This document shows, piece after piece, positions 1-64,000 of a stretch of 64,000 bases of DNA. The stretch's first letter is position 1; each line of letters begins with the position of its first letter. Source of the DNA: Candidatus Poribacteria bacterium. GTDB lineage: Bacteria; Poribacteria; WGA-4E; WGA-3G. Below the pieces are notes generated by a model that made no database searches, was not told the origin of the DNA, and saw only the letters and a program-made list of their open reading frames with translations. Position numbers and translations under genes: made by a program. Location: contig JAJEIE010000022.1 of the NCBI GenBank assembly GCA_022827625.1, positions 88,293 through 152,292 on the forward strand, given 5' to 3'.

Positions 1-1057
1 AGCGGCACGCTGCACGAAAATCCGCGTTCGAGATGGGTACGGCTTTGCTGGTGTTGAAACTGGCATATTTGTTGTCGATCTCACAGCAAATACAATCGTA
101 GCGCATGTGCCGACAGATGTAGCCGTTTCGGACATCGCCTTACACGGAGACTATGTCTATCTTTGTGCCGGATCTCTTATTGTCATTGACAGCCGAGTTC
201 CGCAGCAGAGCAGAATTGTCGCCCGACGCGACATGCCTGGAAGTGCCTATCGCGTTGCCCTTGATGTAGATTCACCCACACACGCCTACGTTGCTGCCCT
301 TGAAGGCGGACTGTATATCTTTGACATCACAGACCCAGCAACGCCTCGTCCTGTCGGAAGTTACCCGACCCAAGGCAATGCAACAGGGGTCGCGCTTAAA
401 GGGAAACGTGCTTACTTGTTAGATAGCGGTGTCGGTGTCGCTGCGCTTGACATAACCGAACCAAACAAACCAGAGTTAGACGGTATATACAGAGACGATA
501 CGATCCTAATTGATGCACAAGTCGGCGGCGATCTCCTCTATCTACTTGATAGCGAAAGCGTTCAAGTTATTGACACACGCGCACTAACGACGACTTCAGC
601 CCCTCTTTACAGAAATCGCGAGCTCCAATTCCCCTCTGAATTGAAGTTAGTAGACGGTGTGCTCTATATCACGGATCTATACCAACTCCGGACTTTCCGT
701 GTACATCCAGAAGGCTATTCACTTGCCGTGGAGGAACTTACTCCCTCCGATTGGAAACCAACCCCACTTAAACCGACATCTATCAATCGTTTAAACCAAA
801 ACTTTCCGAATCCATTTAACCCGGAAACCTGGATTCCATATCAACTCGCTTCAGATGCAAAAGTGGGACTTCATATTTACGACACTCAAGGGAGGCGTAT
901 CTATTCTCAGACGCTTGGGTATCAAAAAGCAGGTTCACATACCGCTTATTGGGACGGTCGAAATACTGCGGGTGAACCCGTCGCCAGCGGCGTATATTTT
1001 TATTCACTCGAAGCTGGCAGTTTTCAGGCAACCCGAAAAATGCTCATCCAGCGATGA
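1..1057 (+). CDS. LVIVD-repeat beta-propeller surface protein, 5' truncated
   Basis: The frame is open to the left edge (first full codon at base 2), so the true N-terminus lies outside the window. The GTG at 107 sits inside a repeat and is not a start. About 351 residues remain. They show repeated strands ending in D-[IV]-T-x-P-like turns (VVDLTANT, IFDITDPATP, ALDITEPNKP), as in LVIVD-repeat propellers. The last ~85 residues begin NQNFPNPFNPETWIPYQL and continue with WDGRNTAGEPVASGVYFY, a FlgD-Ig-like, T9SS-style C-terminal sorting domain. I infer an exported or cell-surface protein. Its ligand or enzymatic role cannot be told from the sequence. Confidence 0.85.
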   Translation, partial: AARCTKIRVRDGYGFAGVETGIFVVDLTANTIVAHVPTDVAVSDIALHGDYVYLCAGSLIVIDSRVPQQSRIVARRDMPGSAYRVALDVDSPTHAYVAALEGGLYIFDITDPATPRPVGSYPTQGNATGVALKGKRAYLLDSGVGVAALDITEPNKPELDGIYRDDTILIDAQVGGDLLYLLDSESVQVIDTRALTTTSAPLYRNRELQFPSELKLVDGVLYITDLYQLRTFRVHPEGYSLAVEELTPSDWKPTPLKPTSINRLNQNFPNPFNPETWIPYQLASDAKVGLHIYDTQGRRIYSQTLGYQKAGSHTAYWDGRNTAGEPVASGVYFYSLEAGSFQATRKMLIQR

Positions 1058-1288
1058 CGTTTTCATACCGATCCCGAAGGAGCGGCGTTGCTCAAAATAT
1101 CTATAGCCATTCTCTCAACATCTTTCTAAAAACTGGATGATCTTAAAAATTCCCTATTTAGAAAAAAAGAAAAGAGAAAAATTTTGTAACGCAAATAAGC
1201 AAAAAACGTTGAGTTAATTAGCCCAACACTGTTCAGCAAAATTTATGTTATTTTTGTTCGCAAAGAGATGCGCAAGGAGAAAACTAAG

Positions 1289-3016
1289 ATGCCGAGAAAT
1301 AGCGTAACAGGTTGTTTTCGAGACATTGAGATATCCTTTAACGTCGATATAGATTGCATCCGTATGAACCTGCGGAACTTGATTACGGATGAAAGCCAAG
1401 TACGCGTGATGTATCAGAAGCACCCTATGAGCGGACTCGCCAATTGGACACGTCTCCAGTTAACAAACAAACCCGTCTCGCTCCGTCTTCCATCAGAGGT
1501 GCTTGAAGCATACCGTTTGACATTTTTTGTTGACGATGCCGAACCTATTTTCGCTCGCATTGAAAAGATATTGGCAGAACTCGAAACACCCAGTAGTGAA
1601 CCCTTAGTAGAAGATTTACCAGAAGATATCAAAGCTGTAGTTGATACACAACCTGTAGGTACATTTAACGAGGTGGACACTCGCGCAGTCGAAGCATCTG
1701 AAACCGTTGCAACTGAGCAGATAGAAACAACTCTTAACTTACCAGAAATACAACAGTCTACGGATATATCCAGTAATGGGAACATAGATGTTTCTGAGGA
1801 ACCAGAAGTCACAGAAGTCGATCAGGCAGAAACGACCCCTAATTTACCGGGAATACAGCTACCGCCGGAACCGCCGAAGAACGTAAACAGAGATGTCCCA
1901 GAAGAGCAAGAAGTTATCGCAGTCAAACAGGCAGAAACAATACCACATTTATCGGAAATACAGCATCCCAAACAACCGCTTCGTTCACGTCCAAAAAGTC
2001 AACAGGTAATTGCTGAACGACCGCTTTCTTCAGAGACCGTCGCGCAGCCGTCGACAATTCGGAAAGTCAAGCCCAAGATACCGAGTGTCGGTTCTCATCT
2101 GGGATTCAAAATTTCGGTTCCAACCCTCCCGCCAAGTGCCCTCGCGAAACAACGGCAGGCAGAAATAAACGCAACACAGGAAAGCGTAGGCATTTACGCC
2201 AGACGAACCCCTAAAGAGAAGAAAAACGGCTTCTTCGGTCAAATCGTGCGTACATTGAAAGATGGAACACGTGGTAAAGCCTACTACCAAGAAAAAGGCG
2301 AAACCATCCAGAACGAATTCCAAGATCAACTCTCTAAGTTGGAGAGAGATTACAATGAGGGGTATGGGCTGAATCTGATGTCATGGAAACCAGAGACGCT
2401 CTGTGAAGAGGAAATCGCGGTTTTCCTCCTCAACCTCATGGTAAACGAAGTGATCGCATGGCAGAAAGAGACGGGGCGCGCGACCCCTGAAACCGAAGGG
2501 ATTGTCGAAACCCTTACTGAAGTAGATACACTCCTACGTCAGACCCTCAAGCAGACGCGGGGTATCAGTACACCGTCACCAACGTTGTTCCCAAACCTCC
2601 TTGCCGAAAATGAAAAAGACCTTGAGAAAATTCGGAACGAATGCGATGCCTATCTCCGGCGTTTCACCAGCAAGTTAATTGAGCAAGAGAAAAATCACGC
2701 GACTAAAATTGAGATTCTCTCCTTCAGAAAATTCCTTACTGAGTTCATCCGAGATTTCCTATTCGCCGAGATCGCGAAAAACACACTCGGCAATGCACTC
2801 CCTAAACGTCTCAATTGGTTCCTCGAACTCGTCGATTCTGAAGTCATGCCGATTGAGATTGGAAAAACGAAAGTGTTAACGAGCCATCACAAAGTGAAAG
2901 ACGCTCGCCCAAGTGAATGCGAATCCGGCACAATTGTCGAGGTCCTCACGCCCGGTTTACAATCAAGAGACGGTAAACGCATCAACCAGATGGCTGTCGT
3001 CATTGAAGCGGAGTAG
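1289..3016 (+). CDS. unknown 575-residue protein with degenerate Pro/Glu-rich repeats
   Basis: I do not recognise this gene. I chose the ATG at 1289 (MPRNSVTGCF) over an in-frame ATG at 1268 because AAGGAG (1274-1279) lies nine bases before it. The N-terminal ~100 residues look like a compact domain. The middle, roughly residues 145-245, is disordered and contains three degenerate ~40-residue repeats with cores NLPEIQ, NLPGIQ and HLSEIQ. The C-terminal ~260 residues are charged and helical. They end in a small beta-like segment (GTIVEVLTPGLQSRDGKR) that weakly resembles the tail of GrpE-type exchange factors; this is only a suggestion. There is no signal peptide or membrane segment, so it is probably cytoplasmic. 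The D-cysteine desulfhydrase starts three bases after the stop, so the two are probably cotranscribed. Confidence 0.75.
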   Translation: MPRNSVTGCFRDIEISFNVDIDCIRMNLRNLITDESQVRVMYQKHPMSGLANWTRLQLTNKPVSLRLPSEVLEAYRLTFFVDDAEPIFARIEKILAELETPSSEPLVEDLPEDIKAVVDTQPVGTFNEVDTRAVEASETVATEQIETTLNLPEIQQSTDISSNGNIDVSEEPEVTEVDQAETTPNLPGIQLPPEPPKNVNRDVPEEQEVIAVKQAETIPHLSEIQHPKQPLRSRPKSQQVIAERPLSSETVAQPSTIRKVKPKIPSVGSHLGFKISVPTLPPSALAKQRQAEINATQESVGIYARRTPKEKKNGFFGQIVRTLKDGTRGKAYYQEKGETIQNEFQDQLSKLERDYNEGYGLNLMSWKPETLCEEEIAVFLLNLMVNEVIAWQKETGRATPETEGIVETLTEVDTLLRQTLKQTRGISTPSPTLFPNLLAENEKDLEKIRNECDAYLRRFTSKLIEQEKNHATKIEILSFRKFLTEFIRDFLFAEIAKNTLGNALPKRLNWFLELVDSEVMPIEIGKTKVLTSHHKVKDARPSECESGTIVEVLTPGLQSRDGKRINQMAVVIEAE

Positions 3017-3019
3017 ACT

Positions 3020-4033
3020 ATGCAAACCGCAGTACAGTTGATTGAGCGAGTCGGACAGATACCACAAGTAAAGCTCGGTCATTTCCCAACACCGCTTGAA
3101 GAATGTCCGAGACTCTCCGATGCACTCGGCGGTCCACGTATCTTCATAAAACGCGAAGATTGCTCAGGGTTGGCATTTGGGGGTAACAAGGTGCGGCAGC
3201 TCACATTTACGCTCGGCGATGCTGTCGCGCAAGGTGCCGATACAATCGTACACGGTGCTGCCTCACAATCAAACCACTGCAGACAAGCTGCCGCTGCTTG
3301 TGGCAAACTTGGACTTAAGTGTTATCTGCGTCTCGCCCGAGACCACAAGAGTATTCCACAAGGGAATCTGTTGTTAGATAAATTAGCCAGTGTTGATGTT
3401 GAGATCGTTGATGTTCCGTTTGGACCCGAATTAGATGAAGTGAAGCAGGAATTAGCGAAAAAATTGGAGTCTGAAGGGCTGAAACCCTATGTCGTCGCGG
3501 GTCCGCGTTCAACCGCACTTGCTGCTGTTGCTTTCGCGTGGTGCATCGCTGAAATTGCAGAACAGCAACACCAGTTAGGCATTGATGCCGATTGGATTTA
3601 CACGTGTTCCGTAGGTGGCACACAAGCAGGACTCATCCTCGGCACCAAAACGCTTGCCTTGAAAATGAAGCCTTTTGGTATCGCACCCATCCGCTGGGAA
3701 AATAAACACCAACGCTTACGCACCGCTGCAAACGATGCAGCAGATGTCCTTGGACTTGATACACGCGTTGCGGATGCAGACATTCAGAACACTGACGACT
3801 ATATTGGAAAGGCTTACGGTTACCTCACGCCCGAATGTATTGATGCGCTTAAACTCGTTGTCAAAACAGAAGGGATTTTCCTCGATCCTGTCTACACCGC
3901 TAAAGCCATGGCGGGCCTCATCGACCATATCCAACAAGGTAAACTCGGACGCGACGACACTGTTATTTTCCTACACACCGGTGGCACCCCCGCACTTTTT
4001 GCATATCAAGAGGAATTAGTCGCCGACCTATAG
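3020..4033 (+). CDS. dcyD: D-cysteine desulfhydrase / ACC deaminase-like PLP enzyme
   Basis: This is a fold type II PLP enzyme of the D-cysteine desulfhydrase / 1-aminocyclopropane-1-carboxylate deaminase family. These release pyruvate and ammonia, plus sulfide when D-cysteine is the substrate. The 337-residue length is normal. IKREDCSG is followed by GGNKVRQL, in which K57 is the expected PLP Schiff-base lysine. A downstream HGAASQSNHCRQAAA segment matches the substrate-binding SNH region, and the glycine-rich phosphate loop (SVGGTQAG) is near residue 195. The gene follows the unknown gene at 1289 by three bases. DcyD and ACC deaminase differ by a few active-site residues that I cannot separate by eye; D-cysteine desulfhydrase is the likelier use. 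Confidence 0.85.
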   Translation: MQTAVQLIERVGQIPQVKLGHFPTPLEECPRLSDALGGPRIFIKREDCSGLAFGGNKVRQLTFTLGDAVAQGADTIVHGAASQSNHCRQAAAACGKLGLKCYLRLARDHKSIPQGNLLLDKLASVDVEIVDVPFGPELDEVKQELAKKLESEGLKPYVVAGPRSTALAAVAFAWCIAEIAEQQHQLGIDADWIYTCSVGGTQAGLILGTKTLALKMKPFGIAPIRWENKHQRLRTAANDAADVLGLDTRVADADIQNTDDYIGKAYGYLTPECIDALKLVVKTEGIFLDPVYTAKAMAGLIDHIQQGKLGRDDTVIFLHTGGTPALFAYQEELVADL

Positions 4034-4213
4034 TTTCGATGCCCCCGGATTAAACCTCATCTGGATTCAGTGTCACTATCTTACTGACCTGACGTAATAA
4101 CTTCCCTCCCTGTCCCCCTTCTGAATTGATTTTTCCTTTGACTTTTTTTTTCTCTGTGATTACTTTAATGTGAGTTCTATAATACCTACTCCCAGAGAAG
4201 GACCCTCAAAGTT

Positions 4214-5122
4214 TTGCCCTATATATACCGCTCCAACGACAACCACTATACGCCCAGTGAAAATCTAAAGAACCTATTTGAAGAGTTGGTCATCCAACCG
4301 TTTGAGCGCAATCTACCAGCATTGGCGGAAGATGTTAAAAATAACAGAATATACTATTGGGAAGATATTGCGCGTATTCTCAGACAAGGACAGAGCGATT
4401 TCGATGAAACATCCTATGATAAAACATCGAACGAGTATTATTTTCCAAAGGACAAGGTGGCTATCTATTGCGTCCATCACATGCCAAGACATCTTTTTAG
4501 TTCTTATCACATCTTTACAAATCACCTCACCCCGATAAGCGAAAAGGATAAAGTTGTATTCATTGATTTCGGTTGTGGCCCCTTAACTTCAGGTATTGCT
4601 TTTCGGGCTTTTGCAGGGCAGCGCGACATTACTTATTTGGGGATTGATAGCTCGCAAACCATGCTTGAGAAGGCGGCGGTAATTAACAGATACGGTCCCA
4701 ATAAGTATAAAGACCCTTTCTTTGACAAATTTGAACTTATGCGTGACAATGACTCCTTGGCAGGCTTATTGGACAAATACATTGAGGGGGGTGATAGGAC
4801 AGAGATTCTATTTAATTTTTGCTATTTCTTTTCGAGTCCGACATTAGATATTGATCACCTATCGGATGTCCTCATTCAGATTATGAAGCGATACAATCAG
4901 CACAAAATGTGTTTGATATACCAAAACCCGGATCATCGATCATTAGCCGGGGATCGTCGTTTGAGATTGTATGGTAAGTGGGAAAAACTTAAAACGGATC
5001 TTTCGATGTTTAGCAGGCAGGGAGCCCAATCGGATGTTGAAACTTTCTCTTACTGTAGGCTCGTAAATGGTTTACGCCACAACAATGCCAAAGTCTACTA
5101 TGAGATACTTTGTTACGAATGA
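4214..5122 (+). CDS. SAM-dependent methyltransferase-like protein
   Basis: A Rossmann-type SAM-binding motif, VVFIDFGCGPLTSG (about residues 112-125), is followed about 30 residues later by YLGIDSSQTMLEKA, the usual acidic end of strand beta-2. This makes a class I methyltransferase fold likely. The substrate is unknown. The start is a TTG, since the frame has no ATG or GTG back to the stop at 4166. AGAAGGA (4196-4202) lies about 11 bases upstream, a little far. The N-terminal ~100 residues are not part of the SAM domain. There is no signal peptide. The gene stands alone and faces the secreted protein gene at 5259. Confidence 0.7.
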   Translation: MPYIYRSNDNHYTPSENLKNLFEELVIQPFERNLPALAEDVKNNRIYYWEDIARILRQGQSDFDETSYDKTSNEYYFPKDKVAIYCVHHMPRHLFSSYHIFTNHLTPISEKDKVVFIDFGCGPLTSGIAFRAFAGQRDITYLGIDSSQTMLEKAAVINRYGPNKYKDPFFDKFELMRDNDSLAGLLDKYIEGGDRTEILFNFCYFFSSPTLDIDHLSDVLIQIMKRYNQHKMCLIYQNPDHRSLAGDRRLRLYGKWEKLKTDLSMFSRQGAQSDVETFSYCRLVNGLRHNNAKVYYEILCYE

Positions 5123-5183
5123 GGCAGTGATGGGTGTCGCTGACATTTAGAAAAGTTATTCTAAAAAACGAAAAAAACGCCAG

Positions 5184-5237
5184 AAAAATAAAAAATGGCG
5201 CGGTGTTTGCTTGGGTATTTTCCCAAGAGACCGCGCC
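5184..5237 (-). terminator. intrinsic terminator between convergent genes
   Basis: Outer arms GGCGCGG (5197-5203) and CCGCGCC (5231-5237) enclose a second perfect hairpin CTTGGG/CCCAAG (5210-5227). On the minus strand the hairpin is followed by a T-rich tract (complement of 5184-5196). It therefore best serves the minus-strand gene at 5259-5936. Read from the plus strand there is no T-run after it. Confidence 0.8.
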
Positions 5238-5258
5238 TCATTATATCAACAAACCGTA

Positions 5259-5936
5259 TTAGAACCGATCCGACTTAATCTCACCCCACTGTGTCGCCAA
5301 TTTTTCCGTGGCATCGACAGGGAACGGTGTGTCACGATTCAGGTCGTCTTCTGGATCGCCTTCAAAGTAGCGGAAATTGTCAATCCAAAAATCCGTATCG
5401 GATTGCGCGATAGATAAACTTACCCACATGTCTCTGACGACATCGGCGGTTGCGGTGAAGGTATAGTCATATTCTTCCCACTCGGGTCCGGTCAACATTA
5501 TGTCAGGATTCGGCTGACCGTTCAGGTGGTTGGTCCAAGGGTCGTGTTGTGTTTGGAAGTTCACTCTCACGACACGCGGTTTCTCGGCACGTGCCCAGAA
5601 AACGACGGAATACGTTTCACCTTTTTCCATTGAGACACTTCTTTGCTTAACTTTTGCGTGCCAAGCAGTGCCAGTGGCTTTGTGTCCGACGATCTTGAGC
5701 GATTTTTTCCCATGTTGTGGGTTCTTTTTGTCAATCTCCATCGTATAAAGTCCGCCACGATTGCAACATGCCCCGTCCTCTAACTCCCAAGCGGCTAAAT
5801 CTTCCTCAAAACTGTAGTTCTCGATGAGGAGTTCACCCTTTTTCCATTTTCCTAATTCCTGCAGCGTTTCTGCGGACGCGCTAAAACTTATGAACAGCGC
5901 GAGCAGGCACACACTTATAGCAATAGATTTCGTCAC
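5259..5936 (-). CDS. secreted carbohydrate-binding-like protein
   Basis: The 225-residue product starts with a clear signal peptide (basic MTKS, hydrophobic core ISVCLLALFISF, cleavage after SASA). The mature part contains LLIENYSFEEDLAAWEL, followed by beta-strand-rich sequence with DFWIDNFRYFEGDP near the end. This pattern (NxSFE...W at the start, IDNxRF at the end) is that of a CBM4/9-type carbohydrate-binding jelly roll. The single domain fills the mature protein and no catalytic module is attached. The inferred role is binding of extracellular polysaccharide, which fits the sugar-focused genes at 16-23 kb. The intrinsic terminator at 5184-5237 follows it. Confidence 0.75.
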   Translation of the reverse strand: MTKSIAISVCLLALFISFSASAETLQELGKWKKGELLIENYSFEEDLAAWELEDGACCNRGGLYTMEIDKKNPQHGKKSLKIVGHKATGTAWHAKVKQRSVSMEKGETYSVVFWARAEKPRVVRVNFQTQHDPWTNHLNGQPNPDIMLTGPEWEEYDYTFTATADVVRDMWVSLSIAQSDTDFWIDNFRYFEGDPEDDLNRDTPFPVDATEKLATQWGEIKSDRF

Positions 5937-6393
5937 GTTAAATTTCTGTTAGTAAAAACCTATATAAATCTGTATAAATATAGATTTTCACGGGAATCCT
6001 ACTCCCTTTACGAACACCGTCGTGTCCTGATCCTGTGTATAATCAGTGTCGTCTGACCACGATCGCCAGAAATTACACACGAACTGCATACCACAAGGAA
6101 ACACGTGGTATGGAGTAACCCTCAAAGTTAGTGTCGAAACACTAACGCCTTTGTTTCTCTATTTCCCATCGTCGTAGATTTCTATACCGCTTCGACGTCG
6201 CGGGTGGTGCGGGTTGCGTGGTTAGCGCAAAGTTGGTGTTAGTGACTTCGCTCACAGCAACACTTCGCCCACTTTAGCAAAGACAAAACAGTTTTTTAGG
6301 GGTTCCGCTGATTTGTCAAGATTTATACGCGTTTGGAGAACCAGGTTTAATTGGGTTTAGAACTTACTCCTTTGTTTATAATATTGTATAAAA
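5937..6393. other. gene-free stretch with perfect hairpin
   Basis: No credible gene is seen in these 457 bases. They hold a perfect stem-loop at 6127-6146 (arms GTTAGTGT and ACACTAAC, loop CGAA). A second, looser GTGA-CTTCGC-TCAC structure lies near 6240-6255. The rest is AT-rich sequence that resembles other intergenic repeats of the window. Confidence 0.5.
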
Positions 6394-6762
6394 TTAGGCA
6401 TCACTGCGCATAAAAGATTCCACTTCAGGCAACACTTGTGCAACCGCCGCTTGATCGACGCGATCAGCAACACCATCATAACCTGCCGTCTGAATCATCT
6501 TCACGAGGTTTTCGCCTAACTGTTCAATCGTCCATGCGACTGAATCCGGCACGCTCGCTTTATCGAGATGCCGTTGATCGTTCTTTCCAGAGGGATCATA
6601 GTGATAATGCGGGTCCTTGCGGAAGCAGTCAAAGCGGAGGAGCTGAATATTTTCACCGTCTGCTTCTCCGTAAACACGCACGGAGGGACCGCCGTCTGCA
6701 CCAAGACTGCGTTGATCTACGTGGAGTTCAACGCCACCTACTTCAAACACTTTTTCATTCAT
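6394..6762 (-). CDS. conserved-looking small protein, function unknown
   Basis: The 122-residue acidic protein starts at an ATG preceded by AAGGGGAAG. Notable stretches are VFEVGGVELHVDQRSLGADG, which looks like a short beta-hairpin, and a histidine-rich loop DPHYHYDPSGKNDQRHLD that could bind metal. The C-terminal half is helical (SVAWTIEQLGENLVKMIQ). There is no signal peptide or membrane segment. I do not recognise the family with certainty. It is transcribed divergently from moaA and has its own strong promoter (6831-6860). The clean ribosome-binding site, promoter and codon pattern argue that it is real. Confidence 0.75.
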   Translation of the reverse strand: MNEKVFEVGGVELHVDQRSLGADGGPSVRVYGEADGENIQLLRFDCFRKDPHYHYDPSGKNDQRHLDKASVPDSVAWTIEQLGENLVKMIQTAGYDGVADRVDQAAVAQVLPEVESFMRSDA

Positions 6763-6830
6763 TGATTCTTCCCCTTTTGGCGTATCTTGGTAGCCAAAAA
6801 TTACTTTTAAAAACCGGAAATATTGAGTAT

Positions 6831-6860
6831 ATTATACACAACCGTTAAATAGTATGTCAA
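6831..6860 (-). promoter_or_regulatory. sigma-70-type promoter for the 6394-6762 gene
   Basis: On the minus strand a perfect -35 TTGACA (6860-6855) and a perfect -10 TATAAT (6836-6831) are 18 bases apart, about 70 bases before the start codon. Confidence 0.8.
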
Positions 6861-6927
6861 CCAAAATCTGCACTTCAACTGACAACTGACCGTTGTTGAA
6901 TAATTTTTAATTATTAACCCAAAAATC

Positions 6928-6991
6928 TTTTTTATAGTTTTTACTATAAAAAACTTGACAAAAATAATTCTGATATGATATACTATATAAT
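6928..6991 (+). promoter_or_regulatory. moaA promoter with abutting AT palindrome
   Basis: The -35 TTGACA (6955-6960) and -10 TATACT (6979-6984) have an 18-base spacer. A second TATAAT lies at 6986-6991. Ten-base perfect inverted arms (6928-6937 and 6944-6953, loop 6938-6943) end one base before the -35 box. This is a likely operator or upstream element, though pure A+T content could also give it by chance. Confidence 0.7.
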
Positions 6992-7020
6992 AAAATTAAA
7001 TTTTCTCTGGGCAAATTCAA

Positions 7021-8016
7021 ATGAAGCAACAGATGCTCGACCGTTTTGGGCGGATCCATACGAATCTTAGAATCTCGGTTACTGATGTCTGTAACTTCCG
7101 GTGTATTTACTGTATGCCCGAAGATATGACCTTCATGCCAGACGCAGCACTGATGACCTTTGACGAGATTTTGCATTTGGCGCGCATTTTCGTTGAATTA
7201 GGTGTTAGCAAAGTCCGTATTACCGGTGGTGAACCACTCGTCCGTCCTGGCGTGCCTGCGCTCATAGAGCGGTTAACGCAGTTAGAAGGTCTGAGAGACA
7301 TCAGTCTAACAACAAATGGCATAGGGTTGATTACGCAAGCACAAGCCCTTTACGATGCCGGGCTCCGCCGTATTAATGTGAGTTTAGACACACTCAATGA
7401 AGAAAAATTCGAGCAGATGACGCGTCGAAAAGTGCTTTCACGCGTGCTTAAAGGGCTTAAAACCGCACACGAATGCGGTTTCAACCCAATCAAAGTCAAT
7501 GCTGTCGCCATGCGTGGCTTTACAGACGATGAAATTGTCGATTTAGCCACTTTCGCCCGTCAAAATGAGTATCAACTCCGATTTATCGAATTTATGCCAC
7601 TCGATGCCGATGATGTCTGGGGACGCAACATGTACATCCCCGGAAAAGAGATTATCGATAAAATCAACGCCGTTTATCCACTGACACCCGTGACCTTGAA
7701 CGGAGAGGCAAAGAGCGATACTGCTCAACGCTATCGCTTCTCAGATAACGGGAACGAGGTTGGCATTATTCCTTCTGTGAGCGAACCGTTTTGCGAAAAT
7801 TGTAACAGAGTACGTCTTACGGCTGACGGAAAATTCCGGACGTGCCTTTTCTCGCTCGTAGAAACCGATCTGCTCACGCCGCTCCGAGAAGGGGCATCAG
7901 ATGAGATAATTAGTCAACTCATCTTAGATGCCGTCGCGCAAAAAGAGGCTGGGCATAAAATTAACGCAGCAGATTTTATTAAACCAGAGCGAAACATGTC
8001 GAGGATCGGTGGTTAA
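7021..8016 (+). CDS. moaA: GTP 3',8-cyclase, molybdenum cofactor biosynthesis
   Basis: This radical-SAM enzyme makes the first dedicated step of molybdopterin synthesis, GTP to 3',8-cyclo-GTP, in the cytoplasm. The N-terminal cluster is CxxxCxxC at C24, C28 and C31 within DVCNFRCIYC. The second 4Fe-4S cluster is C258, C261 and C275 in CENCNRVRLTADGKFRTCLF. The protein ends in ...MSRIGG, the conserved double-glycine tail needed for activity. The 331-residue length is typical. It has its own promoter. The molybdenum enzyme it would serve is encoded at 25.6-29.4 kb. The SUF cluster that builds its Fe-S clusters begins about 120 bases downstream. Confidence 0.95.
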   Translation: MKQQMLDRFGRIHTNLRISVTDVCNFRCIYCMPEDMTFMPDAALMTFDEILHLARIFVELGVSKVRITGGEPLVRPGVPALIERLTQLEGLRDISLTTNGIGLITQAQALYDAGLRRINVSLDTLNEEKFEQMTRRKVLSRVLKGLKTAHECGFNPIKVNAVAMRGFTDDEIVDLATFARQNEYQLRFIEFMPLDADDVWGRNMYIPGKEIIDKINAVYPLTPVTLNGEAKSDTAQRYRFSDNGNEVGIIPSVSEPFCENCNRVRLTADGKFRTCLFSLVETDLLTPLREGASDEIISQLILDAVAQKEAGHKINAADFIKPERNMSRIGG

Positions 8017-8132
8017 AGCGTCTTTTGTCGTGAAACATACATAATGAAAAAATCACGCTGTAGTCGTGATATAAACACATTAAAAAATGCAATTGGAACC
8101 ACACCTTCAACCTAAGGAGTTTAATCGAACGA

Positions 8133-8924
8133 ATGAGCAAAGACTTAGCCATTAAAGACTTGCACATCAGTGTGCAAGGCAAACCTATTATCAAAGGACT
8201 AAATTTAACTGTAAAACAGGGCGAAATTCATGCCCTCATGGGTCCAAATGGATCCGGTAAAAGTACCCTCGCTAACGGCTTAATGGGACATCCGCTTTAC
8301 GATATTGACACAGGCGAAGTGATTTTCAATGGTGTTAATGTTTTGGAACTTGAACCAGACGAACGCGCCAAACTCGGACTTTTCCTCGCTTTTCAATATC
8401 CAACGGCGATTCCAGGTGTCAGCTTGGCGAATTTCTTGCGACTTGCTGTCAGTGCAGTTCGTGGAAAAACAGGAAATGGTGCTGGTAGCGAAGGACTTAT
8501 TCCGATGCGCGAATTCCGTCGTGAACTCCGCGAGAAAATGAAACAACTTGGTGTTGACGACTCCTTCGCCAGGCGATACCTCAACGACGGGTTCTCCGGT
8601 GGCGAAAAAAAGCGCGCAGAGATTCTACAACTCGCAATGCTCGAACCCCAAATTGCTATCCTCGATGAAACCGATTCCGGGCTCGATATTGATGCCGTCC
8701 GAATTGTCGGCGAAAGCGTCAGCAGACTGGTCGGACCCGACCTCGGCGTTCTAATTATTACGCACTACCCGCGGTTGTTGGACTACATCCGGCCAGAGTT
8801 TGTGCATATATTGCTTGATGGTAGAATTGTTGAATCGGGGGGTTGGGAACTCACACAGATGTTAGAAGCAGAGGGTTACGATCCGATTCGAGAAAAACAC
8901 GGTATTGCAGAGGAAACTGAATAA
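8133..8924 (+). CDS. sufC: Fe-S assembly ATPase SufC
   Basis: This is the ABC-type ATPase of the SUF scaffold (SufBC2D). Walker [10 protein letters not shown] is at residues 37-45, the signature appears as [11 protein letters not shown], and Walker B with catalytic Glu is [12 protein letters not shown]. The 263-residue length is normal. AAGGAG lies 13 bases before the ATG. It is the first gene of a same-strand cluster and sits 50 bases before the sufB start codon. It is a soluble ATPase without transporter function and is not a candidate partner for the permeases at 32-47 kb. Confidence 0.96.
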
Positions 8925-8974
8925 ATTTGAGCAACGGTTTGCAGTATATCCGGCAATCTACAAGGAGGAATAAA

Positions 8975-10393
8975 ATGGCAACTTCTGAAAAGAATACAAT
9001 AGAAGAACTCGGAATTAGTAAAGAGTACCAATACGGGTTCCATGATGACATTAAACCCACATTCAAGTCGCGCAAAGGGTTAGACGAAGAAGTTATCAAT
9101 GAAATGTGTGACATCAAAGGCGAACCCGACTGGATGCGTCAATACCGGCTCGATGCTTATCAGATCTTCAAGCAGAAACCGATGACAAAATGGGGTGGTG
9201 ACCTGTCCCAACTCGATTTTGACGACATCTACTATTACGTCAAAGCCTCTGACCGGAGCGAACGGAGTTGGGATGATGTCCCTGATGATATCAAGAAAAC
9301 CTTCGACCGATTGGGTATCCCCGAAGCGGAACGGAAGTTCCTCGCCGGTGTCGGTGCACAGTACGATTCAGAAGTCGTATACCACAATATCGTTGAAGAA
9401 TTAGATAAAATCGGTGTTGTCTTCCTTGATACCGATACTGCTGTTAAAGAATACCCGGATCTCGTGAAGAAATACTTCGGAACTATCATCCCGTCAGCGG
9501 ACAATCAGTTCGCCGCACTCAACAGTGCCGCGTGGAGTGGTGGAAGTTTTGTTTATGTTCCACCGGGTGTGAAGGTCGAATATCCTTTGCAAGCCTATTT
9601 CCGAATCAATAGCGAGAACATGGGGCAATTCGAGCGTACACTCATCATCGCTGACGAAGGGTCACAGGTGCATTACGTTGAAGGCTGCACGGCACCGACA
9701 TATAGCAGTGAATCCTTGCACAGTGCAGTTGTTGAGATCGTTTGCATGAAAGGTTCGCGGGTGCGTTACACAACCATCCAGAATTGGGCAAACAACGTAT
9801 ATAATCTCGTTACGAAACGCGCTGTCGCTTATGAGGACGCACAGATGGAATGGGTAGATGGCAACCTCGGTAGTAAGTTAACAATGAAGTATCCGAGTGT
9901 TTATATGATGGAACCGGGCGCGCGTGGCGAGATTCTCTCCATCGCTTTCGCCAGTAAAGGGCAGCACCAGGATGCCGGCGCGAAAGTCTATCACTGTGCC
10001 CCTCATACCTCTTCGCAGATTACCTCAAAGAGCATCAGTAAAGATGGAGGACGCTCCAGTTATCGCGGGTGGGTCGATGTCGCGAAAGGTGCTAAGGGAT
10101 GCAGATCACACGTCGTCTGTGATGCACTCCTCCTTGACAAAGACTCGCGTTCGGATACCTATCCGGTCATTGAGATTAGCGAAAACGATACCCACATTGA
10201 ACACGAGGCGCGTGTCAGCAAAATCGGAGAAGAGCAGCTCTTTTACCTCATGAGCCGTGGACTTTCGGAGGAGGAAGCCTCCACTATGATTGTTAACGGG
10301 TTCATTGAACCGCTCGTGAAGGAACTCCCGATGGAATACGCTGTTGAGATGAACCGCCTCATCCAACTTCAAATGGAAGGTTCAATCGGTTAA
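8975..10393 (+). CDS. sufB: Fe-S cluster scaffold SufB
   Basis: The 472-residue protein is the SUF scaffold subunit on which clusters are built. I place the start at the ATG at 8975 ([13 protein letters not shown]) because AAGGAGG precedes it by six bases; the longer frame from TTG 8927 has no such site. Family hallmarks include [42 protein letters not shown] and, near the end, [12 protein letters not shown]. The two SufB/SufD genes sit in the order C-B-D. The 127 bases to sufD are filled by an intergenic repeat. Confidence 0.95.
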
Positions 10394-10395
10394 GA

Positions 10396-10512
10396 AAGTT
10401 ATCAGTTGTTGGTTATTAGTTGTTGGTTAAAAGGACTCTGGTAACAATTCCGCTTTGTTTGGAGTCTTACAGCCTTTAACTAATAACCAATACCGATGAC
10501 CAATAAAGGATA
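10396..10512. repeat. mosaic intergenic repeat, copy 1
   Basis: The gap between sufB and sufD carries TTGGTTATTAGTT near its left end and AACTAATAACCAA near its right end, forming terminal inverted arms around a unique centre. Related sequences recur in at least nine other gaps of the window. The right end overlaps the AAAGGA that serves sufD. Confidence 0.7.
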
Positions 10513-10520
10513 ACAAAAAA

Positions 10521-11882
10521 TTGCAAAAAGGCGAATTTTCAAAAGAATTTCTTCAAAAAATAACGGAAACTGAGCCAAAATGGATGCGTGAGAAGCGGTT
10601 GGAGGCGTATGCGCTTTCTGAATCCTTGCCGATGCCACATACAACGAAAGATGATGCTTGGCGCCGCACTGTTGATATGCGCACCCAAGATTACTGGCGG
10701 CGAAGTCGACGATCGCTCCGCGGCTTCGCGCTCGAAAAATATTATCCGCATGTGCCGACAAACGGTGAACAATCGGCAGAAAATGTAGACTACAACGCCG
10801 AGGGGACAGCTGGGCTGCTGGTGCAAGTTGACGGTCAACTTCAATACAGTTCCGACGCAGAAACACTGAAAGAAAAGGGGATCTACTTTGCACATCTCCA
10901 CACCGCACTGCAAGAGCAACCCGAACTCCTCCGCGACTACTTCATGACCAAGGCAGCAACCTTGGAGACGACGCTGAAAAGTGGAAATATTGCGCGACAC
11001 AACAAATTTGACGCGCTTCATGGTGCCTTCTGGCAAGGCGGTTATCTATTACATGTTCCAAAAGGTGTAAAAGTTGAACTGCCGCTCCGCGTCTATATTC
11101 GGATGTCCGAAGCGGCACATGCCGATCTATCGCATGTGCTTATCATCGTTGAAGAAGGCAGTGAGGTTGCGATTTTGGAGGACAATTCGTCTACCAATCC
11201 AGAGGCGAGCGGTTTACATAGTGGCGCAATCGAGATTTTTGCAGGACAAAACGCCAACGTAACTTATGTGCAAGTCCAAGATTGGAATCGACAGGTCTGG
11301 AATTTCGCTACGCACCGTGCTATAGTTGCCAGAGATGCGCAGCTCTGCTGGGTCACTGCTACATTTGGCAGCAGACTTAGTAAAATAAATCAAGCAGTTG
11401 TTTTAGACGGTGCTGGCAGCAGCGCACAAATGCTCGGATTGGCTTTCACGGACACTCGTCAACACTTCGATGTGAGTACGGCACAGGAACACGCTTCACC
11501 GCATACCATCAGTGATCTCTTGTATCGGACTGTCTTGAAAGATAGAGCACAAACCGCATGGGGTGGGAACATTTACGTCTATCCGGCAGCGAACCATACC
11601 GATGCCTACCAGAAAAACGATAATTTGTTGCTGAGCGAACGGGCACACGCCGACACCTTGCCCGGTTTGGAAATTGAAGCACATGAAGTTCGTTGCACAC
11701 ACGGCGCAACTGCGGGAAAGATTGATGCCGATCAGGTCTTTTACCTGATGAGCCGCGGGCTCCCTTATGCACAAGCTGAAAAACTGATTGTTGACGGATT
11801 TTTTCAACCCGTTATGGAACGTATCCCGTTAGAATCCGTTCAGGAAGAGTTAAGTACATCTATTACGCGCAAACTTAAGTAA
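10521..11882 (+). CDS. sufD: Fe-S assembly scaffold partner SufD
   Basis: The 453-residue paralogue of SufB forms the SufBC2D complex. It shares QGGYLLHVPKGVKVELPLRV, SGLHSGAIEIFAG and [13 protein letters not shown] with SufB, and has the shorter N-terminus and overall divergence expected of SufD. The start is TTG 10521, with AAAGGA ten bases upstream; no ATG fits better. It lies between repeat copies 1 and 2 and keeps the strand and order of the cluster. A second SufB is excluded by its divergence from the 8975 gene. Confidence 0.92.
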   Translation: MQKGEFSKEFLQKITETEPKWMREKRLEAYALSESLPMPHTTKDDAWRRTVDMRTQDYWRRSRRSLRGFALEKYYPHVPTNGEQSAENVDYNAEGTAGLLVQVDGQLQYSSDAETLKEKGIYFAHLHTALQEQPELLRDYFMTKAATLETTLKSGNIARHNKFDALHGAFWQGGYLLHVPKGVKVELPLRVYIRMSEAAHADLSHVLIIVEEGSEVAILEDNSSTNPEASGLHSGAIEIFAGQNANVTYVQVQDWNRQVWNFATHRAIVARDAQLCWVTATFGSRLSKINQAVVLDGAGSSAQMLGLAFTDTRQHFDVSTAQEHASPHTISDLLYRTVLKDRAQTAWGGNIYVYPAANHTDAYQKNDNLLLSERAHADTLPGLEIEAHEVRCTHGATAGKIDADQVFYLMSRGLPYAQAEKLIVDGFFQPVMERIPLESVQEELSTSITRKLK

Positions 11883-11886
11883 TCGT

Positions 11887-11945
11887 CAGCTTTTGGTTAT
11901 CGGCTGTCGGTTAAAAGTGGTCTCACACTAACTGATAACCGAAAA
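11887..11945. repeat. mosaic intergenic repeat, copy 2
   Basis: This is a short member of the TTGGTTAT family, with inverted ends TTTTGGTTATCGG and AACTGATAACCGAAAA around a 25-30 base centre. Confidence 0.65.
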
Positions 11946-11974
11946 ATGAAACTACCGAAAAGGAGCAACTCACA

Positions 11975-12316
11975 ATGAGTCAACCGAAAATTATCGCTTA
12001 TATGAAACCTGTTTGTGGATGGAGCAATGGTGTCCGTGCGATCTTCGCTAAATACGGTTTGGACTACGAAGACAGAGACATCATTAACAATCAAGACAAC
12101 TATCGTGAAATGGTTCAGAAGACGCGGCAGCCTTATCAGCCCTGCGTCCAGATTGACGATATAATACTTGCCGATGTCAGTGGCGATGAAGTGGAACATT
12201 ATTTGGTCTCAGAGGGTATTGTCCAAGCGAGTGAAGCCGAAACGGATGTTCCGACGGATCAGGCATGTGAGGACCACGGACCGTCTGCTGTGAGTATCGG
12301 CTTCCCGAGCAGATAG
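11975..12316 (+). CDS. monothiol glutaredoxin-like protein
   Basis: The 113-residue protein has a thioredoxin fold with active site CGWS at residues 14-17 (KPVCGWSNG), followed by the GSH/cis-Pro region RQPYQPCVQIDD. The family also moves electrons or carries Fe-S clusters. A monothiol-type site inside a SUF operon suggests a cluster carrier, comparable to GrxD, although the classic CGFS is not exact. Residues after about 85 form a short acidic tail with a Cys. AAAAGGAG is well placed before the ATG. It sits between sufD and sufS. Confidence 0.85.
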   Translation: MSQPKIIAYMKPVCGWSNGVRAIFAKYGLDYEDRDIINNQDNYREMVQKTRQPYQPCVQIDDIILADVSGDEVEHYLVSEGIVQASEAETDVPTDQACEDHGPSAVSIGFPSR

Positions 12317-12331
12317 ATTTATTCTTTTACA

Positions 12332-12437
12332 AGCTGTCAGCGGTCAGTGAGTTCGCCATTAACCTTAGTACTCAGGTGCGGATTGCAGTGGGCAAAACCT
12401 GTTTACAACTCCTAAGCGTCCGACTGACTGCTGATGG
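12332..12437. repeat. mosaic intergenic repeat, copy 3 (CAGTCAGC subtype)
   Basis: The gap between the glutaredoxin gene and sufS contains AGCTGTCAGCGGTCAGTGAG at its left and CCGACTGACTGCTGATGGC at its right. These are the inverted ends of the second subtype of the mosaic repeat. Confidence 0.6.
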
Positions 12438-12463
12438 CTATTTCGCATAGGATAAGGCATAAA

Positions 12464-13711
12464 ATGCATAAGTTGGAATTCCGTCCGTTTGATATCGAAG
12501 CCATCCGTAAAGATTTCCCGATTTTCACGACGGATCCACCGTTGGCTTTCCTTGATAACGCCGCCTCGACGCAGACACCACGTCCCGTCGTTGAAGCGAT
12601 GGATGCCTATTACGATACCTATCGCTCGAATATCCATCGCGGCATCTATCGGATCTCAGAGGAGGCGACAGAACAGTATGAGCGCGCAAGAGAGAAGGTC
12701 GCTCAGCTGATTAACGCACCGCGGTCGCGGCAGGTCATTTTCACGCGGAACACGACGGAATCTATCAATCTTGTCGCTTACAGCTGGGGCAGCACAAATA
12801 TCGGTGAAGGTGACGAAATTGTTCTCACCACCATGGAACACCACAGCAATCTCGTACCTTGGCAGTTACTCGCACAGCGTACGGGCGCGACGCTCCGGTT
12901 CGTTGAAATAACCGATGAGGGATTACTCGACTTCACACAACTCCGCGACCTACTGACCGAGAAAACGAAACTTGTCGCTATAGGACACGTTTCTAACGTA
13001 CTCGGTACCATCAACCCAATCCAGTCTATCATTGATATGGCGCATGCCGTTGATGCGAAAGTCATTGTTGACGCCGCGCAATCCGTCCCACACTTCCAAG
13101 TTGACGTTCAGCAACTTGACTGTGATTTTCTGGCATTCTCAGGACATAAAATGTGCGGTCCTACGGGTATCGGTGTTCTATATGGTAAATCGGAATTGCT
13201 CGAAGAGATGCCGCCTTTTCTCGGCGGTGGTTCAATGATTCGGAGCGTTGAGCGGGATGTGTCCAGCTACGCAGAACTGCCTGCTAAATTTGAGGCGGGA
13301 ACGCCAAGCATTGCCGAAGCCATTGGACTCGGTCACGCAATTGACTATATCACACAAGCGAATTTAGCAGCCATTCATGTTCACGAACAAGAACTTCTAA
13401 AATACGCGCATCAACGCTTAGAACAAATCGAAGGCATTACCCTGTACGGACCGGCACCGCATCAGAAAATGGGTGTCATCTCTTTTAACATGGAGGGCAT
13501 CCACCCCCACGATGTCGCTGGAATCTTGGATACACACGGCGTTGCTGTCCGTGCTGGACATCATTGTGCACAGCCACTCATGAAAAGGTTAGATGTCATC
13601 GCTACCGTTCGTGCCAGCCTCTATCTTTACAACACGATTGAAGACGTAGACCGCTTATATGAAGGGCTTTGCAGGGCACAGAAACTTATGACCCGGAGAA
13701 AAATAACATGA
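12464..13711 (+). CDS. sufS: cysteine desulfurase SufS
   Basis: This PLP enzyme of the group II (SufS) type takes sulfur from L-cysteine for Fe-S assembly. The PLP lysine is K229 in FLAFSGHKMCGPTG. The persulfide cysteine is C368 in RAGHHCAQPL, the SufS form of the active loop. I prefer the ATG at 12464 (MHKLEFRPFDIEAI) over 12434 because of a nearby AAGG and the fit to family N-termini. The product is 415 residues. Its TGA overlaps the ATG of sufU (ATGA), which points to translational coupling and a SufS-SufU sulfur transfer pair. Confidence 0.95.
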   Translation: MHKLEFRPFDIEAIRKDFPIFTTDPPLAFLDNAASTQTPRPVVEAMDAYYDTYRSNIHRGIYRISEEATEQYERAREKVAQLINAPRSRQVIFTRNTTESINLVAYSWGSTNIGEGDEIVLTTMEHHSNLVPWQLLAQRTGATLRFVEITDEGLLDFTQLRDLLTEKTKLVAIGHVSNVLGTINPIQSIIDMAHAVDAKVIVDAAQSVPHFQVDVQQLDCDFLAFSGHKMCGPTGIGVLYGKSELLEEMPPFLGGGSMIRSVERDVSSYAELPAKFEAGTPSIAEAIGLGHAIDYITQANLAAIHVHEQELLKYAHQRLEQIEGITLYGPAPHQKMGVISFNMEGIHPHDVAGILDTHGVAVRAGHHCAQPLMKRLDVIATVRASLYLYNTIEDVDRLYEGLCRAQKLMTRRKIT

Positions 13712-14097
13712 ACATATATCAGGAAGAATTGCTTGACCATTACGAAAATCCAAGTAACTATGGAACCTTGCCGAGATGTACTATTTCTCATGAAGAAGAC
13801 AATCCGCTTTGTGGTGATCAGATTCGCATTGACCTGCTTATTGAAGACGATACTGTTAAAGAAGTACGTTTTTGCGGACATGGATGTACGATTAGTCTGG
13901 CAGCTGCGTCTATGCTGACTGAAAAAATCGAAGGCAAAAGTCTTGATGAAGTCAAACAACTTTCAAAAGACGACATTTTGGATATGATTGGCATCCCTTT
14001 GGGTCCTGTTCGTCTCAAGTGCGCTTTATTAGCACTCAAAGTCCTCAAAGCCGGTGCGTATGGCATTACAGCTTGGCCCGGTGAAGAAGATGAGTAG
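13708..14097 (+). CDS. sufU: sulfur-transfer / scaffold protein SufU
   Basis: The 129-residue IscU-like protein has the three conserved cysteines C35 (NPLCGD, with D37), C60 (GHGCTIS) and C105 (VRLKCALL). The insertion between C60 and C105 is that of SufU, the zinc-dependent sulfur acceptor for SufS in Firmicutes-like systems, rather than IscU. The chosen start at 13708 overlaps the sufS stop; a 13-codon upstream extension lies inside sufS and has no ribosome-binding site. SufU is usually found where SufE is absent, and no SufE is seen here. Confidence 0.93.
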   Translation: MNIYQEELLDHYENPSNYGTLPRCTISHEEDNPLCGDQIRIDLLIEDDTVKEVRFCGHGCTISLAAASMLTEKIEGKSLDEVKQLSKDDILDMIGIPLGPVRLKCALLALKVLKAGAYGITAWPGEEDE

Positions 14098-14154
14098 ACG
14101 CGAAAACTGTTTTGTGTTCCTATAGTCCGTCCGCTTTACTTGAGAAAGGAAATT

Positions 14155-14466
14155 ATGCCAGAATTTTATAAAGTCGCAAAAGTGAGTGAAACCCCACCCG
14201 ACACCAAGAAATTAGTCGAGGTGGATTTTGTACCGGTGCTGCTCTTCAACGTCCAAGGCGAATTTTATGCCATAGAAGACGTTTGTACACACGATGACGG
14301 TCCCTTAGCGGAGGGTTGGTTCAGTGGTGACGAAATAGAATGTCCACGACACGGTGCTCGCTTCTGCGTGAAAACCGGAAAAGCACTCTGTATGCCTGCG
14401 GTTGAAGACATCGAATGTTACACCGTCAAAGTTGAAGGCGATGACATCCTCATCAGTCTCGATTGA
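14155..14466 (+). CDS. Rieske-type ferredoxin
   Basis: The 103-residue protein is a single Rieske [2Fe-2S] domain. The ligands are C44-x-H46 (VCTHDDGPL) and C63-x2-H66 (ECPRHGARF), 17 residues apart as in NirD/BphF-like soluble ferredoxins. The start ATG at 14155 follows AAAGGA; the TTG at 14140 precedes the ribosome-binding site and is rejected. There is no membrane anchor or signal. Its place between sufU and the MIP18 gene is common in SUF clusters of several phyla. I infer an electron donor for cluster building or a first client protein. Confidence 0.92.
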   Translation: MPEFYKVAKVSETPPDTKKLVEVDFVPVLLFNVQGEFYAIEDVCTHDDGPLAEGWFSGDEIECPRHGARFCVKTGKALCMPAVEDIECYTVKVEGDDILISLD

Positions 14467-14517
14467 AGGCAGAAACACTTGTAACTCACAAGCCTTATGT
14501 TGTAGGAGGGAATTTAA

Positions 14518-14820
14518 ATGGTATCTGAAGCATCCGTCTTAGAGACTATCAAAGAAAATATTATTGATCCAGAAATCGGTATTAATATCGTTGACATGGG
14601 ACTCATCTACGGTGTTGACATCAACGACACAACGGTTGACATTACGATGACTTTAACGAGTCCGGGATGTCCCGCGGGTGGACAGATTGTCAACGGCACA
14701 CAGCACGTCACACAGCAGATGGACGGTGTCGATGAAGTCAATGTCAATGTCGTCTGGGACCCACGTTGGACCATGGAAATGATGACCGAAGACGCAAAGG
14801 ACGAACTCGGCATTTTTTAA
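14518..14820 (+). CDS. sufT: MIP18 (DUF59) Fe-S assembly factor SufT-like
   Basis: The 100-residue protein consists of one MIP18 domain: IDPEIGINIVDMGLIYGV, then MTLTSPGCPAG with the conserved C51, then VNVVWDPRWTMEMM. The family helps Fe-S maturation when demand is high (SufT) or forms part of PaaD/HCF101-type factors. TAGGAGGG lies seven to eight bases before the ATG. It is the last gene before the hairpin at 14863. I use the SufT symbol because of the operon context; the short MIP18-only form cannot be separated from PaaD-like paralogues on sequence alone. Confidence 0.9.
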   Translation: MVSEASVLETIKENIIDPEIGINIVDMGLIYGVDINDTTVDITMTLTSPGCPAGGQIVNGTQHVTQQMDGVDEVNVNVVWDPRWTMEMMTEDAKDELGIF

Positions 14821-14862
14821 CTATGGGATCCTGGGCATCGTTCCACAATGTAAAGCTAAGAC

Positions 14863-14888
14863 AAATTATGCCATTTAAGGCATAATTT
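14863..14888. terminator. perfect hairpin after sufT, possible weak terminator
   Basis: Ten-base perfect arms (14863-14872 and 14879-14888) enclose the loop ATTTAA and are followed only by a broken T-tract (TTTCATTTC). Termination would be partial. The core ATGCCATT..AAGGCAT recurs at 29476-29490, so it may belong to a dispersed hairpin family. Confidence 0.5.
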
Positions 14889-14980
14889 CATTTCACGATG
14901 GTTTTTGGTTAATTTCAATACGACTGGGAAGTTGTACGCTTCTCAAAAGTCTTTTACCACTAAAACGCACAACTTTCTGG

Positions 14981-15373
14981 ATGTTTATGATAAAAAAAAG
15001 TCCGAAACTTCTTAAGAAACACGCGAATGCCTTTCAGGTAGAATGGAAAGACGGGCATAGCAGTTGGTATCCATACACCTATCTCCGTCAGATGTGTCCG
15101 TGCGCTGAATGCACAATTATCCGGCATAAAGGCAGAGATGTCCACTCCCTCTTTTCACCGCAAGGCGACGGAGATATAACGCTCATTGCGGTATCAGACG
15201 ATATTCAACCTCTTGATATCCAATTGGTCGGTCGTTATGCGCTACAGTTTAATTGGAACGATGGACACGCTACCGGTATCTATCCGTTTGAAGTGCTACG
15301 CGAGACGTGTCCGTGTCCAGAATGTGCACCGCTGCCACCGATCCAACCGGAGAAAGAAAACCCAGAAAGTTAA
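14981..15373 (+). CDS. DUF971 (GBBH-like N-terminal domain) protein
   Basis: The 130-residue protein is a single DUF971 domain. It contains WKDGHSSWYPYTYLRQMCPCAEC early and WNDGHATGIYPFEVLRETCPCPEC late; the two C-P-C-x-E-C clusters could bind metal. DUF971 is the C-terminal domain of the plant Fe-S carrier HCF101, whose N-terminal domain is MIP18. Finding separate MIP18 and DUF971 genes next to each other in a SUF locus is therefore meaningful. The start is ATG 14981 or the in-frame ATG 14987; no strong ribosome-binding site decides. Confidence 0.85.
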   Translation: MFMIKKSPKLLKKHANAFQVEWKDGHSSWYPYTYLRQMCPCAECTIIRHKGRDVHSLFSPQGDGDITLIAVSDDIQPLDIQLVGRYALQFNWNDGHATGIYPFEVLRETCPCPECAPLPPIQPEKENPES

Positions 15374-15382
15374 AAATAAATC

Positions 15383-15712
15383 ATGCAAACGCAGATCCCT
15401 GAGATTTCCGCACAAGAACTCAAACAAAAATTAGACACAGACGCATCCGTCTTGTTGCTTGATGTCCGCGAACAGAGCGAATACGACATCGTGCATCTCG
15501 AAGGTGCGCGGCTCATACCACTTAATACCCTACCGCACCACATAGAGAGTCTCCCAACAGAACAAGAGATTGTTGTCTACTGCCATCACGGACAACGAAG
15601 CCTTTATGCCACCGCCTATTTGCACCAAAACGGATTTCGTGATGCCAAAAACCTCGCAGGTGGCATCGACCAATGGGCAGCCGAAATCGATCTAACCTTA
15701 CAGAGATATTAA
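15383..15712 (+). CDS. single-domain rhodanese
   Basis: The 109-residue rhodanese domain has the typical LLDVREQSEYDIVHLEGA entry and the active-site loop C67-HHGQRS (VVYCHHGQRS), which would carry a persulfide. It ends with AGGIDQWA. The loop length of six after Cys matches GlpE/PspE-type sulfurtransferases. It begins ten bases after the DUF971 stop, so it probably belongs to the same transcript. I infer a role in sulfur relay for the SUF cluster, although small rhodaneses have many uses. Confidence 0.9.
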   Translation: MQTQIPEISAQELKQKLDTDASVLLLDVREQSEYDIVHLEGARLIPLNTLPHHIESLPTEQEIVVYCHHGQRSLYATAYLHQNGFRDAKNLAGGIDQWAAEIDLTLQRY

Positions 15713-15778
15713 AGGGACTTTTAATTTTTTGTTCCTGGACCGCTACCTCCGTTGTCCATTCTACAAAGCCCCTGAACC

Positions 15779-15867
15779 GTAGCCCGTAACGCAGTGGAGG
15801 GCGGATATACGTAGATTAACGTTGTTTACCTAACCCATCTGACCGAACCGCAAGGAAAATTAAAAAA
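15779..15867 (+). repeat. conserved-loop stem-loop element with A-rich end, copy 1
   Basis: GTAG (15779-15782) is followed by a short-armed stem around the loop GTAACGCAGTGGA (15786-15798). Its right end CCGAACCGCAAGGAAAATTA supplies the ribosome-binding site of the next gene. The same layout and same right end occur in front of thiE on the minus strand (52921-53010), and the loop alone in front of pfkB (22324-22336). Confidence 0.7.
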
Positions 15868-16041
15868 ATGATTGTTGAATTTGAAAACCGCTCCGGTGAA
15901 ATAGAACAAGCCGAAATGGAGATTGACGAACCGTGTCCGATTTGTTGTGGCATGCTCTTCCCGCTTGTCGAGTCGGACGCCGATAGCGGATATCGCTGCA
16001 GCAGTTGCGGTCTCGTCTTCATGCCCATAGAAGAAGAATAG
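15868..16041 (+). CDS. 57-residue zinc-ribbon-like protein
   Basis: This small gene starts at ATG 15868 with AAGGAA about 11 bases upstream and reads MIVEFENRSGEIEQAEMEID, then EPCPICCGMLFPLVES, then GYRCSSCGLVFMPIEEE. Two cysteine pairs (CPIC and CSSC, 24 residues apart) make a zinc ribbon likely, similar to small CPxC proteins that help nucleic-acid or metal handling. It lies directly after the SUF cluster on the same strand, which could mean a metal-related role. That is inference only. The acidic start and end make it a compact soluble protein. Confidence 0.7.
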   Translation: MIVEFENRSGEIEQAEMEIDEPCPICCGMLFPLVESDADSGYRCSSCGLVFMPIEEE

Positions 16042-16042
16042 G

Positions 16043-16172
16043 GAATAGTTATCAGCGATCAGGGCGTTCACTACGTTCACTTTCAGCCATCAGTCACTCG
16101 TTTGTGGAATTACAAACGTTTCTGACTGCCACCCGCTTAACTGATTGCTAACTGCTAATTGCTGACCGCTAT
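16043..16172. repeat. mosaic intergenic repeat, copy 4
   Basis: This copy contains GTTATCAGCGATCAGGGCGT, then TTTCAGCCATCAG, a small hairpin GTTTGTggaattACAAAC, and a right end with GATTGCTAACTGCTAATTGC. A near relative of its left part is at 21050-21080 in inverted orientation. Confidence 0.65.
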
Positions 16173-16176
16173 TCTA

Positions 16177-17265
16177 TTATTCAATTTCTCGGAAATCCGG
16201 AACTTCCACGGGTGCGCCACCGTTTGCGATCGACTGTTCAGAAACCAAGCCCGGTACTGTGAAATCCATCGTTGTATAGACATCCAACGGAGGTTGCGTG
16301 TCGGTGAGGATACTATCGACAAAATCGCGCACCTTAAAATACTCACCGAGATCCCCGGCATTCTCAGACTCAGCAGGCGGATTTTTCCAGTGTTCTGGCA
16401 GCAGGTCTTCAAACTGTGAAAGCGGTCGCCACTGCTCAGTCACTGAGAACTCATCCAACCAAATCTTCGGTGCTGCGCCAAGTCCACGTGAACCCTCATA
16501 GCACCCCTTTGTCCCTTGCAAACTGAAATAGGAATTCGCAGGACGGTTCGAGAGCATATCAATCCGAATCTTTATTAACCCACCACTATCGGTCTTACAG
16601 AGCATCATCACGGTATCCTCCATCGCATGCTCTGGATCGGTGTTAACGCCACTGCCGAGGCAACAGACACTCGCCACACGTCCGCCGAACCACTGAAGTA
16701 CGGGACCGAGGCTATGCGTCGCATAATTGCACCGATTAATGCCTACCTGCCAGTAATAACGCCATGTAGGATTGCCACTCGTATCGTGATGGAGCGATTT
16801 AACGTTGTGGACGTACTCCCCTTCTCCGAAATAGACATCACCGAACATACCCGCCTCTACCATACTGCGGATGAGTACATTTGACTTCGAGTAACAGGTA
16901 TTCTCAGCCATTGTATATTTAGCAGGCGATTTCCGAACCGCCCGAACCAAATCGTAGCACTCCTCCAAATTGACAGCGGCAGTCACTTCGCTGATGACGT
17001 GTTTCCCGGCTTCCAACGCTTCGATTGACTGCGGCACGTGTAAGTTCTCAGGGGTCGCGAGAACAACAAGATCGACTGCATCCAGCATAGCACCATAATC
17101 TGTGAACTTCTGTGGAATATCGAACCGTTCCGCAACGTTCTCGAGAGTCTCTTCATTGATGTCACAAACCGCCGTTACATCGGTCTCTGCTATTGCCTTA
17201 AAAGGTGCGACGTAAGAACTCCCCCGATGCGCCCCAACAATTCCCACTTTCAATTGATCTGCCAT
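16177..17265 (-). CDS. Gfo/Idh/MocA family oxidoreductase
   Basis: The 362-residue NAD(P)-dependent sugar dehydrogenase starts at ATG 17265 (MADQLKVGIVGAHRG), preceded by AAAAGGAGA; the six-codon longer form overlaps that site. The Rossmann motif is GIVGAHRGSSYVAPF and the family hallmark appears as HVISEVTAAVNLEE, where the usual catalytic EKP is replaced by SEV. The C-terminal half has the open-sheet domain typical of the family (GDVYFGEGEYVHNV). The missing EKP lysine suggests altered or lost dehydrogenase chemistry. Substrate unknown. Neighbours are all sugar-related. Confidence 0.85.
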   Translation of the reverse strand: MADQLKVGIVGAHRGSSYVAPFKAIAETDVTAVCDINEETLENVAERFDIPQKFTDYGAMLDAVDLVVLATPENLHVPQSIEALEAGKHVISEVTAAVNLEECYDLVRAVRKSPAKYTMAENTCYSKSNVLIRSMVEAGMFGDVYFGEGEYVHNVKSLHHDTSGNPTWRYYWQVGINRCNYATHSLGPVLQWFGGRVASVCCLGSGVNTDPEHAMEDTVMMLCKTDSGGLIKIRIDMLSNRPANSYFSLQGTKGCYEGSRGLGAAPKIWLDEFSVTEQWRPLSQFEDLLPEHWKNPPAESENAGDLGEYFKVRDFVDSILTDTQPPLDVYTTMDFTVPGLVSEQSIANGGAPVEVPDFREIE

Positions 17266-17320
17266 TACGAATCTCCTTTTCAATTTGCAAGCATCACCTA
17301 AATCTGATATAGTTTAAAGA

Positions 17321-18754
17321 ATGAACAACAAGACACTCGACCATCTGCTAATCACGCTCACAGTCTTATTTGATCTCTGTTTTGTTGCTACTGCAATTGT
17401 CGTCGCATACTGGGTCCGGTTTGAATCTGGTTGGACCCCTGAAGTCCTCGTTCTACATAAAGGTGGCACCCCGCCGCTCGACGACTATTTCCGACTCATC
17501 CCGCTGATGGCGATTATCTGGTTAATGACGCTAAAAGGACTAAAGCTCTATCGCCCAGAAAACAACGCCACACTTTCAGCATTCTGGACGCTCTGTAAAG
17601 CCGCTGGCATCGCACTCATCGCTACATTAGCCGCGCTCTTTTTTATTTTTCACCACGATGCCTACTCGCGTTGGGTCATGCTGCTCGCCTCTGGGTTCAG
17701 TCTCGTCTGGCTGTTTTTAGGTAGACTTGTTCTTTACCGTTTCCGACAGGCAATTCACGCGCAGGGGGTCGGCATAAGCAGGATAGCTCTTGTTGGCTAC
17801 GATGCACGTGTGGAAGCGTTTATCCAGGACCTCAATGCTAAAGGCAACAGCGGTTATCAATGCGTTGGCATAATTAACAGAAAGACCGGAACCGGGAATC
17901 CCGAACAAGCTGGGGCATCCAGCACAGAAGGTTATCAAAACCTTGGGCAAATTGATGAAGTGCTTCAACTGGTGCAAAAGCATCGGCTTGATATGCTATT
18001 CATTGTATCGCCAACGATTTCAAATGCCGCTATCCTACAGATTCTCCATGCGTGTGAAGGTGTACCTGTCCAAATCAATCTACTCCCTGAACTCTCCGAG
18101 TTTATCAGAAGCGGCACCGTTATCACCTTCTTCAAGGACATACCGGTGCTACGACTCCGAGAAACCCCGATGCAGGGCATGCAAGGCATTGTCAAGCGTC
18201 TGATAGACATCGTTTTCAGTCTATTCGCTTTGACGGTGTTAAGCCCACTCATGTTAGCGATCGCCATTGCGATCCGTCTGACCTCACCCGGCAAAGTAAT
18301 TTTCCGGCAAGAACGCGTCGGTAGAGCCGGAAAGCGATTCCACATCTACAAATTCCGTTCCATGCGCGTTGATGCCGAAGAGGAAGTCGGGCATGTCTGG
18401 GCAAAAGATGACGATCCACGGGAAACTTCACTCGGAAAATTCCTCAGACGCTGGAGTTTAGACGAATTGCCCCAATTCTTCAACGTCCTCAAGGGTGATA
18501 TGAGTCTCGTCGGACCGCGACCAGAGATGTCCGGACTCATCGACACATTCCGAGAATCCATACCCCACTATCTTGCACGGCAGCGCGTCAAGTCCGGCAT
18601 GACGGGCTGGGCACAAGTGAACGGCTTGCGGGGCAACACCTCCCTTGAAGAACGGGTTTCTTACGACCGATACTACATCGAAAACTGGTCACTCGGCTTG
18701 GATATCAAGATCATCTTGAAGACGTTGTGGGCAATCAAAAAAGGCTCGCGATGA
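17321..18754 (+). CDS. polyprenyl-phosphate sugar-1-phosphate transferase (WcaJ-like)
   Basis: The 477-residue membrane enzyme is expected to start exopolysaccharide repeat units by moving sugar-1-phosphate to undecaprenyl phosphate. The N-terminal half has four or five membrane helices followed by a CoA-binding-like nucleotide domain (about residues 150-270). The C-terminal ~200 residues are the bacterial sugar-transferase domain: RLIDIVFSLFALTVLSPLML, then FRQERVGRAGKRFHIYKFRS, then RRWSLDELPQFFNVLKGDMS, then VGPRPEM. Length and layout match the PHPT family (WcaJ, WbaP). No other polymer-assembly genes are in the window, so this may be a lone initiating enzyme. Confidence 0.9.
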   Translation: MNNKTLDHLLITLTVLFDLCFVATAIVVAYWVRFESGWTPEVLVLHKGGTPPLDDYFRLIPLMAIIWLMTLKGLKLYRPENNATLSAFWTLCKAAGIALIATLAALFFIFHHDAYSRWVMLLASGFSLVWLFLGRLVLYRFRQAIHAQGVGISRIALVGYDARVEAFIQDLNAKGNSGYQCVGIINRKTGTGNPEQAGASSTEGYQNLGQIDEVLQLVQKHRLDMLFIVSPTISNAAILQILHACEGVPVQINLLPELSEFIRSGTVITFFKDIPVLRLRETPMQGMQGIVKRLIDIVFSLFALTVLSPLMLAIAIAIRLTSPGKVIFRQERVGRAGKRFHIYKFRSMRVDAEEEVGHVWAKDDDPRETSLGKFLRRWSLDELPQFFNVLKGDMSLVGPRPEMSGLIDTFRESIPHYLARQRVKSGMTGWAQVNGLRGNTSLEERVSYDRYYIENWSLGLDIKIILKTLWAIKKGSR

Positions 18755-18761
18755 TTCACAT

Positions 18762-19796
18762 CTATTCCGAGAAATACTGTCGCAAAAAGGGCCATGCCCC
18801 GGCTTTGTAATAGCGATGTCCACCCTCACCTATAAAAAGTTCACACCTGTCCGCAACGCCAGCGACCGTATAGATTTCCTTTAACCGCTCATACGCCAAC
18901 TCAACATGATCAATCGGAAAAATACCGTCATCGCGTCCAGCAATCGCACAGAACGGGCGAGGTGCGATTAAGCCTGCGACATCGTACATCTCCCCCAGTC
19001 GCATGACTCCGGGCACATAGTTACATTCACAATGCCGGATCATGCCGATGCTGCCTTCAAAGGTGCAGAAATAACAACTCGGAATCGCTACAGTGATACG
19101 GGTCTCACATGCCGCAGCGAAAAGTGACACCGTCCCACCGCCAGAGTTCCCAGTAATCGCGATGCGGTCGGCATCTACAGGCAGGTGCTCCGTTGCCCAA
19201 TCAATGAGGCGCGACATATCCCACACCCGCTCACCGATCGGAGTCCGTCCGACGAGTATACTATGAACCAATTGGTGTCGACAGGAGTGTGTGTTATCGG
19301 CTTGTTTATCTGCCTCGGTGCGGGTCTCACCGAAAGCACGGGTTGTGGGGGCAATGGCAATATAACCCTCCTCAACAACTGCTTGCCGAGCAATGTCCCG
19401 TTCACCCTCCAACATGTGTTTCTCTTCTGATTCCGAATGTGCAATCCCGGCGTAGATGTGCGGATGGTTATGCCCGTGCGGCGCAAGCACCAGTGGAAGT
19501 TTACCTTCAATCTTTTTCGGACGCAGGAGATAAAACGGGAGCGGCACCGTCGGCTCGACCCACAGATACCAACTTTCTCGGAAGTGGTCATCCATATCCA
19601 AAATTTCCAGTTGCTCGGCTTTCGGCACATAGTCCGCCAGATCGGATTCCATATTCTCTAAACCGAGAATTTCCCGAAGCTTGGGACGAAAAGCCGCTTG
19701 CCAGGTTAAGAAACCTTCGCGTGAGGTTTCCTGAAATTCATACGTCCGTGGAACAGTATCGTATAAGTTCTTAAAGTGCACTTCAGCATTATACAT
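18762..19796 (-). CDS. alpha/beta hydrolase, acetyl-esterase-like
   Basis: The 344-residue protein starts at ATG 19796 (MYNAEVHFKN), with AGGGGG nine bases upstream; the TTG at 19832 lies before that site. The core shows LPLVLAPHGHNHPHIYAG (oxyanion region), nucleophile elbow GNSGGG, acid GRDDGIFP and a late GGHRYY that supplies the catalytic histidine. This matches the Abhydrolase_7 / acetyl xylan esterase-like group often found beside sugar catabolic genes. No signal peptide is seen, so it would act in the cytoplasm on a sugar ester. It converges on the sugar transferase gene with a 7-base gap. Confidence 0.82.
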   Translation of the reverse strand: MYNAEVHFKNLYDTVPRTYEFQETSREGFLTWQAAFRPKLREILGLENMESDLADYVPKAEQLEILDMDDHFRESWYLWVEPTVPLPFYLLRPKKIEGKLPLVLAPHGHNHPHIYAGIAHSESEEKHMLEGERDIARQAVVEEGYIAIAPTTRAFGETRTEADKQADNTHSCRHQLVHSILVGRTPIGERVWDMSRLIDWATEHLPVDADRIAITGNSGGGTVSLFAAACETRITVAIPSCYFCTFEGSIGMIRHCECNYVPGVMRLGEMYDVAGLIAPRPFCAIAGRDDGIFPIDHVELAYERLKEIYTVAGVADRCELFIGEGGHRYYKAGAWPFLRQYFSE

Positions 19797-20040
19797 TGCA
19801 GTTTTCCCCCTATAGTCCGGTTCACTTGACAAAATTCAAAACGGTGCTATAATGTGCAATAATCATAGACGACAGATGCAGACCTGTCAACTCTTTTAAC
19901 AGTTATGTCCGGACGGTATCTCTGTTGTTGATACCGATCTAAAATTGTTAATGAACCTACTATAAGCCATGAAAGGTTTCTTAACCATTAGAATACTGCA
20001 AGGACAACGGACGCAGCAGCTCAGAGGCAATAGAAAAAAA

Positions 20041-20925
20041 ATGAAAGTATTGATAACAGGGGCAAGCGGTAGACTCGGTCAATTCGTCATTCGAGAGCTG
20101 GAAACCGAAGAACATTCGCTGGTGCTGATGTCACGCAGAACGCCGCCTGATGAATTCGCACATCTCCCATTTATTCAAGGCGACCTAAACAATTTTGAGG
20201 ACTGCCAACGCGCCGTCGAAGGGGTAGATGCAATCCAACATCTCGGTGCTCAACCCAATCCAGTCGATCACCCTGATTTACGGACAGGCGCAGCAGAAAA
20301 GGGAATCCCGTTCGATGCGACCTTCAAAACAAATATGCTCGGCACCTATTACCTCATGCAAGCCGCGATTGCAGCAGATGTACATACCGTCGTGATGTGC
20401 GGTAGCAATTGCGCACTCGGGCACGGTTTCCGAATTAGCAAAACCCATATCCCGATAGACTACCTGCCCCTCGATGAAGAACACCCTTGCTATCCTGAAG
20501 ACTCCTATAGCTTCTCCAAACGTTGTGGTGAGGACCTGTTAGCGAGTTATACCCGTGCGTATGGCATCCGCACTTATGTTACGCGCCCTGCCGGTATCAG
20601 TCCAGAAGAACGACGCAACCAGATGAAAGCAAACGCCAAACCGACGACGAGTTGGACACCCTGGCTCTGGTGTTGGGTAGGGAGCGAAGATGTCGCAAGC
20701 GCACATCGGCTCCTCATGGAAAAAGCAGACACCCTACCTCCACATGATGTCTATTTTCTGAACGCCGATGATACTTCAGCGTTGGAACCCTCTCAGGAAC
20801 TCGTCAAGCACTTTAAACCCGAACTGCTGCCGAAAGTGAGAACACTTCAAGGGCATCAATCCTTTATCAATTGCGATAAACTCAAATCCGCTGTCGGATG
20901 GCGGCACGACACATCGTGGCGGTGA
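20041..20925 (+). CDS. NAD-dependent epimerase/dehydratase family protein
   Basis: The 294-residue extended short-chain dehydrogenase starts MKVLITGASGRLGQFVI, the standard Rossmann N-terminus. The catalytic pair is YSFSKRC (Y-x3-K). GCNC-type upstream residues appear as MCGSNCALGHG. An earlier ATG at 19969 would add 24 residues encoded by an intergenic repeat also seen near 50.6 and 52.2 kb, so I reject it. No strong ribosome-binding site precedes 20041. Substrate unknown; sugar nucleotide or sugar acid is likely from the neighbours. Confidence 0.85.
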   Translation: MKVLITGASGRLGQFVIRELETEEHSLVLMSRRTPPDEFAHLPFIQGDLNNFEDCQRAVEGVDAIQHLGAQPNPVDHPDLRTGAAEKGIPFDATFKTNMLGTYYLMQAAIAADVHTVVMCGSNCALGHGFRISKTHIPIDYLPLDEEHPCYPEDSYSFSKRCGEDLLASYTRAYGIRTYVTRPAGISPEERRNQMKANAKPTTSWTPWLWCWVGSEDVASAHRLLMEKADTLPPHDVYFLNADDTSALEPSQELVKHFKPELLPKVRTLQGHQSFINCDKLKSAVGWRHDTSWR

Positions 20926-20927
20926 TG

Positions 20928-21096
20928 GCGGTTAGCGGTCAGGTCGGGCACTGCGTGCCCTTTCAGCAGTCAGAGTTGTGGCAGTTGCTGACGTTGGTAG
21001 TGTCGGCGGCGACCTCGTTGCTGAAAGTTGAAGGTTTCCGATGGCTGATAGCCGAGAGTGGAGCGCAGCGGAACGCCCTGAAAACCAATAGCGAAT
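20928..21096. repeat. mosaic intergenic repeat, copy 5
   Basis: This copy holds GGTTAGCGGTCAGGTCGGGC, the hairpin GGGCACTGCGTGCCC, TTTCAGCAGTCAG, TGGCTGATAGCCGAGAGTGG and AGCGGAACGCCCTGAAAACC. It is a longer mosaic of the same family as copies 3, 4 and 7. Confidence 0.65.
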
Positions 21097-21116
21097 AAAA
21101 AATTGGAGGAATTGTC

Positions 21117-22199
21117 ATGGCAACCAGTGAAAGAGTACGGATCGGTGTTGTTGGTGTCGGGAGCATCGCTGTGCGCGGGATCCTGCCACACCTTACACAA
21201 GACGACGTTCAAGATAGATTAGAAGTAACCGCTGTCTGTGATCCAGTACCGGGTAGGGCACAAGCCGCGTCCGAAAAATTCAATGTACCGCACGCTTACG
21301 AGACTTATGAGGCACTTCTGGCAGACGGACATGTAGATGCTGTTAGCATCGCCTCACCCATCGGTCTCCACTACGGGCAAGGAAAACTTGCTATTGAACA
21401 CGGCGTTCATGCCCACTTCAACAAAACAATGACAACCACGGTTGAGGAAGCAGACGATCTCATTGAATCCGCAGCGCGCGAAGGTGTAAAATTGGTAGCA
21501 TCCCCAGGGGAGATGCTCCGTCCGATCCACCAAGAAATTCGCAGGCTTATTAATGACGGTGCTATCGGAACACTCACGTGGGCAGCGGCTGGATCCGCCT
21601 TCGGAAGATACCATGAAAATGAATCCGTTAGGCAAGGCAACGATCCGCTCTCTAACATTAACCCAGCGTGGTATTTTCGCAAACCCGGTGGTGGACCGTT
21701 ATACGACATGACAGTCTACGGTTTGCATACGATGACCGGCATTTTGGGACCCGCAAAGCGCGTAACAGCGTTTTCCGGTGTTCGCATCAACGAACGCGAA
21801 TTTCGAGGGGAGATGCTTCCGTGCGATATGGACGATAATACCTTTATTCTCGTTGACTTTGGCAAGGCATTTTTCGGCTTCGTCTACGGCGCAGCGGCAG
21901 GTTCTGTCGTCAGAGGCAGATTAGCCATTCACGGCACTGCCGGTACGATTGAGGGGAATTTGCTTAACGGGAAACCGATTGAGGCACCAGATGGTGGGCT
22001 TCCACACGTTGTCGGACCGCATCAAGATATTCAGGAATCACACGTCTATGAAGATATCATGCAGTTAGTAGATTGGATCCGCGAGGATAAACCGACGATT
22101 GTTACAGCGGAGCATGCCCGGCATGTCATAGAGATCTTCCATGCAGGCTACACGTCTGCACAAACCGGTCAAGCACAAGAGTTGCGGACTACATTTTGA
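21117..22199 (+). CDS. Gfo/Idh/MocA family oxidoreductase
   Basis: The 360-residue protein has the Rossmann motif GVVGVGSIAVRGILPHL, then AVCDPVPGRAQAASEKF and SIASPIGLHYGQGKLAIEHG. The usual EKP position reads FNKTMTTTVEEA, so a lysine is kept (NKT). GGAGGAATTGTC precedes the ATG directly. It belongs to the same superfamily as the 16177 gene but is clearly a different subfamily. It sits between the epimerase and the sugar kinase on the same strand, which suggests a sugar-oxidation pathway. Specific substrate unknown. Confidence 0.85.
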   Translation: MATSERVRIGVVGVGSIAVRGILPHLTQDDVQDRLEVTAVCDPVPGRAQAASEKFNVPHAYETYEALLADGHVDAVSIASPIGLHYGQGKLAIEHGVHAHFNKTMTTTVEEADDLIESAAREGVKLVASPGEMLRPIHQEIRRLINDGAIGTLTWAAAGSAFGRYHENESVRQGNDPLSNINPAWYFRKPGGGPLYDMTVYGLHTMTGILGPAKRVTAFSGVRINEREFRGEMLPCDMDDNTFILVDFGKAFFGFVYGAAAGSVVRGRLAIHGTAGTIEGNLLNGKPIEAPDGGLPHVVGPHQDIQESHVYEDIMQLVDWIREDKPTIVTAEHARHVIEIFHAGYTSAQTGQAQELRTTF

Positions 22200-22316
22200 T
22201 TTTTTGTCTGTGCATCGGAACTCGCTAATATAACTGCCATGCGCTAAAAAATCTGTATAGGTTGCTCAAACTAAAAAACTCTCTAAACCCAAAACTGGGT
22301 ATAGAATTACCGAAAA

Positions 22317-22343
22317 TCTGCGCGTAATGTAATGGAGCGCAGA
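22317..22343 (+). repeat. conserved-loop stem-loop element, copy 3
   Basis: Perfect seven-base arms TCTGCGC and GCGCAGA enclose the loop GTAATGTAATGGA, which matches the loop of the elements at 15786-15798 and 52990-53002. It lies 23 bases before the pfkB ATG. Confidence 0.65.
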
Positions 22344-22365
22344 CCAGAGGTCAATAATTAAAAAT

Positions 22366-23319
22366 ATGCCTAAAGCCTTATGTATCGGTGAACTCCTCAT
22401 CGACTTCGTGTCCACAACACCCGATGTAACCCTCGCTGAAGCACCAGGATTCGTTAAAGCCCCCGGTGGCGCGCCCGCCAATGTCGCTGTCGGTTTAGCC
22501 AAACTCGGTATAGATGCTGGATTTATCGGGAAAGTCGGTGCGGACGCATTCGGCGATTTCCTGCGCGAAACGCTGGAGCAGAACAGTGTAGACACCTCTT
22601 ATCTCGTCTCAGGAGAAACCTCTCGAACGACATTGGCTTTCGTCGCCACACGCTCCGATGGCATGAAAGACATCACCTTCTACCGACATCCGGGTGCCGA
22701 CATCCAACTCTCTCCAGACGAAATCGACACGCGTTATGTCCAATCAGCGGAACTCTTTCACTACGGTTCCGTTAGCCTTAGCCATTCACCGAGTCGTGAA
22801 GCAACACTCCAGACAATTCAGTTGGCAAAGGCGAGCGGTGCCATGCTCTCCTACGATCCGAATTTACGTTTGATGTTATGGGACAATGCTAATGATGCTA
22901 AGCATTGGATCTGGGAAGTTATGCCCTACGCAGATGTCGTCAAAATATCAGAAGAGGAATGGGAATTCGTTACGGGAGATGCTGAACTCACGAGCGGTAT
23001 TGAACGTATCCTTGGACTCGGTGTAAAACTGCTCGTTGTCACGTTAGGGGAACGAGGGTGCTACTACACAAACGGGACTGCTGAGGGTTATGTTGACGGT
23101 TTCGCCGTCGATGTTGTTGATACGCTTGGAGCAGGCGATGCATTCGTCGCTGCTATGCTTATGCAATTGATGAAACACGAAGACATTTCGGCACTTGACG
23201 CGCCTCGTCTTGATTTCATGATGCGTTACGCCAACGCTGCAGGCGCATTGGCAACACAGAAAGTAGGCGTAATTCCCGCATTGCCAACGCCATCTGAGAT
23301 TCAACGGTTCTTGGCATAA
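22366..23319 (+). CDS. PfkB-family carbohydrate kinase (fructokinase-like)
   Basis: The 317-residue ribokinase-fold sugar kinase opens with LCIGELLIDFVSTTPDV and GGAPANVAVGLAKLG (PfkB signature 1). Signature 2, VVDTLGAGDAFVAAML, carries the catalytic aspartate and the anion hole. GFIGKVGADAFGDFL is typical for fructokinases. Start ATG 22366 follows AATTAAAAAT with no Shine-Dalgarno site; a conserved-loop stem-loop lies just upstream. The product would phosphorylate a ketose or keto-sugar acid coming from the adjacent oxidoreductases. Fructokinase is the best guess. Confidence 0.88.
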   Translation: MPKALCIGELLIDFVSTTPDVTLAEAPGFVKAPGGAPANVAVGLAKLGIDAGFIGKVGADAFGDFLRETLEQNSVDTSYLVSGETSRTTLAFVATRSDGMKDITFYRHPGADIQLSPDEIDTRYVQSAELFHYGSVSLSHSPSREATLQTIQLAKASGAMLSYDPNLRLMLWDNANDAKHWIWEVMPYADVVKISEEEWEFVTGDAELTSGIERILGLGVKLLVVTLGERGCYYTNGTAEGYVDGFAVDVVDTLGAGDAFVAAMLMQLMKHEDISALDAPRLDFMMRYANAAGALATQKVGVIPALPTPSEIQRFLA

Positions 23320-23382
23320 CCGTTCAAGCGACTTCAACCTTTAAAGTAGCCGCTTGTTAAACACAAAACAAGAGAAACCTAT

Positions 23383-25344
23383 CTACTCTAAAGTTATCAA
23401 TACCGGTTCAACATCAAGCATCTCTTGAATACGTCGCCGGAGCTCCGCTGCCTCTTCATGGTGAGTGAACTCGCCGATCGTTACGCGGTGCCTCGTCTTA
23501 CCCTCAATAGTAGCGCGATGTATAGCAACCTTATGACCCGGATTTTGATGTTGCAATTGCCCTTGCATCCTTTCAGCATAGTGGCGCTCTATAAACGAAC
23601 CGACCATAAGCGTCCATTTGGATTTTGATGCCTTTGTTGATTGCTGCTCTACCCCGAGACGCAATTGTACCTGTTGCGAGCTCCGATTGCCTGCTATATC
23701 CTCAACGCTTAACTTACAAATATACCGAGCGAGCGGTCGTTCCTGTAACTTGCCTAAAACGACTTCCGTTGGTGGTGTCCCTGCCGCTTTCATCTGTTCA
23801 ACAAGCACGTTGTGGGTATCAAAAACCTCCAGTTTCCAATGTGCAAGTGGATTCATGTCTAAAGCCTTTATATCCACAGTATGCCATACGCGCATGCCGT
23901 GCGGATTGATTGTAGAGGTTCCCCTAAAGAGTTCCAATGTCGTTGGCATGAGATCAACCGTGACCTTTTCACTATCGCTGAGTTGCAGCGCGCCTTGTGC
24001 GTCTGAAACATGGAGCTCGACCTCGTAGTCCCCATCGGGAACCAAGGTACCCGCATCTGCCATGCCATCCCATACGATGCCTTCTGCGGGCGATCCGCTT
24101 CCTGATCGTTCCCAAACCCGCTCAGTATACTCATCAATGAGTATCAACCACCATTGCTCGTTTGAACCGACCTCAAAGTGGAACGTAGTGCTATCCGCAA
24201 AACCGTCGTTATTCGGTGAAATCGCCCATTCAGAGACGTGTAGTTCCCTGATAAGAGTCTTAGACACATTATTATCTATTGTTAGTATTGCTGGCATTAA
24301 AATAGGGACGTTTTCATCGACTTTAGAGGTCTTTGTCAGAACAGGTTCCCGTGGCGGCACAGCGTCGCCTACCCCCCAACGCAAAGTCGCTGAAATCCAA
24401 TGGATAGATTGTTCCAATTCACTGCCACTTACATAAGCGTAATCGAGTTGTCCAGACGAATTTCGGAAACTCAATCCGCGCGCCCACTCTCCACCCCAGA
24501 ACCTTTCAGAAGCCGTGAGTGCCGTGTAGCCTACCCGTAATCCGACATGTCCACCAATCAGCCACCGTTCCGCGCCGAGGTGTAATCGGAGCCTTTCCCC
24601 CCAATCGCCACGATTTTCACCGCGAACAGCAAGATCCGCAGAAAACAGCGTTTCACTCCCTAACTGGTAGGTCGTTCCTAAACGCGCTGCCAAAGGGTTA
24701 CTCTCAAGAAGTACGCCGTCCGCTCGAATTCCATTACTCAATTCGGATAGATTCACTCCGAGCGTCACCGCGTCCCCCCATTTCTCCAACGGATAAGCGA
24801 ACTGCATACCCAAATCCACGCTCCAGAGGAAATTTGTTCTGATGGGTGTATTATTCTGATAGTAGCGCAGATTTGCCCCCGCCGATGCCCTTTGTCCTAA
24901 CGCAAGTCCATAGCCTAAAAGGACAATCTGTGTAGACTCCGTAGTGTCGCCTCTCCAACCATCAAGCCAAGTCGCAAAGGACAGGTTCCCTACATTTTTA
25001 CGCGTTAAACCGAAAGTATGCGGATTCGCGGCAACTGAGAACGCCTGCTCCAATCCAGAGGGGCTCCCTGAAAACGGCATGCCCCCCATATTCACTTCAA
25101 CACCATCCATAAATCCGAGTGAAGAAGGGTTCCAAAGAAATCCGTTAGTTGCGGCGGGTCCGGCTGTCCAAGCACTCCCCATACCGACGACGCGGGCACT
25201 TGCCCCAACAAAAATATCTCGCTGACCTATCCCAGAAGCCCATGGAGTAACGGGAACAATGAGAAAGGCTATTATGACGACACTCACCACTTGCCCGATT
25301 CGGGTCAACGGTTGTCTGATAAGTTTTAAAAAATTTAATTGCAT
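23383..25344 (-). CDS. PorV/PorQ-like outer membrane protein with C-terminal SPOR domain
   Basis: I chose ATG 25344 (MQLNFLKLIRQP) because GGAG lies eight bases upstream; the 35-codon longer frame lacks a signal. The 653-residue product has a signal peptide (VVSVVIIAFLIVPVTPWASG), then a PorV-like beta-barrel start (GASARVVGMGSAWTAGPAAT, NPSSLGF) running to about residue 330. An FlgD-like Ig segment follows (ISPNNDGFADSTTFHF, GIVWDGMADAGTLVPDGDYE). The last ~75 residues form a SPOR domain (WTLMVGSFIERHYAERMQGQ), which in other proteins binds denuded peptidoglycan. This would be a barrel linked to the cell wall. PorV proteins otherwise serve type IX secretion. The combination with SPOR is unusual. 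Confidence 0.8.
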   Translation of the reverse strand: MQLNFLKLIRQPLTRIGQVVSVVIIAFLIVPVTPWASGIGQRDIFVGASARVVGMGSAWTAGPAATNGFLWNPSSLGFMDGVEVNMGGMPFSGSPSGLEQAFSVAANPHTFGLTRKNVGNLSFATWLDGWRGDTTESTQIVLLGYGLALGQRASAGANLRYYQNNTPIRTNFLWSVDLGMQFAYPLEKWGDAVTLGVNLSELSNGIRADGVLLESNPLAARLGTTYQLGSETLFSADLAVRGENRGDWGERLRLHLGAERWLIGGHVGLRVGYTALTASERFWGGEWARGLSFRNSSGQLDYAYVSGSELEQSIHWISATLRWGVGDAVPPREPVLTKTSKVDENVPILMPAILTIDNNVSKTLIRELHVSEWAISPNNDGFADSTTFHFEVGSNEQWWLILIDEYTERVWERSGSGSPAEGIVWDGMADAGTLVPDGDYEVELHVSDAQGALQLSDSEKVTVDLMPTTLELFRGTSTINPHGMRVWHTVDIKALDMNPLAHWKLEVFDTHNVLVEQMKAAGTPPTEVVLGKLQERPLARYICKLSVEDIAGNRSSQQVQLRLGVEQQSTKASKSKWTLMVGSFIERHYAERMQGQLQHQNPGHKVAIHRATIEGKTRHRVTIGEFTHHEEAAELRRRIQEMLDVEPVLITLE

Positions 25345-25542
25345 CGGATAGACTCCATTTTTTATATTTTTCATCCACAGAACCCCATGCCACGATAATT
25401 CCACACGCACGCTTCTTTGAGGACTTCCTTTCATAAACGCTGCACGCAAATTTTATCCACTATCAGTAACGTCAAATTCACAGAAATCGGTACACACGCA
25501 CATCCAAAAAACCCGTATCAAATACTCACTTGATTTCAAAAT

Positions 25543-25571
25543 TTGATTTAAAATTAGGTTTTTGCTATAAT
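25543..25571 (+). promoter_or_regulatory. promoter of the molybdenum hydroxylase operon
   Basis: TTGATT (25543-25548) and a perfect TATAAT (25566-25571) are 17 bases apart, with an extended TGC before the -10 box, 52 bases before the first gene. Confidence 0.75.
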
Positions 25572-25622
25572 ACGGTTTTAAAATAACACCCTTCAATTGT
25601 AAAGCGAAAGGAGATTCCGGTC

Positions 25623-26501
25623 ATGCAAGATTTTGCGTATATTGCCGCGAACACCGTCTCAGAAGCTGTTACGCTACTTGACGAAAAAGGACAGTCCGCA
25701 CGGATTTTAGCCGGTGGCACCGACCTCATCGTTCAAGTGAGAGAAGCACGGCGAGACGTTGACTGGATGATCGATATCAAATCCATCCCCGAGGTCAATG
25801 TATTAGATTACAACGCTGACACCGGCTTAACGCTCGGTGCTGCGGTCGAATGTTACAAGGTTTACGCCGTTGATGAAATTTGCGATGCTTATCCGGGTTT
25901 AGTCGATGCAACCAAAATTATCGGTGGCACTGCAATTCAAGGGCGCGCCGCGGTCGGCGGTAATTTGTGTAACGCCTCACCTGCTGCAGACTGTATACCA
26001 CCGCTGATTGTGCTGAACGCCTCCTGTGTCATTGCCGGTCCAAACGGCGAACGCGAACTGCCAGTCGAGCAATTCTGTACCGGACCCGGACAGACTGCGT
26101 TTGAAAACGGTGAAATGCTCGTATCCTTGAAGATACCGGTGCCTGCAAACAATTCAAGTTCCTTTTATCTCCGGTTTATTCCGCGCAACGAGATGGATAT
26201 TGCTGTTGTTGGTGCAGGTGCTTCTGTGACGCTTGACAATGCCAAACAGACAATCGTTTCGGCTCGGATCGCACTCGGTGCTGTTGCTCCGACCCCACTC
26301 TTCGCAGAAGAAGCGAGTGCTTTACTCGCCGGTCGCGAGGTTTCTGATGCCGCGATTGACGAAGCCGCGCAAGCTGCACAAAGCATCGCACGCCCGATTA
26401 GCGATATGCGTGGAACAGCGGAACAGCGAACACACCTCGTTGGTGTGCTCACGCGGCGCGCACTTAATGGCGCAATCCAGAGAGTCCGAGATGCAGCATA
26501 A
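25623..26501 (+). CDS. molybdenum hydroxylase FAD-binding subunit (CoxM/XdhB-like)
   Basis: The 292-residue medium subunit of the xanthine dehydrogenase superfamily passes electrons from the 2Fe-2S protein to FAD. It contains ARILAGGTDLIVQVRE (first FAD motif), then TKIIGGTAIQGRAAVGGNLC followed by NASPAADCIP, the TIGGN-like second FAD motif. The C-terminal CO dehydrogenase flavoprotein domain carries IALGAVAPTPLFAEEA. AAAGGAGA precedes the ATG. It is first in a three-gene operon in the order M-S-L. Confidence 0.93.
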   Translation: MQDFAYIAANTVSEAVTLLDEKGQSARILAGGTDLIVQVREARRDVDWMIDIKSIPEVNVLDYNADTGLTLGAAVECYKVYAVDEICDAYPGLVDATKIIGGTAIQGRAAVGGNLCNASPAADCIPPLIVLNASCVIAGPNGERELPVEQFCTGPGQTAFENGEMLVSLKIPVPANNSSSFYLRFIPRNEMDIAVVGAGASVTLDNAKQTIVSARIALGAVAPTPLFAEEASALLAGREVSDAAIDEAAQAAQSIARPISDMRGTAEQRTHLVGVLTRRALNGAIQRVRDAA

Positions 26502-26610
26502 ACTTCGTCGTTCCGTCCGATCGGGAATTGAGATGGATTAATTAATCTTTGTCCCTATCGGAAGGATAACAATCTTCCTCTTTTACTAAACGGAAAAGGA
26601 ATTCATAACT

Positions 26611-27081
26611 ATGGCGAGAAAATCGCACGTTCAAACCACTATTAACGGTGAAACGGTGGAATTTCTCTGTGAATCCCGGCAAAGTCTGCTGGAAGTCCTC
26701 AGAGATGAACTCCATCTGACCGGTGCTAAAGAGGGATGCAACAACGGAAATTGCGGCGCCTGTAGTGTCATCCTTGACGGCAGACTTGTCAATTCGTGTC
26801 TCGTACTGGGCGTTGAAACTGAGGGCAAATCTGTCGAAACTATCGAAGGACTTGCCGAACCTGACAAACTGCACCCCATTCAAGATGCTTTCCTCGAAAA
26901 CGCCGCTCTCCAGTGCGGTATTTGTACACCGGGCTTTATCATGAGTGCCAAAGCACTTCTTGATCAAAACCCAAACCCGACTGAACACGAAATTCGATAC
27001 TGGTTGGCTGGAAATTTGTGTCGCTGTACCGGTTACGATAAAATCGTCCGTGCTGTGCTTGACGCAGCCGCAGCTAAGTAA
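26611..27081 (+). CDS. molybdenum hydroxylase 2Fe-2S subunit (CoxS-like)
   Basis: The 156-residue small subunit has two [2Fe-2S] clusters. The ferredoxin-like cluster is GCNNGNCGACSVILDGRLVN followed by SC, and the C-terminal helical cluster is CGICTPGFIMS with NLCRCTGYDKI. All eight expected cysteines are visible. There is no Tat signal, so the enzyme is cytoplasmic. It lies 109 bases after the FAD subunit and 29 bases before the large subunit. Confidence 0.94.
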   Translation: MARKSHVQTTINGETVEFLCESRQSLLEVLRDELHLTGAKEGCNNGNCGACSVILDGRLVNSCLVLGVETEGKSVETIEGLAEPDKLHPIQDAFLENAALQCGICTPGFIMSAKALLDQNPNPTEHEIRYWLAGNLCRCTGYDKIVRAVLDAAAAK

Positions 27082-27110
27082 AAGGAGCGTCTTTCGACGG
27101 AAGAATAGAA

Positions 27111-29366
27111 ATGACTGAAAACAAAGAATACAAAGTTGTCGGAACCCGCCCGATCCGCCATGACGGTGTTGACAAGGTCACCGGCAGAGCACTTTACGGG
27201 GCAGATTTTCAGATCGCAGGACTCCTCCACGGTAGGGTGCTGCGAAGTCCACACGCACACGCCCGAATTCTCTCAATTGACACCAGTCGTGCTGAAGCAT
27301 TTCCGGGAGTCAAAGGTGTTGTCACTGCACAAGACCTGCCGAGTGCTGAGGATCGAATTGCTGACCTCGGCGAGGGTGCTGTCAATCTCAAACATCTCTG
27401 CGATAACATTTTAGCGAGTGATAAGGTGCTGTACACGGGACATGCTGTTGCTGCCGTTGCCGCGACAAGTCCACATATCGCAGAAGAGGCTTGCAAACTC
27501 ATTGATGTTGAATACGAGGTGTTACCCCCTGTCTTAGAGGTGCGTCAAGCAATGGAACCGGATGCCCCGCTCCTCCACGAAACCCTGAAAACGACTTCAA
27601 TGGGCGAGACAGCTGACGAACCGAGTAACGTCGCAAGCCATATCCAACACACGCTCGGTGATCCCGAGAAAGGGTTCGCTGAAGCGGATATCATTATTGA
27701 GCGTGACTTCGTGACAGGCACTGTCCACCAAGGCTACATTGAACCCCACAACGCCACCGCACATTTTAACCAAGATGGCCACTTGACGATTTGGTGTAGT
27801 ACACAAGGTGCGTTTACGGTTCGTGAGCAGGTCGCCGAAATTCTCCAGTACCCGATTTCCAAAATTAAGGTCGTCCCGATGGAGATTGGCGGCGGTTTCG
27901 GTGGTAAAATTAGCGTCTACATCAAACCGGTCGCGGCACTGCTTGCGAAGAAAACAGGGAAGCCGGTTAAGGTCTTGATGAACCGCACAGATGTATTTGA
28001 AGGCACAGGACCGACACCTGCGTCCTACGTCCGCGTCAAGATGGGTGCGACTAAAGCGGGTAAAATAACCGCCGCTGAGGCATATCTCGCTTTTGAAGGA
28101 GGTGCTTATCCCGGTTCCCCCGTCGGACCTGGCGCAATGTGTATTTTCGCGCCCTACAGCATTGAAAACGTCATTATTGACGGCTACGATGTGGTTGTCA
28201 ATAAACCGAAAACCGCACCCTACCGCGCCCCTGGGGCACCAAACGCCGCTTTCGGTTCGGAAACAGTTATTGACGAGCTCGCGGAGAAACTCGATATTGA
28301 TCCACTTGAGTTCCGGTTAATCAACGGTGCAAAAGAGGGCGACCGACGTGCAGATGGACCCGTTCATCCGCGCATCGGTTTTATTGAGACAGTCGAAGCA
28401 GCGAAAGCACATCCGCACTATACCGCACCGAATGGGAAGAAGCACCACGGTCGCGGTGTCGCTTCCGGCTATTGGTTCAATATCGGCTTGGAGTCGAGCG
28501 TGACGATTAATGTCAATTCCGATGGCACGATTAACCTCATCGAAGGTTCCACAGACATCGGTGGCACACGCGCTTCCATCGCCATGCAAGCGGCAGAAGT
28601 CCTCGGTATCCCCGCCGAATCGGTTAATCCGAGCGTCGTTGATACCAATTCTGTCGGTTACACTGCTGTAACAGGCGGGAGCCGCACAACCTACGCGACC
28701 GGTTACGCCGCTTACGAAGCCGCACAAGATGTCAAGCGGAAGATGATTGAACGTGCTGCAAAACTCTGGGAAGTTGACGCATCCAACGTCCAATTTGAAG
28801 ACGGCGTATTTTCATCCATCAACGGCAAAGAGGAGCAGATTAGTTTCCGCGATCTGTGCGGGCAGCTCGGTCAAACCGGTGGTCCCGTCGTCGGCAGCGG
28901 CACTGTGAATCCGGGTGGCGCGGGTGGTGCCTACGCAACACACGTGGTGGATGTGGTGGTAGATGAGGAGACTGGGAAGGTCGAGATCCTCCGCTATACC
29001 GCAGTCCAAGATGCCGGAAAAGCCATCCATCCGAGCTACGTTGAGGGGCAAATACAGGGCGGTGCCGTTCAAGGTATCGGCTGGGCATTGAATGAGGAAT
29101 ACATCTATAATGATGAAGGTACGATGACCAACGCCAGTTTCCTCGATTATCGGATGCCGACCTGCTTGGATTTACCGATGATTGACGCTGTCATCGTTGA
29201 GGTCCCGAATCCGGGGCATCCGTATGGTGTGCGTGGGGTCGGTGAAGTGCCGATTGTCCCACCGATGGCTGCTATCGCCAACGCTATCTACGATGCAATC
29301 GGTATTCGGATGACGGAACTCCCGATGTCGCCCGATCGGCTCCTAAAAGCGATGGGTAAAATTTAA
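27111..29366 (+). CDS. molybdopterin-binding large subunit of a xanthine-dehydrogenase-family hydroxylase
   Basis: The 751-residue catalytic subunit binds the molybdenum cofactor and hydroxylates its substrate with water-derived oxygen. The N-terminal a/b hammerhead domain includes DKVTGRALYGADFQIAGLLH. Cofactor contacts are EIGGGFGGKISVYIKPVAAL and PYRAPGAPNAAFGSE. The active-site glutamate is in GVRGVGEVPIVPP. It lacks the CO dehydrogenase loop with the selanyl-cysteine, so it is not a true CO dehydrogenase. Aldehyde, nicotinate or benzoyl-CoA-like substrates remain possible. A strong terminator follows the stop by 15 bases. Confidence 0.93.
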   Translation: MTENKEYKVVGTRPIRHDGVDKVTGRALYGADFQIAGLLHGRVLRSPHAHARILSIDTSRAEAFPGVKGVVTAQDLPSAEDRIADLGEGAVNLKHLCDNILASDKVLYTGHAVAAVAATSPHIAEEACKLIDVEYEVLPPVLEVRQAMEPDAPLLHETLKTTSMGETADEPSNVASHIQHTLGDPEKGFAEADIIIERDFVTGTVHQGYIEPHNATAHFNQDGHLTIWCSTQGAFTVREQVAEILQYPISKIKVVPMEIGGGFGGKISVYIKPVAALLAKKTGKPVKVLMNRTDVFEGTGPTPASYVRVKMGATKAGKITAAEAYLAFEGGAYPGSPVGPGAMCIFAPYSIENVIIDGYDVVVNKPKTAPYRAPGAPNAAFGSETVIDELAEKLDIDPLEFRLINGAKEGDRRADGPVHPRIGFIETVEAAKAHPHYTAPNGKKHHGRGVASGYWFNIGLESSVTINVNSDGTINLIEGSTDIGGTRASIAMQAAEVLGIPAESVNPSVVDTNSVGYTAVTGGSRTTYATGYAAYEAAQDVKRKMIERAAKLWEVDASNVQFEDGVFSSINGKEEQISFRDLCGQLGQTGGPVVGSGTVNPGGAGGAYATHVVDVVVDEETGKVEILRYTAVQDAGKAIHPSYVEGQIQGGAVQGIGWALNEEYIYNDEGTMTNASFLDYRMPTCLDLPMIDAVIVEVPNPGHPYGVRGVGEVPIVPPMAAIANAIYDAIGIRMTELPMSPDRLLKAMGKI

Positions 29367-29378
29367 AGCCAAATACTG

Positions 29379-29409
29379 GTAGGCGCGCTTTGTAAGCGCG
29401 CCTTTCTTT
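29379..29409 (+). terminator. intrinsic terminator of the molybdenum operon, GTAG-prefixed hairpin
   Basis: Perfect nine-base arms GGCGCGCTT (29382-29390) and AAGCGCGCC (29394-29402), loop TGT, then TTTCTTT. The hairpin is preceded by GTAG (29379-29382), so it may be a REP-like element reused as a terminator. Confidence 0.85.
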
Positions 29410-29428
29410 AGAAACCCGACCCCTCTCT

Positions 29429-29450
29429 GTAGGAGGGATTTCCAAATCCC
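29429..29450 (+). repeat. REP-like GTAG hairpin
   Basis: GTAG (29429-29432) is followed by GGGATTT-CC-AAATCCC, a perfect seven-base stem. Confidence 0.7.
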
Positions 29451-29467
29451 GACTCTTAACCGACAGT

Positions 29468-29522
29468 CCGGGGAATGCCATTAAGGCATTCATACCCGGG
29501 GAAGCCCATACGGGCTTCATAC
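29468..29522 (+). repeat. two tandem hairpin units with matched arm changes
   Basis: Unit 1 (29468-29495) and unit 2 (29496-29522) share the frame CCGGGGAA....TTCATAC. Arms are GAATGCC/GGCATTC in unit 1 and GAAGCCC/GGGCTTC in unit 2. The two differing arm positions change together on both sides, so both hairpins stay perfect. Confidence 0.75.
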
Positions 29523-29548
29523 CGTTGATTTTGATTAGCCATTAAAAA

Positions 29549-29830
29549 ATGCCAACCGTAGTTATCCCATCCCTCATGCGTAATCTCACAGGCGGCGAAG
29601 CGAACATTACGCTTCCGGGTACAACTGTCCGTGAAGTGATTGATAATTTAGAAAGTCGCTATCCGGGTATGAAAGAACGGTTATGTGAAGAGGGTCGCCT
29701 TAGGCCCGGCATCGCCGTATACATCAACGGTCTCCTTAGCCGGGGATCCGTCCTCGAACGCGTTGACGCTGACGCAGAAATCCATTTCCTTCCTGCCATC
29801 GGCGGCGGCATCGCCGAATCCTTCGATTAA
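29549..29830 (+). CDS. MoaD/ThiS-family sulfur carrier-like protein
   Basis: The 93-residue ubiquitin-like protein has TVREVIDNLESRYPGMKERL and GIAVYINGLLSRGSVLERVD, then AEIHFLPAIGGG. MoaD proteins normally end in Gly-Gly, which forms the thiocarboxylate. Here GGG is followed by IAESFD, so the tail would have to be removed, as for some actinobacterial carriers, or the protein does not work as a classic carrier. The start context is CATTAAAAAATG with no Shine-Dalgarno site. Its place after the molybdenum operon supports a cofactor role. Confidence 0.82.
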   Translation: MPTVVIPSLMRNLTGGEANITLPGTTVREVIDNLESRYPGMKERLCEEGRLRPGIAVYINGLLSRGSVLERVDADAEIHFLPAIGGGIAESFD

Positions 29831-29998
29831 AATCTGAGCACTGATGCCAGAAACGCGCGCCAGTGCGCGAAACCGTGTAAAAATTAGGCAAAACTACCCA
29901 AAAACCGCTAAAGAAAACTTTTCCTTAGAAAAAAAGTGATAAATTTGTAAAAAAATAGGGTTGAGAAGCAAAATTATGCTTTTTTTTCACGAATTAAT

Positions 29999-30027
29999 TT
30001 GACAAACTATTTTTCAAAGTGTATAAT
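29999..30027 (+). promoter_or_regulatory. 16S rRNA promoter P1
   Basis: Consensus TTGACA (29999-30004) and TATAAT (30022-30027) have a 17-base spacer. The T-run and CACGAATTAA just upstream are repeated before the tRNA-Ile promoter. Confidence 0.92.
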
Positions 30028-30065
30028 TAACATTACCTTTCAACAAGGAAGGTAAGTTTGTTCTT

Positions 30066-30080
30066 TGAAAGTTAAATAGT
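30066..30080 (+). other. 5' arm of 16S rRNA processing stem
   Basis: TGAAAGTTAAATAGT here is perfectly complementary to ACTATTTAACTTTCA at 31776-31790, on the other side of the 16S gene. The pair would close a long stem of the kind cut by RNase III. Confidence 0.85.
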
Positions 30081-30147
30081 GAACGTGACGTGCCTATTAA
30101 TAGCTTGTGAGTACGGTTCAATTCATTTGAAGATGTACTTCAATACT

Positions 30148-31707
<1,560 letters not shown>

Positions 31708-31775
31708 CATTAACATACGCACTCTCACACAGTGCTTGTGTTCAAACGCTCTTTACCTTACAAGACACGCGCCAA

Positions 31776-31790
31776 ACTATTTAACTTTCA
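31776..31790 (+). other. 3' arm of 16S rRNA processing stem
   Basis: Perfect complement of 30066-30080; see that entry. Confidence 0.85.
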
Positions 31791-31804
31791 TGAACATCTT
31801 CCTG

Positions 31805-31844
31805 AAACTGCCGGTGTCCTCTGACATCAGCAGTTTTCTTTTTT
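31805..31844 (+). terminator. intrinsic terminator after 16S rRNA
   Basis: Arms AAACTGC (31805-31811) and GCAGTTT (31830-31836) with an inner TGTC-CTCT-GACA helix are followed by TTTTCTTTTTT. The signal is strong and would end transcription of the 16S unit before the tRNA. Confidence 0.88.
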
Positions 31845-31898
31845 AACACCACTCAATCCTACGAAACCCAGAACAACATCTCTTTTTCACGAATTAAC

Positions 31899-31927
31899 TT
31901 GACAAACCCGTTCCTACGATGTATAAT
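31899..31927 (+). promoter_or_regulatory. tRNA-Ile promoter, near copy of P1
   Basis: TTGACA (31899-31904) and TATAAT (31922-31927) have a 17-base spacer. The upstream CACGAATTAA and the downstream TAATTAA.ATT match the 16S promoter almost base for base, while the spacers differ. Confidence 0.9.
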
Positions 31928-31985
31928 TAATATTGCTTTTTAACAAGCAAAAACACAGGCGTTCTTCCCTGAACGTCCATCTCAT

Positions 31986-32059
31986 GGGCTTATAGCTCAG
32001 ACGGTTAGAGCGCGCGCCTGATAAGCGCGAGGTCCCTGGTTCGATTCCAGGTAAGCCCA
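31986..32059 (+). tRNA. tRNA-Ile (anticodon GAT)
   Basis: The full cloverleaf is present: acceptor GGGCTTA/TAAGCCC, D-arm GCTC/GAGC, anticodon stem CGCGC/GCGCG around CTGATAA, T-arm CCTGG/CCAGG with TTCGATT. Discriminator A. The genome continues CCT, so the CCA end is not encoded. This tRNA normally sits in the 16S-23S spacer, but no 23S follows here. Confidence 0.97.
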
Positions 32060-32361
32060 CCTTTCCTACTACCTATCCCTATTCGCAAGCAATCCTAATT
32101 TTTTTGTAGCACAAACTGTTAGTTTGTGCCCTTTAGATATTCAGAACACCTCATAACATCCGCTATCCACCTAAATTTTAATGAATAAAAAAATAGAGAT
32201 TGGATTATTAATAGATAGAGTGCTACAATGGAATTAGGCAACCGTTTTACACATTACTCGCGTCACTATATACAATAATGGGAACCACGCGAGCAGAGAA
32301 TTTTTTCATTCCGTGTAAAATCAAACTAAAACACATCTATAGAAACTGTTACCTTATGAAT
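32060..32361. other. gap with REP-like GTAG hairpin, no gene
   Basis: GTAG (32106-32109) leads into a perfect nine-base stem (32109-32117 with 32121-32129, loop GTT). The remaining sequence is AT-rich. I see no tRNA-Ala, 23S rRNA or coding sequence. Confidence 0.65.
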
Positions 32362-32388
32362 GCATTTGGACGTGTTGAGGTATAATAG
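32362..32388 (+). pseudogene. 27-base relic of a B-type permease 3' end
   Basis: In frame with the next gene these bases read A-F-G-R-V-E-V-stop-stop, against A-F-V-R-V-E-V-stop at the end of the B-type genes. The same TAATAG then joins directly to the ATG of the first A-type gene, as at the junctions at 35.3, 38.4 and 41.3 kb. It keeps the GAGG that serves as ribosome-binding site. Confidence 0.75.
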
Positions 32389-33894
32389 ATGCTACTCACA
32401 CTCATCCGTCGAGAACTCCTCGATAACCTGATGACCTTCCGCTTCGCTGCAGCTGTCTTCATCACACTCTTGCTTGTGGTTGCCAATACCGTTGTGCTTC
32501 TCAAGGACTACGAACGACGCTTGGCAGCTTACAACACCGCACTCAAAACGCATCAGGATAAAGTGCGGGAACTGAAAGCCTATTCAGGTTATGAATTGAA
32601 CATAGATCGTCCCCCGAACCCACTGAGTATCTTCAATGCCGGACTCGATAAACGATTGGGAAATCAAGTGAGAGTTTACCACGCTTTTGTGCCGACGCTC
32701 TGGGATGCGAAGATGCACGGGTCGGATAATCCTTTTCTTAATATCTTCACCTCTATTGATATTATTTTTATTTTTGAGGTTATCCTCAGTCTGATAGCAC
32801 TGTTATTCGCCTACGATGCTCTTGCTGGTGAACGCGAGCAGGGAACGTTACGTCTCGTGCTGGCACAATCGGTGAGGCGTGGACACATCCTGCTTGCGAA
32901 ATACATTAGTGCGATGCTCTGTTTGCTTGTACCACTGCTATTGAGCCTGCTGCTCGCTATGATTTTGCTAACGAACAATCGCTCCGTATCCTTTTCACCT
33001 GATGATTTTCTTCGCATCGGTGGAATTGTTTTAACATCGCTGGCATACCTATCGGTATTCTACTTCATCGGCATGCTGATTTCTGAGGTATCTCGTAGAA
33101 CCAGCACTGCTCTTATGCTATCTATGTTCATCTGGGGATTTTTGGTATTGGTCTACCCGAACATGATCCTTGCTGTGATGTCGCCATCGCGCCCGCCACG
33201 GGCGCAGGTTGATTCTGCTATGAAGCAGATGGAACAGATATGGGAAGAATTTGACAGAGAACGGAAGGACTTTCTTATCAATGACCCGGTTCCAGGCGAG
33301 AGTATTTGGTTCAAGATAGGGGCAGTCGGAGGAAGTCACGAGTACCTCGCAAAACGAGCGTTAGCATTAGATGTTCACTTCAGGACTGGGCTTAATCTTG
33401 AGGAAATTAATGAGAGATCTGAACCGCAGGTACCGTATGCTCAGAATTATTTCCGCTTCCTTGAGCCCCGCGTTATCAGCACTGCAGAGAAAACGTGGCT
33501 GCTCCGAGAACAAGGACTTAAAAATATTTTTGTACAACCCGCAAGTATGGATAGAATCTTGTTGAAATTCTCACCCGTTGGAATCTATGATTCAGCGACA
33601 CAAGCCTGGGCAGGTACCGATCTACACGGTATCCGCGATTTCTTCGACGCGGCTCGCCAGCATCGACAGAGAGTGATTGACTATTTCTACGATACAAAAG
33701 TCTTCGGAACCCGACAATGGTTCGCCGGCGACAAGCAGACAGTCGATTGGAACGCGCTGCCGCAATTTAGTTTTAAAAGAAGCGATATCGGTATAAATAC
33801 AGAACGGGCGTTACCGGATGTATGCCTATTGCTGCTAATTAACGTTATCCTCTTCACAGTAATATTTCTGATTTTTGTCAAGAGTGAGGTATAG
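32389..33894 (+). CDS. ABC-2-type permease, array gene A1
   Basis: The 501-residue membrane protein is A-type member 1 of the array. Predicted layout: helix 1 at 19-38, outer loop 39-122, helix 2 at 123-143, the coupling motif GEREQGTLRLVLAQ near 148, helices at 173-195, 209-233 and 240-264, a large outer loop 265-474, and a final helix 477-497. ABC-2 permeases with such a large second loop (DUF3526-like) normally pair with a separate ATPase. The likely ribosome-binding site is the GAGG left by the upstream B relic. Its own GAGGTA codons end one base before the start of B1. Substrate unknown. Confidence 0.88.
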   Translation: MLLTLIRRELLDNLMTFRFAAAVFITLLLVVANTVVLLKDYERRLAAYNTALKTHQDKVRELKAYSGYELNIDRPPNPLSIFNAGLDKRLGNQVRVYHAFVPTLWDAKMHGSDNPFLNIFTSIDIIFIFEVILSLIALLFAYDALAGEREQGTLRLVLAQSVRRGHILLAKYISAMLCLLVPLLLSLLLAMILLTNNRSVSFSPDDFLRIGGIVLTSLAYLSVFYFIGMLISEVSRRTSTALMLSMFIWGFLVLVYPNMILAVMSPSRPPRAQVDSAMKQMEQIWEEFDRERKDFLINDPVPGESIWFKIGAVGGSHEYLAKRALALDVHFRTGLNLEEINERSEPQVPYAQNYFRFLEPRVISTAEKTWLLREQGLKNIFVQPASMDRILLKFSPVGIYDSATQAWAGTDLHGIRDFFDAARQHRQRVIDYFYDTKVFGTRQWFAGDKQTVDWNALPQFSFKRSDIGINTERALPDVCLLLLINVILFTVIFLIFVKSEV

Positions 33895-33895
33895 A

Positions 33896-35299
33896 ATGAT
33901 TTGGCATATCGCAAAACGCGAACTCTACGATAACCTCAATAATCTCCGATTCGTCCTTGCGATCATGTTGTTGATTGGATTAATGATTACCAATGCTATC
34001 GTGTATCTTCGTGAACACCCAACGCGAGTGCAGCAGTACCGCAGTTCTGCCACGGAATCTTTGGAAGTTTTAAAGGCTCGGACGGACCTGTACGACATTG
34101 CTCTGAATGGACCTGGAGACCTCTACAAACAGCCAGCATCTCTCAGATTCTGCGCAGACGGTGGTGAATCCTTTTTGTCGGAATTCGTGGATGGTGGGTA
34201 TTGGATGTGGGGTTACGGCGACGGTTTTAGAGACTTTTGGCTGCTGAATTATCCTACTTCTAACCCAAATCTCTTGAATATTCGTCCGGACGTTACCAAA
34301 GTCGATTGGGTTTTTATTTTCGGCTACGTTTTAAGTCTCCTTGCACTTCTATTTACCTTTGATTCAGTGTCGGGTGAGCGAGAGCGCGGCACGCTACGCC
34401 TCATGTTAGCAAATTCAATTCCACGCCACACCGTGTTGTTTGGGAAGTTTTTGGGGGCATTGATAAGTTTATGTATCCCCACGGTGATTGCAATCTTAAT
34501 CAACCTATTGGTGATTTCGACATCGAGTGCTGTCCACCTTAACAACGAAGCATGGAAACGTTTGGGAGTGATTATTGCCGTCGCACTCGTTTATATTTTT
34601 CTTTTTCTTGCGCTGGGGCTGCTTGTTTCCGCCCGGGTGCGAAGAAGCAGCGTCAGCCTCGTGATACTCCTGTTAACCTGGGTAATCTTTGTGGTTTTCG
34701 TGCCTGGCACTGTTGCTTCCATTACAAGCGGACTTTCATCACCTATATCTTCTGATGAACTTCGGAAACGACAAAATCAACTTCATAACGAAATCTTGGA
34801 GGCATATATAGATAGGACAGGAGGCGATGAAACACCGGAAAGAACGTTGGGGCGAAGCGAATACATCATGAAGCAGATGGAACAACAGGAACGCTTGCGC
34901 AGAGAGCACTTGGACCAACAAATTACCCAAGTCCAGCAGGCGCGTGCCGTCACTCGTGTCTCTCCAGCGGCAATTCTTCAGCACAGCCTTGAGGCGTTCG
35001 CTGGAACAGGTTTTGCACGGCATCTGCAATTCTTGGAAAATGTTCAACGTTACGCTCGCGAATATCGCGAATTCGTCGAAAATACGGACAGATCAGATCC
35101 TGAAAGTCTCCATCTGATTGGTGTTCCTGAAGGTATGTCTAAAAAACCTGTCAGTCCAGAGGCGATTCCGAAATTTGAAGATACACTTAGCCTCGGCAAG
35201 GATTTCAATACAGCCGCGATAGATTTATTGTTGCTAACGCTGTTTGTTATAGTTCTTCTATCTGCGGCGTATCTTGCGTTTGTGCGTGTAGAGGTATAA
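33896..35299 (+). CDS. ABC-2-type permease, array gene B1
   Basis: This 467-residue partner of A1 starts at ATG 33896 (MIWHIAKRELYDNL), two bases after the A1 stop; a seven-codon longer form would overlap A1 and has no site. Layout: helix 1 at about 20-38, outer loop 40-137, helix 2 at 138-157, coupling motif SGERERGTLRLMLANSIPRH, three more helices to about 270, outer loop 270-445, last helix to the end ...FVRVEV. Part of loop 1 (about 87-133) is unlike the other B genes. The terminal GAGGTATAATAG provides the Shine-Dalgarno site and direct junction to A2. Confidence 0.88.
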   Translation: MIWHIAKRELYDNLNNLRFVLAIMLLIGLMITNAIVYLREHPTRVQQYRSSATESLEVLKARTDLYDIALNGPGDLYKQPASLRFCADGGESFLSEFVDGGYWMWGYGDGFRDFWLLNYPTSNPNLLNIRPDVTKVDWVFIFGYVLSLLALLFTFDSVSGERERGTLRLMLANSIPRHTVLFGKFLGALISLCIPTVIAILINLLVISTSSAVHLNNEAWKRLGVIIAVALVYIFLFLALGLLVSARVRRSSVSLVILLLTWVIFVVFVPGTVASITSGLSSPISSDELRKRQNQLHNEILEAYIDRTGGDETPERTLGRSEYIMKQMEQQERLRREHLDQQITQVQQARAVTRVSPAAILQHSLEAFAGTGFARHLQFLENVQRYAREYREFVENTDRSDPESLHLIGVPEGMSKKPVSPEAIPKFEDTLSLGKDFNTAAIDLLLLTLFVIVLLSAAYLAFVRVEV

Positions 35300-35302
35300 T
35301 AG

Positions 35303-36808
35303 ATGCTACTCACACTTATTCGCCGAGAACTCCTTGATAACCTGATGACCTTCCGATTTGCAGCAGCCGTCTTGATTATGCTGTTGCTTGTGGTTGCAAA
35401 TACCGCTGTACTCATCAAGGATTATGAACGGCGATTGGCAGCTTACAATACTGCTCTCAAAACGCATCATCAGCAATTGTGGGAAAGAAAGACCTATTCG
35501 GGTGGAAAATTGGACATTGCCCGTCCTCCAAATCCTTTGAGTATCTTCAATGTAGGGTTAGATAAACAGTTGGAGAGCGAAACTTGGATATCTCATAGTT
35601 ATGTACCGACGCTGTGGGATGCTGACATGCTCGGAACAACAAACCCACTTCTTAACCTCTTCTCTTCGATCGATATTGTCTTCATCTTTGAGATAGTCCT
35701 GAGCCTAATAGCACTGATTTTCGCCTACGATGCCCTTGCGGGAGAACGCGAGCGCGGTACATTGCGTCTGGTTCTAACGCATTCGGTCAGTCGTGGTCAA
35801 ATCCTGCTTGCGAAATACATCAGTGCGATGATATGTCTACTGGTACCGCTGCTAATGAGTCTACTCCTTGCAATGATTTTGCTGATGACATCCGTCACTA
35901 TTTCTCTGAGTCTTGGTGATTTTCTCCGGATTGGTGGGATTATTTTTAGTTCAATTTCATATCTGTCGGTCTTCTACCTTATCGGCATGTTGATTTCAGC
36001 AGCAACCACCAGAACCGGCACTGCCCTGATGCTTGCTATGTTTGTCTGGGGATTCTCGGTGTTGGTATATCCGAATGTGGTGATTGCCGCGATTGCCCCT
36101 CCACAAACTTCGCAAGCAGGGATGGTCTCCACCTTCAATCAAATTAAACAAATATGGGAAGAACTCGATAGAGAACGAAAGCACTTCCTTGCGAATGATC
36201 CGGTTCCAGGGGAGGATCCGAGTTTTGGTATGGTACGGTCAGGTTTCGCCTATGAATACTTTTACGAAGATGCATCGGTTCTCTATTATCACTACGGTGC
36301 TGGCGCGCACGTTTTGGAGCTTAACGAAGAATCCGAACCTCAGGTGCCACATGCACAGGATTATTACCGCTTCCTCGTACCACGAAGCGTTGATGCCGCA
36401 GAGCGAACATGGCTTGTCCGAAAAACAGCACTTGATACTGTCTTTGTTCAGCCAGCGATAGTTGATCGAATCCTTTTGAGGTTTTCACCCGTTGGGATGT
36501 ACGACGCTGCAACGCAAGCGTGGGCAGGCACGGACCTGTCCGGACTCAGAGATTTTTTCGAGGCAGCACGAAAGTATCGACGGACTGTGATTGACTATTA
36601 CTACGATAAAAACGCATTCGGATCTCGGCAATGGTTTTCTGCAGACAAGGAGATGGTGGATTGGGACAATTTACCTCGGTTTTCTTTTCAGAAAAGCGAT
36701 GCGAGAATAAACGCAGAACGAGCGTTACCAGATTTACTCTTGTTACTAATAATGAACCTCTTGCTCTTTATAGTGATACTTCTGGTTTTCCAAAGAAGTG
36801 AAGTGTGA
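35303..36808 (+). CDS. ABC-2-type permease, array gene A2
   Basis: The 501-residue A-type paralogue has the same plan as A1. It opens MLLTLIRRELLDNLMTFRFA and carries SGERERGT-type coupling as AGERERGTLRLVLTHSVSRG. The hypervariable part lies between NDPVPGE and ESEPQVP, with its own Tyr-rich sequence. Its last codons are GAAGTG, without the GAGG seen at most junctions, and B2 is separated from it by a 146-base gap filled with an intergenic repeat. This is the only interrupted pair. Confidence 0.88.
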   Translation: MLLTLIRRELLDNLMTFRFAAAVLIMLLLVVANTAVLIKDYERRLAAYNTALKTHHQQLWERKTYSGGKLDIARPPNPLSIFNVGLDKQLESETWISHSYVPTLWDADMLGTTNPLLNLFSSIDIVFIFEIVLSLIALIFAYDALAGERERGTLRLVLTHSVSRGQILLAKYISAMICLLVPLLMSLLLAMILLMTSVTISLSLGDFLRIGGIIFSSISYLSVFYLIGMLISAATTRTGTALMLAMFVWGFSVLVYPNVVIAAIAPPQTSQAGMVSTFNQIKQIWEELDRERKHFLANDPVPGEDPSFGMVRSGFAYEYFYEDASVLYYHYGAGAHVLELNEESEPQVPHAQDYYRFLVPRSVDAAERTWLVRKTALDTVFVQPAIVDRILLRFSPVGMYDAATQAWAGTDLSGLRDFFEAARKYRRTVIDYYYDKNAFGSRQWFSADKEMVDWDNLPRFSFQKSDARINAERALPDLLLLLIMNLLLFIVILLVFQRSEV

Positions 36809-36810
36809 AA

Positions 36811-36953
36811 TGGCTGTTGGTACTTGGTTTTTGGTTAAGAGCGGTGCATAATGTTGAAAACCGTCACAACTGCTACAAGGCTTAACTTATAACTAAGAAC
36901 TTAGAACTTATAACCAAAAGTGAGCGTAGTAAACGTACCGATAACTGACAACT
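36811..36953. repeat. mosaic intergenic repeat, copy 6, inside the permease array
   Basis: This copy contains TTGGTTTTTGGTTAAGAGCG at the left and CTTATAACTAAGAACTTAGA followed by ACTTATAACCAAAAGTGAGC and TAACTGACAACT at the right. It separates A2 from B2, whereas the other four A-B pairs join directly, so it most likely inserted into a former A2-B2 junction. Confidence 0.75.
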
Positions 36954-36954
36954 C

Positions 36955-38355
36955 ATGTGGCATATTGCAAAACGCGAACTCTACGACAATCTCAATAGCC
37001 TCCGATTTGCTTTGGCAACAGTGTTGCTTTTCGGCTTGATGCTGACCAATGCTGTTGTCCATCTCCGAGAGCATCCAGTGCGGGTACAGAAATATCATGA
37101 TGCTATCACAGAATCGCTGAACCGCTTAAGGGCTCGGACAGATTTATATGAAATTGCGCAATGGGGTCCCGAATTGCTTCACAAAAAACCATCTCCGCTT
37201 CATTTCTGTACAGATGGGGGTGACATCGTTTTACCGGGTACTATTTACCAATCTGTCTCTCGGATTACGAATGACTTGTATACCTTTTGGTATCTGTCAT
37301 ATCGGTACCGGACCCCCAATTCAAAAAATATTCGTCCGGCCACTATCAAAGTAGATTGGGAATTTGTGATTGGGTACGTTTTGAGCCTCATCGCAATCTT
37401 GTTCACCTTTGATTCGATTTCCGGTGAACGCGAGCGCGGCACACTGCGTTTGATGTTAGCGAACTCTATCCCACGCCATACTGTGCTGCTTGGCAAGTTT
37501 TTAGGCGCATTGATAAGTATCAGTGCCCCGCTCACGCTTGCAGTGTTAATGAACCTATTGATAATTTCTGTGTCCAACAATGTCCAACTCGATGCTGAGG
37601 CGTGGAGGCGTTTAGGCATTGTTTTCTTTGTTGCAGTCCTGTATCTGTGCCTGTTTCTTGCATTAGGTTTGTTAGTGTCGTCGCGTGTGCAGCAAAATGC
37701 GACAAGCCTTGTGATACTCCTATTGATATGGGTCTCCTTCGTGGTTTTTATACCGAGCACACTTGCCTCTATCGCAAGTGGATTTTCAAATCCGATGACT
37801 TATGATGAATACAGAGAACGCCATGATCGCCTTTATAGTGAACTCGGGGATGAATACAATGCTCGTTTGCAAGGCACGCGTGAACTACCAACTGAAAGAA
37901 TGCAGTTGACAGGGGAGTATGTTACCAAGGGTGCTGCACGGGGAGAACGTTTGAGTCATGAACGCTTAAACCAGGAACATGCTCAAATCCAACTGGCGCG
38001 TTCTGTTACCCGCATTTCGCCCGTTGCAATTGTCCAGCACCTTATTGAAGCGTTTGCCGGAACGGGGTTTGAACGGCACCGACAATTCGTGGAGAACGTG
38101 CAGGACTACGCCCGCGAATACCGAGAATTCGTCGGGGATATGGATAGAGCAGATCCCGACAGTCCTCACACCATCGGGGTTCGCGAGGGGATGTCCAAGA
38201 AACCTGTCAACCCAGAGGCGGTTCCGAAATTTGAGGATAGGCTGAGCCTCAGCAGAGATTTCAACACTGCGGCAGTGGACTTACTACTATTGGTTCTATT
38301 TTTCGTTGTCTTTTTCTCAGGTGCGTATCTCGCGTTTGTGCGTGTAGAGGTATAA
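36955..38355 (+). CDS. ABC-2-type permease, array gene B2
   Basis: The 466-residue B-type paralogue begins MWHIAKRELYDNLNSLRFAL. The ATG follows directly after the repeat insertion, with no visible Shine-Dalgarno site, so expression may be weaker or depend on a promoter in the repeat. The coupling segment SGERERGTLRLMLANSIPRH is intact. Loop 1 between FCTDGGD and RPATIKVDW is distinct from B1 and B3. The end ...FVRVEV with GAGGTATAATAG joins A3. The frame is intact, so it is not a pseudogene. Confidence 0.87.
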   Translation: MWHIAKRELYDNLNSLRFALATVLLFGLMLTNAVVHLREHPVRVQKYHDAITESLNRLRARTDLYEIAQWGPELLHKKPSPLHFCTDGGDIVLPGTIYQSVSRITNDLYTFWYLSYRYRTPNSKNIRPATIKVDWEFVIGYVLSLIAILFTFDSISGERERGTLRLMLANSIPRHTVLLGKFLGALISISAPLTLAVLMNLLIISVSNNVQLDAEAWRRLGIVFFVAVLYLCLFLALGLLVSSRVQQNATSLVILLLIWVSFVVFIPSTLASIASGFSNPMTYDEYRERHDRLYSELGDEYNARLQGTRELPTERMQLTGEYVTKGAARGERLSHERLNQEHAQIQLARSVTRISPVAIVQHLIEAFAGTGFERHRQFVENVQDYAREYREFVGDMDRADPDSPHTIGVREGMSKKPVNPEAVPKFEDRLSLSRDFNTAAVDLLLLVLFFVVFFSGAYLAFVRVEV

Positions 38356-38358
38356 TAG

Positions 38359-39864
38359 ATGCTACTTACACTCATCCGTCGAGAACTTCTCGACAATTTG
38401 ATGACCTTTCGATTTGCAGCAGCCATCCTGATTATGCTGCTGCTCGTCGTCGCAAATACCGCTGTGCTCATCAAGGACTACGAGCGACGGTTGGAGGCTT
38501 ACAACACTGCCGTCCAAAAGCATCGGCAGGACTTGCTGGAAACAAAAACCTATTCAGCGGTCGGCTTAACCGCTTATCGCCCGCCGAATCCGTTGAGTAT
38601 CTTTAATGTCGGTTTGGACAAACGGTTAGGAAACACACTCAGGGTCTCTTATCTTTATGTGCCGACCCTATGGGATGCTTGGAAACACGGGGCGAATAAC
38701 GCATACCTCAATATCTTCGCTTCTATTGATATTGTTTTTATTTTTCAAGGGATTCTCAGCCTACTGGCACTCGTCTTTGCCTACGATGCACTTGCGGGGG
38801 AGCGCGAGCGTGGCACGCTACGACTCGTTTTGACGCACCCTGTCCGACGCGGTCATATCCTATTTGCCAAATATATTAGCGCGATGCTATGCCTGCTGAT
38901 ACCTTTACTGATGTGTTTCCTCCTCGTATTGATTATGCTAACGACTTCTGCTTCTGTTTTTCTGGGCACCGATGATTTTTTTCGCATCGGTGGGGTCATC
39001 TTTACGTCGTTTGTCTATTTATCGCTGTTTTATCTCATCGGTATGCTGATTTCAGCAGCGACACGCCGAACGGGGACCGCCCTCATGCTCGCCATGTTCG
39101 CCTGGGGGTTCTTGGTCTTAGTGTATCCGAATATGATTCTTACCGCGATTGAAACCGATCCGCACACGGACACAGAAACCTCCGTTTACAATCAAATCAA
39201 GCAGATATGGGAAGAATTTGACAGAGAACGCAAGCAGTTTCTCGCCAATGACCCTGTGCCAGGTGAAGATTGGGATTTTGGTTTGTGGGGTGATGATGGC
39301 TACACTTTTTGGGGTGGCACTGACGACTCATCGAAATTATTATATTACGAGAGCACTGGGTTCCATTTTGAAACACTCAAAGAGGAATCTGAACCGCAGG
39401 TACCGCACGCTCAAAATTACCACCGCTTTTTCGGTCTACAGGTTACCAACACTGCAGACCGAACCTGGATCGTCCGAAAGCCTGCACTGGAGATGATCTA
39501 TGTCCAACCCGCAAAAAAGGAACAGATGCTGTTGAAGTTCTCACCCGTAGGTCTCTATGATTCGGCGACTGAAGCGTGGACAGGGACCGATTTAAGCGGT
39601 CTCCAAGATTTTTTTATGGCAGGTCAACGCTACCAACAAGCAGTGGTTGACTATTTTCTTGACAATAAGATATTTGAGTCTCGACAATGGTTTGTTGCCG
39701 CCAAAGGGGAGATCGACTGGAACATGCTGCCTCAGTTCTCCTTTCAGAGAAGCGATATCGGCACAAACGCAAAACGAGCGTTACCAGATTTATTTTTACT
39801 GTTGATACTTAACCTCATCCTGTTTGCAATCATATTCCTGATTTTTGTTAAAAGCGAAGTGTAA
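38359..39864 (+). CDS. ABC-2-type permease, array gene A3
   Basis: The 501-residue A-type paralogue is closest to A2 in its first 45 residues. Coupling motif AGERERGTLRLVLTHPVRRG. The hypervariable loop after NDPVPGE is rich in Gly, Trp and Asp (DWDFGLWGDDGYTFWGGTDD) before EESEPQVPHAQNYHRF. Constant blocks downstream are LLKFSPVGLYDSATEAW and SRQWFV. It ends ...FVKSEV with GAAGTGTAAA directly before the B3 start, a weaker version of the usual GAGG junction. Confidence 0.88.
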   Translation: MLLTLIRRELLDNLMTFRFAAAILIMLLLVVANTAVLIKDYERRLEAYNTAVQKHRQDLLETKTYSAVGLTAYRPPNPLSIFNVGLDKRLGNTLRVSYLYVPTLWDAWKHGANNAYLNIFASIDIVFIFQGILSLLALVFAYDALAGERERGTLRLVLTHPVRRGHILFAKYISAMLCLLIPLLMCFLLVLIMLTTSASVFLGTDDFFRIGGVIFTSFVYLSLFYLIGMLISAATRRTGTALMLAMFAWGFLVLVYPNMILTAIETDPHTDTETSVYNQIKQIWEEFDRERKQFLANDPVPGEDWDFGLWGDDGYTFWGGTDDSSKLLYYESTGFHFETLKEESEPQVPHAQNYHRFFGLQVTNTADRTWIVRKPALEMIYVQPAKKEQMLLKFSPVGLYDSATEAWTGTDLSGLQDFFMAGQRYQQAVVDYFLDNKIFESRQWFVAAKGEIDWNMLPQFSFQRSDIGTNAKRALPDLFLLLILNLILFAIIFLIFVKSEV

Positions 39865-39865
39865 A

Positions 39866-41275
39866 ATGATTTGGCATATTACAAGACGCGAACTTTACGA
39901 TAACCTTAATAGTCTCCGATTCGCACTAACAACCATGTTGCTGTTAGCACTGATGTTAACCAACGCTATCGGACATCTCCGCGAACATCCCAAACGGATG
40001 CAGAAGTATAACGACGCTGTCAGCGAATCTATGACGCGCATGGCTTCTCACACCGATGACAGTTTGTATAAACTCGCACAAGAGGGCCCCGGGAAACTCT
40101 ATAAAAAGCCGTCATCTCTCTATTTCTGTGCAGCGGGTGGAGACCCCGTTCTACCAGACACTATTGAAGGGGGGAGTCCTTTTGGGTATTCCGAACATCT
40201 AAGAGGCGTCTGGAAACTGAAATATCCGGATGCTAACATAAACATGAAGCGCGTTGGACCCGACGTTACCAAACTGGACTGGGCATTTGTTATCGGTTAT
40301 GTCTTGAGCCTGATTGCCCTTTTGTTCACTTTCGATGCGATCTCCGGTGAACGCGAGCGCGGCACACTCCGATTGATGTTTGCCAATTCAGTACCACGGC
40401 ACATCGTCCTTATCGGTAAGTTTTTAGGGGCATTGATAAGTGTGAGTATTCCCTTTACACTTGCGGTGTTGATAAACCTCTTACTAATTTCTACATCAAA
40501 TGCTGTTCACCTCAATACTGAGGCGTGGGGACGCTTAGGTATCATCTTTCTTATCGCGCTCCTGTACATGTGTCTATTTCTGGCGTTAGGACTGTTAGTA
40601 TCCGCGCGCGCGCAACGGAGTGCGGTCAGTCTCGTGATACTCCTGTTAATATGGATTACCGTTGTTGTTTTTATGCCGAGTACCCTCGCTTCAATTGCGA
40701 GTGAATTTTCACCACCAATGTCTTCCGAGCCATTCTGGAAACGCCGTAACCAAATTCAAGAGGAACTCTGGCAGAAGTACAGCAGATGGGTCTGGTCAGG
40801 TAAAGTGGATAAAGAAACGTTGACAGGAAAGAGTGAATTCTTCATCCAAGACGCAGAAGCGGAAGAACGTTTAAACCAAGAACGCTTAACCGAAAAGGTT
40901 GCACAGGTTCAACACGCGCGCGCTATCACTCGCATCTCACCCGCTACGCTTCTCCAACATCTCCTTGAATCGTTTGCTGGCACCGGATTTGAACGGCATT
41001 TGCAATTTGTCGAGAACACGCACCGTTACGCCCGACAATTTCGTGAATTTGTGGCTGACACGGACAGATCGGATCCGGAGAGTTTACATATTATTGGTGT
41101 TCGCGAGGGTATGACGAAGAAAAAGATCCTGCCGGAGGCTGTTCCAAAATTTGAAGACACGCTTAGTCTGAGCAAGGACTTCAATACAAGGGCGACAGAG
41201 TTGTTGCTATTGGTGTTGTTTGTTATGGTGCTTCTGTCCGGATCGTATCTTGCATTTGTGCGCGTTGAGGTATAA
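39866..41275 (+). CDS. ABC-2-type permease, array gene B3
   Basis: The 469-residue B-type paralogue starts at ATG 39866... the codon lies two bases after the A3 stop (MIWHITRRELYDNL). Coupling segment SGERERGTLRLMFANSVPRH. Loop 1 between FCAAGGD and GPDVTKLDW is variable. The large outer loop contains an E/K-rich helix (KSEFFIQDAEAEERLNQERL) and the constant block FAGTGFERHLQFVENTHRYA. It ends ...FVRVEV, GAGGTATAATAG, joining A4. Confidence 0.88.
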   Translation: MIWHITRRELYDNLNSLRFALTTMLLLALMLTNAIGHLREHPKRMQKYNDAVSESMTRMASHTDDSLYKLAQEGPGKLYKKPSSLYFCAAGGDPVLPDTIEGGSPFGYSEHLRGVWKLKYPDANINMKRVGPDVTKLDWAFVIGYVLSLIALLFTFDAISGERERGTLRLMFANSVPRHIVLIGKFLGALISVSIPFTLAVLINLLLISTSNAVHLNTEAWGRLGIIFLIALLYMCLFLALGLLVSARAQRSAVSLVILLLIWITVVVFMPSTLASIASEFSPPMSSEPFWKRRNQIQEELWQKYSRWVWSGKVDKETLTGKSEFFIQDAEAEERLNQERLTEKVAQVQHARAITRISPATLLQHLLESFAGTGFERHLQFVENTHRYARQFREFVADTDRSDPESLHIIGVREGMTKKKILPEAVPKFEDTLSLSKDFNTRATELLLLVLFVMVLLSGSYLAFVRVEV

Positions 41276-41278
41276 TAG

Positions 41279-42805
41279 ATGCTACTCACACTTATCCGTC
41301 GAGAACTCCTTGACAACCTAATGACCTTTCGCTTTGCGGCAGCTGTTTTCATTACCCTATTGCTTGTGGTCGCCAATACCGTTGTGCTCCTTAAGGACTA
41401 TGAACAGCGACTCACCGCTTACAACACGGCTACTCAGGAAAGTTACCAGAGATTACGTGAAGAAAAAACTTATTCCTATTATATTGGAAAGTTAGTTGCC
41501 CATCGTCCTCCGAACCCGTTGAGTATTTTCAATCTGGGATTGGATAAGCAGGTGGGTAACAAAATTAACGTATACCACGGGTTTGTGCCAACAATTTGGG
41601 ATGCAGAGAAGCACAGGTCGGATAACCCGTTTCTCAACCTCTTCACTTCAATTGACATCGCGCTTGTTTTTCAGGGGATACTAAGTCTCCTCGCCTTGAT
41701 TTTCGCCTACGATGCACTGGCTGGCGAACGTGAACGCGGTACATTACGCCTCGTGCTGACACACCCAATCCGGCGCGGATACATCCTATTTGCCAAGTAT
41801 ATCAGCGCGATGCTCTGCCTACTTGTGCCGTTGCTGATAAGCCTTCTCCTGTCTATTGTCTTGCTGACGACCTCTACTACAATTTTCCTGAGCACTAATG
41901 ATTTCCTTCGCCTCGGTGGGATTGTCCTGACATCACTGCTTTATGTATCGCTGTTCTACCTCATCGGTATGTGGATCTCCGCGATGACGCGTCGAACCAG
42001 CACCGCGCTTATGCTTTGCATGTTCGTCTGGGGATTCTTAGTACTCGTGTATCCAAACTTGATCCTTACCGCAGTTGAAATCACGCCACAACCCGATACG
42101 CAAGCATCTGCCTACAATCAAATCAAACAGATGTGGGAAGAATTTGATAGAGAAAACAAGCAGCTTCTCCGCAATGATCCCGTCTTAGGTCCCCTATCGC
42201 GTGACGGCGAAGGTTGGGGATTTTACGTGGAAGGCGGTGAATATACCTTCGGGATGAGTGAAGACAAACCGTCAATATTGCTCTATTTCTTCCAAACCGG
42301 CTTCTACGCTGGAAAAATTGGAGCAGAATCCGAACCACAGGTGCCGCGCTTACAAAATTATTACCGCTTTTACAACAGAGAAACCGTCAATACCGTCCAA
42401 CGGACGTGGCTTGTCCGAGAACCAGCACTTGAGGCTATCTACATCCACCCTGCAAATCTTGGTCGTACCCTACTAAAATTCTCACCGGCCGGGTTGTATG
42501 ACGCGGCAACGGAAGCTTGGGCAGGCACCAATTTAGAGGATATCCAAGACTTTTTCAACGCGGTTCAACGTTACCGACGTGCAGTCCTTGACTATTTCGA
42601 TGACGAAAAGATATTTGAATCGCGACAATGGTTTGCTGCTGACCACGGCACAGCTGACTGGGACGCACTCCCTCAATTTTCCTTTCAGAGGAGTGGTGTA
42701 GACGTAAATGCAAAGCGAGCGTTACCAGATTTATTCCTACTGCTGATGACTAACCTCATCCTCTTCACAGTAATATTTCTGATTTTTGTCAGGAGTGAGG
42801 TGTAG
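41279..42805 (+). CDS. ABC-2-type permease, array gene A4
   Basis: The 508-residue A-type paralogue is the longest. Its first 42 residues are identical to those of A1, although the outer loops differ strongly, which suggests sequence exchange between members. Coupling motif AGERERGTLRLVLTHPIRRG. The hypervariable segment begins NDPVLGPLSRDGEGWGFYVE and is seven or more residues longer than in A1. It ends ...FVRSEV with GAGGTGTAGA, then ATG of B4. Confidence 0.88.
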   Translation: MLLTLIRRELLDNLMTFRFAAAVFITLLLVVANTVVLLKDYEQRLTAYNTATQESYQRLREEKTYSYYIGKLVAHRPPNPLSIFNLGLDKQVGNKINVYHGFVPTIWDAEKHRSDNPFLNLFTSIDIALVFQGILSLLALIFAYDALAGERERGTLRLVLTHPIRRGYILFAKYISAMLCLLVPLLISLLLSIVLLTTSTTIFLSTNDFLRLGGIVLTSLLYVSLFYLIGMWISAMTRRTSTALMLCMFVWGFLVLVYPNLILTAVEITPQPDTQASAYNQIKQMWEEFDRENKQLLRNDPVLGPLSRDGEGWGFYVEGGEYTFGMSEDKPSILLYFFQTGFYAGKIGAESEPQVPRLQNYYRFYNRETVNTVQRTWLVREPALEAIYIHPANLGRTLLKFSPAGLYDAATEAWAGTNLEDIQDFFNAVQRYRRAVLDYFDDEKIFESRQWFAADHGTADWDALPQFSFQRSGVDVNAKRALPDLFLLLMTNLILFTVIFLIFVRSEV

Positions 42806-42806
42806 A

Positions 42807-44234
42807 ATGGTTTGGCATATTACCAAGCGTGAAATCTACGATAATCTCAACAGCCTCCGATTCGCGCTAACAACCGTGTTATTGCTGGCACTAATGGTAA
42901 CCAATGCCGTTAGACATCTCCGAGAGCATCCAAAGCGGGTGCAGCGATATCAGGATGCCGTTACCGAATCTTTGAATCGCTTAACGGCTCATGCCGATGA
43001 AAACCTCTATAAACTGGCACAATACGGACCGGGAAACTTCTACAAAAAGCCGTCTCCCCTTCACTTCTGTGCAAACGGCGGTGAACCCCTTTTACCAGAT
43101 ATGGTCGAAGTGGAGGAACCCAATGTGTTCGCGACCGATTCAGAAGATAACATCCTACTCCAAGGTGTTTGGAGCTTGTCCTATCCAGATGCCAACCTCC
43201 AGAATAAGAGCGTTGGCCCGGACGTTTCACAAGTGGATTGGATATTTATCATCGGTTATGTCTTGAGTTTACTGGCACTCTTGTTTACCTTTGATACCTT
43301 CTCCGGTGAACGCGAGCGCGGCACACTCCGATTGATGTTGGCGAATTCAGTACCTCGACACACTGTCCTTATCGGCAAGTTCTTAGGAGGGTTGCTCAGT
43401 ATTAGCATCCCGTTTACACTTGCTGTGTTAGTGAACCTTTTATTGATTTCCACCTCAAGTGATGTTCACCTGACCACGGAAGCATGGGGACGTTTAGGTA
43501 TCATTTTCTGTCTCGCGCTTTTGTACACGAGTCTGTTTCTGGCGTTAGGCCTGTTAGTCTCCACGCGTGTGCAACGAAGTGCCGTAAGTCTGATGCTATT
43601 GCTTTTGACGTGGGTAACCTTTGTCGTTTTTATGCCCAGCACTCTCGCTTCAATTGCGAGCAGTTTCTCGCCTACCAAATCCTTTGATGAATTTTGGAAA
43701 CAGCGTAACCCGGTTCAAGAGGACTTATGGGATAAATACCGCGAGTGGCTCTGGTCGGATGAATTGGACGATGAAACGTTAAGGGGGAAAAGCGATTTTT
43801 ATACCGAACATGTTGAAAGATCCGAACGTTGGCGCGAAGGACAATTGAAATACCGAAGCTCTCAGATGCACCGCGCCCGTGCCATCACCAGCATCTCACC
43901 CGCCACACTTCTGCAGCACCTGATTGAATCGTTTGCTGGAACCGGATTTGAGCGGCATTTGCAATTTGTGGGGAACACACAACATTACGCTCGCCAACTC
44001 CGTGAATTCATCGTTGATACCGATAGAGGGGACCCCGAAAGCCTCCATATCATAAACGTTCGTGAAGGCATGTCGCAGAAGCCTGTCAGCCCAGCAGCAG
44101 TTCCGAAATTTGAAGATACATTCGATCTTAATGAAGACTTCAATACCAGAGCGATGGAGTTGCTGTTATTGACGCTGTTCGTTGTCGTTTTGTTGGCGGG
44201 TGCGTATCTTGCGTTTGTGCGCGTTGAGGTGTGA
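42807..44234 (+). CDS. ABC-2-type permease, array gene B4
   Basis: The 475-residue B-type paralogue begins MVWHITKREIYDNLNSLRFA, with its ATG just after the A4 stop. It has the longest variable part of loop 1 among the B genes (between FCANGGE and GPDVSQVDW). Coupling segment SGERERGTLRLMLANSVPRH. The constant block FAGTGFERHLQFVGNTQHYA lies in the large loop. It ends ...FVRVEV (GAGGTGTGA); the link to A5 is longer (TGATTCAAAATG) than at earlier B-A junctions. Confidence 0.88.
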   Translation: MVWHITKREIYDNLNSLRFALTTVLLLALMVTNAVRHLREHPKRVQRYQDAVTESLNRLTAHADENLYKLAQYGPGNFYKKPSPLHFCANGGEPLLPDMVEVEEPNVFATDSEDNILLQGVWSLSYPDANLQNKSVGPDVSQVDWIFIIGYVLSLLALLFTFDTFSGERERGTLRLMLANSVPRHTVLIGKFLGGLLSISIPFTLAVLVNLLLISTSSDVHLTTEAWGRLGIIFCLALLYTSLFLALGLLVSTRVQRSAVSLMLLLLTWVTFVVFMPSTLASIASSFSPTKSFDEFWKQRNPVQEDLWDKYREWLWSDELDDETLRGKSDFYTEHVERSERWREGQLKYRSSQMHRARAITSISPATLLQHLIESFAGTGFERHLQFVGNTQHYARQLREFIVDTDRGDPESLHIINVREGMSQKPVSPAAVPKFEDTFDLNEDFNTRAMELLLLTLFVVVLLAGAYLAFVRVEV

Positions 44235-44240
44235 TTCAAA

Positions 44241-45734
44241 ATGCTTAAAACACTCATTCGCAGGGAACTGCTTGACAATCTAATGACGTTTCGCTTCGCA
44301 GCCGTCCTGCTCATCACACTGTTGCTTGTTGTTGCCAATACAGCGGTACTTATCCAAGATTATGAGCAACGTTTGGAGAGTTACAACGATGCCGTCAAAA
44401 TGCATCAGCAGGATTTGCGTAATTCCAAGACCTATTCTACTGCGCACCTGTTCGTTGACCGGGCACCAAATCCGTTGAGCATTTTTAATGTCGGGTTAGA
44501 TAAACGTTTGGGCAACCTCATCGGTATCTATCACGGGTTTATGCCGACACTCTGGGATGCCCAGATGCACGGCACTGACAACCCGTTTATCGCTTTCTTC
44601 TCTTCAATCGATATTGTTTTTGTCTTTGAGGTTATCCTCAGTCTAATGGGATTAATATTCGCTTACGACGCGATTGCGGGGGAACGTGAACGCGGTACGT
44701 TACGCCTCGTTCTCGCACAGCCTATCGGACGCGGGCAGATCTTACTTGCGAAATATATCAGTGCAATGGCGTGTCTGTTGGTCCCGCTGATATTGAGCCT
44801 ACTTTTTGCCTTACTGTTGCTAACGCGTTCGATGCCGTTATCAACTGCTGATTTTCTCCGAATCGCCGGGATTGTGCTTACATCGTTCGCGTATCTGTCG
44901 CTGTTTTATCTCATTGGGCTGTTGATTTCCGTGGCGACGCGTAGGACTGGTACGGCACTAATGCTCGCTATGTTCATCTGGGGGCTTCTGATACTCGTGT
45001 ATCCAAACTTGATTCGGGCAACGGTTAATCCTGGCGGCGACATCCAAGCGCGTGTGAAGACTGCGCATAACCAGATTCAACAGATTTTAGATGAATATGA
45101 AAGAGAACGTCAAAAGTTCCTTGAAAAAGAGGGAATCGCTGAAGAGATGTCGGAATTCAGCAAGGCGTTGGGGTTTTATCACCAGGCGGATGTGGATCCA
45201 GTAACCCTGACGACTTATATTGAAAGTATAAGTGTTCTTTCAGAGATCCGTCCGGACTTCGAGAAGTACATCCCCGTCGCTAAGCGGTATTACAATTTCG
45301 TTGAACCGTTGGCGACCCGAACGGTAGAAAAAGCGTGGCGTATCCGTAAGCAGGCACTTGATGAAATTTACGTTAAACAAGCCACAACGGATAGGATATT
45401 GTTGAAACTCTCACCCGTAGGCATTTATGATGCTGCGACGCAAGCGTGGGCAGGCACGGATCTTTCGGGACTCAGAGATTTTTTTGATGCATCGCGACGT
45501 TACCGGAAAATCATAATTGACTATCTCTATGCCAAGGACGCATTCGCCTCACGAGAATGGTTTGTCGCTGATAAAGGTACTGTAGACTGGCGTACACTCC
45601 CGCAGTTCACTTTTCAGAGAAGTGATGTTGGAATAAATGCAAAACGGGCATTGCCAGATTTATTTCTACTGCTCCTGATTAACCTAATCTTTTTCACAAT
45701 CATATTTCTGATTTTCGTCAGGAGTGAAGTGTAG
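44241..45734 (+). CDS. ABC-2-type permease, array gene A5
   Basis: This 497-residue member is the most diverged A-type gene. It begins MLKTLIRRELLDNLMTFRFA. Coupling motif AGERERGTLRLVLAQPIGRG. The large outer loop lacks the ESEPQVP block and instead carries an acidic helical segment (EKEGIAEEMSEFSKALGFYH) before RYYNFVEPLATRTVEKAWRI. Later blocks (LLKLSPVGIYDAATQAWAGT) return to the common pattern. Ends ...FVRSEV; GAAGTGTAGAA precedes the B5 ATG, with AGGAG slightly further upstream. Confidence 0.88.
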   Translation: MLKTLIRRELLDNLMTFRFAAVLLITLLLVVANTAVLIQDYEQRLESYNDAVKMHQQDLRNSKTYSTAHLFVDRAPNPLSIFNVGLDKRLGNLIGIYHGFMPTLWDAQMHGTDNPFIAFFSSIDIVFVFEVILSLMGLIFAYDAIAGERERGTLRLVLAQPIGRGQILLAKYISAMACLLVPLILSLLFALLLLTRSMPLSTADFLRIAGIVLTSFAYLSLFYLIGLLISVATRRTGTALMLAMFIWGLLILVYPNLIRATVNPGGDIQARVKTAHNQIQQILDEYERERQKFLEKEGIAEEMSEFSKALGFYHQADVDPVTLTTYIESISVLSEIRPDFEKYIPVAKRYYNFVEPLATRTVEKAWRIRKQALDEIYVKQATTDRILLKLSPVGIYDAATQAWAGTDLSGLRDFFDASRRYRKIIIDYLYAKDAFASREWFVADKGTVDWRTLPQFTFQRSDVGINAKRALPDLFLLLLINLIFFTIIFLIFVRSEV

Positions 45735-45736
45735 AA

Positions 45737-47137
45737 ATGTGGCATATCGCAAAACGTGAACTCTACGACAACCTGAATAGCCTTCGTTTTGCATTGGCAA
45801 CAGTGCTCCTGTTGGCATTGATGCTGACCAATACGGTCTTGTATCTGCGCGAACACCCGAAACGAATACAAGCATATCACAACGCCGCTTCTGGTGCTGT
45901 AAAGACCTTAGAAGGGCGCAGTACGAGTCTATATCGCCTCGCGACAGAGGGGCCTGGCGATCTTCACAAAGCCCCTTCACTGCTCCGTTTCTGTGCTGAA
46001 GGCGATGAGGCGTTTCTACCAACGCACGCCAGTGGCGCGAACTTCGTTCGCAGGATCGCTGATAGGACACCCATCTGGCGGATGGGATACCCACAAGAGA
46101 CACCAAATCTCCGCAATATCCGTCCTGATTTCGCCACTCTGGATTGGGCGTTTATTGTTGGTTATGTGCTGAGTTTTATCGCGATCTTGTTCACTTTTGA
46201 CGCTATCTCTGGCGAACTGGAGCGCGGGACGTTGCGGTTGACATTGGCAAACGCTATTCCACGGCACACTGTGCTGATGGGGAAGTTTTTGGGAGTATTC
46301 ATCAGTATCAACATCCCTTTCACGATTGTGGTGTTGATGAATTTGATCCTAATTTCTACCTCAGATGCAGTGCAACTCAACCCCGAAGCGTGGGGACGTT
46401 TAGGCATCTTGTACAGCGTTATTATCCTCTATATCTGTCTGTTTATCGCTTTAGGACTTCTCATATCTGCTGCAGTTCGAGAGAGTGGTGTGAGTCTTGT
46501 CGTGTTGTTGTTAATCTGGGTAAGTTTTGTGGTGTTTATGCCGAATACACTGGCATCTATCGGTAGTCGAACGTTGGTACCGATAGCGTACGAGGAATTT
46601 TGGACCCAGCGCATTCGGCTTGCAGATGCGGCGCGTGCGGCATACCGAGATAAATATGGAGATTCACAAATTACGCCGTCAGTGCATGTACTTGGGGAGT
46701 ACGTCACCACAGAAGCAGAAGAACATGAACGCTACAATGCGTCATATTTGAAACAGCAGATTGAACAGGGAAAACGGGCGCGTGCGATAACCCGCATCTC
46801 GCCAGCAGCGATTGTCCAACGCCTCTTTGAATCTTTTGCAGGGACGGGGTTTGAACGGCATCTGCAATTTATTGAGAACGCGCAGCGTTACACCCGTGAA
46901 TACCGCGAGTTCGTTGTTGATACGGATAGGGCGGATCCGGAGAGTCTTCACCTTATCGGAATTCAAGAAGGCATGTCACAGAAACCTGTCAATCCAGAGG
47001 CGATACCCAAATTTAAAGACACGCTCAGTCTCAGCCGCGATTTTGATGCAGTCGCGACGGATTTACTGCTGTTGGTGCTGTTTCTTGGGGTGCTTGTCTC
47101 TGGTGCGTATCTCGCGTTTGTGCGGCTTGAGATTTAA
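45737..47137 (+). CDS. ABC-2-type permease, array gene B5
   Basis: This is the 466-residue last member of the array. It begins MWHIAKRELYDNLNSLRFAL, like B2. The coupling segment reads SGELERGTLRLTLANAIPRH, with GEL in place of the GER found in all other nine. Variable loop 1 lies between FCAEGDE and RPDFATLDW. The C-terminus is ...FVRLEI (GAGATT), so both the -EV end and the embedded GAGG are lost exactly where no further gene follows. It converges on the aminotransferase gene 11 bases away. Confidence 0.88.
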   Translation: MWHIAKRELYDNLNSLRFALATVLLLALMLTNTVLYLREHPKRIQAYHNAASGAVKTLEGRSTSLYRLATEGPGDLHKAPSLLRFCAEGDEAFLPTHASGANFVRRIADRTPIWRMGYPQETPNLRNIRPDFATLDWAFIVGYVLSFIAILFTFDAISGELERGTLRLTLANAIPRHTVLMGKFLGVFISINIPFTIVVLMNLILISTSDAVQLNPEAWGRLGILYSVIILYICLFIALGLLISAAVRESGVSLVVLLLIWVSFVVFMPNTLASIGSRTLVPIAYEEFWTQRIRLADAARAAYRDKYGDSQITPSVHVLGEYVTTEAEEHERYNASYLKQQIEQGKRARAITRISPAAIVQRLFESFAGTGFERHLQFIENAQRYTREYREFVVDTDRADPESLHLIGIQEGMSQKPVNPEAIPKFKDTLSLSRDFDAVATDLLLLVLFLGVLVSGAYLAFVRLEI

Positions 47138-47148
47138 ACAAATCACAT

Positions 47149-48051
47149 CTATGGCAAAGGTTCGCCTTCGTTGGCAGTGAGTTCTGCATAAAGTGCCTGT
47201 AGCTGGGTCGTCACAGGTCGTATTCCTTCTTCTCCAATCTTCCTACCATCCACCTCTAAAACAGGACTCAGTTCACCCACAGTACCCGTCGTGAAGACTT
47301 CGTCTGCGGTATAAACTTCTGTCAACGAAACATTCCGTTCTGTCAGCGGGATACCAGCGTCGCGAGCGATTTGGATGACCGTTCCACGTGTAATCCCCGG
47401 TAGGCAGCTATCGGCGTGTGGGGTCAGCACATGCCCACGTTTTATAATAAAGATATTCGTTGCATTCGTCTCTGAAACGTATCCGTGAATGTCAAGCATA
47501 ATCGCATCGTCCACGCCGGCGACATTCGCCTCAATCTTAGCGAGGATGTTGTTAATCAGGTTATTATGATGGATTTTAGAATCAACACACTGGGGTGGAT
47601 TCCGTCGGATTGCTGAGGTAATCAAACGGACACCACTGCTGGCATAGATTGGGGGCTTCCACTCGGCGATTACGATTAAAGTCGTTCCGTACTGATTGAC
47701 ACGGGCATCCATGCTGGACGTGACTTTTTTTCCCCGGCTGAGCGTTAGACGGATATGCACACCGTCTCGCATGCCGTTGGCTTCGAGTGTCTCAAAGATC
47801 GCTTTTTTGACCGCGTCACGCGTCGGAATGTTTGCGAATGCCATGGCGTGTGCCGAATCCATGAGTCGGTCAAGATGTGCATCCAATGCGAAGATTGTGC
47901 CATTATAGACGCGCAAGCCTTCCCATACACCGTCACCGCCTTGAACAAGGCTGTCGAACACGGAGATTTTCGCATCTTCACGCGGTAGGAGTTCACCGTT
48001 GACGTGGATTAATATATTTTCATTTCTTGCATCAGGTAATTTAGGTTCCAT
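47149..48051 (-). CDS. class IV aminotransferase (branched-chain or D-amino acid type)
   Basis: The 300-residue PLP fold type IV enzyme starts at ATG 48051 after GGAGAAAAT. The PLP lysine is most likely K159 in DSKIHHNNLINNILAKIEA, which lines up with K-x3-N-x-L-x4-L of IlvE. LDIHGYVSETNATNIFIIKR and PGITRGTVIQIARDAG are family hallmarks of the cofactor phosphate site. Branched-chain aminotransferase (IlvE), D-alanine aminotransferase and aminodeoxychorismate lyase share this fold. IlvE-like or D-amino acid use cannot be separated by eye, so I give no symbol. It lies downstream of hisF on the same strand. Confidence 0.85.
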   Translation of the reverse strand: MEPKLPDARNENILIHVNGELLPREDAKISVFDSLVQGGDGVWEGLRVYNGTIFALDAHLDRLMDSAHAMAFANIPTRDAVKKAIFETLEANGMRDGVHIRLTLSRGKKVTSSMDARVNQYGTTLIVIAEWKPPIYASSGVRLITSAIRRNPPQCVDSKIHHNNLINNILAKIEANVAGVDDAIMLDIHGYVSETNATNIFIIKRGHVLTPHADSCLPGITRGTVIQIARDAGIPLTERNVSLTEVYTADEVFTTGTVGELSPVLEVDGRKIGEEGIRPVTTQLQALYAELTANEGEPLP

Positions 48052-48062
48052 ATTTTCTCCAT

Positions 48063-48172
48063 TTTTGGCTATCGGCTTTCAGCCATCGGCTATCGGTATG
48101 TGGCAGTTGCCTGTTGCGTTCTGCCACGAGATACGCTTTCTGACTGCTGACTGCTAATCGCTGGCAGCCACT
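48063..48172. repeat. mosaic intergenic repeat, copy 7
   Basis: This copy contains TTGGCTATCGGCTTTCAGCC, ATCGGCTATCGGTATGTGGC and a right end TTTCTGACTGCTGACTGCTA, ATCGCTGG. It is the CAGTCAGC/GGCTATCGG subtype and abuts the hisF stop. Confidence 0.65.
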
Positions 48173-48952
48173 TTACCATGTATCCCGCACACTTACACTT
48201 TCATCTGCGAGATAGGTTTTGATATTCTCAATTGTGAATTCGCCGTAGTGTGTGATAGAGGCGACGATTGCGGCATCGGCGTTACTTTCGACAAAGACAT
48301 CCCGTAAGTGCTGTGGGTTTCCCGCGCCGCCAGAGGCGATGACAGGGACTGAGACTAAATCTGCAATAGCACCGGTTAATTCGAGTTCATATCCCGCCTT
48401 CGTGCCATCTGCATCAATACTATTGACAACGATCTCACCCGCGCCGAGGTCAACGCCGCGCGCTGACCATTCCAAGGCATCCCAACCGACCGGTGTCCTT
48501 CCACCGTCTATGTAAATTTCATAACCGCTCGGAATCTGTTCGCTTTTCCGAACGCGTTTTACCTGCATGCTCAGCACGACACATTGGCTTCCAAAGGCGC
48601 GCGCGCCCTCAGCGATGATATCGGGGCTCCGCACGGCACCCGAATCTATACTCACCTTTTCTGCGCCTGCAAGTAGCACACGACGCATATCTTCAAGCGT
48701 CCGCAATCCACCACCGACAGAAAAGGGTATAAAAATTTCAGCGGCGACAGCAGAGACGACATCAATCATTATATCGCGTCGTTCATTGCTCGCCGTGATG
48801 TCATAAAAGACGAGTTCATCGGCACCGCCTTCGTAATAAAATCGTGCCATCTCAACAGGGTCACCGACATCGACATTGCCCTGAAAGGCGATACCCTTTG
48901 TGACCTTTCCTGCGCGGACATCTAAACATGGAATTATCCGTTTTGTTAGCAA
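48173..48952 (-). CDS. hisF: imidazole glycerol phosphate synthase cyclase subunit HisF
   Basis: The 259-residue (beta/alpha)8 barrel would make IGP and AICAR from PRFAR in histidine synthesis. The start is TTG 48952 with AGGAGG ahead of it. D11 (IIPCLDV) is kept, as are [10 protein letters not shown] and [16 protein letters not shown]. The second catalytic aspartate, D130 in known HisF proteins, is glutamine here ([10 protein letters not shown]130). No hisH or other his gene is in the window. It follows murJ by 23 bases on the same strand. Confidence 0.93.
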
Positions 48953-48975
48953 AGTGTCCTCCTATGAAACACTGA

Positions 48976-50619
48976 TTAATTCCCAAACCGTTGCTTGAAT
49001 ACATTCAAGATATCGTCGAATTCTGACACTCTCAGGAGTTTATACATTCCCGCGAGAACAATGAGACCCAACCCAATCGGTCCAAACACGCCCATCAAAC
49101 GCGCTGCTATACCCTCTGTGCCGAGCCAATCGCCTTCAATAACGCCATTCGTCAACCAGCAGACAACGCCCATCACCGCTGAGGCGACTAAGATTTTAAG
49201 CGTTAGCGGAACAATCCGTTTTAGTCCCAATCGTCCGACCTTTCGCCGTAGTAGTAATAACAACACAGCGCAATTCAGTGTGACAGTCAAAACCGTTGAA
49301 AGGACCACAGCACGTGGGTCCAAAAAGAGTTCTCGGTAGATAAAGAGATAGTTGAGGCAGATGTTGAGTATAACCGTACAGATACTAACAATGACAGGTG
49401 CCCGAATATCCTTGTAAGCGTAAAAACCGTCTGTAACGATCTTGAGGGTCGAGAACCCGCACAAACCGAACGCATAAACGAACAAAACTCCAGCGGTTCC
49501 AACGGTATCGAATACGTCAGTTTCTCCGCGTTCATACAGGAATCGGCAGATAGGTGCTGACAGGACCATCAACCCAACCGCTGCGGGGATTGTTAGCATA
49601 AGCATCAGACGCAGGGCGTAAGAGAGCGCATTTCGGAAATTCTCTGTTTCTCCAATTGTTGCGAACTTGGCAAGTTGAGGAAGTGCGACTGTTGAAATCG
49701 CCACACCGAACAGCCCTATCGGGAGATGCACAACGCGGTAGGCACGACTAATCCATGTCAACCACGCAGATCCTGATGTAATAAAGAATGTATTCGTAAA
49801 TTGGTTCACTTGCACCGCTGCAACACCTAACACAGCAGGTCCAACAAGATGAATGACTTGAAGTACCCTCGGATCGCGTAGACTCAATAGCGGGCGGTAT
49901 CGAAAGCCGACGCGATACATAGATGGCACCTGAATTGCGAATTGGGCGATACCGCCGACAAACACACCGACAGCCATTCCCGTCACTGGATGCATTCCAG
50001 CCACTGGAAATAAATAGTAGCCGCTGACACCGATGACGAGGGAACTGATGTTAAAGAACGAGGACGCACACGCTGGAATGCCGAACCTTCCTTTGCTGTT
50101 CAATAATCCCATCGCGATCGCTGCCAACGAAACAAAGAGGAGATAGGGAAACATCAACTGGGTGAGATAGATTGTTAGCTCGACTTTAGTATCAAACCCG
50201 TAGTGGGCAGTGACATCTAAGCTCTCGTCGAAATCCTCACGCGCTAACACGTCAACAATAGCGGGGGCGAAGGCGATACCGAGGACGGCGATACTCATTA
50301 AAACGAGGAACGTTAAATTAAAGACACGGTTTGCGAGATTCCACGCCGCCTGCTCTCCATCCTCAGTCTCTGTGGCAAGAAACGTCGTAATAAACGCTTT
50401 GCTCAAGATCCCTTCGCCAAACAGGTCCCGCAAAAAGTTTGGAATCCGAAACGCTAAATAAAAAGCGTCGCCACTGAGGTTCGACCGGAAATAGTATGCG
50501 ATCGCTGCTTCGCGTGCGAGTCCTAATATCCGCGACCCCATCACGGCGATACTGACAACTCCGGCGGCACGGGTGACGCTTTGATTCTGGTTGTCTACGG
50601 ATTTTGTTTCGTTTTCCAT
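48976..50619 (-). CDS. murJ: lipid II flippase MurJ
   Basis: The 547-residue membrane protein of the MviN/MurJ family (MOP superfamily) moves lipid II across the inner membrane for peptidoglycan synthesis. It has the expected run of about 14 hydrophobic helices. Hallmarks near the N-terminus are SRILGLAREAAIAYYF and DAFYLAFRIPNFLRDLFGEG, followed by SKAFITTF, with the conserved arginines. The start context is CGTTAAAAAATGG without a Shine-Dalgarno site. It is followed by hisF, which is probably cotranscribed. Confidence 0.94.
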   Translation of the reverse strand: MENETKSVDNQNQSVTRAAGVVSIAVMGSRILGLAREAAIAYYFRSNLSGDAFYLAFRIPNFLRDLFGEGILSKAFITTFLATETEDGEQAAWNLANRVFNLTFLVLMSIAVLGIAFAPAIVDVLAREDFDESLDVTAHYGFDTKVELTIYLTQLMFPYLLFVSLAAIAMGLLNSKGRFGIPACASSFFNISSLVIGVSGYYLFPVAGMHPVTGMAVGVFVGGIAQFAIQVPSMYRVGFRYRPLLSLRDPRVLQVIHLVGPAVLGVAAVQVNQFTNTFFITSGSAWLTWISRAYRVVHLPIGLFGVAISTVALPQLAKFATIGETENFRNALSYALRLMLMLTIPAAVGLMVLSAPICRFLYERGETDVFDTVGTAGVLFVYAFGLCGFSTLKIVTDGFYAYKDIRAPVIVSICTVILNICLNYLFIYRELFLDPRAVVLSTVLTVTLNCAVLLLLLRRKVGRLGLKRIVPLTLKILVASAVMGVVCWLTNGVIEGDWLGTEGIAARLMGVFGPIGLGLIVLAGMYKLLRVSEFDDILNVFKQRFGN

Positions 50620-50891
50620 TTTTTAACGATTATGTCTGGGCGTTGCTTCCTACGTCCGCAACGATCTAAAATTGGTAAAAAACTTATTGCAGAGTAAAAA
50701 AAGTTCCTTAATAATTAGAAAACTGTGTTATGCACAAACCCCTATAGGAAACCTGTGGGACAATGCGAAGCAGACGAAAGCAGCAGCCTGGGATGAAAAG
50801 TTAAAAACTTCTTCTTGACCTCGCTTCTAATTTAGTGTAAATTTTAGGGAATTGCCAAGACTTTATATATACATATACAAGGAGCCCACAG

Positions 50892-51272
50892 ATGCAGGAA
50901 AAACGATATTTCACGCTCGAAGAAGCAAACGAATGTATCCCCGAATTAGTTGATGAGATTTCACTCCTAAGAGCGATAAGAGCCGAACTCTCAATTTATC
51001 ACGCCGAAATCACACCACTTCTCGAAGTAGTCTCCTCTAACGGTGGCAGTAAATGGACCCCCGCACTCCTCAAAGCGACAGAAAAATTTCAGAACATCCT
51101 TGACCGGATCGCAAACCGTGGATGCCATCTGAAAGGGCTCGACCCTGGATTAGTCGATTTCCCGCACCTCCGCGAAGGTAGAGAGGTCTATCTCTGTTGG
51201 CGGATGGGTGAGAACAAGATCCGTTACTGGCACGAAATCGAGGACGGGTTTGACGGACGACAGCCGTTGTAA
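50892..51272 (+). CDS. DUF2203 family protein
   Basis: The 126-residue protein begins YFTLEEANECIPELVDEISL, the characteristic DUF2203 N-terminus. It continues with a helical middle and ends GLVDFPHLREGREVYLCWRM and YWHEIEDGFDGRQPL, which are also family features. CAAGGAG precedes the ATG by eight bases. No function is established for the family. It stands alone on the plus strand between minus-strand genes. Confidence 0.88.
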   Translation: MQEKRYFTLEEANECIPELVDEISLLRAIRAELSIYHAEITPLLEVVSSNGGSKWTPALLKATEKFQNILDRIANRGCHLKGLDPGLVDFPHLREGREVYLCWRMGENKIRYWHEIEDGFDGRQPL

Positions 51273-51391
51273 TGGGTTATCAGTTTTTGGTTGTTGGTTG
51301 TTAGTTAAATCTTCTGGTAGTTGCATCGTACTTGAATGCCACAAAGTCTCTGTACTGATAACTAAGAACCATTAACTATTAACCATAAAAA
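51273..51391. repeat. mosaic intergenic repeat, copy 8
   Basis: GTTATCAGTTTTTGGTTGTT at the left and CTGATAACTAAGAACCATTA, ACTATTAACC at the right form inverted ends. The right end supplies the stop codon and last four residues (MVNS) of thiD. Confidence 0.7.
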
Positions 51392-52160
51392 AATGATGTG
51401 TTGGTCCGTGTCCGTGTCCGATATCCAATGCGTGTTGAATAGCACCAGTGATATATGCCTTCGCTGTCCTAATAGCGTCCCTCAAGTCTTTGCCGTGTGC
51501 GAGTTGCGTCGCGATTGCCGCTGAGTAGGTGCAACCCGTGCCGTGTGTGTTTTCGGTTTCAACCCATTCCGCCTCAAAAAAAGTCCATTCTCCATCGCAA
51601 TAAAGCACATCAGTCGCCCTGTTGCCCGTAAGATGCCCACCTTTAACGAGGACGGCGTGACAGCCGAGTTCAGCAATTACTTTTGCAGCATTTTTTGCCT
51701 CATCTGTGTTTCGGATATCCTGCTGTGCGAGCAACTCTGCTTCGTAAATATTCGGTGTAATCACAGTTGCAAGTGGGATCAACGCTGTTTTGAGGCTATC
51801 AATTGCCTCCTCTTTCAAGAGTGAGAATTTGCTTTTGGAGATCATCACTGGGTCTACAACAACGACTGGCGGCGTATATTCTTTCAATTTCTCGGTAACC
51901 GCTTCAACAATGGCTGACGAAGAGAGCATCCCTGTTTTGACGCTTGCTACGTTGAAATCTGTGAAGACGGCATCCAACTGTGCTTCGATCAGCGAAATAG
52001 GTAAATCAAAAGCGTCGGTCACTGCCACTGTATTTTGTGCTGTAACGGAGGTGATTACGGACATGGCGTAGCCGCCGTTGGCTGAAATCGCCTTTATATC
52101 CGCTTGTATACCGGCACCGCCCCCTGAATCTGAGCCTGCAATTGTCAAAATCTGTTTCAT
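51372..52160 (-). CDS. thiD: HMP/HMP-phosphate kinase ThiD
   Basis: The 262-residue ribokinase-fold enzyme phosphorylates hydroxymethylpyrimidine for thiamine synthesis. The N-terminus ILTIAGSDSGGGAGIQADIK carries the pyrimidine-binding site, VVVDPVMISKSKFSLL follows, and the catalytic anion hole is NTHGTGCTYSAAIA. Start ATG 52160 is preceded by AGTTAAAAAA, without a Shine-Dalgarno site. The last four residues and stop are encoded by an intergenic repeat, so the original end may have been different. thiE lies upstream on the same strand. Confidence 0.94.
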   Translation of the reverse strand: MKQILTIAGSDSGGGAGIQADIKAISANGGYAMSVITSVTAQNTVAVTDAFDLPISLIEAQLDAVFTDFNVASVKTGMLSSSAIVEAVTEKLKEYTPPVVVVDPVMISKSKFSLLKEEAIDSLKTALIPLATVITPNIYEAELLAQQDIRNTDEAKNAAKVIAELGCHAVLVKGGHLTGNRATDVLYCDGEWTFFEAEWVETENTHGTGCTYSAAIATQLAHGKDLRDAIRTAKAYITGAIQHALDIGHGHGPTHHFFMVNS

Positions 52161-52308
52161 TTTTTTAACTATTAAATCTAGTCACCGTTCCACTTCGTTT
52201 CACGGTGGTTCTCGGTTAACTCCGACCAACTCTGGGCCATGAAGGTTTCTTAATAATTCAAATCCTGAGAGGTGAACAGACAAGGTATCCAGAAGGAATC
52301 GTTAGAAA

Positions 52309-52920
52309 TTAGAAAAATTCAAGATAGCGTTTCGCCTGTTTTCCTGCGTCTTTTGGAGACATAACGCCTGACATCACAGCCACTCCGAAGGCTCCCGCTG
52401 CCAGACACTCAGCAGCACGCGTCGGTGTAATACCTCCCAGAGCAAAGACAGGTAATTTAACGCGCCCTACTAACTTTGCGAGATTTTCCACACCGACTGC
52501 GGGACCATAACCCGGTTTGCTTGTTGTCGGATGGATAGGGCTATAAGTCAGAAAATCAGCTCCCTCTGCCTCCCGTTTTTCTGCTGCATCAAAGGTATGC
52601 ACCGAGCATCCGATAGAGAAACCATTGCCTATCTGTGCCTTCACTGAACTTACAGATTCTGCACTTGCAGGGAGATGAACGCCTGCAGCACCGACGTTGC
52701 CTGCGACGCGTGTATCTGTATTGATGAAGAGTTTTGCCTCGTAATTTCGGCACAACTCAGCAATTGGTTGCGCTAAGTGTATCAACTCATCACTGTTTAG
52801 ATCTTTTTCGCGCAATTGGATAGCGGTAACCCCGGCATCTAACAATTCAGAAACAACATCCACTAACGGAGTAAGCGCACATCTGTGTCTGTCTGTAATA
52901 GCATAGAACCTAAAGTCAAT
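52309..52920 (-). CDS. thiE: thiamine-phosphate synthase ThiE, apparent ATT start
   Basis: The enzyme joins HMP-PP and thiazole phosphate. GTG 52863 would give only 184 residues and drop the first strand. The same frame upstream reads IDFRFYAITDRHRCALTPLV, the classic ThiE N-terminus (..YLITDR), and no ATG, GTG or TTG occurs in frame there before the stop. I therefore place the start at ATT 52920, giving 203 residues. AAGGAAAATTAAAAAA precedes it, identical to the sequence before the ATG of the gene at 15868. Other motifs: TAIQLREKDL, HLPASAES, SIGCSVHT, YSPIHPTTSKPGYGPAVG. A sequencing error or mutated start would look the same. Confidence 0.88.
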   Translation of the reverse strand: MDFRFYAITDRHRCALTPLVDVVSELLDAGVTAIQLREKDLNSDELIHLAQPIAELCRNYEAKLFINTDTRVAGNVGAAGVHLPASAESVSSVKAQIGNGFSIGCSVHTFDAAEKREAEGADFLTYSPIHPTTSKPGYGPAVGVENLAKLVGRVKLPVFALGGITPTRAAECLAAGAFGVAVMSGVMSPKDAGKQAKRYLEFF

Positions 52921-53010
52921 TTTTTTAATTTTCCTTGCGGTTCGGTAAGGCAGATTTAGATATTAACGTGCCTTTCCGTAGAGCCGCCCTCCATTTCATT
53001 TCGGGCTGCG
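52921..53010 (-). repeat. conserved-loop stem-loop element with A-rich end, copy 2
   Basis: On the minus strand GCAGCCCGAAATGAAATGGA leads into GGGCGGCTC, and the element ends CCGAACCGCAAGGAAAATTA. It is the partner of the element at 15779-15867, again directly in front of a gene. Confidence 0.7.
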
Positions 53011-53112
53011 ATTTTGACTGATGCTCTAAAGAAAACCCATTTTTTAATTCACCTATATCAGTTAGGCGGTTGCGAAATTGGAAAATCCTCATTTCCTAAC
53101 TTTTACACACTT

Positions 53113-54492
53113 CTAAACTACTTTTCGGAGGCGTGCGGCGAACGTGCCGTCAACGCCGTGTTCATGCGGGAATGTCTGGAGGAAGCCTTGGGGTGTTACC
53201 GCATTTGCGGGAACATCCGGCAAAAAGCGTCGGGCGTTCTCGACAGTATACATCGGGAATTCTGTCAAAAATCGCTGAACGACCTCCTCGTTTTCCATTG
53301 GCTCAATGCTACAGGTGCTATAGACGAGGATACCTCCGGGCTTGATGTGCTGTGCGGCGTTCTTTAACAAGTTATATTGCATCTCACTGAGGGCACGAAT
53401 TTGATCAAAGGTCTTGTTCCACCGGATGTCAGGGTGCCGCCGAAGCGTCCCGAACCCGGAACACGGTGCATCAATAAGCACACCGTCCGCAGTTTTAATA
53501 AACCCAATATCTTCTTTTGTTGCGTCCATCACCCGTGTTTCGAGGTTACGGACCCCGACCCTTTGACAGTTCTTTTGCAATAATGCTATTTTTTCCGTTG
53601 ATACATCTGCAGCGATGAGTTTCCCAGTATTTCCCATAAGATGGGCGAGATGTGTCGTCTTGCCACCCGGCGCAGCACAGAGGTCCACGATGAACCGAGC
53701 GTCTTTGGGTGAGAGGAGGTGCGACACTAACATCGCGCTTTCATCTTGGACATAGATATCCTCTCGACGGAGGATATCTTTCAACGACTGGTCGCCCGTA
53801 GCATCAAAAGCAGTGATGGCACGGTTTTCGAGTACCAAGCCGTCGGGGGCGATTTTGGAGACCTTTGCGGCAATGCCGTTCGTTTCTAAAAATTGACAAA
53901 CTGCTTCGCGTTGTGTCAGGAGTGAATTTACACGGAGCGCGAGCGGTGCGATCTGGTTGCTTGCGCGGCAGAATGCTAATGTCCACGAAACGCCGCGGGT
54001 CTGAAGCCACCGCTTTACCAGCCATGTCGGGTAGGACAAGGAAATCGCTATATGTTCGATCGGGTTTGCATCGAGTGGTGGGTAAGCTAAGGATGTGCCT
54101 TTACGTTGTACGGAACGGAGAACGGCGTTGATAAAACCTGCGGCTTTCCGTCCGCGAGCAGATTTGCGGTGGTGAGAAGTGGCGAGTTGGACGGTCTCAT
54201 AAATCGCTGCGTGTGCGGGTATCCCGTCGAGATGTAGGAGTTGAAATGCCCCGAGCCGCAGGATATTACGATGTCGCGCATCTAACTGAAATCGCGGATT
54301 GATAAATTGGTTCAGCACCCAATCGAGGTGTCGCTGCCACCGGATAACGCCATAGACAAGCCCATTCACCAACCGCCGTTCGCGCCCGTCAATAGTATAG
54401 CGTCCGAACGCGCTGTCAACAACAGAAGCTATGGACGCGCTGGTATGCGAAAGGGTCAGCAGGCATTCTAAGGCGACTTTGCGGGCGTTCAT
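53113..54492 (-). CDS. rsmB: 16S rRNA m5C967 methyltransferase RsmB
   Basis: The 459-residue protein has an N-terminal NusB-like RNA-binding domain (about residues 1-135, RRLVNGLVYGVIRWQRHLDW) and a C-terminal SAM-dependent methyltransferase domain. Motif I is FIVDLCAAPGGKTTHLA, motif IV is GVLIDAPCSGFGTLRRHPDI with the releasing cysteine, and motif VI is LVYSTCSIEPMENEEVV with the catalytic cysteine. No clear ribosome-binding site precedes ATG 54492. It lies downstream of rpsT on the same strand across a repeat-filled gap. Confidence 0.94.
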   Translation of the reverse strand: MNARKVALECLLTLSHTSASIASVVDSAFGRYTIDGRERRLVNGLVYGVIRWQRHLDWVLNQFINPRFQLDARHRNILRLGAFQLLHLDGIPAHAAIYETVQLATSHHRKSARGRKAAGFINAVLRSVQRKGTSLAYPPLDANPIEHIAISLSYPTWLVKRWLQTRGVSWTLAFCRASNQIAPLALRVNSLLTQREAVCQFLETNGIAAKVSKIAPDGLVLENRAITAFDATGDQSLKDILRREDIYVQDESAMLVSHLLSPKDARFIVDLCAAPGGKTTHLAHLMGNTGKLIAADVSTEKIALLQKNCQRVGVRNLETRVMDATKEDIGFIKTADGVLIDAPCSGFGTLRRHPDIRWNKTFDQIRALSEMQYNLLKNAAQHIKPGGILVYSTCSIEPMENEEVVQRFLTEFPMYTVENARRFLPDVPANAVTPQGFLQTFPHEHGVDGTFAARLRKVV

Positions 54493-54680
54493 ATAGCAGA
54501 ATAGTGATTAGCAAATAGCGATTCGTTATTAGTTGGTAGTGTTCTCGTTGTGGAAGGTCCAAACGGATACAACCGCTACAACGGTCTCTTAACCATTAAC
54601 TAAAAGCGAATGGCAATTGGTAAAGAGCGGTTTTCGGAGATTGAAAGCGAGCGCAGATGTCAGAAACCAGCCACCAACGA
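54493..54680. repeat. mosaic intergenic repeat, copy 9
   Basis: The gap contains GATTAGCAAATAGCGATTCG, TTATTAGTTGGTAGTG, an inner CGTTGT...ACAACG pairing, and TTAACCATTAACTAAAAGCG. It is a diverged member of the family between rpsT and rsmB. Confidence 0.6.
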
Positions 54681-54953
54681 CTAACTACCGGCTGCCATCA
54701 GGGTGTGCAATTTGCGGTTGAGTCTGGACTTTTGACGATTCGCTGTTCCTTTTTTGATAACGCCTTTACCGGCGGCTCTATCCAAGAGACTTGCTATATT
54801 CCTGCACAATTCCTGTGCGACTTCAACATTGCCTTCACTGAGTGCTGTCTCTGTCTGTTTGAGGACTGTCCGCAGCGTCGCTTTACGATGTCGGTTGCGT
54901 ATGCGTTTCTTTTCGTCCGCACGGGCGTGTTTCTTTGCAGATTGTCTATGCAA
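54681..54953 (-). CDS. rpsT: 30S ribosomal protein S20
   Basis: The 90-residue, strongly basic helical protein matches S20: SAKKHARADEKKRIRNRHRK, then LLDRAAGKGVIKKGTANRQK and SRLNRKL. It binds 16S rRNA early in 30S assembly. The start is TTG 54953 with AAAAGGAG about nine bases upstream; E. coli rpsT also begins with UUG, where it is part of autoregulation. A structured leader and a promoter are visible upstream (54979-55067). Confidence 0.95.
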   Translation of the reverse strand: MHRQSAKKHARADEKKRIRNRHRKATLRTVLKQTETALSEGNVEVAQELCRNIASLLDRAAGKGVIKKGTANRQKSRLNRKLHTLMAAGS

Positions 54954-54978
54954 AACTGATACTCCTTTTAAGAACTTA

Positions 54979-55026
54979 TCACCTCAATAATCCCACAGAC
55001 TATCGAGGTGTTGAATATCCTTCAAC
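54979..55026 (-). promoter_or_regulatory. structured leader of rpsT mRNA
   Basis: Two adjacent stem-loops lie in the leader. One has arms CACCTCAATA and TATCGAGGTG (one mismatch, 54980-55010). The other is GTTGAA-GGATA-TTCAAC. They lie between the promoter and the TTG start and could serve S20 feedback control. Confidence 0.5.
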
Positions 55027-55038
55027 AGTGTGTACTTA

Positions 55039-55067
55039 ATGATACCATAAAATATGGGGTTTGTCTA
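55039..55067 (-). promoter_or_regulatory. rpsT promoter
   Basis: On the minus strand TAGACA (55067-55062) and TATCAT (55044-55039) have a 17-base spacer, about 90 bases before the start. Confidence 0.65.
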
Positions 55068-55142
55068 CTTTTTTTCTTTCGGTGTCAGTCAGCAGGGCAA
55101 CTTAGTGGTTTGTGGATTTTGTTGTGAAAACCTCACCAGCGT

Positions 55143-55165
55143 CACAAACTAAAAGTTTGTGCTAT
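55143..55165 (-). repeat. hairpin of the CACAAACT family
   Basis: Arms CACAAACT (55143-55150) and AGTTTGTG (55154-55161) with loop AAA. The arms are the same as in the GTAG hairpin at 32106-32129. The 5' foot on the minus strand is TATAG in place of GTAG. The rest of the 54954-55277 gap is AT-rich and shows no gene. Confidence 0.65.
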
Positions 55166-55277
55166 AACACATTCGCGAATGTCCATTTAAGGACTTTCTT
55201 GAAAAAAAACGAAACTAACCTTAAACTTTTTTGCACTCGCGTATATATAATAAAATAGGACATTAGGAAAGATATGT

Positions 55278-55343
55278 ATGAGTTCACAAACACCAGATAC
55301 CGAAGCGATTTACCTTGAGATAGATCACACAAATAAGGAATAG
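55278..55343 (+). CDS. possible 21-residue leader or small protein
   Basis: ATG 55278 follows AGGAAAGATATGT and encodes MSSQTPDTEAIYLEIDHTNK plus E. Its last codons contain the AAGGA that serves the STAS gene, which starts five bases after the stop. It may be a translated leader, a truncated gene or chance. Nothing in its sequence points to a function. Confidence 0.35.
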   Translation: MSSQTPDTEAIYLEIDHTNKE

Positions 55344-55347
55344 TATC

Positions 55348-55704
55348 ATGGCAACTGAAATTCGTTATCAAAACGGCGTTATCATCGTCGAACCCCATGG
55401 CAAGATCGTCGGAAAGAGCGTCAGAAATTTGCAGACAGTCATTTTACCAGAAGTCAAGGCGTTCGATCGACCTCACATCCTCATCAACCTTGAGCATGCC
55501 CGTCAGATGAACTCGTCAGGCTTAGGCATCCTCATGCAAGCCTACGCTATTACCAAACGTAAGGGCGGGCGTATGGGGATCATCCATGTCGGCAGACACA
55601 TCAAAAACCTACTCGTTTTGAGTCGACTGACGAGTCTCTTTGAGCACTTCGATAACGAGGCGGATGCCGTTTACGCACTCTCGGCAGATTCGCAAACTGT
55701 ATAG
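55348..55704 (+). CDS. STAS-domain anti-sigma factor antagonist-like protein
   Basis: The 118-residue single STAS domain resembles SpoIIAA/RsbV: ETRYQNGVIIVEPHGKIVGK-like start (IRYQNGVIIVEPHGKIVG), and the phosphorylation region MNSSGLGILMQAYAITKRKG with the acceptor serine. Such proteins free a sigma factor by binding its anti-sigma kinase. No kinase or phosphatase gene is adjacent, but a sigma-like gene lies 0.7 kb downstream. AAGGA is eight bases before the ATG. Confidence 0.88.
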   Translation: MATEIRYQNGVIIVEPHGKIVGKSVRNLQTVILPEVKAFDRPHILINLEHARQMNSSGLGILMQAYAITKRKGGRMGIIHVGRHIKNLLVLSRLTSLFEHFDNEADAVYALSADSQTV

Positions 55705-55767
55705 AGCCTTACGTTCAAAAGGGACGCTTTTGCCTTGACGCGCCCCTTATGGAGAAATAGTTGCAGT

Positions 55768-56184
55768 ATGAGGCCCGTCGATGAGCCGCTTCAAGAGACA
55801 AGCCCTGCTCCTGATAAACAGGTGTCTTCCAAAGAAGATTTCATACCGGGTTTCCATCCATTCAAGGATGACCCAGACAATCTGAGTCCACACAATCCAT
55901 TAGTCAGGAAGTTCGGGAATATTCCAGAGGTCCGCACCTATATCCGGCTTCAGCAAAAATTTAGAAGCGGCCCCGGACTTAACATTGATGAGGCAATAGC
56001 ACTCTATACCGCAGAAGTTTTCCTCTATGGCACCCCTGAAGCAAAGAGATCGTTGAAACAGTTCAAAAAGGACAAAGCGCGATACCAAAGACAGGGAATC
56101 CCGATGGGCAGCATTGTCATGCGCTGGAACGTCAAAACCGATCCGAGTGATGAAAAGGCTACCGCAACCGAAGCGAAAAATTGA
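55768..56184 (+). CDS. unknown 138-residue protein
   Basis: I do not recognise this protein. The ATG at 55768 (MRPVDEPLQETSPAPDKQVS) is chosen over TTG 55735; GGAG lies rather far upstream. The N-terminal ~45 residues are disordered and Pro/Asp-rich. The core LVRKFGNIPEVRTYIRLQQK and IDEAIALYTAEVFLYGTPEA looks helical, followed by a basic stretch KRSLKQFKKDKARYQRQG. It is soluble, with no signal peptide. Its place between the STAS gene and the sigma-like gene hints at a role in the same regulatory unit. Confidence 0.65.
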   Translation: MRPVDEPLQETSPAPDKQVSSKEDFIPGFHPFKDDPDNLSPHNPLVRKFGNIPEVRTYIRLQQKFRSGPGLNIDEAIALYTAEVFLYGTPEAKRSLKQFKKDKARYQRQGIPMGSIVMRWNVKTDPSDEKATATEAKN

Positions 56185-56435
56185 AGGTGAACAATAATGT
56201 TGAACATCTCAACGCTGCTCAAATCAATACTTCTTACGGAAATATTTGCTCACGGGTATCCCCGAAATAGATGCACATCTACAGGCGGAAAAATAAAAGT
56301 AAGAGAGATAAAAAACTCGGATAAAAAAGTGTTGTTTTTTTTTATTTGTGCTACAATAATCCATAAGTTTCATTATAGTGGATAGTAGGTTGTGCGTATC
56401 TCTTAACTCACAACCCATAACCGAAAGGAGTTATT

Positions 56436-57104
56436 ATGAAACTCAAATGTCAACAACCCAATGCCAATTGCCCACCCTATCACCACGAAGGGCGTTTCAT
56501 CGCCGATAATGCCACGATCTGCGGTTTGCGCCCGGATATGAAACGGTGTGCGCGGTGCATTGCCTTTCAGTCTCCTCGGTCCCCTGACTTCAGTGATGAC
56601 TTAGAGCAGTTCGCTGCGATAACGCTTATTGAAAAGGGGCCCGCCTACGATCCATTTCACGAGAGTCGTGCGAGTTTTGGGACGTTCATCCGTCCGCATA
56701 TCTGCTTGCGTCTGATGAATGAGAAGAAACGGGAAGTGAAGTATCAAGGTCGGATGGATTTCACTTCAGGTCCTGGAGAGGCTTTCTCTAGGGCGGATGA
56801 CGACTTCCCTCAAGGCGTATCTGCGATAGAGACATATCCTGACTCGGGAGCCGCACATTTTACGGAGGTGGTCGCAGATGCGGCGGCACGCGAAGATTTT
56901 TTCGATGCCCTGCCGGAACTCGTTGCGTGTCTAACGCCGCGTGAACGCCAAGTTTTTGAATACCTTCGCACGGATGTGTCTCCGACCGCGATTGCTGCGC
57001 TACTGAAGTTGAGTAAAGGTCGCGTGAGCCAGTTGAGAAAGCAGGTGATAGAGAAACTCAGCGAAAAATGTCAAAAACGGGGATGGAGGTCCGAATCGAT
57101 TTAA
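56436..57104 (+). CDS. sigma-70-like regulator with N-terminal Cys/His cluster
   Basis: The 222-residue protein follows AAAGGAG. Residues 1-45 hold C5, C12, H16, H17, C29, C38 and C41, a possible zinc or Fe-S site. Residues 55-105 (DLEQFAAITLIEKGPAYDPF, FGTFIRPHICLRLMNEKKRE) resemble a shortened sigma region 2. Residues ~165-210 are a region 4 helix-turn-helix: LTPRERQVFEYLRTDVSPTA then ALLKLSKGRVSQLRKQVIEK. It could be an ECF-like sigma factor with a sensing head or a LuxR-like regulator. An intrinsic terminator follows. Confidence 0.75.
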   Translation: MKLKCQQPNANCPPYHHEGRFIADNATICGLRPDMKRCARCIAFQSPRSPDFSDDLEQFAAITLIEKGPAYDPFHESRASFGTFIRPHICLRLMNEKKREVKYQGRMDFTSGPGEAFSRADDDFPQGVSAIETYPDSGAAHFTEVVADAAAREDFFDALPELVACLTPRERQVFEYLRTDVSPTAIAALLKLSKGRVSQLRKQVIEKLSEKCQKRGWRSESI

Positions 57105-57135
57105 CTTATGGAACATCTGAAAAAAGAGACGAAAC

Positions 57136-57187
57136 GCCCTATTCGCTGACGGAAAAACCTTCTGAAAATGTGAATAGGGCTTTTTTT
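57136..57187 (+). terminator. intrinsic terminator after the sigma-like gene
   Basis: Perfect nine-base arms GCCCTATTC (57136-57144) and GAATAGGGC (57172-57180) are followed by seven T. The 27-base loop is long but the T-run and stem are clear. Confidence 0.75.
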
Positions 57188-57271
57188 AAACAAAAAACGA
57201 AAACAAGCACCTGTTCCCTAACCCATTATAGTAAAGTCCACAATCATTTTCATACGCTGCGCGGATCAAGA

Positions 57272-57294
57272 GGGCGGGGAGACCCCGCCCCTAC
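57272..57294 (-). repeat. REP-like GTAG hairpin, GC-rich
   Basis: On the minus strand GTAG is followed by GGGCGGGG-TCT-CCCCGCCC, a perfect eight-base stem. The rest of the 57188-57446 gap holds no gene. Confidence 0.7.
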
Positions 57295-57446
57295 GGATGT
57301 GTCAGGTGGCCCCACTATTATGAAGTGCTCACATATTTTGGGAAACTCTTATATCTCGACTCTCCACCTGAAATCTCCGTTGATTTCTCCCCCAAAAAGC
57401 GGTAAAATATTTAACAAAATATAGAAATGAAAAGGAGTTCCCTTTA

Positions 57447-59213
57447 ATGATACGACCACTGGTTCTGTTAATTTTTGCACTCGGCGTTGGAGTCTGCGCC
57501 GCTGTAGCGGCACCTTCAGATGCACCCGACACACCCCCATGGAAACCCATAGGAAAATACACACACCCCGACATTCAAGAGAGTTCCGGTATCGTTACAA
57601 GCCAGCAGTTTGAAGGTGTTTATTGGACACTCAACGACTCCGGCAACCCTGCGACACTTTACGCTACAAAAATAGATGGTGAATTAATTCAAGAGATCGC
57701 TGTGCGTGGCTCAAACAACTTCGACTGGGAAGCACTCGGTATCGACTCACAAAACCGACTTTGGATCGGTGAAATTGGTAATAATAGTAGATTACGGCAA
57801 GATTTGAAGGTGATAGTTGTCTCAGAACCCGACCCATTCAAAGACACAGAGGTGGAGGTCATCGCGAGCTACCCGTATCAATACCCTAACGAGAACGTGG
57901 ATGCTGAAGGACTCTTTATTGTGGGCGGCATCCCTTACATCGTCTCTAAGGAACGAGAACGCGCCGTGCTTTACCGGTTTCCGACTCTGGAACCTGACGT
58001 GAAACAGGTTTTGGTGCGTGTCGGTGAATTCGCTGAAGCACAATTCATAACAGGTGCCGGATTATCAGAAGACGGGACGCGGCTTGCTGTCTGTACTTAC
58101 GACACGCTCTGGGTATATAACGGTGTAGCGAACGATTTAGCAGAAATGATCCAAGGCACACCGTGGCACTTACCGCACAGTTTTAGCGGGGAAGCTGTCT
58201 GTTTTGATGGCTACGATCTCGTTCTCACAAACGAGGGGCGCGACCTTTACCGTCTGCCACAATTTTGGTACGAGAAAGAGTTTCCACTGCCTCCAAAAGA
58301 CACACAATCAATGGCTTTGCACCAAGGAAGAGAACATAGCTTAGCAGCTGAAATAGAAACGTACCGCGCAGCAGGGATAGATATAGGTGGGAGCCATACT
58401 GTACTGACAGAGGTAATTGCCGAAGCAGAACCCTCCTTAACGGTTCCAATTGAAGTCCTACACGAAGATATTTATAGAATTGATGTGATGTTAACGCATG
58501 GCCCGGAATACGGACAGGTTGAACTCCATGCAAACGGCACTGTGGTCGGGACACCTTACGATTGCTATGCCGCTGAACTGACAGCCGGGACGTTGGTTTC
58601 GTTTGGGTCGACACCGTTGAACGCTGGAACGAACCACATCAAGTTTGGCATCGTCGGAAAGGCAGATGCGGCGACAGGCTACAAAATCGGTATCGATTCT
58701 TATCAGGTCCCGCACGCTTCACCGCTTGTTAAACACTACATGATACTGGGTCCGTTTCCCAGGACAGATGTTGAGACGATTGACAAGACGTTGACTCCGG
58801 GAAATCGGTTGGATCTGAAGGCAACTTACACAGATATGCATGGCAGAGCGATTGAGTGGCGGGAAGCAACGACAGTCGGAGACGGTTTCCTCAATTTAGG
58901 CACAAATCTTGGTTTTGAGTCGGCAGCCGTTGGATATGCGCTGGTATATATCTACGCACCGGAAGCGACTGATTCTGTATTATTGCTCGGCAGTGATGAC
59001 GGTGCAACTGTGTGGTTGAACGGCTCCGAAATCTACCGAATCGACGCGAATCGTCCTCCAATACCGGATGAAGATGCCGTGCCGTGTCGACTCAATGCCG
59101 GTTGGAACGAGGTCTTGTGTAAAGTCAGTCAAGAGGGTTGGGGTTGGGGACTCTACCTACGGTTTACGGATGTAGATGGGGTTCTTAAGTATAACATCCG
59201 ACCGGAAGAATAA
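57447..59213 (+). CDS. secreted beta-propeller-like protein with C-terminal sandwich domain
   Basis: The 588-residue product has a signal peptide (MIRPLVLLIFALGVGVCAAV, cleaved near VAA). Residues ~30-300 look like a propeller: ESSGIVTSQQFEGVYWTLND, NFDWEALGIDSQNRLWIGEI, ENVDAEGLFIVGGIPYIVSK, TGAGLSEDGTRLAVCTYDTL. The rest is beta-rich, ending in a PA14/jelly-roll-like block YIYAPEATDSVLLLGSDDGA, TVWLNGSEIYR and NAGWNEVLCKVSQEGWGWGL. AAAAGGAG precedes the ATG. It is probably extracellular or periplasmic and binds sugars or ions; no enzyme motif is certain. Confidence 0.78.
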   Translation: MIRPLVLLIFALGVGVCAAVAAPSDAPDTPPWKPIGKYTHPDIQESSGIVTSQQFEGVYWTLNDSGNPATLYATKIDGELIQEIAVRGSNNFDWEALGIDSQNRLWIGEIGNNSRLRQDLKVIVVSEPDPFKDTEVEVIASYPYQYPNENVDAEGLFIVGGIPYIVSKERERAVLYRFPTLEPDVKQVLVRVGEFAEAQFITGAGLSEDGTRLAVCTYDTLWVYNGVANDLAEMIQGTPWHLPHSFSGEAVCFDGYDLVLTNEGRDLYRLPQFWYEKEFPLPPKDTQSMALHQGREHSLAAEIETYRAAGIDIGGSHTVLTEVIAEAEPSLTVPIEVLHEDIYRIDVMLTHGPEYGQVELHANGTVVGTPYDCYAAELTAGTLVSFGSTPLNAGTNHIKFGIVGKADAATGYKIGIDSYQVPHASPLVKHYMILGPFPRTDVETIDKTLTPGNRLDLKATYTDMHGRAIEWREATTVGDGFLNLGTNLGFESAAVGYALVYIYAPEATDSVLLLGSDDGATVWLNGSEIYRIDANRPPIPDEDAVPCRLNAGWNEVLCKVSQEGWGWGLYLRFTDVDGVLKYNIRPEE

Positions 59214-59253
59214 GCGAAACCATTCTGGATTATTATTTCTGAAACTTTTGGGA

Positions 59254-60393
59254 CTATTGGCAGATTTCAGCAATCAAGGTATCTAAATTCACGAATTTGA
59301 CTCGGATACCGTTATAGTCCCTTGTGAACGGGCGGTTTATGTCATGGACGACGACGAAATTTTCACCATCTGGATATTGTCTGCGGAATGCCAGTACGGC
59401 GCGCGGCGAAAATCCTGAAGCGGCCCACTTGCACTCAATACTGATCGGTATATTCTGACGGTGTGCGAGCACGAAATCAATTTCATGCTCTCTTTTATTA
59501 CGCCAATATCGGATCTCACGAGATTGCGTGTACGCCATAATCTCATTGAGAACAAAGTGTTCCCACAGCGAACCGAGGTCCTCTTGCCGCAGCTGCGTCC
59601 ATCCTCGGTAATAGCAGACAAATCCAGTGTCGAATCCATACACTTTTGGCGCAGCGACAATCTCGGTTGCACGATGCGTACTGAAAGGACGGATGATGTG
59701 CACGACAAAAGTCGCCTCCAGAATGGAGAGATAGTTTGATATGGTCGTGCGACTTACCTCGCAGGGACGGGCAAAGCGCGAGGCTTCAAAGACCCCACCA
59801 CTCTGTGCCATGAGGAACTCAGTGAATTTCTGAAAAGAATACCGGCGTTCCAGTCGAAAAAGTTCTTGGATATCTTTTGCCCAGTAGGCATCTACCCACT
59901 CTTGAAATTCAGGCTCAGGGGGTTCATCCTCAAGAAAGAACGGGGGTAATCCACCGTGCAACAGACGGTGGGGAATGTCTATCCGGTCAAAAGCCTTGAG
60001 GTCTGCCTTTATAATTGGCGTCAACCACAATTCAGACTTACGTCCTGTAAGCGTATCCCGAAATTTTGTACTTGCACCAAGTGTTGATGAACCTGTGGCG
60101 ACTATCTGAATCTGTGGATAATGATCGGCGGCAATTTTCAGCAATTCCGATGGATTTGGTAGCCGATGGATTTCATCAAGCACAATCCGTCCATTACCGA
60201 TGCTGTCCAAAAATGCCTCTGGGTCGTCCATCAAGCGTCTGACGCGCGGTAATTCACAATCGAAGTACTCAATGTTGGCAAGGGTTTGGCACAAGCATGT
60301 TTTGCCGACACGTCGTACCCCGGATAACCATACGACTGAACGGCGTTCCCAAGCGGTTTCGATTCGGTTGTGCCAAAATTCTCTATTTATCAT
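59254..60393 (-). CDS. AAA ATPase with DUF4143 domain
   Basis: The 379-residue protein of the AAA_14/DUF4143 group has Walker A GVRRVGKTCL (G25 to K31-T32), Walker B GRIVLDEIHRLP, sensor-like VATGSSTLG, and a C-terminal PD-(D/E)xK-like part (KREHEIDFVLAHRQ, ISIECKWAASG). The start is set at ATG 60393 (MINREFWHNR); longer GTG or ATG forms would run into the large palindrome. No Shine-Dalgarno site is seen. The family is widespread, often transferred, and of uncertain function. It lies downstream of ileS on the same strand but probably has its own control region. Confidence 0.85.
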   Translation of the reverse strand: MINREFWHNRIETAWERRSVVWLSGVRRVGKTCLCQTLANIEYFDCELPRVRRLMDDPEAFLDSIGNGRIVLDEIHRLPNPSELLKIAADHYPQIQIVATGSSTLGASTKFRDTLTGRKSELWLTPIIKADLKAFDRIDIPHRLLHGGLPPFFLEDEPPEPEFQEWVDAYWAKDIQELFRLERRYSFQKFTEFLMAQSGGVFEASRFARPCEVSRTTISNYLSILEATFVVHIIRPFSTHRATEIVAAPKVYGFDTGFVCYYRGWTQLRQEDLGSLWEHFVLNEIMAYTQSREIRYWRNKREHEIDFVLAHRQNIPISIECKWAASGFSPRAVLAFRRQYPDGENFVVVHDINRPFTRDYNGIRVKFVNLDTLIAEICQ

Positions 60394-60405
60394 ACATCTA
60401 TGGTA

Positions 60406-60478
60406 ACACATAGTGCTACTATGTGCAAGTAGAGTTGCATATAGTAGCACTATGTGTCAAGTCCACTTGCATATAGTA
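60406..60478 (-). promoter_or_regulatory. large palindrome and direct repeat before the AAA/DUF4143 gene
   Basis: Arms 60406-60428 and 60435-60457 are 23 bases each with one mismatch, around GTAGAG. Each arm holds a smaller palindrome CATAGT-GCT-ACTATG-like. TTGCATATAGTA occurs at 60435-60446 and again at 60467-60478, 32 bases apart. This is a candidate operator for the downstream gene. Confidence 0.65.
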
Positions 60479-60489
60479 CGGTTTTCTAC

Positions 60490-63400
60490 TTAGACTTGCT
60501 CAACGCTTAGGGTTGCGGGTTCGCCGTTGAGTTTCTGTGCGACAATAAATGCGTTTCCGCTCGGAGACTCAACAACAGTTGTCGTTAAGGTCTCTTGCAG
60601 AATATAATCCCGATGCACCTGAAATGCCTCTTCAACAAGCGATGACGATGTTTCGAGACTGAGCTTAATCCGATCCGAGACGTTGAAATCGGCATCTTTG
60701 CGCATATTCTGGATCTTGTTGACGAGTTCGCGTGCTAAGCCTTCAAGCATCAGTTCGTGTGTCAGTTCCGTCGACAATGCGACGAATTTCCGGGCATCTA
60801 CTTCCACAAAGAAACCCTCTCGGTTCTGCGTCTGTACGTCTATGTCTGACTGCTCAAGGGTGTACGTCTCTCCGTCTGCTTCAACCTGTAAACTGCCAGT
60901 AGTTTCCAGTTCCGACTTCAGTTGCATTGCATCTGCGGTCGCGAGTGCCTTCGCGATGGCTTGCACGCCTTTGCCGTACTTCGGTCCCAACGTTCTGAAG
61001 TTCGGCTTGAGTGTCACCTGTGCGAATGCGTCCAGATTCTCTACGAAGGCGATAGCCTTGACATTGAGTTCATCGTGGATGAGTTCAGACAGGCGGTTAA
61101 CGGTCTCTTTTTCTGCATCGGAGAGCCCTCCAAGAGTGAACTCAGCGAGCGGTTGACGTGTTTTAATGCCTGATTTGTTGCGTGCGGCATGCCCCATGCT
61201 GATGACCTCGCGTGTGAACACCATATCGGTTTCGAGTTGTGCGTCTTTGAACGGAGCATCTGCGACCGGATACTCGGCAAGATGGACACTCGGTGGTGCG
61301 TCAGAGTCAAGCGAACACACCAAGTTTCGGTAGAGTTCGTCCGACAGAAATGGCGTAAACGGTGCAGCGAGTTTCGCAACGGTTACGAGCACCTCATAAA
61401 GCGTTGCGTAAGCAGCCTGTTTGTCGGGTCCGGCTTCCGCACCCCAGAAACGGTCACGAGAACGACGGACGTACCAGTTACTGAGGTCGTCCACAAACGC
61501 TTCTATGGCGCGGGGTGCGTTTGTGAGATGGTAACTCTCCATGCTGTCGCGCACACTGTCAATGAGGGTATGGAGACGCGAGAGTATCCATCTGTCCACA
61601 GTAGCACGTTCTGCAACCGGCGGTGCATCTTGCAAGACATCAATCTGCTCCAAGTTAGCATACATAACGAAGAAACTGTAGACGTTGTGAAGGGTTCCCA
61701 TGAACTTCTTCAAAGCTTCATCAATCCCTTCCGGTTTGAAAGTGCGTGGTGTCCACGGTGTGGTTGCAGTGAACATATACCAACGCATCGCATCCGCGCC
61801 TTGCTTGTCGAGAATCGTCCATGGATCTACTGTGTTCCCCCGACTCTTACTCATCTTTTGACCGTCGGGTCCCATAATGAGTTCAAGGCAGAGGCAGTTT
61901 TTGTAAGCCGGTTTATCGTAGAGGAGTGTGCCGGTCGCCAAAAGGCTATAGAACCAACCGCGCGTCTGATCAATGGCTTCGGAGATAAAATCAGGGGGAT
62001 ATGTCTGTTCGAGCATCTCCTTGTTCTCGAAGGGGTAGTGCCACTGTGCCGTGTGTGCACATCCAGAATCGAACCAACAGTCAATTACATCTTGCACGCG
62101 ATGCATTGTACCGCTGCACTTGTCGCAGGTGAGAACAACGTCGTCCACATAGGGACGGTGGAGTTCGATATCGTCTGGAACGTTTGTGCTGAGTTCCTTC
62201 AGTTCGGCGATACTACCGACGCAGTGTTGATGTCCACAGTCATCGCAGACCCAGACGGGTAAGGGTGTTCCCCAATAACGCTCTCGACTCAATCCCCAGT
62301 CGATGTTGTTTTCCAACCAGTTGCCGAACCGTCCGTCCTTGAGATGCTCTGGATACCAGTTGATTTGCTGGTTGTGCTTGAGCATCTGGTCTCGGATGGC
62401 GGTCGTGCGGATAAACCACGATTCACGCGCATAGTAAAGCAGTGGGTTATCACACCGCCAGCAGAACGGATATTGGTGGGTATATTCGGTAGCCTTGAAC
62501 AACAAGCCGCGTTCGTCTAAGTTCTCAATGATTTTCGGATCGGCATCCTTGACGTATTCGCCTGCCCACGGTTCTTTAACCTCTGGAACGAATTTTCCAT
62601 CGGCACCTACTAATTGCACGAGTGGCATGTTATGCTTCTGTCCGATCTCAAAGTCATCTTGCCCGAAAGCGGGTGCGATATGGACCAAGCCGCTCCCCTC
62701 TGTCGTGGTTACGAAATCGGCTGTGACAATGTAGTGGGCTTTTTCCGAGTGCTGCCCACTGTCAAACAACGGTTCGTATTCCCAATTACGGAGGTCTTTA
62801 CCTTTGTAATTTTCGACGACTTTCCAACCCCCCATGCCCCCCTTATCAAGGGAGGTGAGTTCATCACCAAATAGACTGGGTATACACTCTTTCGCGAGGA
62901 TGAGGCGTTGTTCGTTATGTTCAACAGCGACGTAATTGTAATCCTCACCGACAGCGACGGCAACGTTAGATGGTAACGTCCACGGGGTCGTCGTCCAGAC
63001 GAGTAGATAGGTGTTCTCCTGATTTTTCAACGGGAAGCGGACGAAGATTGATGGGTCGGCGACCTCTTGATAGCCGAGCGCAACTTCGTGGCTTGCTAAG
63101 GTTGTGCCGCACCGATAGCAGTAGGGTTGTACCTTATGTCCCTGATATAGGAGTTCCTTATCCCACGCCTGTCGGAGGACCCACCAGACGCTTTCGATGT
63201 AGTCGTTTGACAGTGTGATATAGGCATCATCAAGGTTGACCCAGTACGCAATGCGCTCTGTCATCCGTTGCCAATCCTGTTTATATTCAAACACGTTCTC
63301 TTTACATTTTTCGATAAAGTTCTGAACGCCGTAAGCCTCCAGTTCGGCTTTGTTTTTGATATCGAGTTGTTTTTCGACCTGATATTCAACGGGGAGTCCG

Positions 63401-63675
63401 TGTGTGTCCCAGCCTGCTTTACGGTGGACGTAATGTCCCGTCATTGTCTTGTATCGGCAAACGGCATCTTTCATAACACGTGCGAGGACGTGATGTACAC
63501 CGGGGGGTGCGTTCGCAAATGGGGGTCCCTCTAAGAAGACGAAAGGGGGCGCGTCCTTGCGGACTTCCATGCTCTTCTGAAAGATGTCATTCTCACGCCA
63601 GAACTCTAAAGTCTGTTTTTCCTTCTCAGCAAACGTGAATTGGGGTGATACCTCTTTAAACATTTTTTTAACCAT
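60490..63675 (-). CDS. ileS: isoleucyl-tRNA synthetase, type 2, with GVHH signature
   Basis: The 1061-residue class I synthetase charges tRNA-Ile. HIGH-motif region: [18 protein letters not shown], where the usual HxGH reads G59-V-H-H62. KMSKS is intact at 607-611 ([10 protein letters not shown]). [20 protein letters not shown] marks the Ile-type enzyme. The CP1 editing domain and the anticodon-binding region are present, and the length fits the eukaryote-like IleRS2 group. The start is uncertain: ATG 63675 has AGGAGG only three bases away, while ATG 63663 follows GGTTAAAAAA. No T-box leader is seen upstream. Confidence 0.95.
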   Translation of the reverse strand: [1061 protein letters not shown]

Positions 63676-63684
63676 TCGCCTCCT

Positions 63685-63745
63685 GGGCTATTTGCTTTCC
63701 GCTGACCGTTATTCGCGATAAGCGGTTCGCGATGGGCAGTACGCC
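63685..63745. repeat. mosaic intergenic repeat, copy 10
   Basis: CTGGGCTATTTGCTTTCCGC, TGACCGTTATTCGCGATAAG and CGGTTCGCGATGGGCAG are diverged pieces of the mosaic family upstream of ileS. Confidence 0.5.
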
Positions 63746-63824
63746 TTATATAAAAAAACACCCACACCGAAATTGTCCATTTCAGTGATGGGCGTCGGAA
63801 TAAAAACTGTGTATCTGTCAGCAA

Positions 63825-63971
63825 TTAGCCCACCACAGCACGACGGATAGCAATAATAATGGATATGGCGCGCAGTGCCACGACAGCACGCAGGCTATCT
63901 GGGTGTAAGGCGGTGTTGCGCAGAGATTCCTCATATTGCGATGTCGATGTGGTAAGCGATTTTTTGTCCAT
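63825..63971 (-). CDS. possible 48-residue protein
   Basis: The frame from ATG 63971 reads MDKKSLTTSTSQYEESLRNT, ALHPDSLRAVVALRAISIII, AIRRAVVG. It has an acidic/helical first half and a hydrophobic-basic tail. The ribosome-binding site is weak (GAAACGAGAC). It could be a small real gene ahead of ileS or chance. The remaining sequence of 63746-64000 shows no other feature. Confidence 0.3.
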   Translation of the reverse strand: MDKKSLTTSTSQYEESLRNTALHPDSLRAVVALRAISIIIAIRRAVVG

Positions 63972-64000
63972 GTCTCGTTTCAATGACGTGTGATATTGTG

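Follow-up and report, generated by a model that had tools for sequence, protein, structure and literature searches.

The two outer modules of the three-module protein HCF101 were found as separate adjoining genes in a SUF operon of Candidatus Poribacteria. A MIP18/DUF59 gene (14518-14820) is followed by a DUF971 gene (14981-15373), both on the + strand at the 3' end of the SUF cluster, and this pair is conserved across the order to which the source bacterium belongs. A link of DUF971 to Fe-S maturation is well supported. On balance, and with modest confidence, it is concluded that the split HCF101-type modules act in trans and that DUF971 serves as a zinc-stabilised adaptor rather than as a cluster carrier.

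The window, i.e., the whole stretch of 64,000 nucleotides that was analysed, comes from a genome of 5.02 Mb in 41 contigs (95% complete). All genes of the locus lie on the + strand. A moaA-like radical SAM gene (7021-8016; PF04055, PF06463) is the 5' neighbour of the cluster and is followed by sufC (8133-8924; TIGR01978, 331 bits, cutoff 212.8), sufB (8972-10393; TIGR01980, 728 bits, cutoff 346.4), sufD (10521-11882; TIGR01981, 278.8 bits, cutoff 222), a glutaredoxin-like gene (11975-12316; PF00462, E 8.3e-10) with a CGWS motif read from the sequence, sufS for cysteine desulfurase (12434-13711; TIGR01979, 592.9 bits, cutoff 475.1), sufU (13708-14097; TIGR01994, 100.7 bits, cutoff 92.5, for the frame from 13669, the ATG being read from the sequence) and a gene for a Rieske-type ferredoxin (14155-14466; PF00355, E 1.2e-18). 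The SUF set is complete, since sufB, sufC, sufD, sufS and sufU all exceeded their NCBIfam cutoffs. The stand-alone, SufT-like MIP18 gene (PF01883, E 2.3e-16, 60.3 bits, cutoff 23.5) and the stand-alone DUF971 gene, which encodes a GBBH-like N domain (PF06155, E 2.6e-27, 95.8 bits, cutoff 22.8), come next, and a rhodanese gene (15383-15712; PF00581, E 1.7e-21) follows. Open reading frames, Pfam and the SUF neighbours thus all agree with the initial annotation, which had placed MIP18 and DUF971 here as separate neighbouring genes of a SUF operon. The stretch between the two genes contains one weak terminator-like site (14925-14945). A transcription stop at this point was rejected because the terminator-like sites, two against a shuffle mean of 2.0, were not in excess. 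The same gap holds a 26-base palindrome (14863-14888) that occurs nowhere else in the window; in relatives the gap reaches 1829 bp.

The middle P-loop module had been described as missing from the window, and it was located elsewhere in the genome. No ParA/Mrp match was found on the window's contig (C16), and PF10609 gave two clear Mrp proteins, one on contig C4 (355 bits) and one on contig C7 (235 bits). In these proteins Pfam placed ParA at residues 61-304 of 320 and 33-287 of 305 and found neither a MIP18 nor a DUF971 domain, as the initial annotation had predicted. The P-loop and CPHC are present in the Mrp of this genome. All HCF101 modules are encoded in the genome (PF01883, PF10609 and PF06155 above cutoff), with the window's MIP18 as the single match of its kind and with two DUF971 genes; no three-domain MIP18-ParA-DUF971 protein was found in it. 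With this result and the co-occurrence in relatives described below, neither of the refuting observations named in the initial annotation was made. The second Mrp paralog (L011:6120-7037) is divergent and, as judged by eye, lies a few kb 3' of cytochrome oxidase subunit-like ORFs.

HCF101 of plants, algae and apicomplexans and the bacterial FSCA-ParA-DUF971 proteins share with the genes described here the MIP18/FSCA, ParA/Mrp P-loop and DUF971 modules and the link to SUF. In contrast to HCF101, the modules in Poribacteria are three genes at two places and not one chain. Moreover, the DUF971 of the window retains CxCxxC, whereas green-lineage HCF101 is described, in the part of the source available to us, as having lost it (PMC7980591). 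The same part of that source refers to 18 bacterial FSCA-ParA-DUF971 sequences, notes CxCxxC in this connection and describes the role that DUF971 plays in HCF101 as elusive; the word "operon" does not occur in it (PMC7980591). No description of a SUF-linked DUF971 was found in the accessible portions of the literature searched.

Conservation was studied by a search of 84 genomes of the phylum, 72 of which belong to the order, and the SUF-type DUF971 regions were fetched for the order. DUF971 was detected in 75 of the 84 genomes, the SufBD core in 77, MIP18 in 81 and a ParA match in all 84. Co-occurrence of the two genes in relatives, which had been named as a check on the annotation, was found in 66 of the 72 order genomes (65 fetched loci and the window), although these genomes are related and the per-genome counts are not independent trials. 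MIP18 preceded DUF971 on one strand in the window and in all 65 fetched loci holding both, and the spacing between the two matches in these loci was 6-1829 bp (median 99). Chance placement of DUF971 beside SUF is ruled out by this conservation across the order. The companions found on the same strand in the 65 loci were Rieske (65), sufS and sufU (64 each), rhodanese (63), sufD and glutaredoxin (60 each), sufB (59), sufC (54) and moaA (50); many of the missing ones are explained by contig ends or by the edge of the fetched stretch. Insertions of up to 8230 bp between glutaredoxin and sufS were seen in several genomes (L051 and others).

Among the other six genomes of the order, two (G019 and G020) are apparently broken at contig ends, and one (G051, 78% complete) is without a MIP18 match and without the long-type DUF971. 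In G024, DUF971 is located elsewhere and not at SUF. No DUF971 was found in G025 and G026, where SUF and MIP18 are present; therefore, DUF971 is dispensable in these two. In the sister family f7 (G006-G011), DUF971 is distant from SUF, and MIP18 is fused to Mrp in five of the six genomes (frames of 375-414 aa), unlike the Mrp of the source genome, which has no MIP18 domain.

The other DUF971 gene of the source genome (L012:6384-7183, contig C36) lies directly 3' of a dicluster-type ferredoxin gene. A full ferredoxin match 5' of this paralog and on the same strand was found in 19 of the 23 Poribacteria genomes examined, which are a subset of the paralog holders; a 24th genome, G024, was dropped since its locus (L278) proved to be the SUF-type copy. 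Of the remaining four, G044 has a ferredoxin match of remnant length, and no ferredoxin match was obtained for G033, G040 or G046. G028 carries two copies of the ferredoxin-DUF971 pair, with a partial match for the second DUF971.

Neighbourhoods outside the phylum were scanned in the best 80 of 580 relatives, of which 79 loci are not from Poribacteria. No SUF gene was found within 5 kb of DUF971 in any of these 79 loci, and SUF linkage as a general trait of DUF971 was rejected for this sample. Within 1.5 kb of DUF971, Mrp occurred in two of the same loci (L186 and L206) and a ferredoxin in one (L186), and the common neighbours were RelA/SpoT (17), ABC ATPase (9), MgtE (8) and RecO (7). In most of the DUF971 loci sampled elsewhere, no Fe-S gene adjoins DUF971. 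Matches to sufC of 41-73 bits in the scan loci were taken to be different ABC ATPases, a reading with which Pfam agrees in the one case checked, L226. The 17 loci in which DUF971 comes after RelA/SpoT are acidobacterial (L200, for example), and an aminotransferase class V gene lies 5' of DUF971 in L223. One of the two scan patterns demands DGH, so that conservation of that histidine is biased in the scan loci.

Fe-S genes were found beside DUF971 in further samples. In the Planctomycetota class of G084, DUF971 was present in 25 of 29 genomes, and MIP18-Mrp lay directly 5' of it in 7 of the 25 loci, six times as separate ORFs and once fused; in this last case (L250) Pfam finds the three domains together in 470 aa. 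For Blastocatellia (a DUF971 match in 37 of 39 genomes) and for Methylomirabilota, the phylum of G091 (39 of 40, many of the matches weak), 30 loci each were taken from the matching genomes with flanks of about 1.5 kb. MIP18-Mrp was 5' of DUF971 in 8 of the 30 Blastocatellia loci, three of which have a ferredoxin directly 3'. One of the 30 Methylomirabilota loci, that of G183 (L349:2068-12848), has a fused MIP18-Mrp-DUF971 gene that heads a complete SUF operon and is followed by sufB, sufC, sufD, sufS, sufU, MIP18 and rhodanese and, further on, by ferredoxin and Rieske genes. Some genomes may be common to several of the four samples from outside Poribacteria, as is the case for G085 (L186), G084 (L206) and G091 (L208), and the counts of the samples were kept separate.

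In a DUF971 tree of 127 rows and 122 columns, from which the DUF971 of G183 was left out and for which the bootstrap had not settled, the SUF-type (11 rows, 95/93), ferredoxin-linked (10 rows, 99/97) and f7 (5 rows, 100/93) sequences formed groups. These groups are not sisters, which points either to repeated arrival of DUF971 beside Fe-S genes or to an old link that was often lost. The Mrp-adjacent rows require three changes, and many forks are weakly resolved. Since the DUF971 sequences linked to SUF, to ferredoxin and to Mrp occupy different regions of the tree, the Fe-S link recurs across branches. This bears on the explanation that DUF971 is a small zinc-binding module of a general kind, that its task is unrelated and that its place beside SUF is inherited hitchhiking. 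The scan of the best 80 of 580 relatives, with no universal neighbour and no SUF gene nearby, agrees with it, but the recurrence of Fe-S neighbours in separate branches, the fact that the second paralog, too, adjoins an Fe-S gene and the three-domain fusions in G113 and G183 make it unlikely.

The rhodanese gene next to DUF971 suggests another explanation, namely that DUF971 works on the sulfur side and, together with rhodanese and SufS/SufU, relays persulfide sulfur through its cysteines. In agreement with this, rhodanese follows in all but two of the 65 loci, and in G013 and G014 (family f2) DUF971 and rhodanese form one ORF of 244 aa at the same SUF position (L101:13949-14683 and L103:2938-3672; Pfam finds both domains in L101, from G013). 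Likewise, none of the three f4 genomes (G024-G026) has SufU, and none has a SUF-linked DUF971; this co-absence, however, concerns one clade. Furthermore, the first cysteine cluster of DUF971 is in keeping with a metal site, several members have lost the second, and the MIP18-Mrp- and ferredoxin-linked loci elsewhere, except that of G183, had no rhodanese match in the flanks examined. A sulfur relay is accordingly considered improbable. As regards the f4 SUF clusters themselves (L106, L108 and L109), two are without sufS and sufU and one is without sufU; no NifU_N protein was found in the three genomes.

The initial annotation had also pointed to two CPCxEC clusters in DUF971 that could hold metal. 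Both are present in the window, as CPCAEC at residues 39-44 (C39 to C44; 15095-15112, + strand) and as CPCPEC at residues 110-115 (C110 to C115; 15308-15325, + strand), but the second is not invariant. The first reads CPCAEC in 67 of 68 SUF-type loci and CPCAGC in one, its three cysteines being kept in all 68, and it occurs in 54 of the 79 loci outside Poribacteria (best 80 of 580 relatives). The ferredoxin-linked paralog and the DUF971 of f7 have the first cluster only. Because the second is variable, paired CPCxEC as a defining feature of the SUF-linked form was rejected.

The predicted structure of DUF971 (53 sequences, pLDDT 79, pTM 0.66) gave 3luu as the top Foldseek match and then human gamma-butyrobetaine hydroxylase (BBOX1). 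The fold is that of the GBBH-like N domain found in 3luu and at the N-terminus of BBOX1, and the Cys-x-Cys-x-x-Cys residues align: C39, C41 and C44 of DUF971 correspond to C38, C40 and C43 of BBOX1, which we take to be zinc ligands. In contrast to GBBH, there is no oxygenase domain, and most SUF-linked DUF971 proteins have the additional C-terminal CPCPEC. Because of its match to this presumed zinc site, the first cluster looks structural; from the repeat register, His96 is a candidate fourth ligand of a Cys3-His zinc site. The metal argument is weakened by the BBOX1-like site, by the variable second cluster and by the reported loss of CxCxxC from green-lineage HCF101. That stand-alone DUF971 itself binds and carries an Fe-S cluster or iron by means of both clusters is therefore highly unlikely: the two occur together in 60 of the 68 SUF-type loci and in 36 of the 79 elsewhere (best 80 of 580 relatives), but the second is altered or lost in 7 of the 68 (unread in one) and is missing from the paralog and from f7.

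The favoured reading, in which the separate modules act in trans, can be put as follows. SufS/SufU and SufBCD build the Fe-S cluster, and at the SUF operon of the window they would do the same. The most likely carrier of the cluster is the Mrp P-loop ATPase from elsewhere in the genome, a role established for its family. MIP18 and DUF971 would most likely take part in trans at a late step, in which client proteins receive the cluster from SufB or Mrp, and this would be the counterpart of the action in cis expected in HCF101. DUF971 would probably be a small protein-binding adaptor stabilised by zinc at the putative Cys3-His site, and the paralog linked to a ferredoxin would serve that protein as its dedicated partner. 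Thus, the earlier proposal of a direct role for stand-alone DUF971 in Fe-S delivery was upheld as far as context is concerned, but direct delivery goes beyond the evidence of neighbourhood and fusion.

The comparison with HCF101 is strengthened by G183, because there a member of another phylum has a fused HCF101-like gene in its SUF operon. We tentatively suggest, as a possibility short of an even chance, that DUF971 acts generally as an adaptor in Fe-S maturation and has come to stand beside SUF, Mrp and ferredoxin genes in several separate branches, and that HCF101 represents one fusion of a SUF-operon toolkit, the parts of which remain distinct proteins in Poribacteria. If this is true, the fused gene of G183 would be a bacterial HCF101 in its native context. 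The SUF, Mrp, ferredoxin and rhodanese contexts point to candidate partners of DUF971. Since DUF971 is here a gene of its own, its deletion, tagging and assay need not involve the ATPase, which makes the role of the third module of HCF101 testable.

The MIP18 gene of the window resembles sufT in that it is a PF01883-only gene within a suf operon. It differs from SufT in its score with TIGR02945 (104.8 bits, under the cutoff of 143.4) and in its pairing with DUF971. Its translation carries TSPGCP, with the cysteine conserved in SufT, which is presumably the reactive cysteine of that protein. According to the part of the source available to us, sufT is close to sufBC in 374 of 761 genomes and has been recruited to suf operons (PMC4982691).

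Follow-up and report, generated by a model that had tools for sequence, protein, structure and literature searches.

A tandem array of paired ABC-2-type permeases in Candidatus Poribacteria that probably shares one remotely encoded ATPase

Ten permease genes at positions 32389–47137 of a 64,000-nucleotide stretch of Candidatus Poribacteria DNA (hereafter the window, meaning the whole stretch) probably encode five interchangeable heterodimeric ABC-2-type modules, each made of an A and a B permease, which would share a single ATPase, P0001, encoded elsewhere in the genome. That one remote ATPase serves many permeases, one of two possibilities raised in the initial annotation of this DNA, is well supported, by inference, from the matching phyletic distribution of ATPase and permeases, from their linkage in relatives and from the conservation of the segment through which ABC-2 permeases are predicted to couple to their ATPase. 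Beyond the array, comparative genomics indicates that nearly all related permeases in this genome are likely to run off P0001.

The array consists of ten consecutive forward-strand open reading frames in which A and B permeases alternate, as had been described initially; its end at 47137 was retained, but the first start codon lies at 32389 instead of 32362. In order, the A permeases comprise 501 (32389–33894), 501 (35303–36808), 501 (38359–39864), 508 (41279–42805) and 497 residues (44241–45734), in agreement with the earlier range of 497–508. By longest open reading frame, the B permeases have 474 (33875–35299), 466 (36955–38355), 476 (39845–41275), 482 (42786–44234) and 466 residues (45737–47137) and thus exceed the 466–475 residues claimed before; B1 would have 466 residues if started at 33899. 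Within a pair, the B start lies −20 to +146 bases from the A stop, so the two genes overlap or follow each other closely. Profile searches against the ABC-2 and DUF3526 families, which had been proposed as a check, matched all ten proteins to ABC2_membrane_2 (PF12679) above the cut-off, with E values from 1e-26 to 1e-34 (A1 to A5: 5e-28, 8e-27, 2e-26, 3e-30 and 2e-28; B1 to B5: 1e-34, 7e-33, 1e-30, 2e-31 and 6e-30). The C-terminal half matched DUF3526 (PF12040) above the cut-off in nine of the ten (A1, A2, A4 and A5: 6e-7, 5e-7, 5e-6 and 1e-5; B1 to B5: 4e-10, 3e-9, 3e-10, 2e-7 and 1e-8), A3 giving a weak match (E 0.034), and no ATPase domain was detected inside any of the ten at E<=0.1. Hydropathy indicates six transmembrane segments in A and likewise six in B, one of them split. 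The coupling motif GERE.GTLRL, previously attributed to all ten proteins, is present in nine, whereas B5 carries GELERGTLRL.

Neither in nor beside the array did we find an ATPase of the PF00005 family, and the window's only match is SufC, located at about 8.2 kb, the presence of which had been noted before. A 16S rRNA gene (30148–31699) and tRNA-Ile (31986–32059) lie directly upstream, and ilvE-like, hisF-like and murJ genes, the first two named from sequence, follow downstream on the opposite strand. No 23S rRNA gene was found in the window, so 16S and 23S seem to be unlinked, and an open reading frame antisense to 16S suggests the same placement of the 16S gene in genomes G028 (L054) and G010 (L046). 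A tandem-repeat search revealed no DNA-level repeats, and promoter and terminator scans returned matches in chance numbers only. A role in anti-phage defence was considered and rejected: PADLOC gave no match for the permeases or the NEW3-domain protein described below, and its matches for the ATPase were generic ABC/AAA hits.

A genome-wide search for an orphan ABC-2-type ATPase, as had been recommended, yielded 67 matches to PF00005 (ABC_tran), among which only the one at C31:38072 shares a neighbourhood with permease pairs. It corresponds to P0001, a 244-residue ATPase on another contig (C31:38021–38752), which has permease pairs on both flanks; the genes next after it encode a NEW3-domain protein (PF10633) and then an outer membrane efflux protein (OEP; PF02321, E 2e-34). 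P0001 stands alone in its family within the genome (522 bits compared with 138 bits, at 38% identity, for the next protein), and its orthologs are 91–99% identical within the genus and usually occur once per genome, although a few genomes carry two copies and the ATPase is thus not always single. Another ABC ATPase is found about 6 kb from a single permease on C30, but judged by the start of its sequence it appears to be a long sugar-importer-like protein.

Among 85 Poribacteria genomes, P0001 and DUF3526 permeases occur together in 56 and are both missing from 27; two genomes, metagenome-assembled and 81% and 83% complete, contain permeases only, and none contains P0001 only. One genome scored as having neither at the thresholds used, G046, retains traces of the two: its ATPase is broken, and it gives a single weak match to DUF3526. 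Within a single genus (g20), eleven genomes possess both and seven possess neither. On a tree of a marker protein, all seven independent contrasts, for which reading frames were checked by the Walker A motif, agreed between P0001 and permeases (p 0.016), whereas a control orphan ATPase on the same tree gave about 1 agreeing and 1.6 disagreeing contrasts. In the 20 genomes tested for it, the copy number of the NEW3 gene equalled that of P0001, and NEW3 was absent where P0001 was absent.

These distributions also bear on the possibility that the array draws on several different ATPases, for instance on other orphan ABC-2-like ones. At least three further ATPases of this kind without an obvious adjacent permease are encoded in the genome (C16:44924–45892, C3:4023 and C31:176417), which speaks for this explanation. 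However, the first is present in 83 and the last in 66 of the 85 genomes irrespective of the permeases, including genomes without any, and these two orphans do not track the permeases. The ATPase at C31:176417 is moreover missing from the permease-bearing genomes G066, G036, G039, G047 and G053, and none of the loci read showed linkage between these permeases and any of the orphans. We therefore regard service by several ATPases as unlikely. Still less probable, in our judgement, is that the permeases need no ATPase at all and act as sensors in the envelope or as structural proteins. Most permease loci indeed lack both an ATPase domain and an ATPase neighbour, but near-complete genomes never hold the permeases without P0001, and few parts of the proteins are as constrained as the ATPase-coupling segment. 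Mean pairwise identity reaches 0.81 in the coupling region compared with 0.64 overall, and falls to 0.24–0.35 in parts of the distal periplasmic loop. Between orthologs, dN in the coupling region of A is near 0–0.06; the regional contrast in B is weak. The motif recurs across all three types, A, B and the single, S-type permeases.

The number of potential clients is large. Altogether 21 DUF3526 and 29 PF12679 matches were found in the genome, from which we count about 26 permeases of the array kind at 12 loci, leaving out two Gld/Nos-like permeases and one weak match. The array contributes ten, and the remainder consists of pairs on C16 (157 kb), C36 and C4, two pairs on C31, and six ABC-2 permeases of the S type, which occur singly (C31:27k, C29:85k, C33:170k, C25:22k, C37:126k and C30:469k in the array's genome, G000). 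Thus, one P0001 is accompanied by many permease sets encoded apart from it; for the array itself, no ATPase is adjacent, and co-occurrence and linkage in relatives point to P0001. Some genomes contain up to about 50 DUF3526 matches. No DUF3526 match was obtained at E<=0.001 in the three of the six S-type permeases that were scanned, and DUF3526 counts miss S-type and some A-type proteins, so that permease-to-ATPase ratios derived from them are lower bounds.

In the named relatives, which are Candidatus Poribacteria and mostly sponge-associated, the ATPase resides in a recurrent operon. Of 54 named loci, 50 have NEW3 after the ATPase, and 45 have NEW3 and then the outer membrane efflux protein; several of the remaining loci stop at contig ends. 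In seven loci of sister genera (L118, L119, L125, L126, L128, L129 and L145), an array-type A/B pair immediately precedes the ATPase in the same orientation, and these pairs are 60–70% identical to those of the window. An S-type gene directly precedes the ATPase in five others (L101, L116, L120, L124 and L143), and an Acidobacteria bin (L142) groups two permeases with NEW3 and an ATPase of 56% identity. A matching ATPase beside each pair in relatives had been named as an observation that would refute the initial reading. Such neighbours do exist in some sister genera, but in each case it is the same ATPase, present once, and this strengthens the case for sharing. The simplest history would start from an ancestral operon that combined permeases with ATPase, NEW3 and OEP; its permeases would have multiplied and dispersed while the other components stayed nearly single. 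We also observed an ECF sigma factor fused to Peptidase M61 domains (L013:11264–13663, reverse strand), relatives of which occur in many genomes, often beside permeases, and which possibly represent a regulatory system linked to them.

Pairing of A with B, which the initial annotation had considered plausible, is supported by co-inheritance. For 51 full pairs, the distance matrices of A and B correlate with r=0.93, whereas 2000 within-genome re-pairings gave r of at most 0.44; A and B co-evolve as units, as expected if they form heterodimers. In several arrays, one pair has its A and B genes separated by an inserted open reading frame of 119–130 residues (MQDFKKLQVWQKSHDLTLRMYEL...; L044:12471, L047:8491, L165:6729, L169:8624 and L174:6916), the product of which we take to resemble 23S intervening-sequence/four-helix-bundle proteins.

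The five consecutive copies in this draft genome had originally been read as active amplification, and would also be expected from a duplication introduced during assembly. Both explanations were rejected as extremely improbable, being contradicted by the divergence of the copies and by arrays in single-contig chromosomes. The pairs are 58–71% identical to each other (61–65% for A and 58–62% for B relative to the first copy), with dN of 0.2–0.36 and dS from about 1.4 to saturation between paralogs. The nearest relative belongs to another genome for all 51 A permeases and for 49 of the 51 B permeases, and orthologs show dN/dS of 0.08–0.18, indicating strong purifying selection. Counting pairs in relatives, as had been advised, revealed arrays of 2–6 pairs in 16 genomes read, and in six genomes (this one, G010, G021, G026, G028 and G035) the array occupies the same ilvE/hisF locus. 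Since tandem arrays of 3–6 pairs are present in single-contig assemblies (six pairs in G028, OY282374.1; three in G010, OX639992.1; four in G005, OX639973.1; three in G021, OX638316.1), the array cannot be put down to faulty assembly. Given the old divergence, the nearest relatives in other genomes and the purifying selection, the array is an old, maintained repertoire in which whole pairs are gained and lost, without current amplification.

How such a system could work is suggested by hydropathy and by an AlphaFold model of A3 (pLDDT 89.1), from which each permease is predicted to have six transmembrane helices and two large periplasmic domains. The A and B subunits of one pair would form a heterodimer, and a P0001 homodimer could dock on the cytoplasmic GERExGTLRL segment of A, B and S types, enabling it to bind any A-B dimer. 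NEW3 and the TolC-like OEP may provide a shared periplasmic and outer-membrane conduit, and different pairs, which diverge most in the distal periplasmic loop, may confer different substrates or partners. The NEW3 protein has an N-terminal helix and coiled-coil hairpin, a string of beta-sandwiches and a C-terminal transmembrane segment; in the predicted structure, which is of mediocre quality (pLDDT 71, pTM 0.33), the helical hairpin spans residues 71–152 next to beta-sandwich domains. The operon thus includes a channel of the TolC family, but no membrane fusion adaptor was recognised. The hairpin had no match to a membrane-fusion-protein/HlyD family in Pfam, and Foldseek returned only generic Ig-like sandwiches for the model, so the tripartite conduit is put forward as a hypothesis. 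The assignment of NEW3 as a canonical membrane fusion protein was dropped, as Pfam gave no support and Foldseek was uninformative.

The complex would either be a tripartite exporter or transmit mechanical force within the envelope, a mode of action known in NosDFY and MacB. In the latter case, the shared ATPase would move the periplasmic domains of A and B against NEW3 and TolC, with no substrate crossing the inner membrane. Mechanotransmission is a variant of the shared-ATPase reading and compatible with it, since only the work done differs, and although we consider it the less probable mode, it is a serious alternative. It is favoured by NosY being the closest solved fold, and by the model of A3, which combines a NosY-like core with long periplasmic helices, one of 50 residues (342–392) and one extending from the first transmembrane segment (17–61). 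By sequence, however, it is indistinguishable from export, and no dedicated NosD-like partner was seen.

NosY works with the ATPase NosF, and it has this ATPase adjoining and a single permease gene rather than many pairs. The NosFY(D) system (PDB 7o0y and others) shares the PF12679 core with the array permeases and is their best Foldseek and sequence match, and P0001 resembles NosF, but NosY has only 276 residues and lacks the two large periplasmic domains. Separate-subunit tripartite ABC exporters are represented by VarACDEF of Vibrio cholerae (PMC5595328), of which VarD and VarE resemble MacB, and by YbhFSR of E. coli (PMC8277102). Like the system proposed here, they combine an ATPase, two membrane subunits, a periplasmic protein and a TolC-like channel; unlike it, they have their own pair per ATPase, and their periplasmic part is a membrane fusion protein, to which NEW3 has no detectable match. 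One separately encoded ATPase serving several membrane complexes has been described for importers, with MsiK (PMC4890002) and MsmK (PMC4519317) each shared by several of them and MceG energising Mce1 and Mce4 (PMC9947336), but these have few clients, compared with about 26 ABC-2-type, exporter-like permeases here. In group II ECF transporters, exchangeable membrane subunits likewise compete for one energising module, with eight S-components in L. delbrueckii (PMC7755397); those systems import vitamins, have S-components unrelated to ABC-2 permeases and lack an envelope-spanning part. By analogy, the array system looks like an exporter version of the shared-ATPase importers on a larger scale. 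Our search of the open-access literature, with most subscription journals outside its scope, returned no account of many ABC-2 exporter-type pairs being served by one ATPase and no papers on DUF3526.

With somewhat less confidence than the sharing of P0001 itself, we favour the broader interpretation of a phylum-wide modular exporter, in which one ATPase-NEW3-TolC chassis would operate dozens of dispersed and tandem exchangeable ABC-2 pairs, with periplasmic domains diversified for substrates in sponge symbionts, as an export counterpart of group II ECF transporters. ABC exporters are usually regarded as fixed complexes with their own ATPase. One motor shared by 26 or more permeases would, if true, be the largest shared-ATPase set and the first of the ABC-2 exporter type to our knowledge. 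It would open to experiment the question of how a single ATPase tells its many membrane partners apart or is distributed over them, and would offer a handle on what Poribacteria, sponge symbionts that are uncultivated, deliver to their host or perceive from it.
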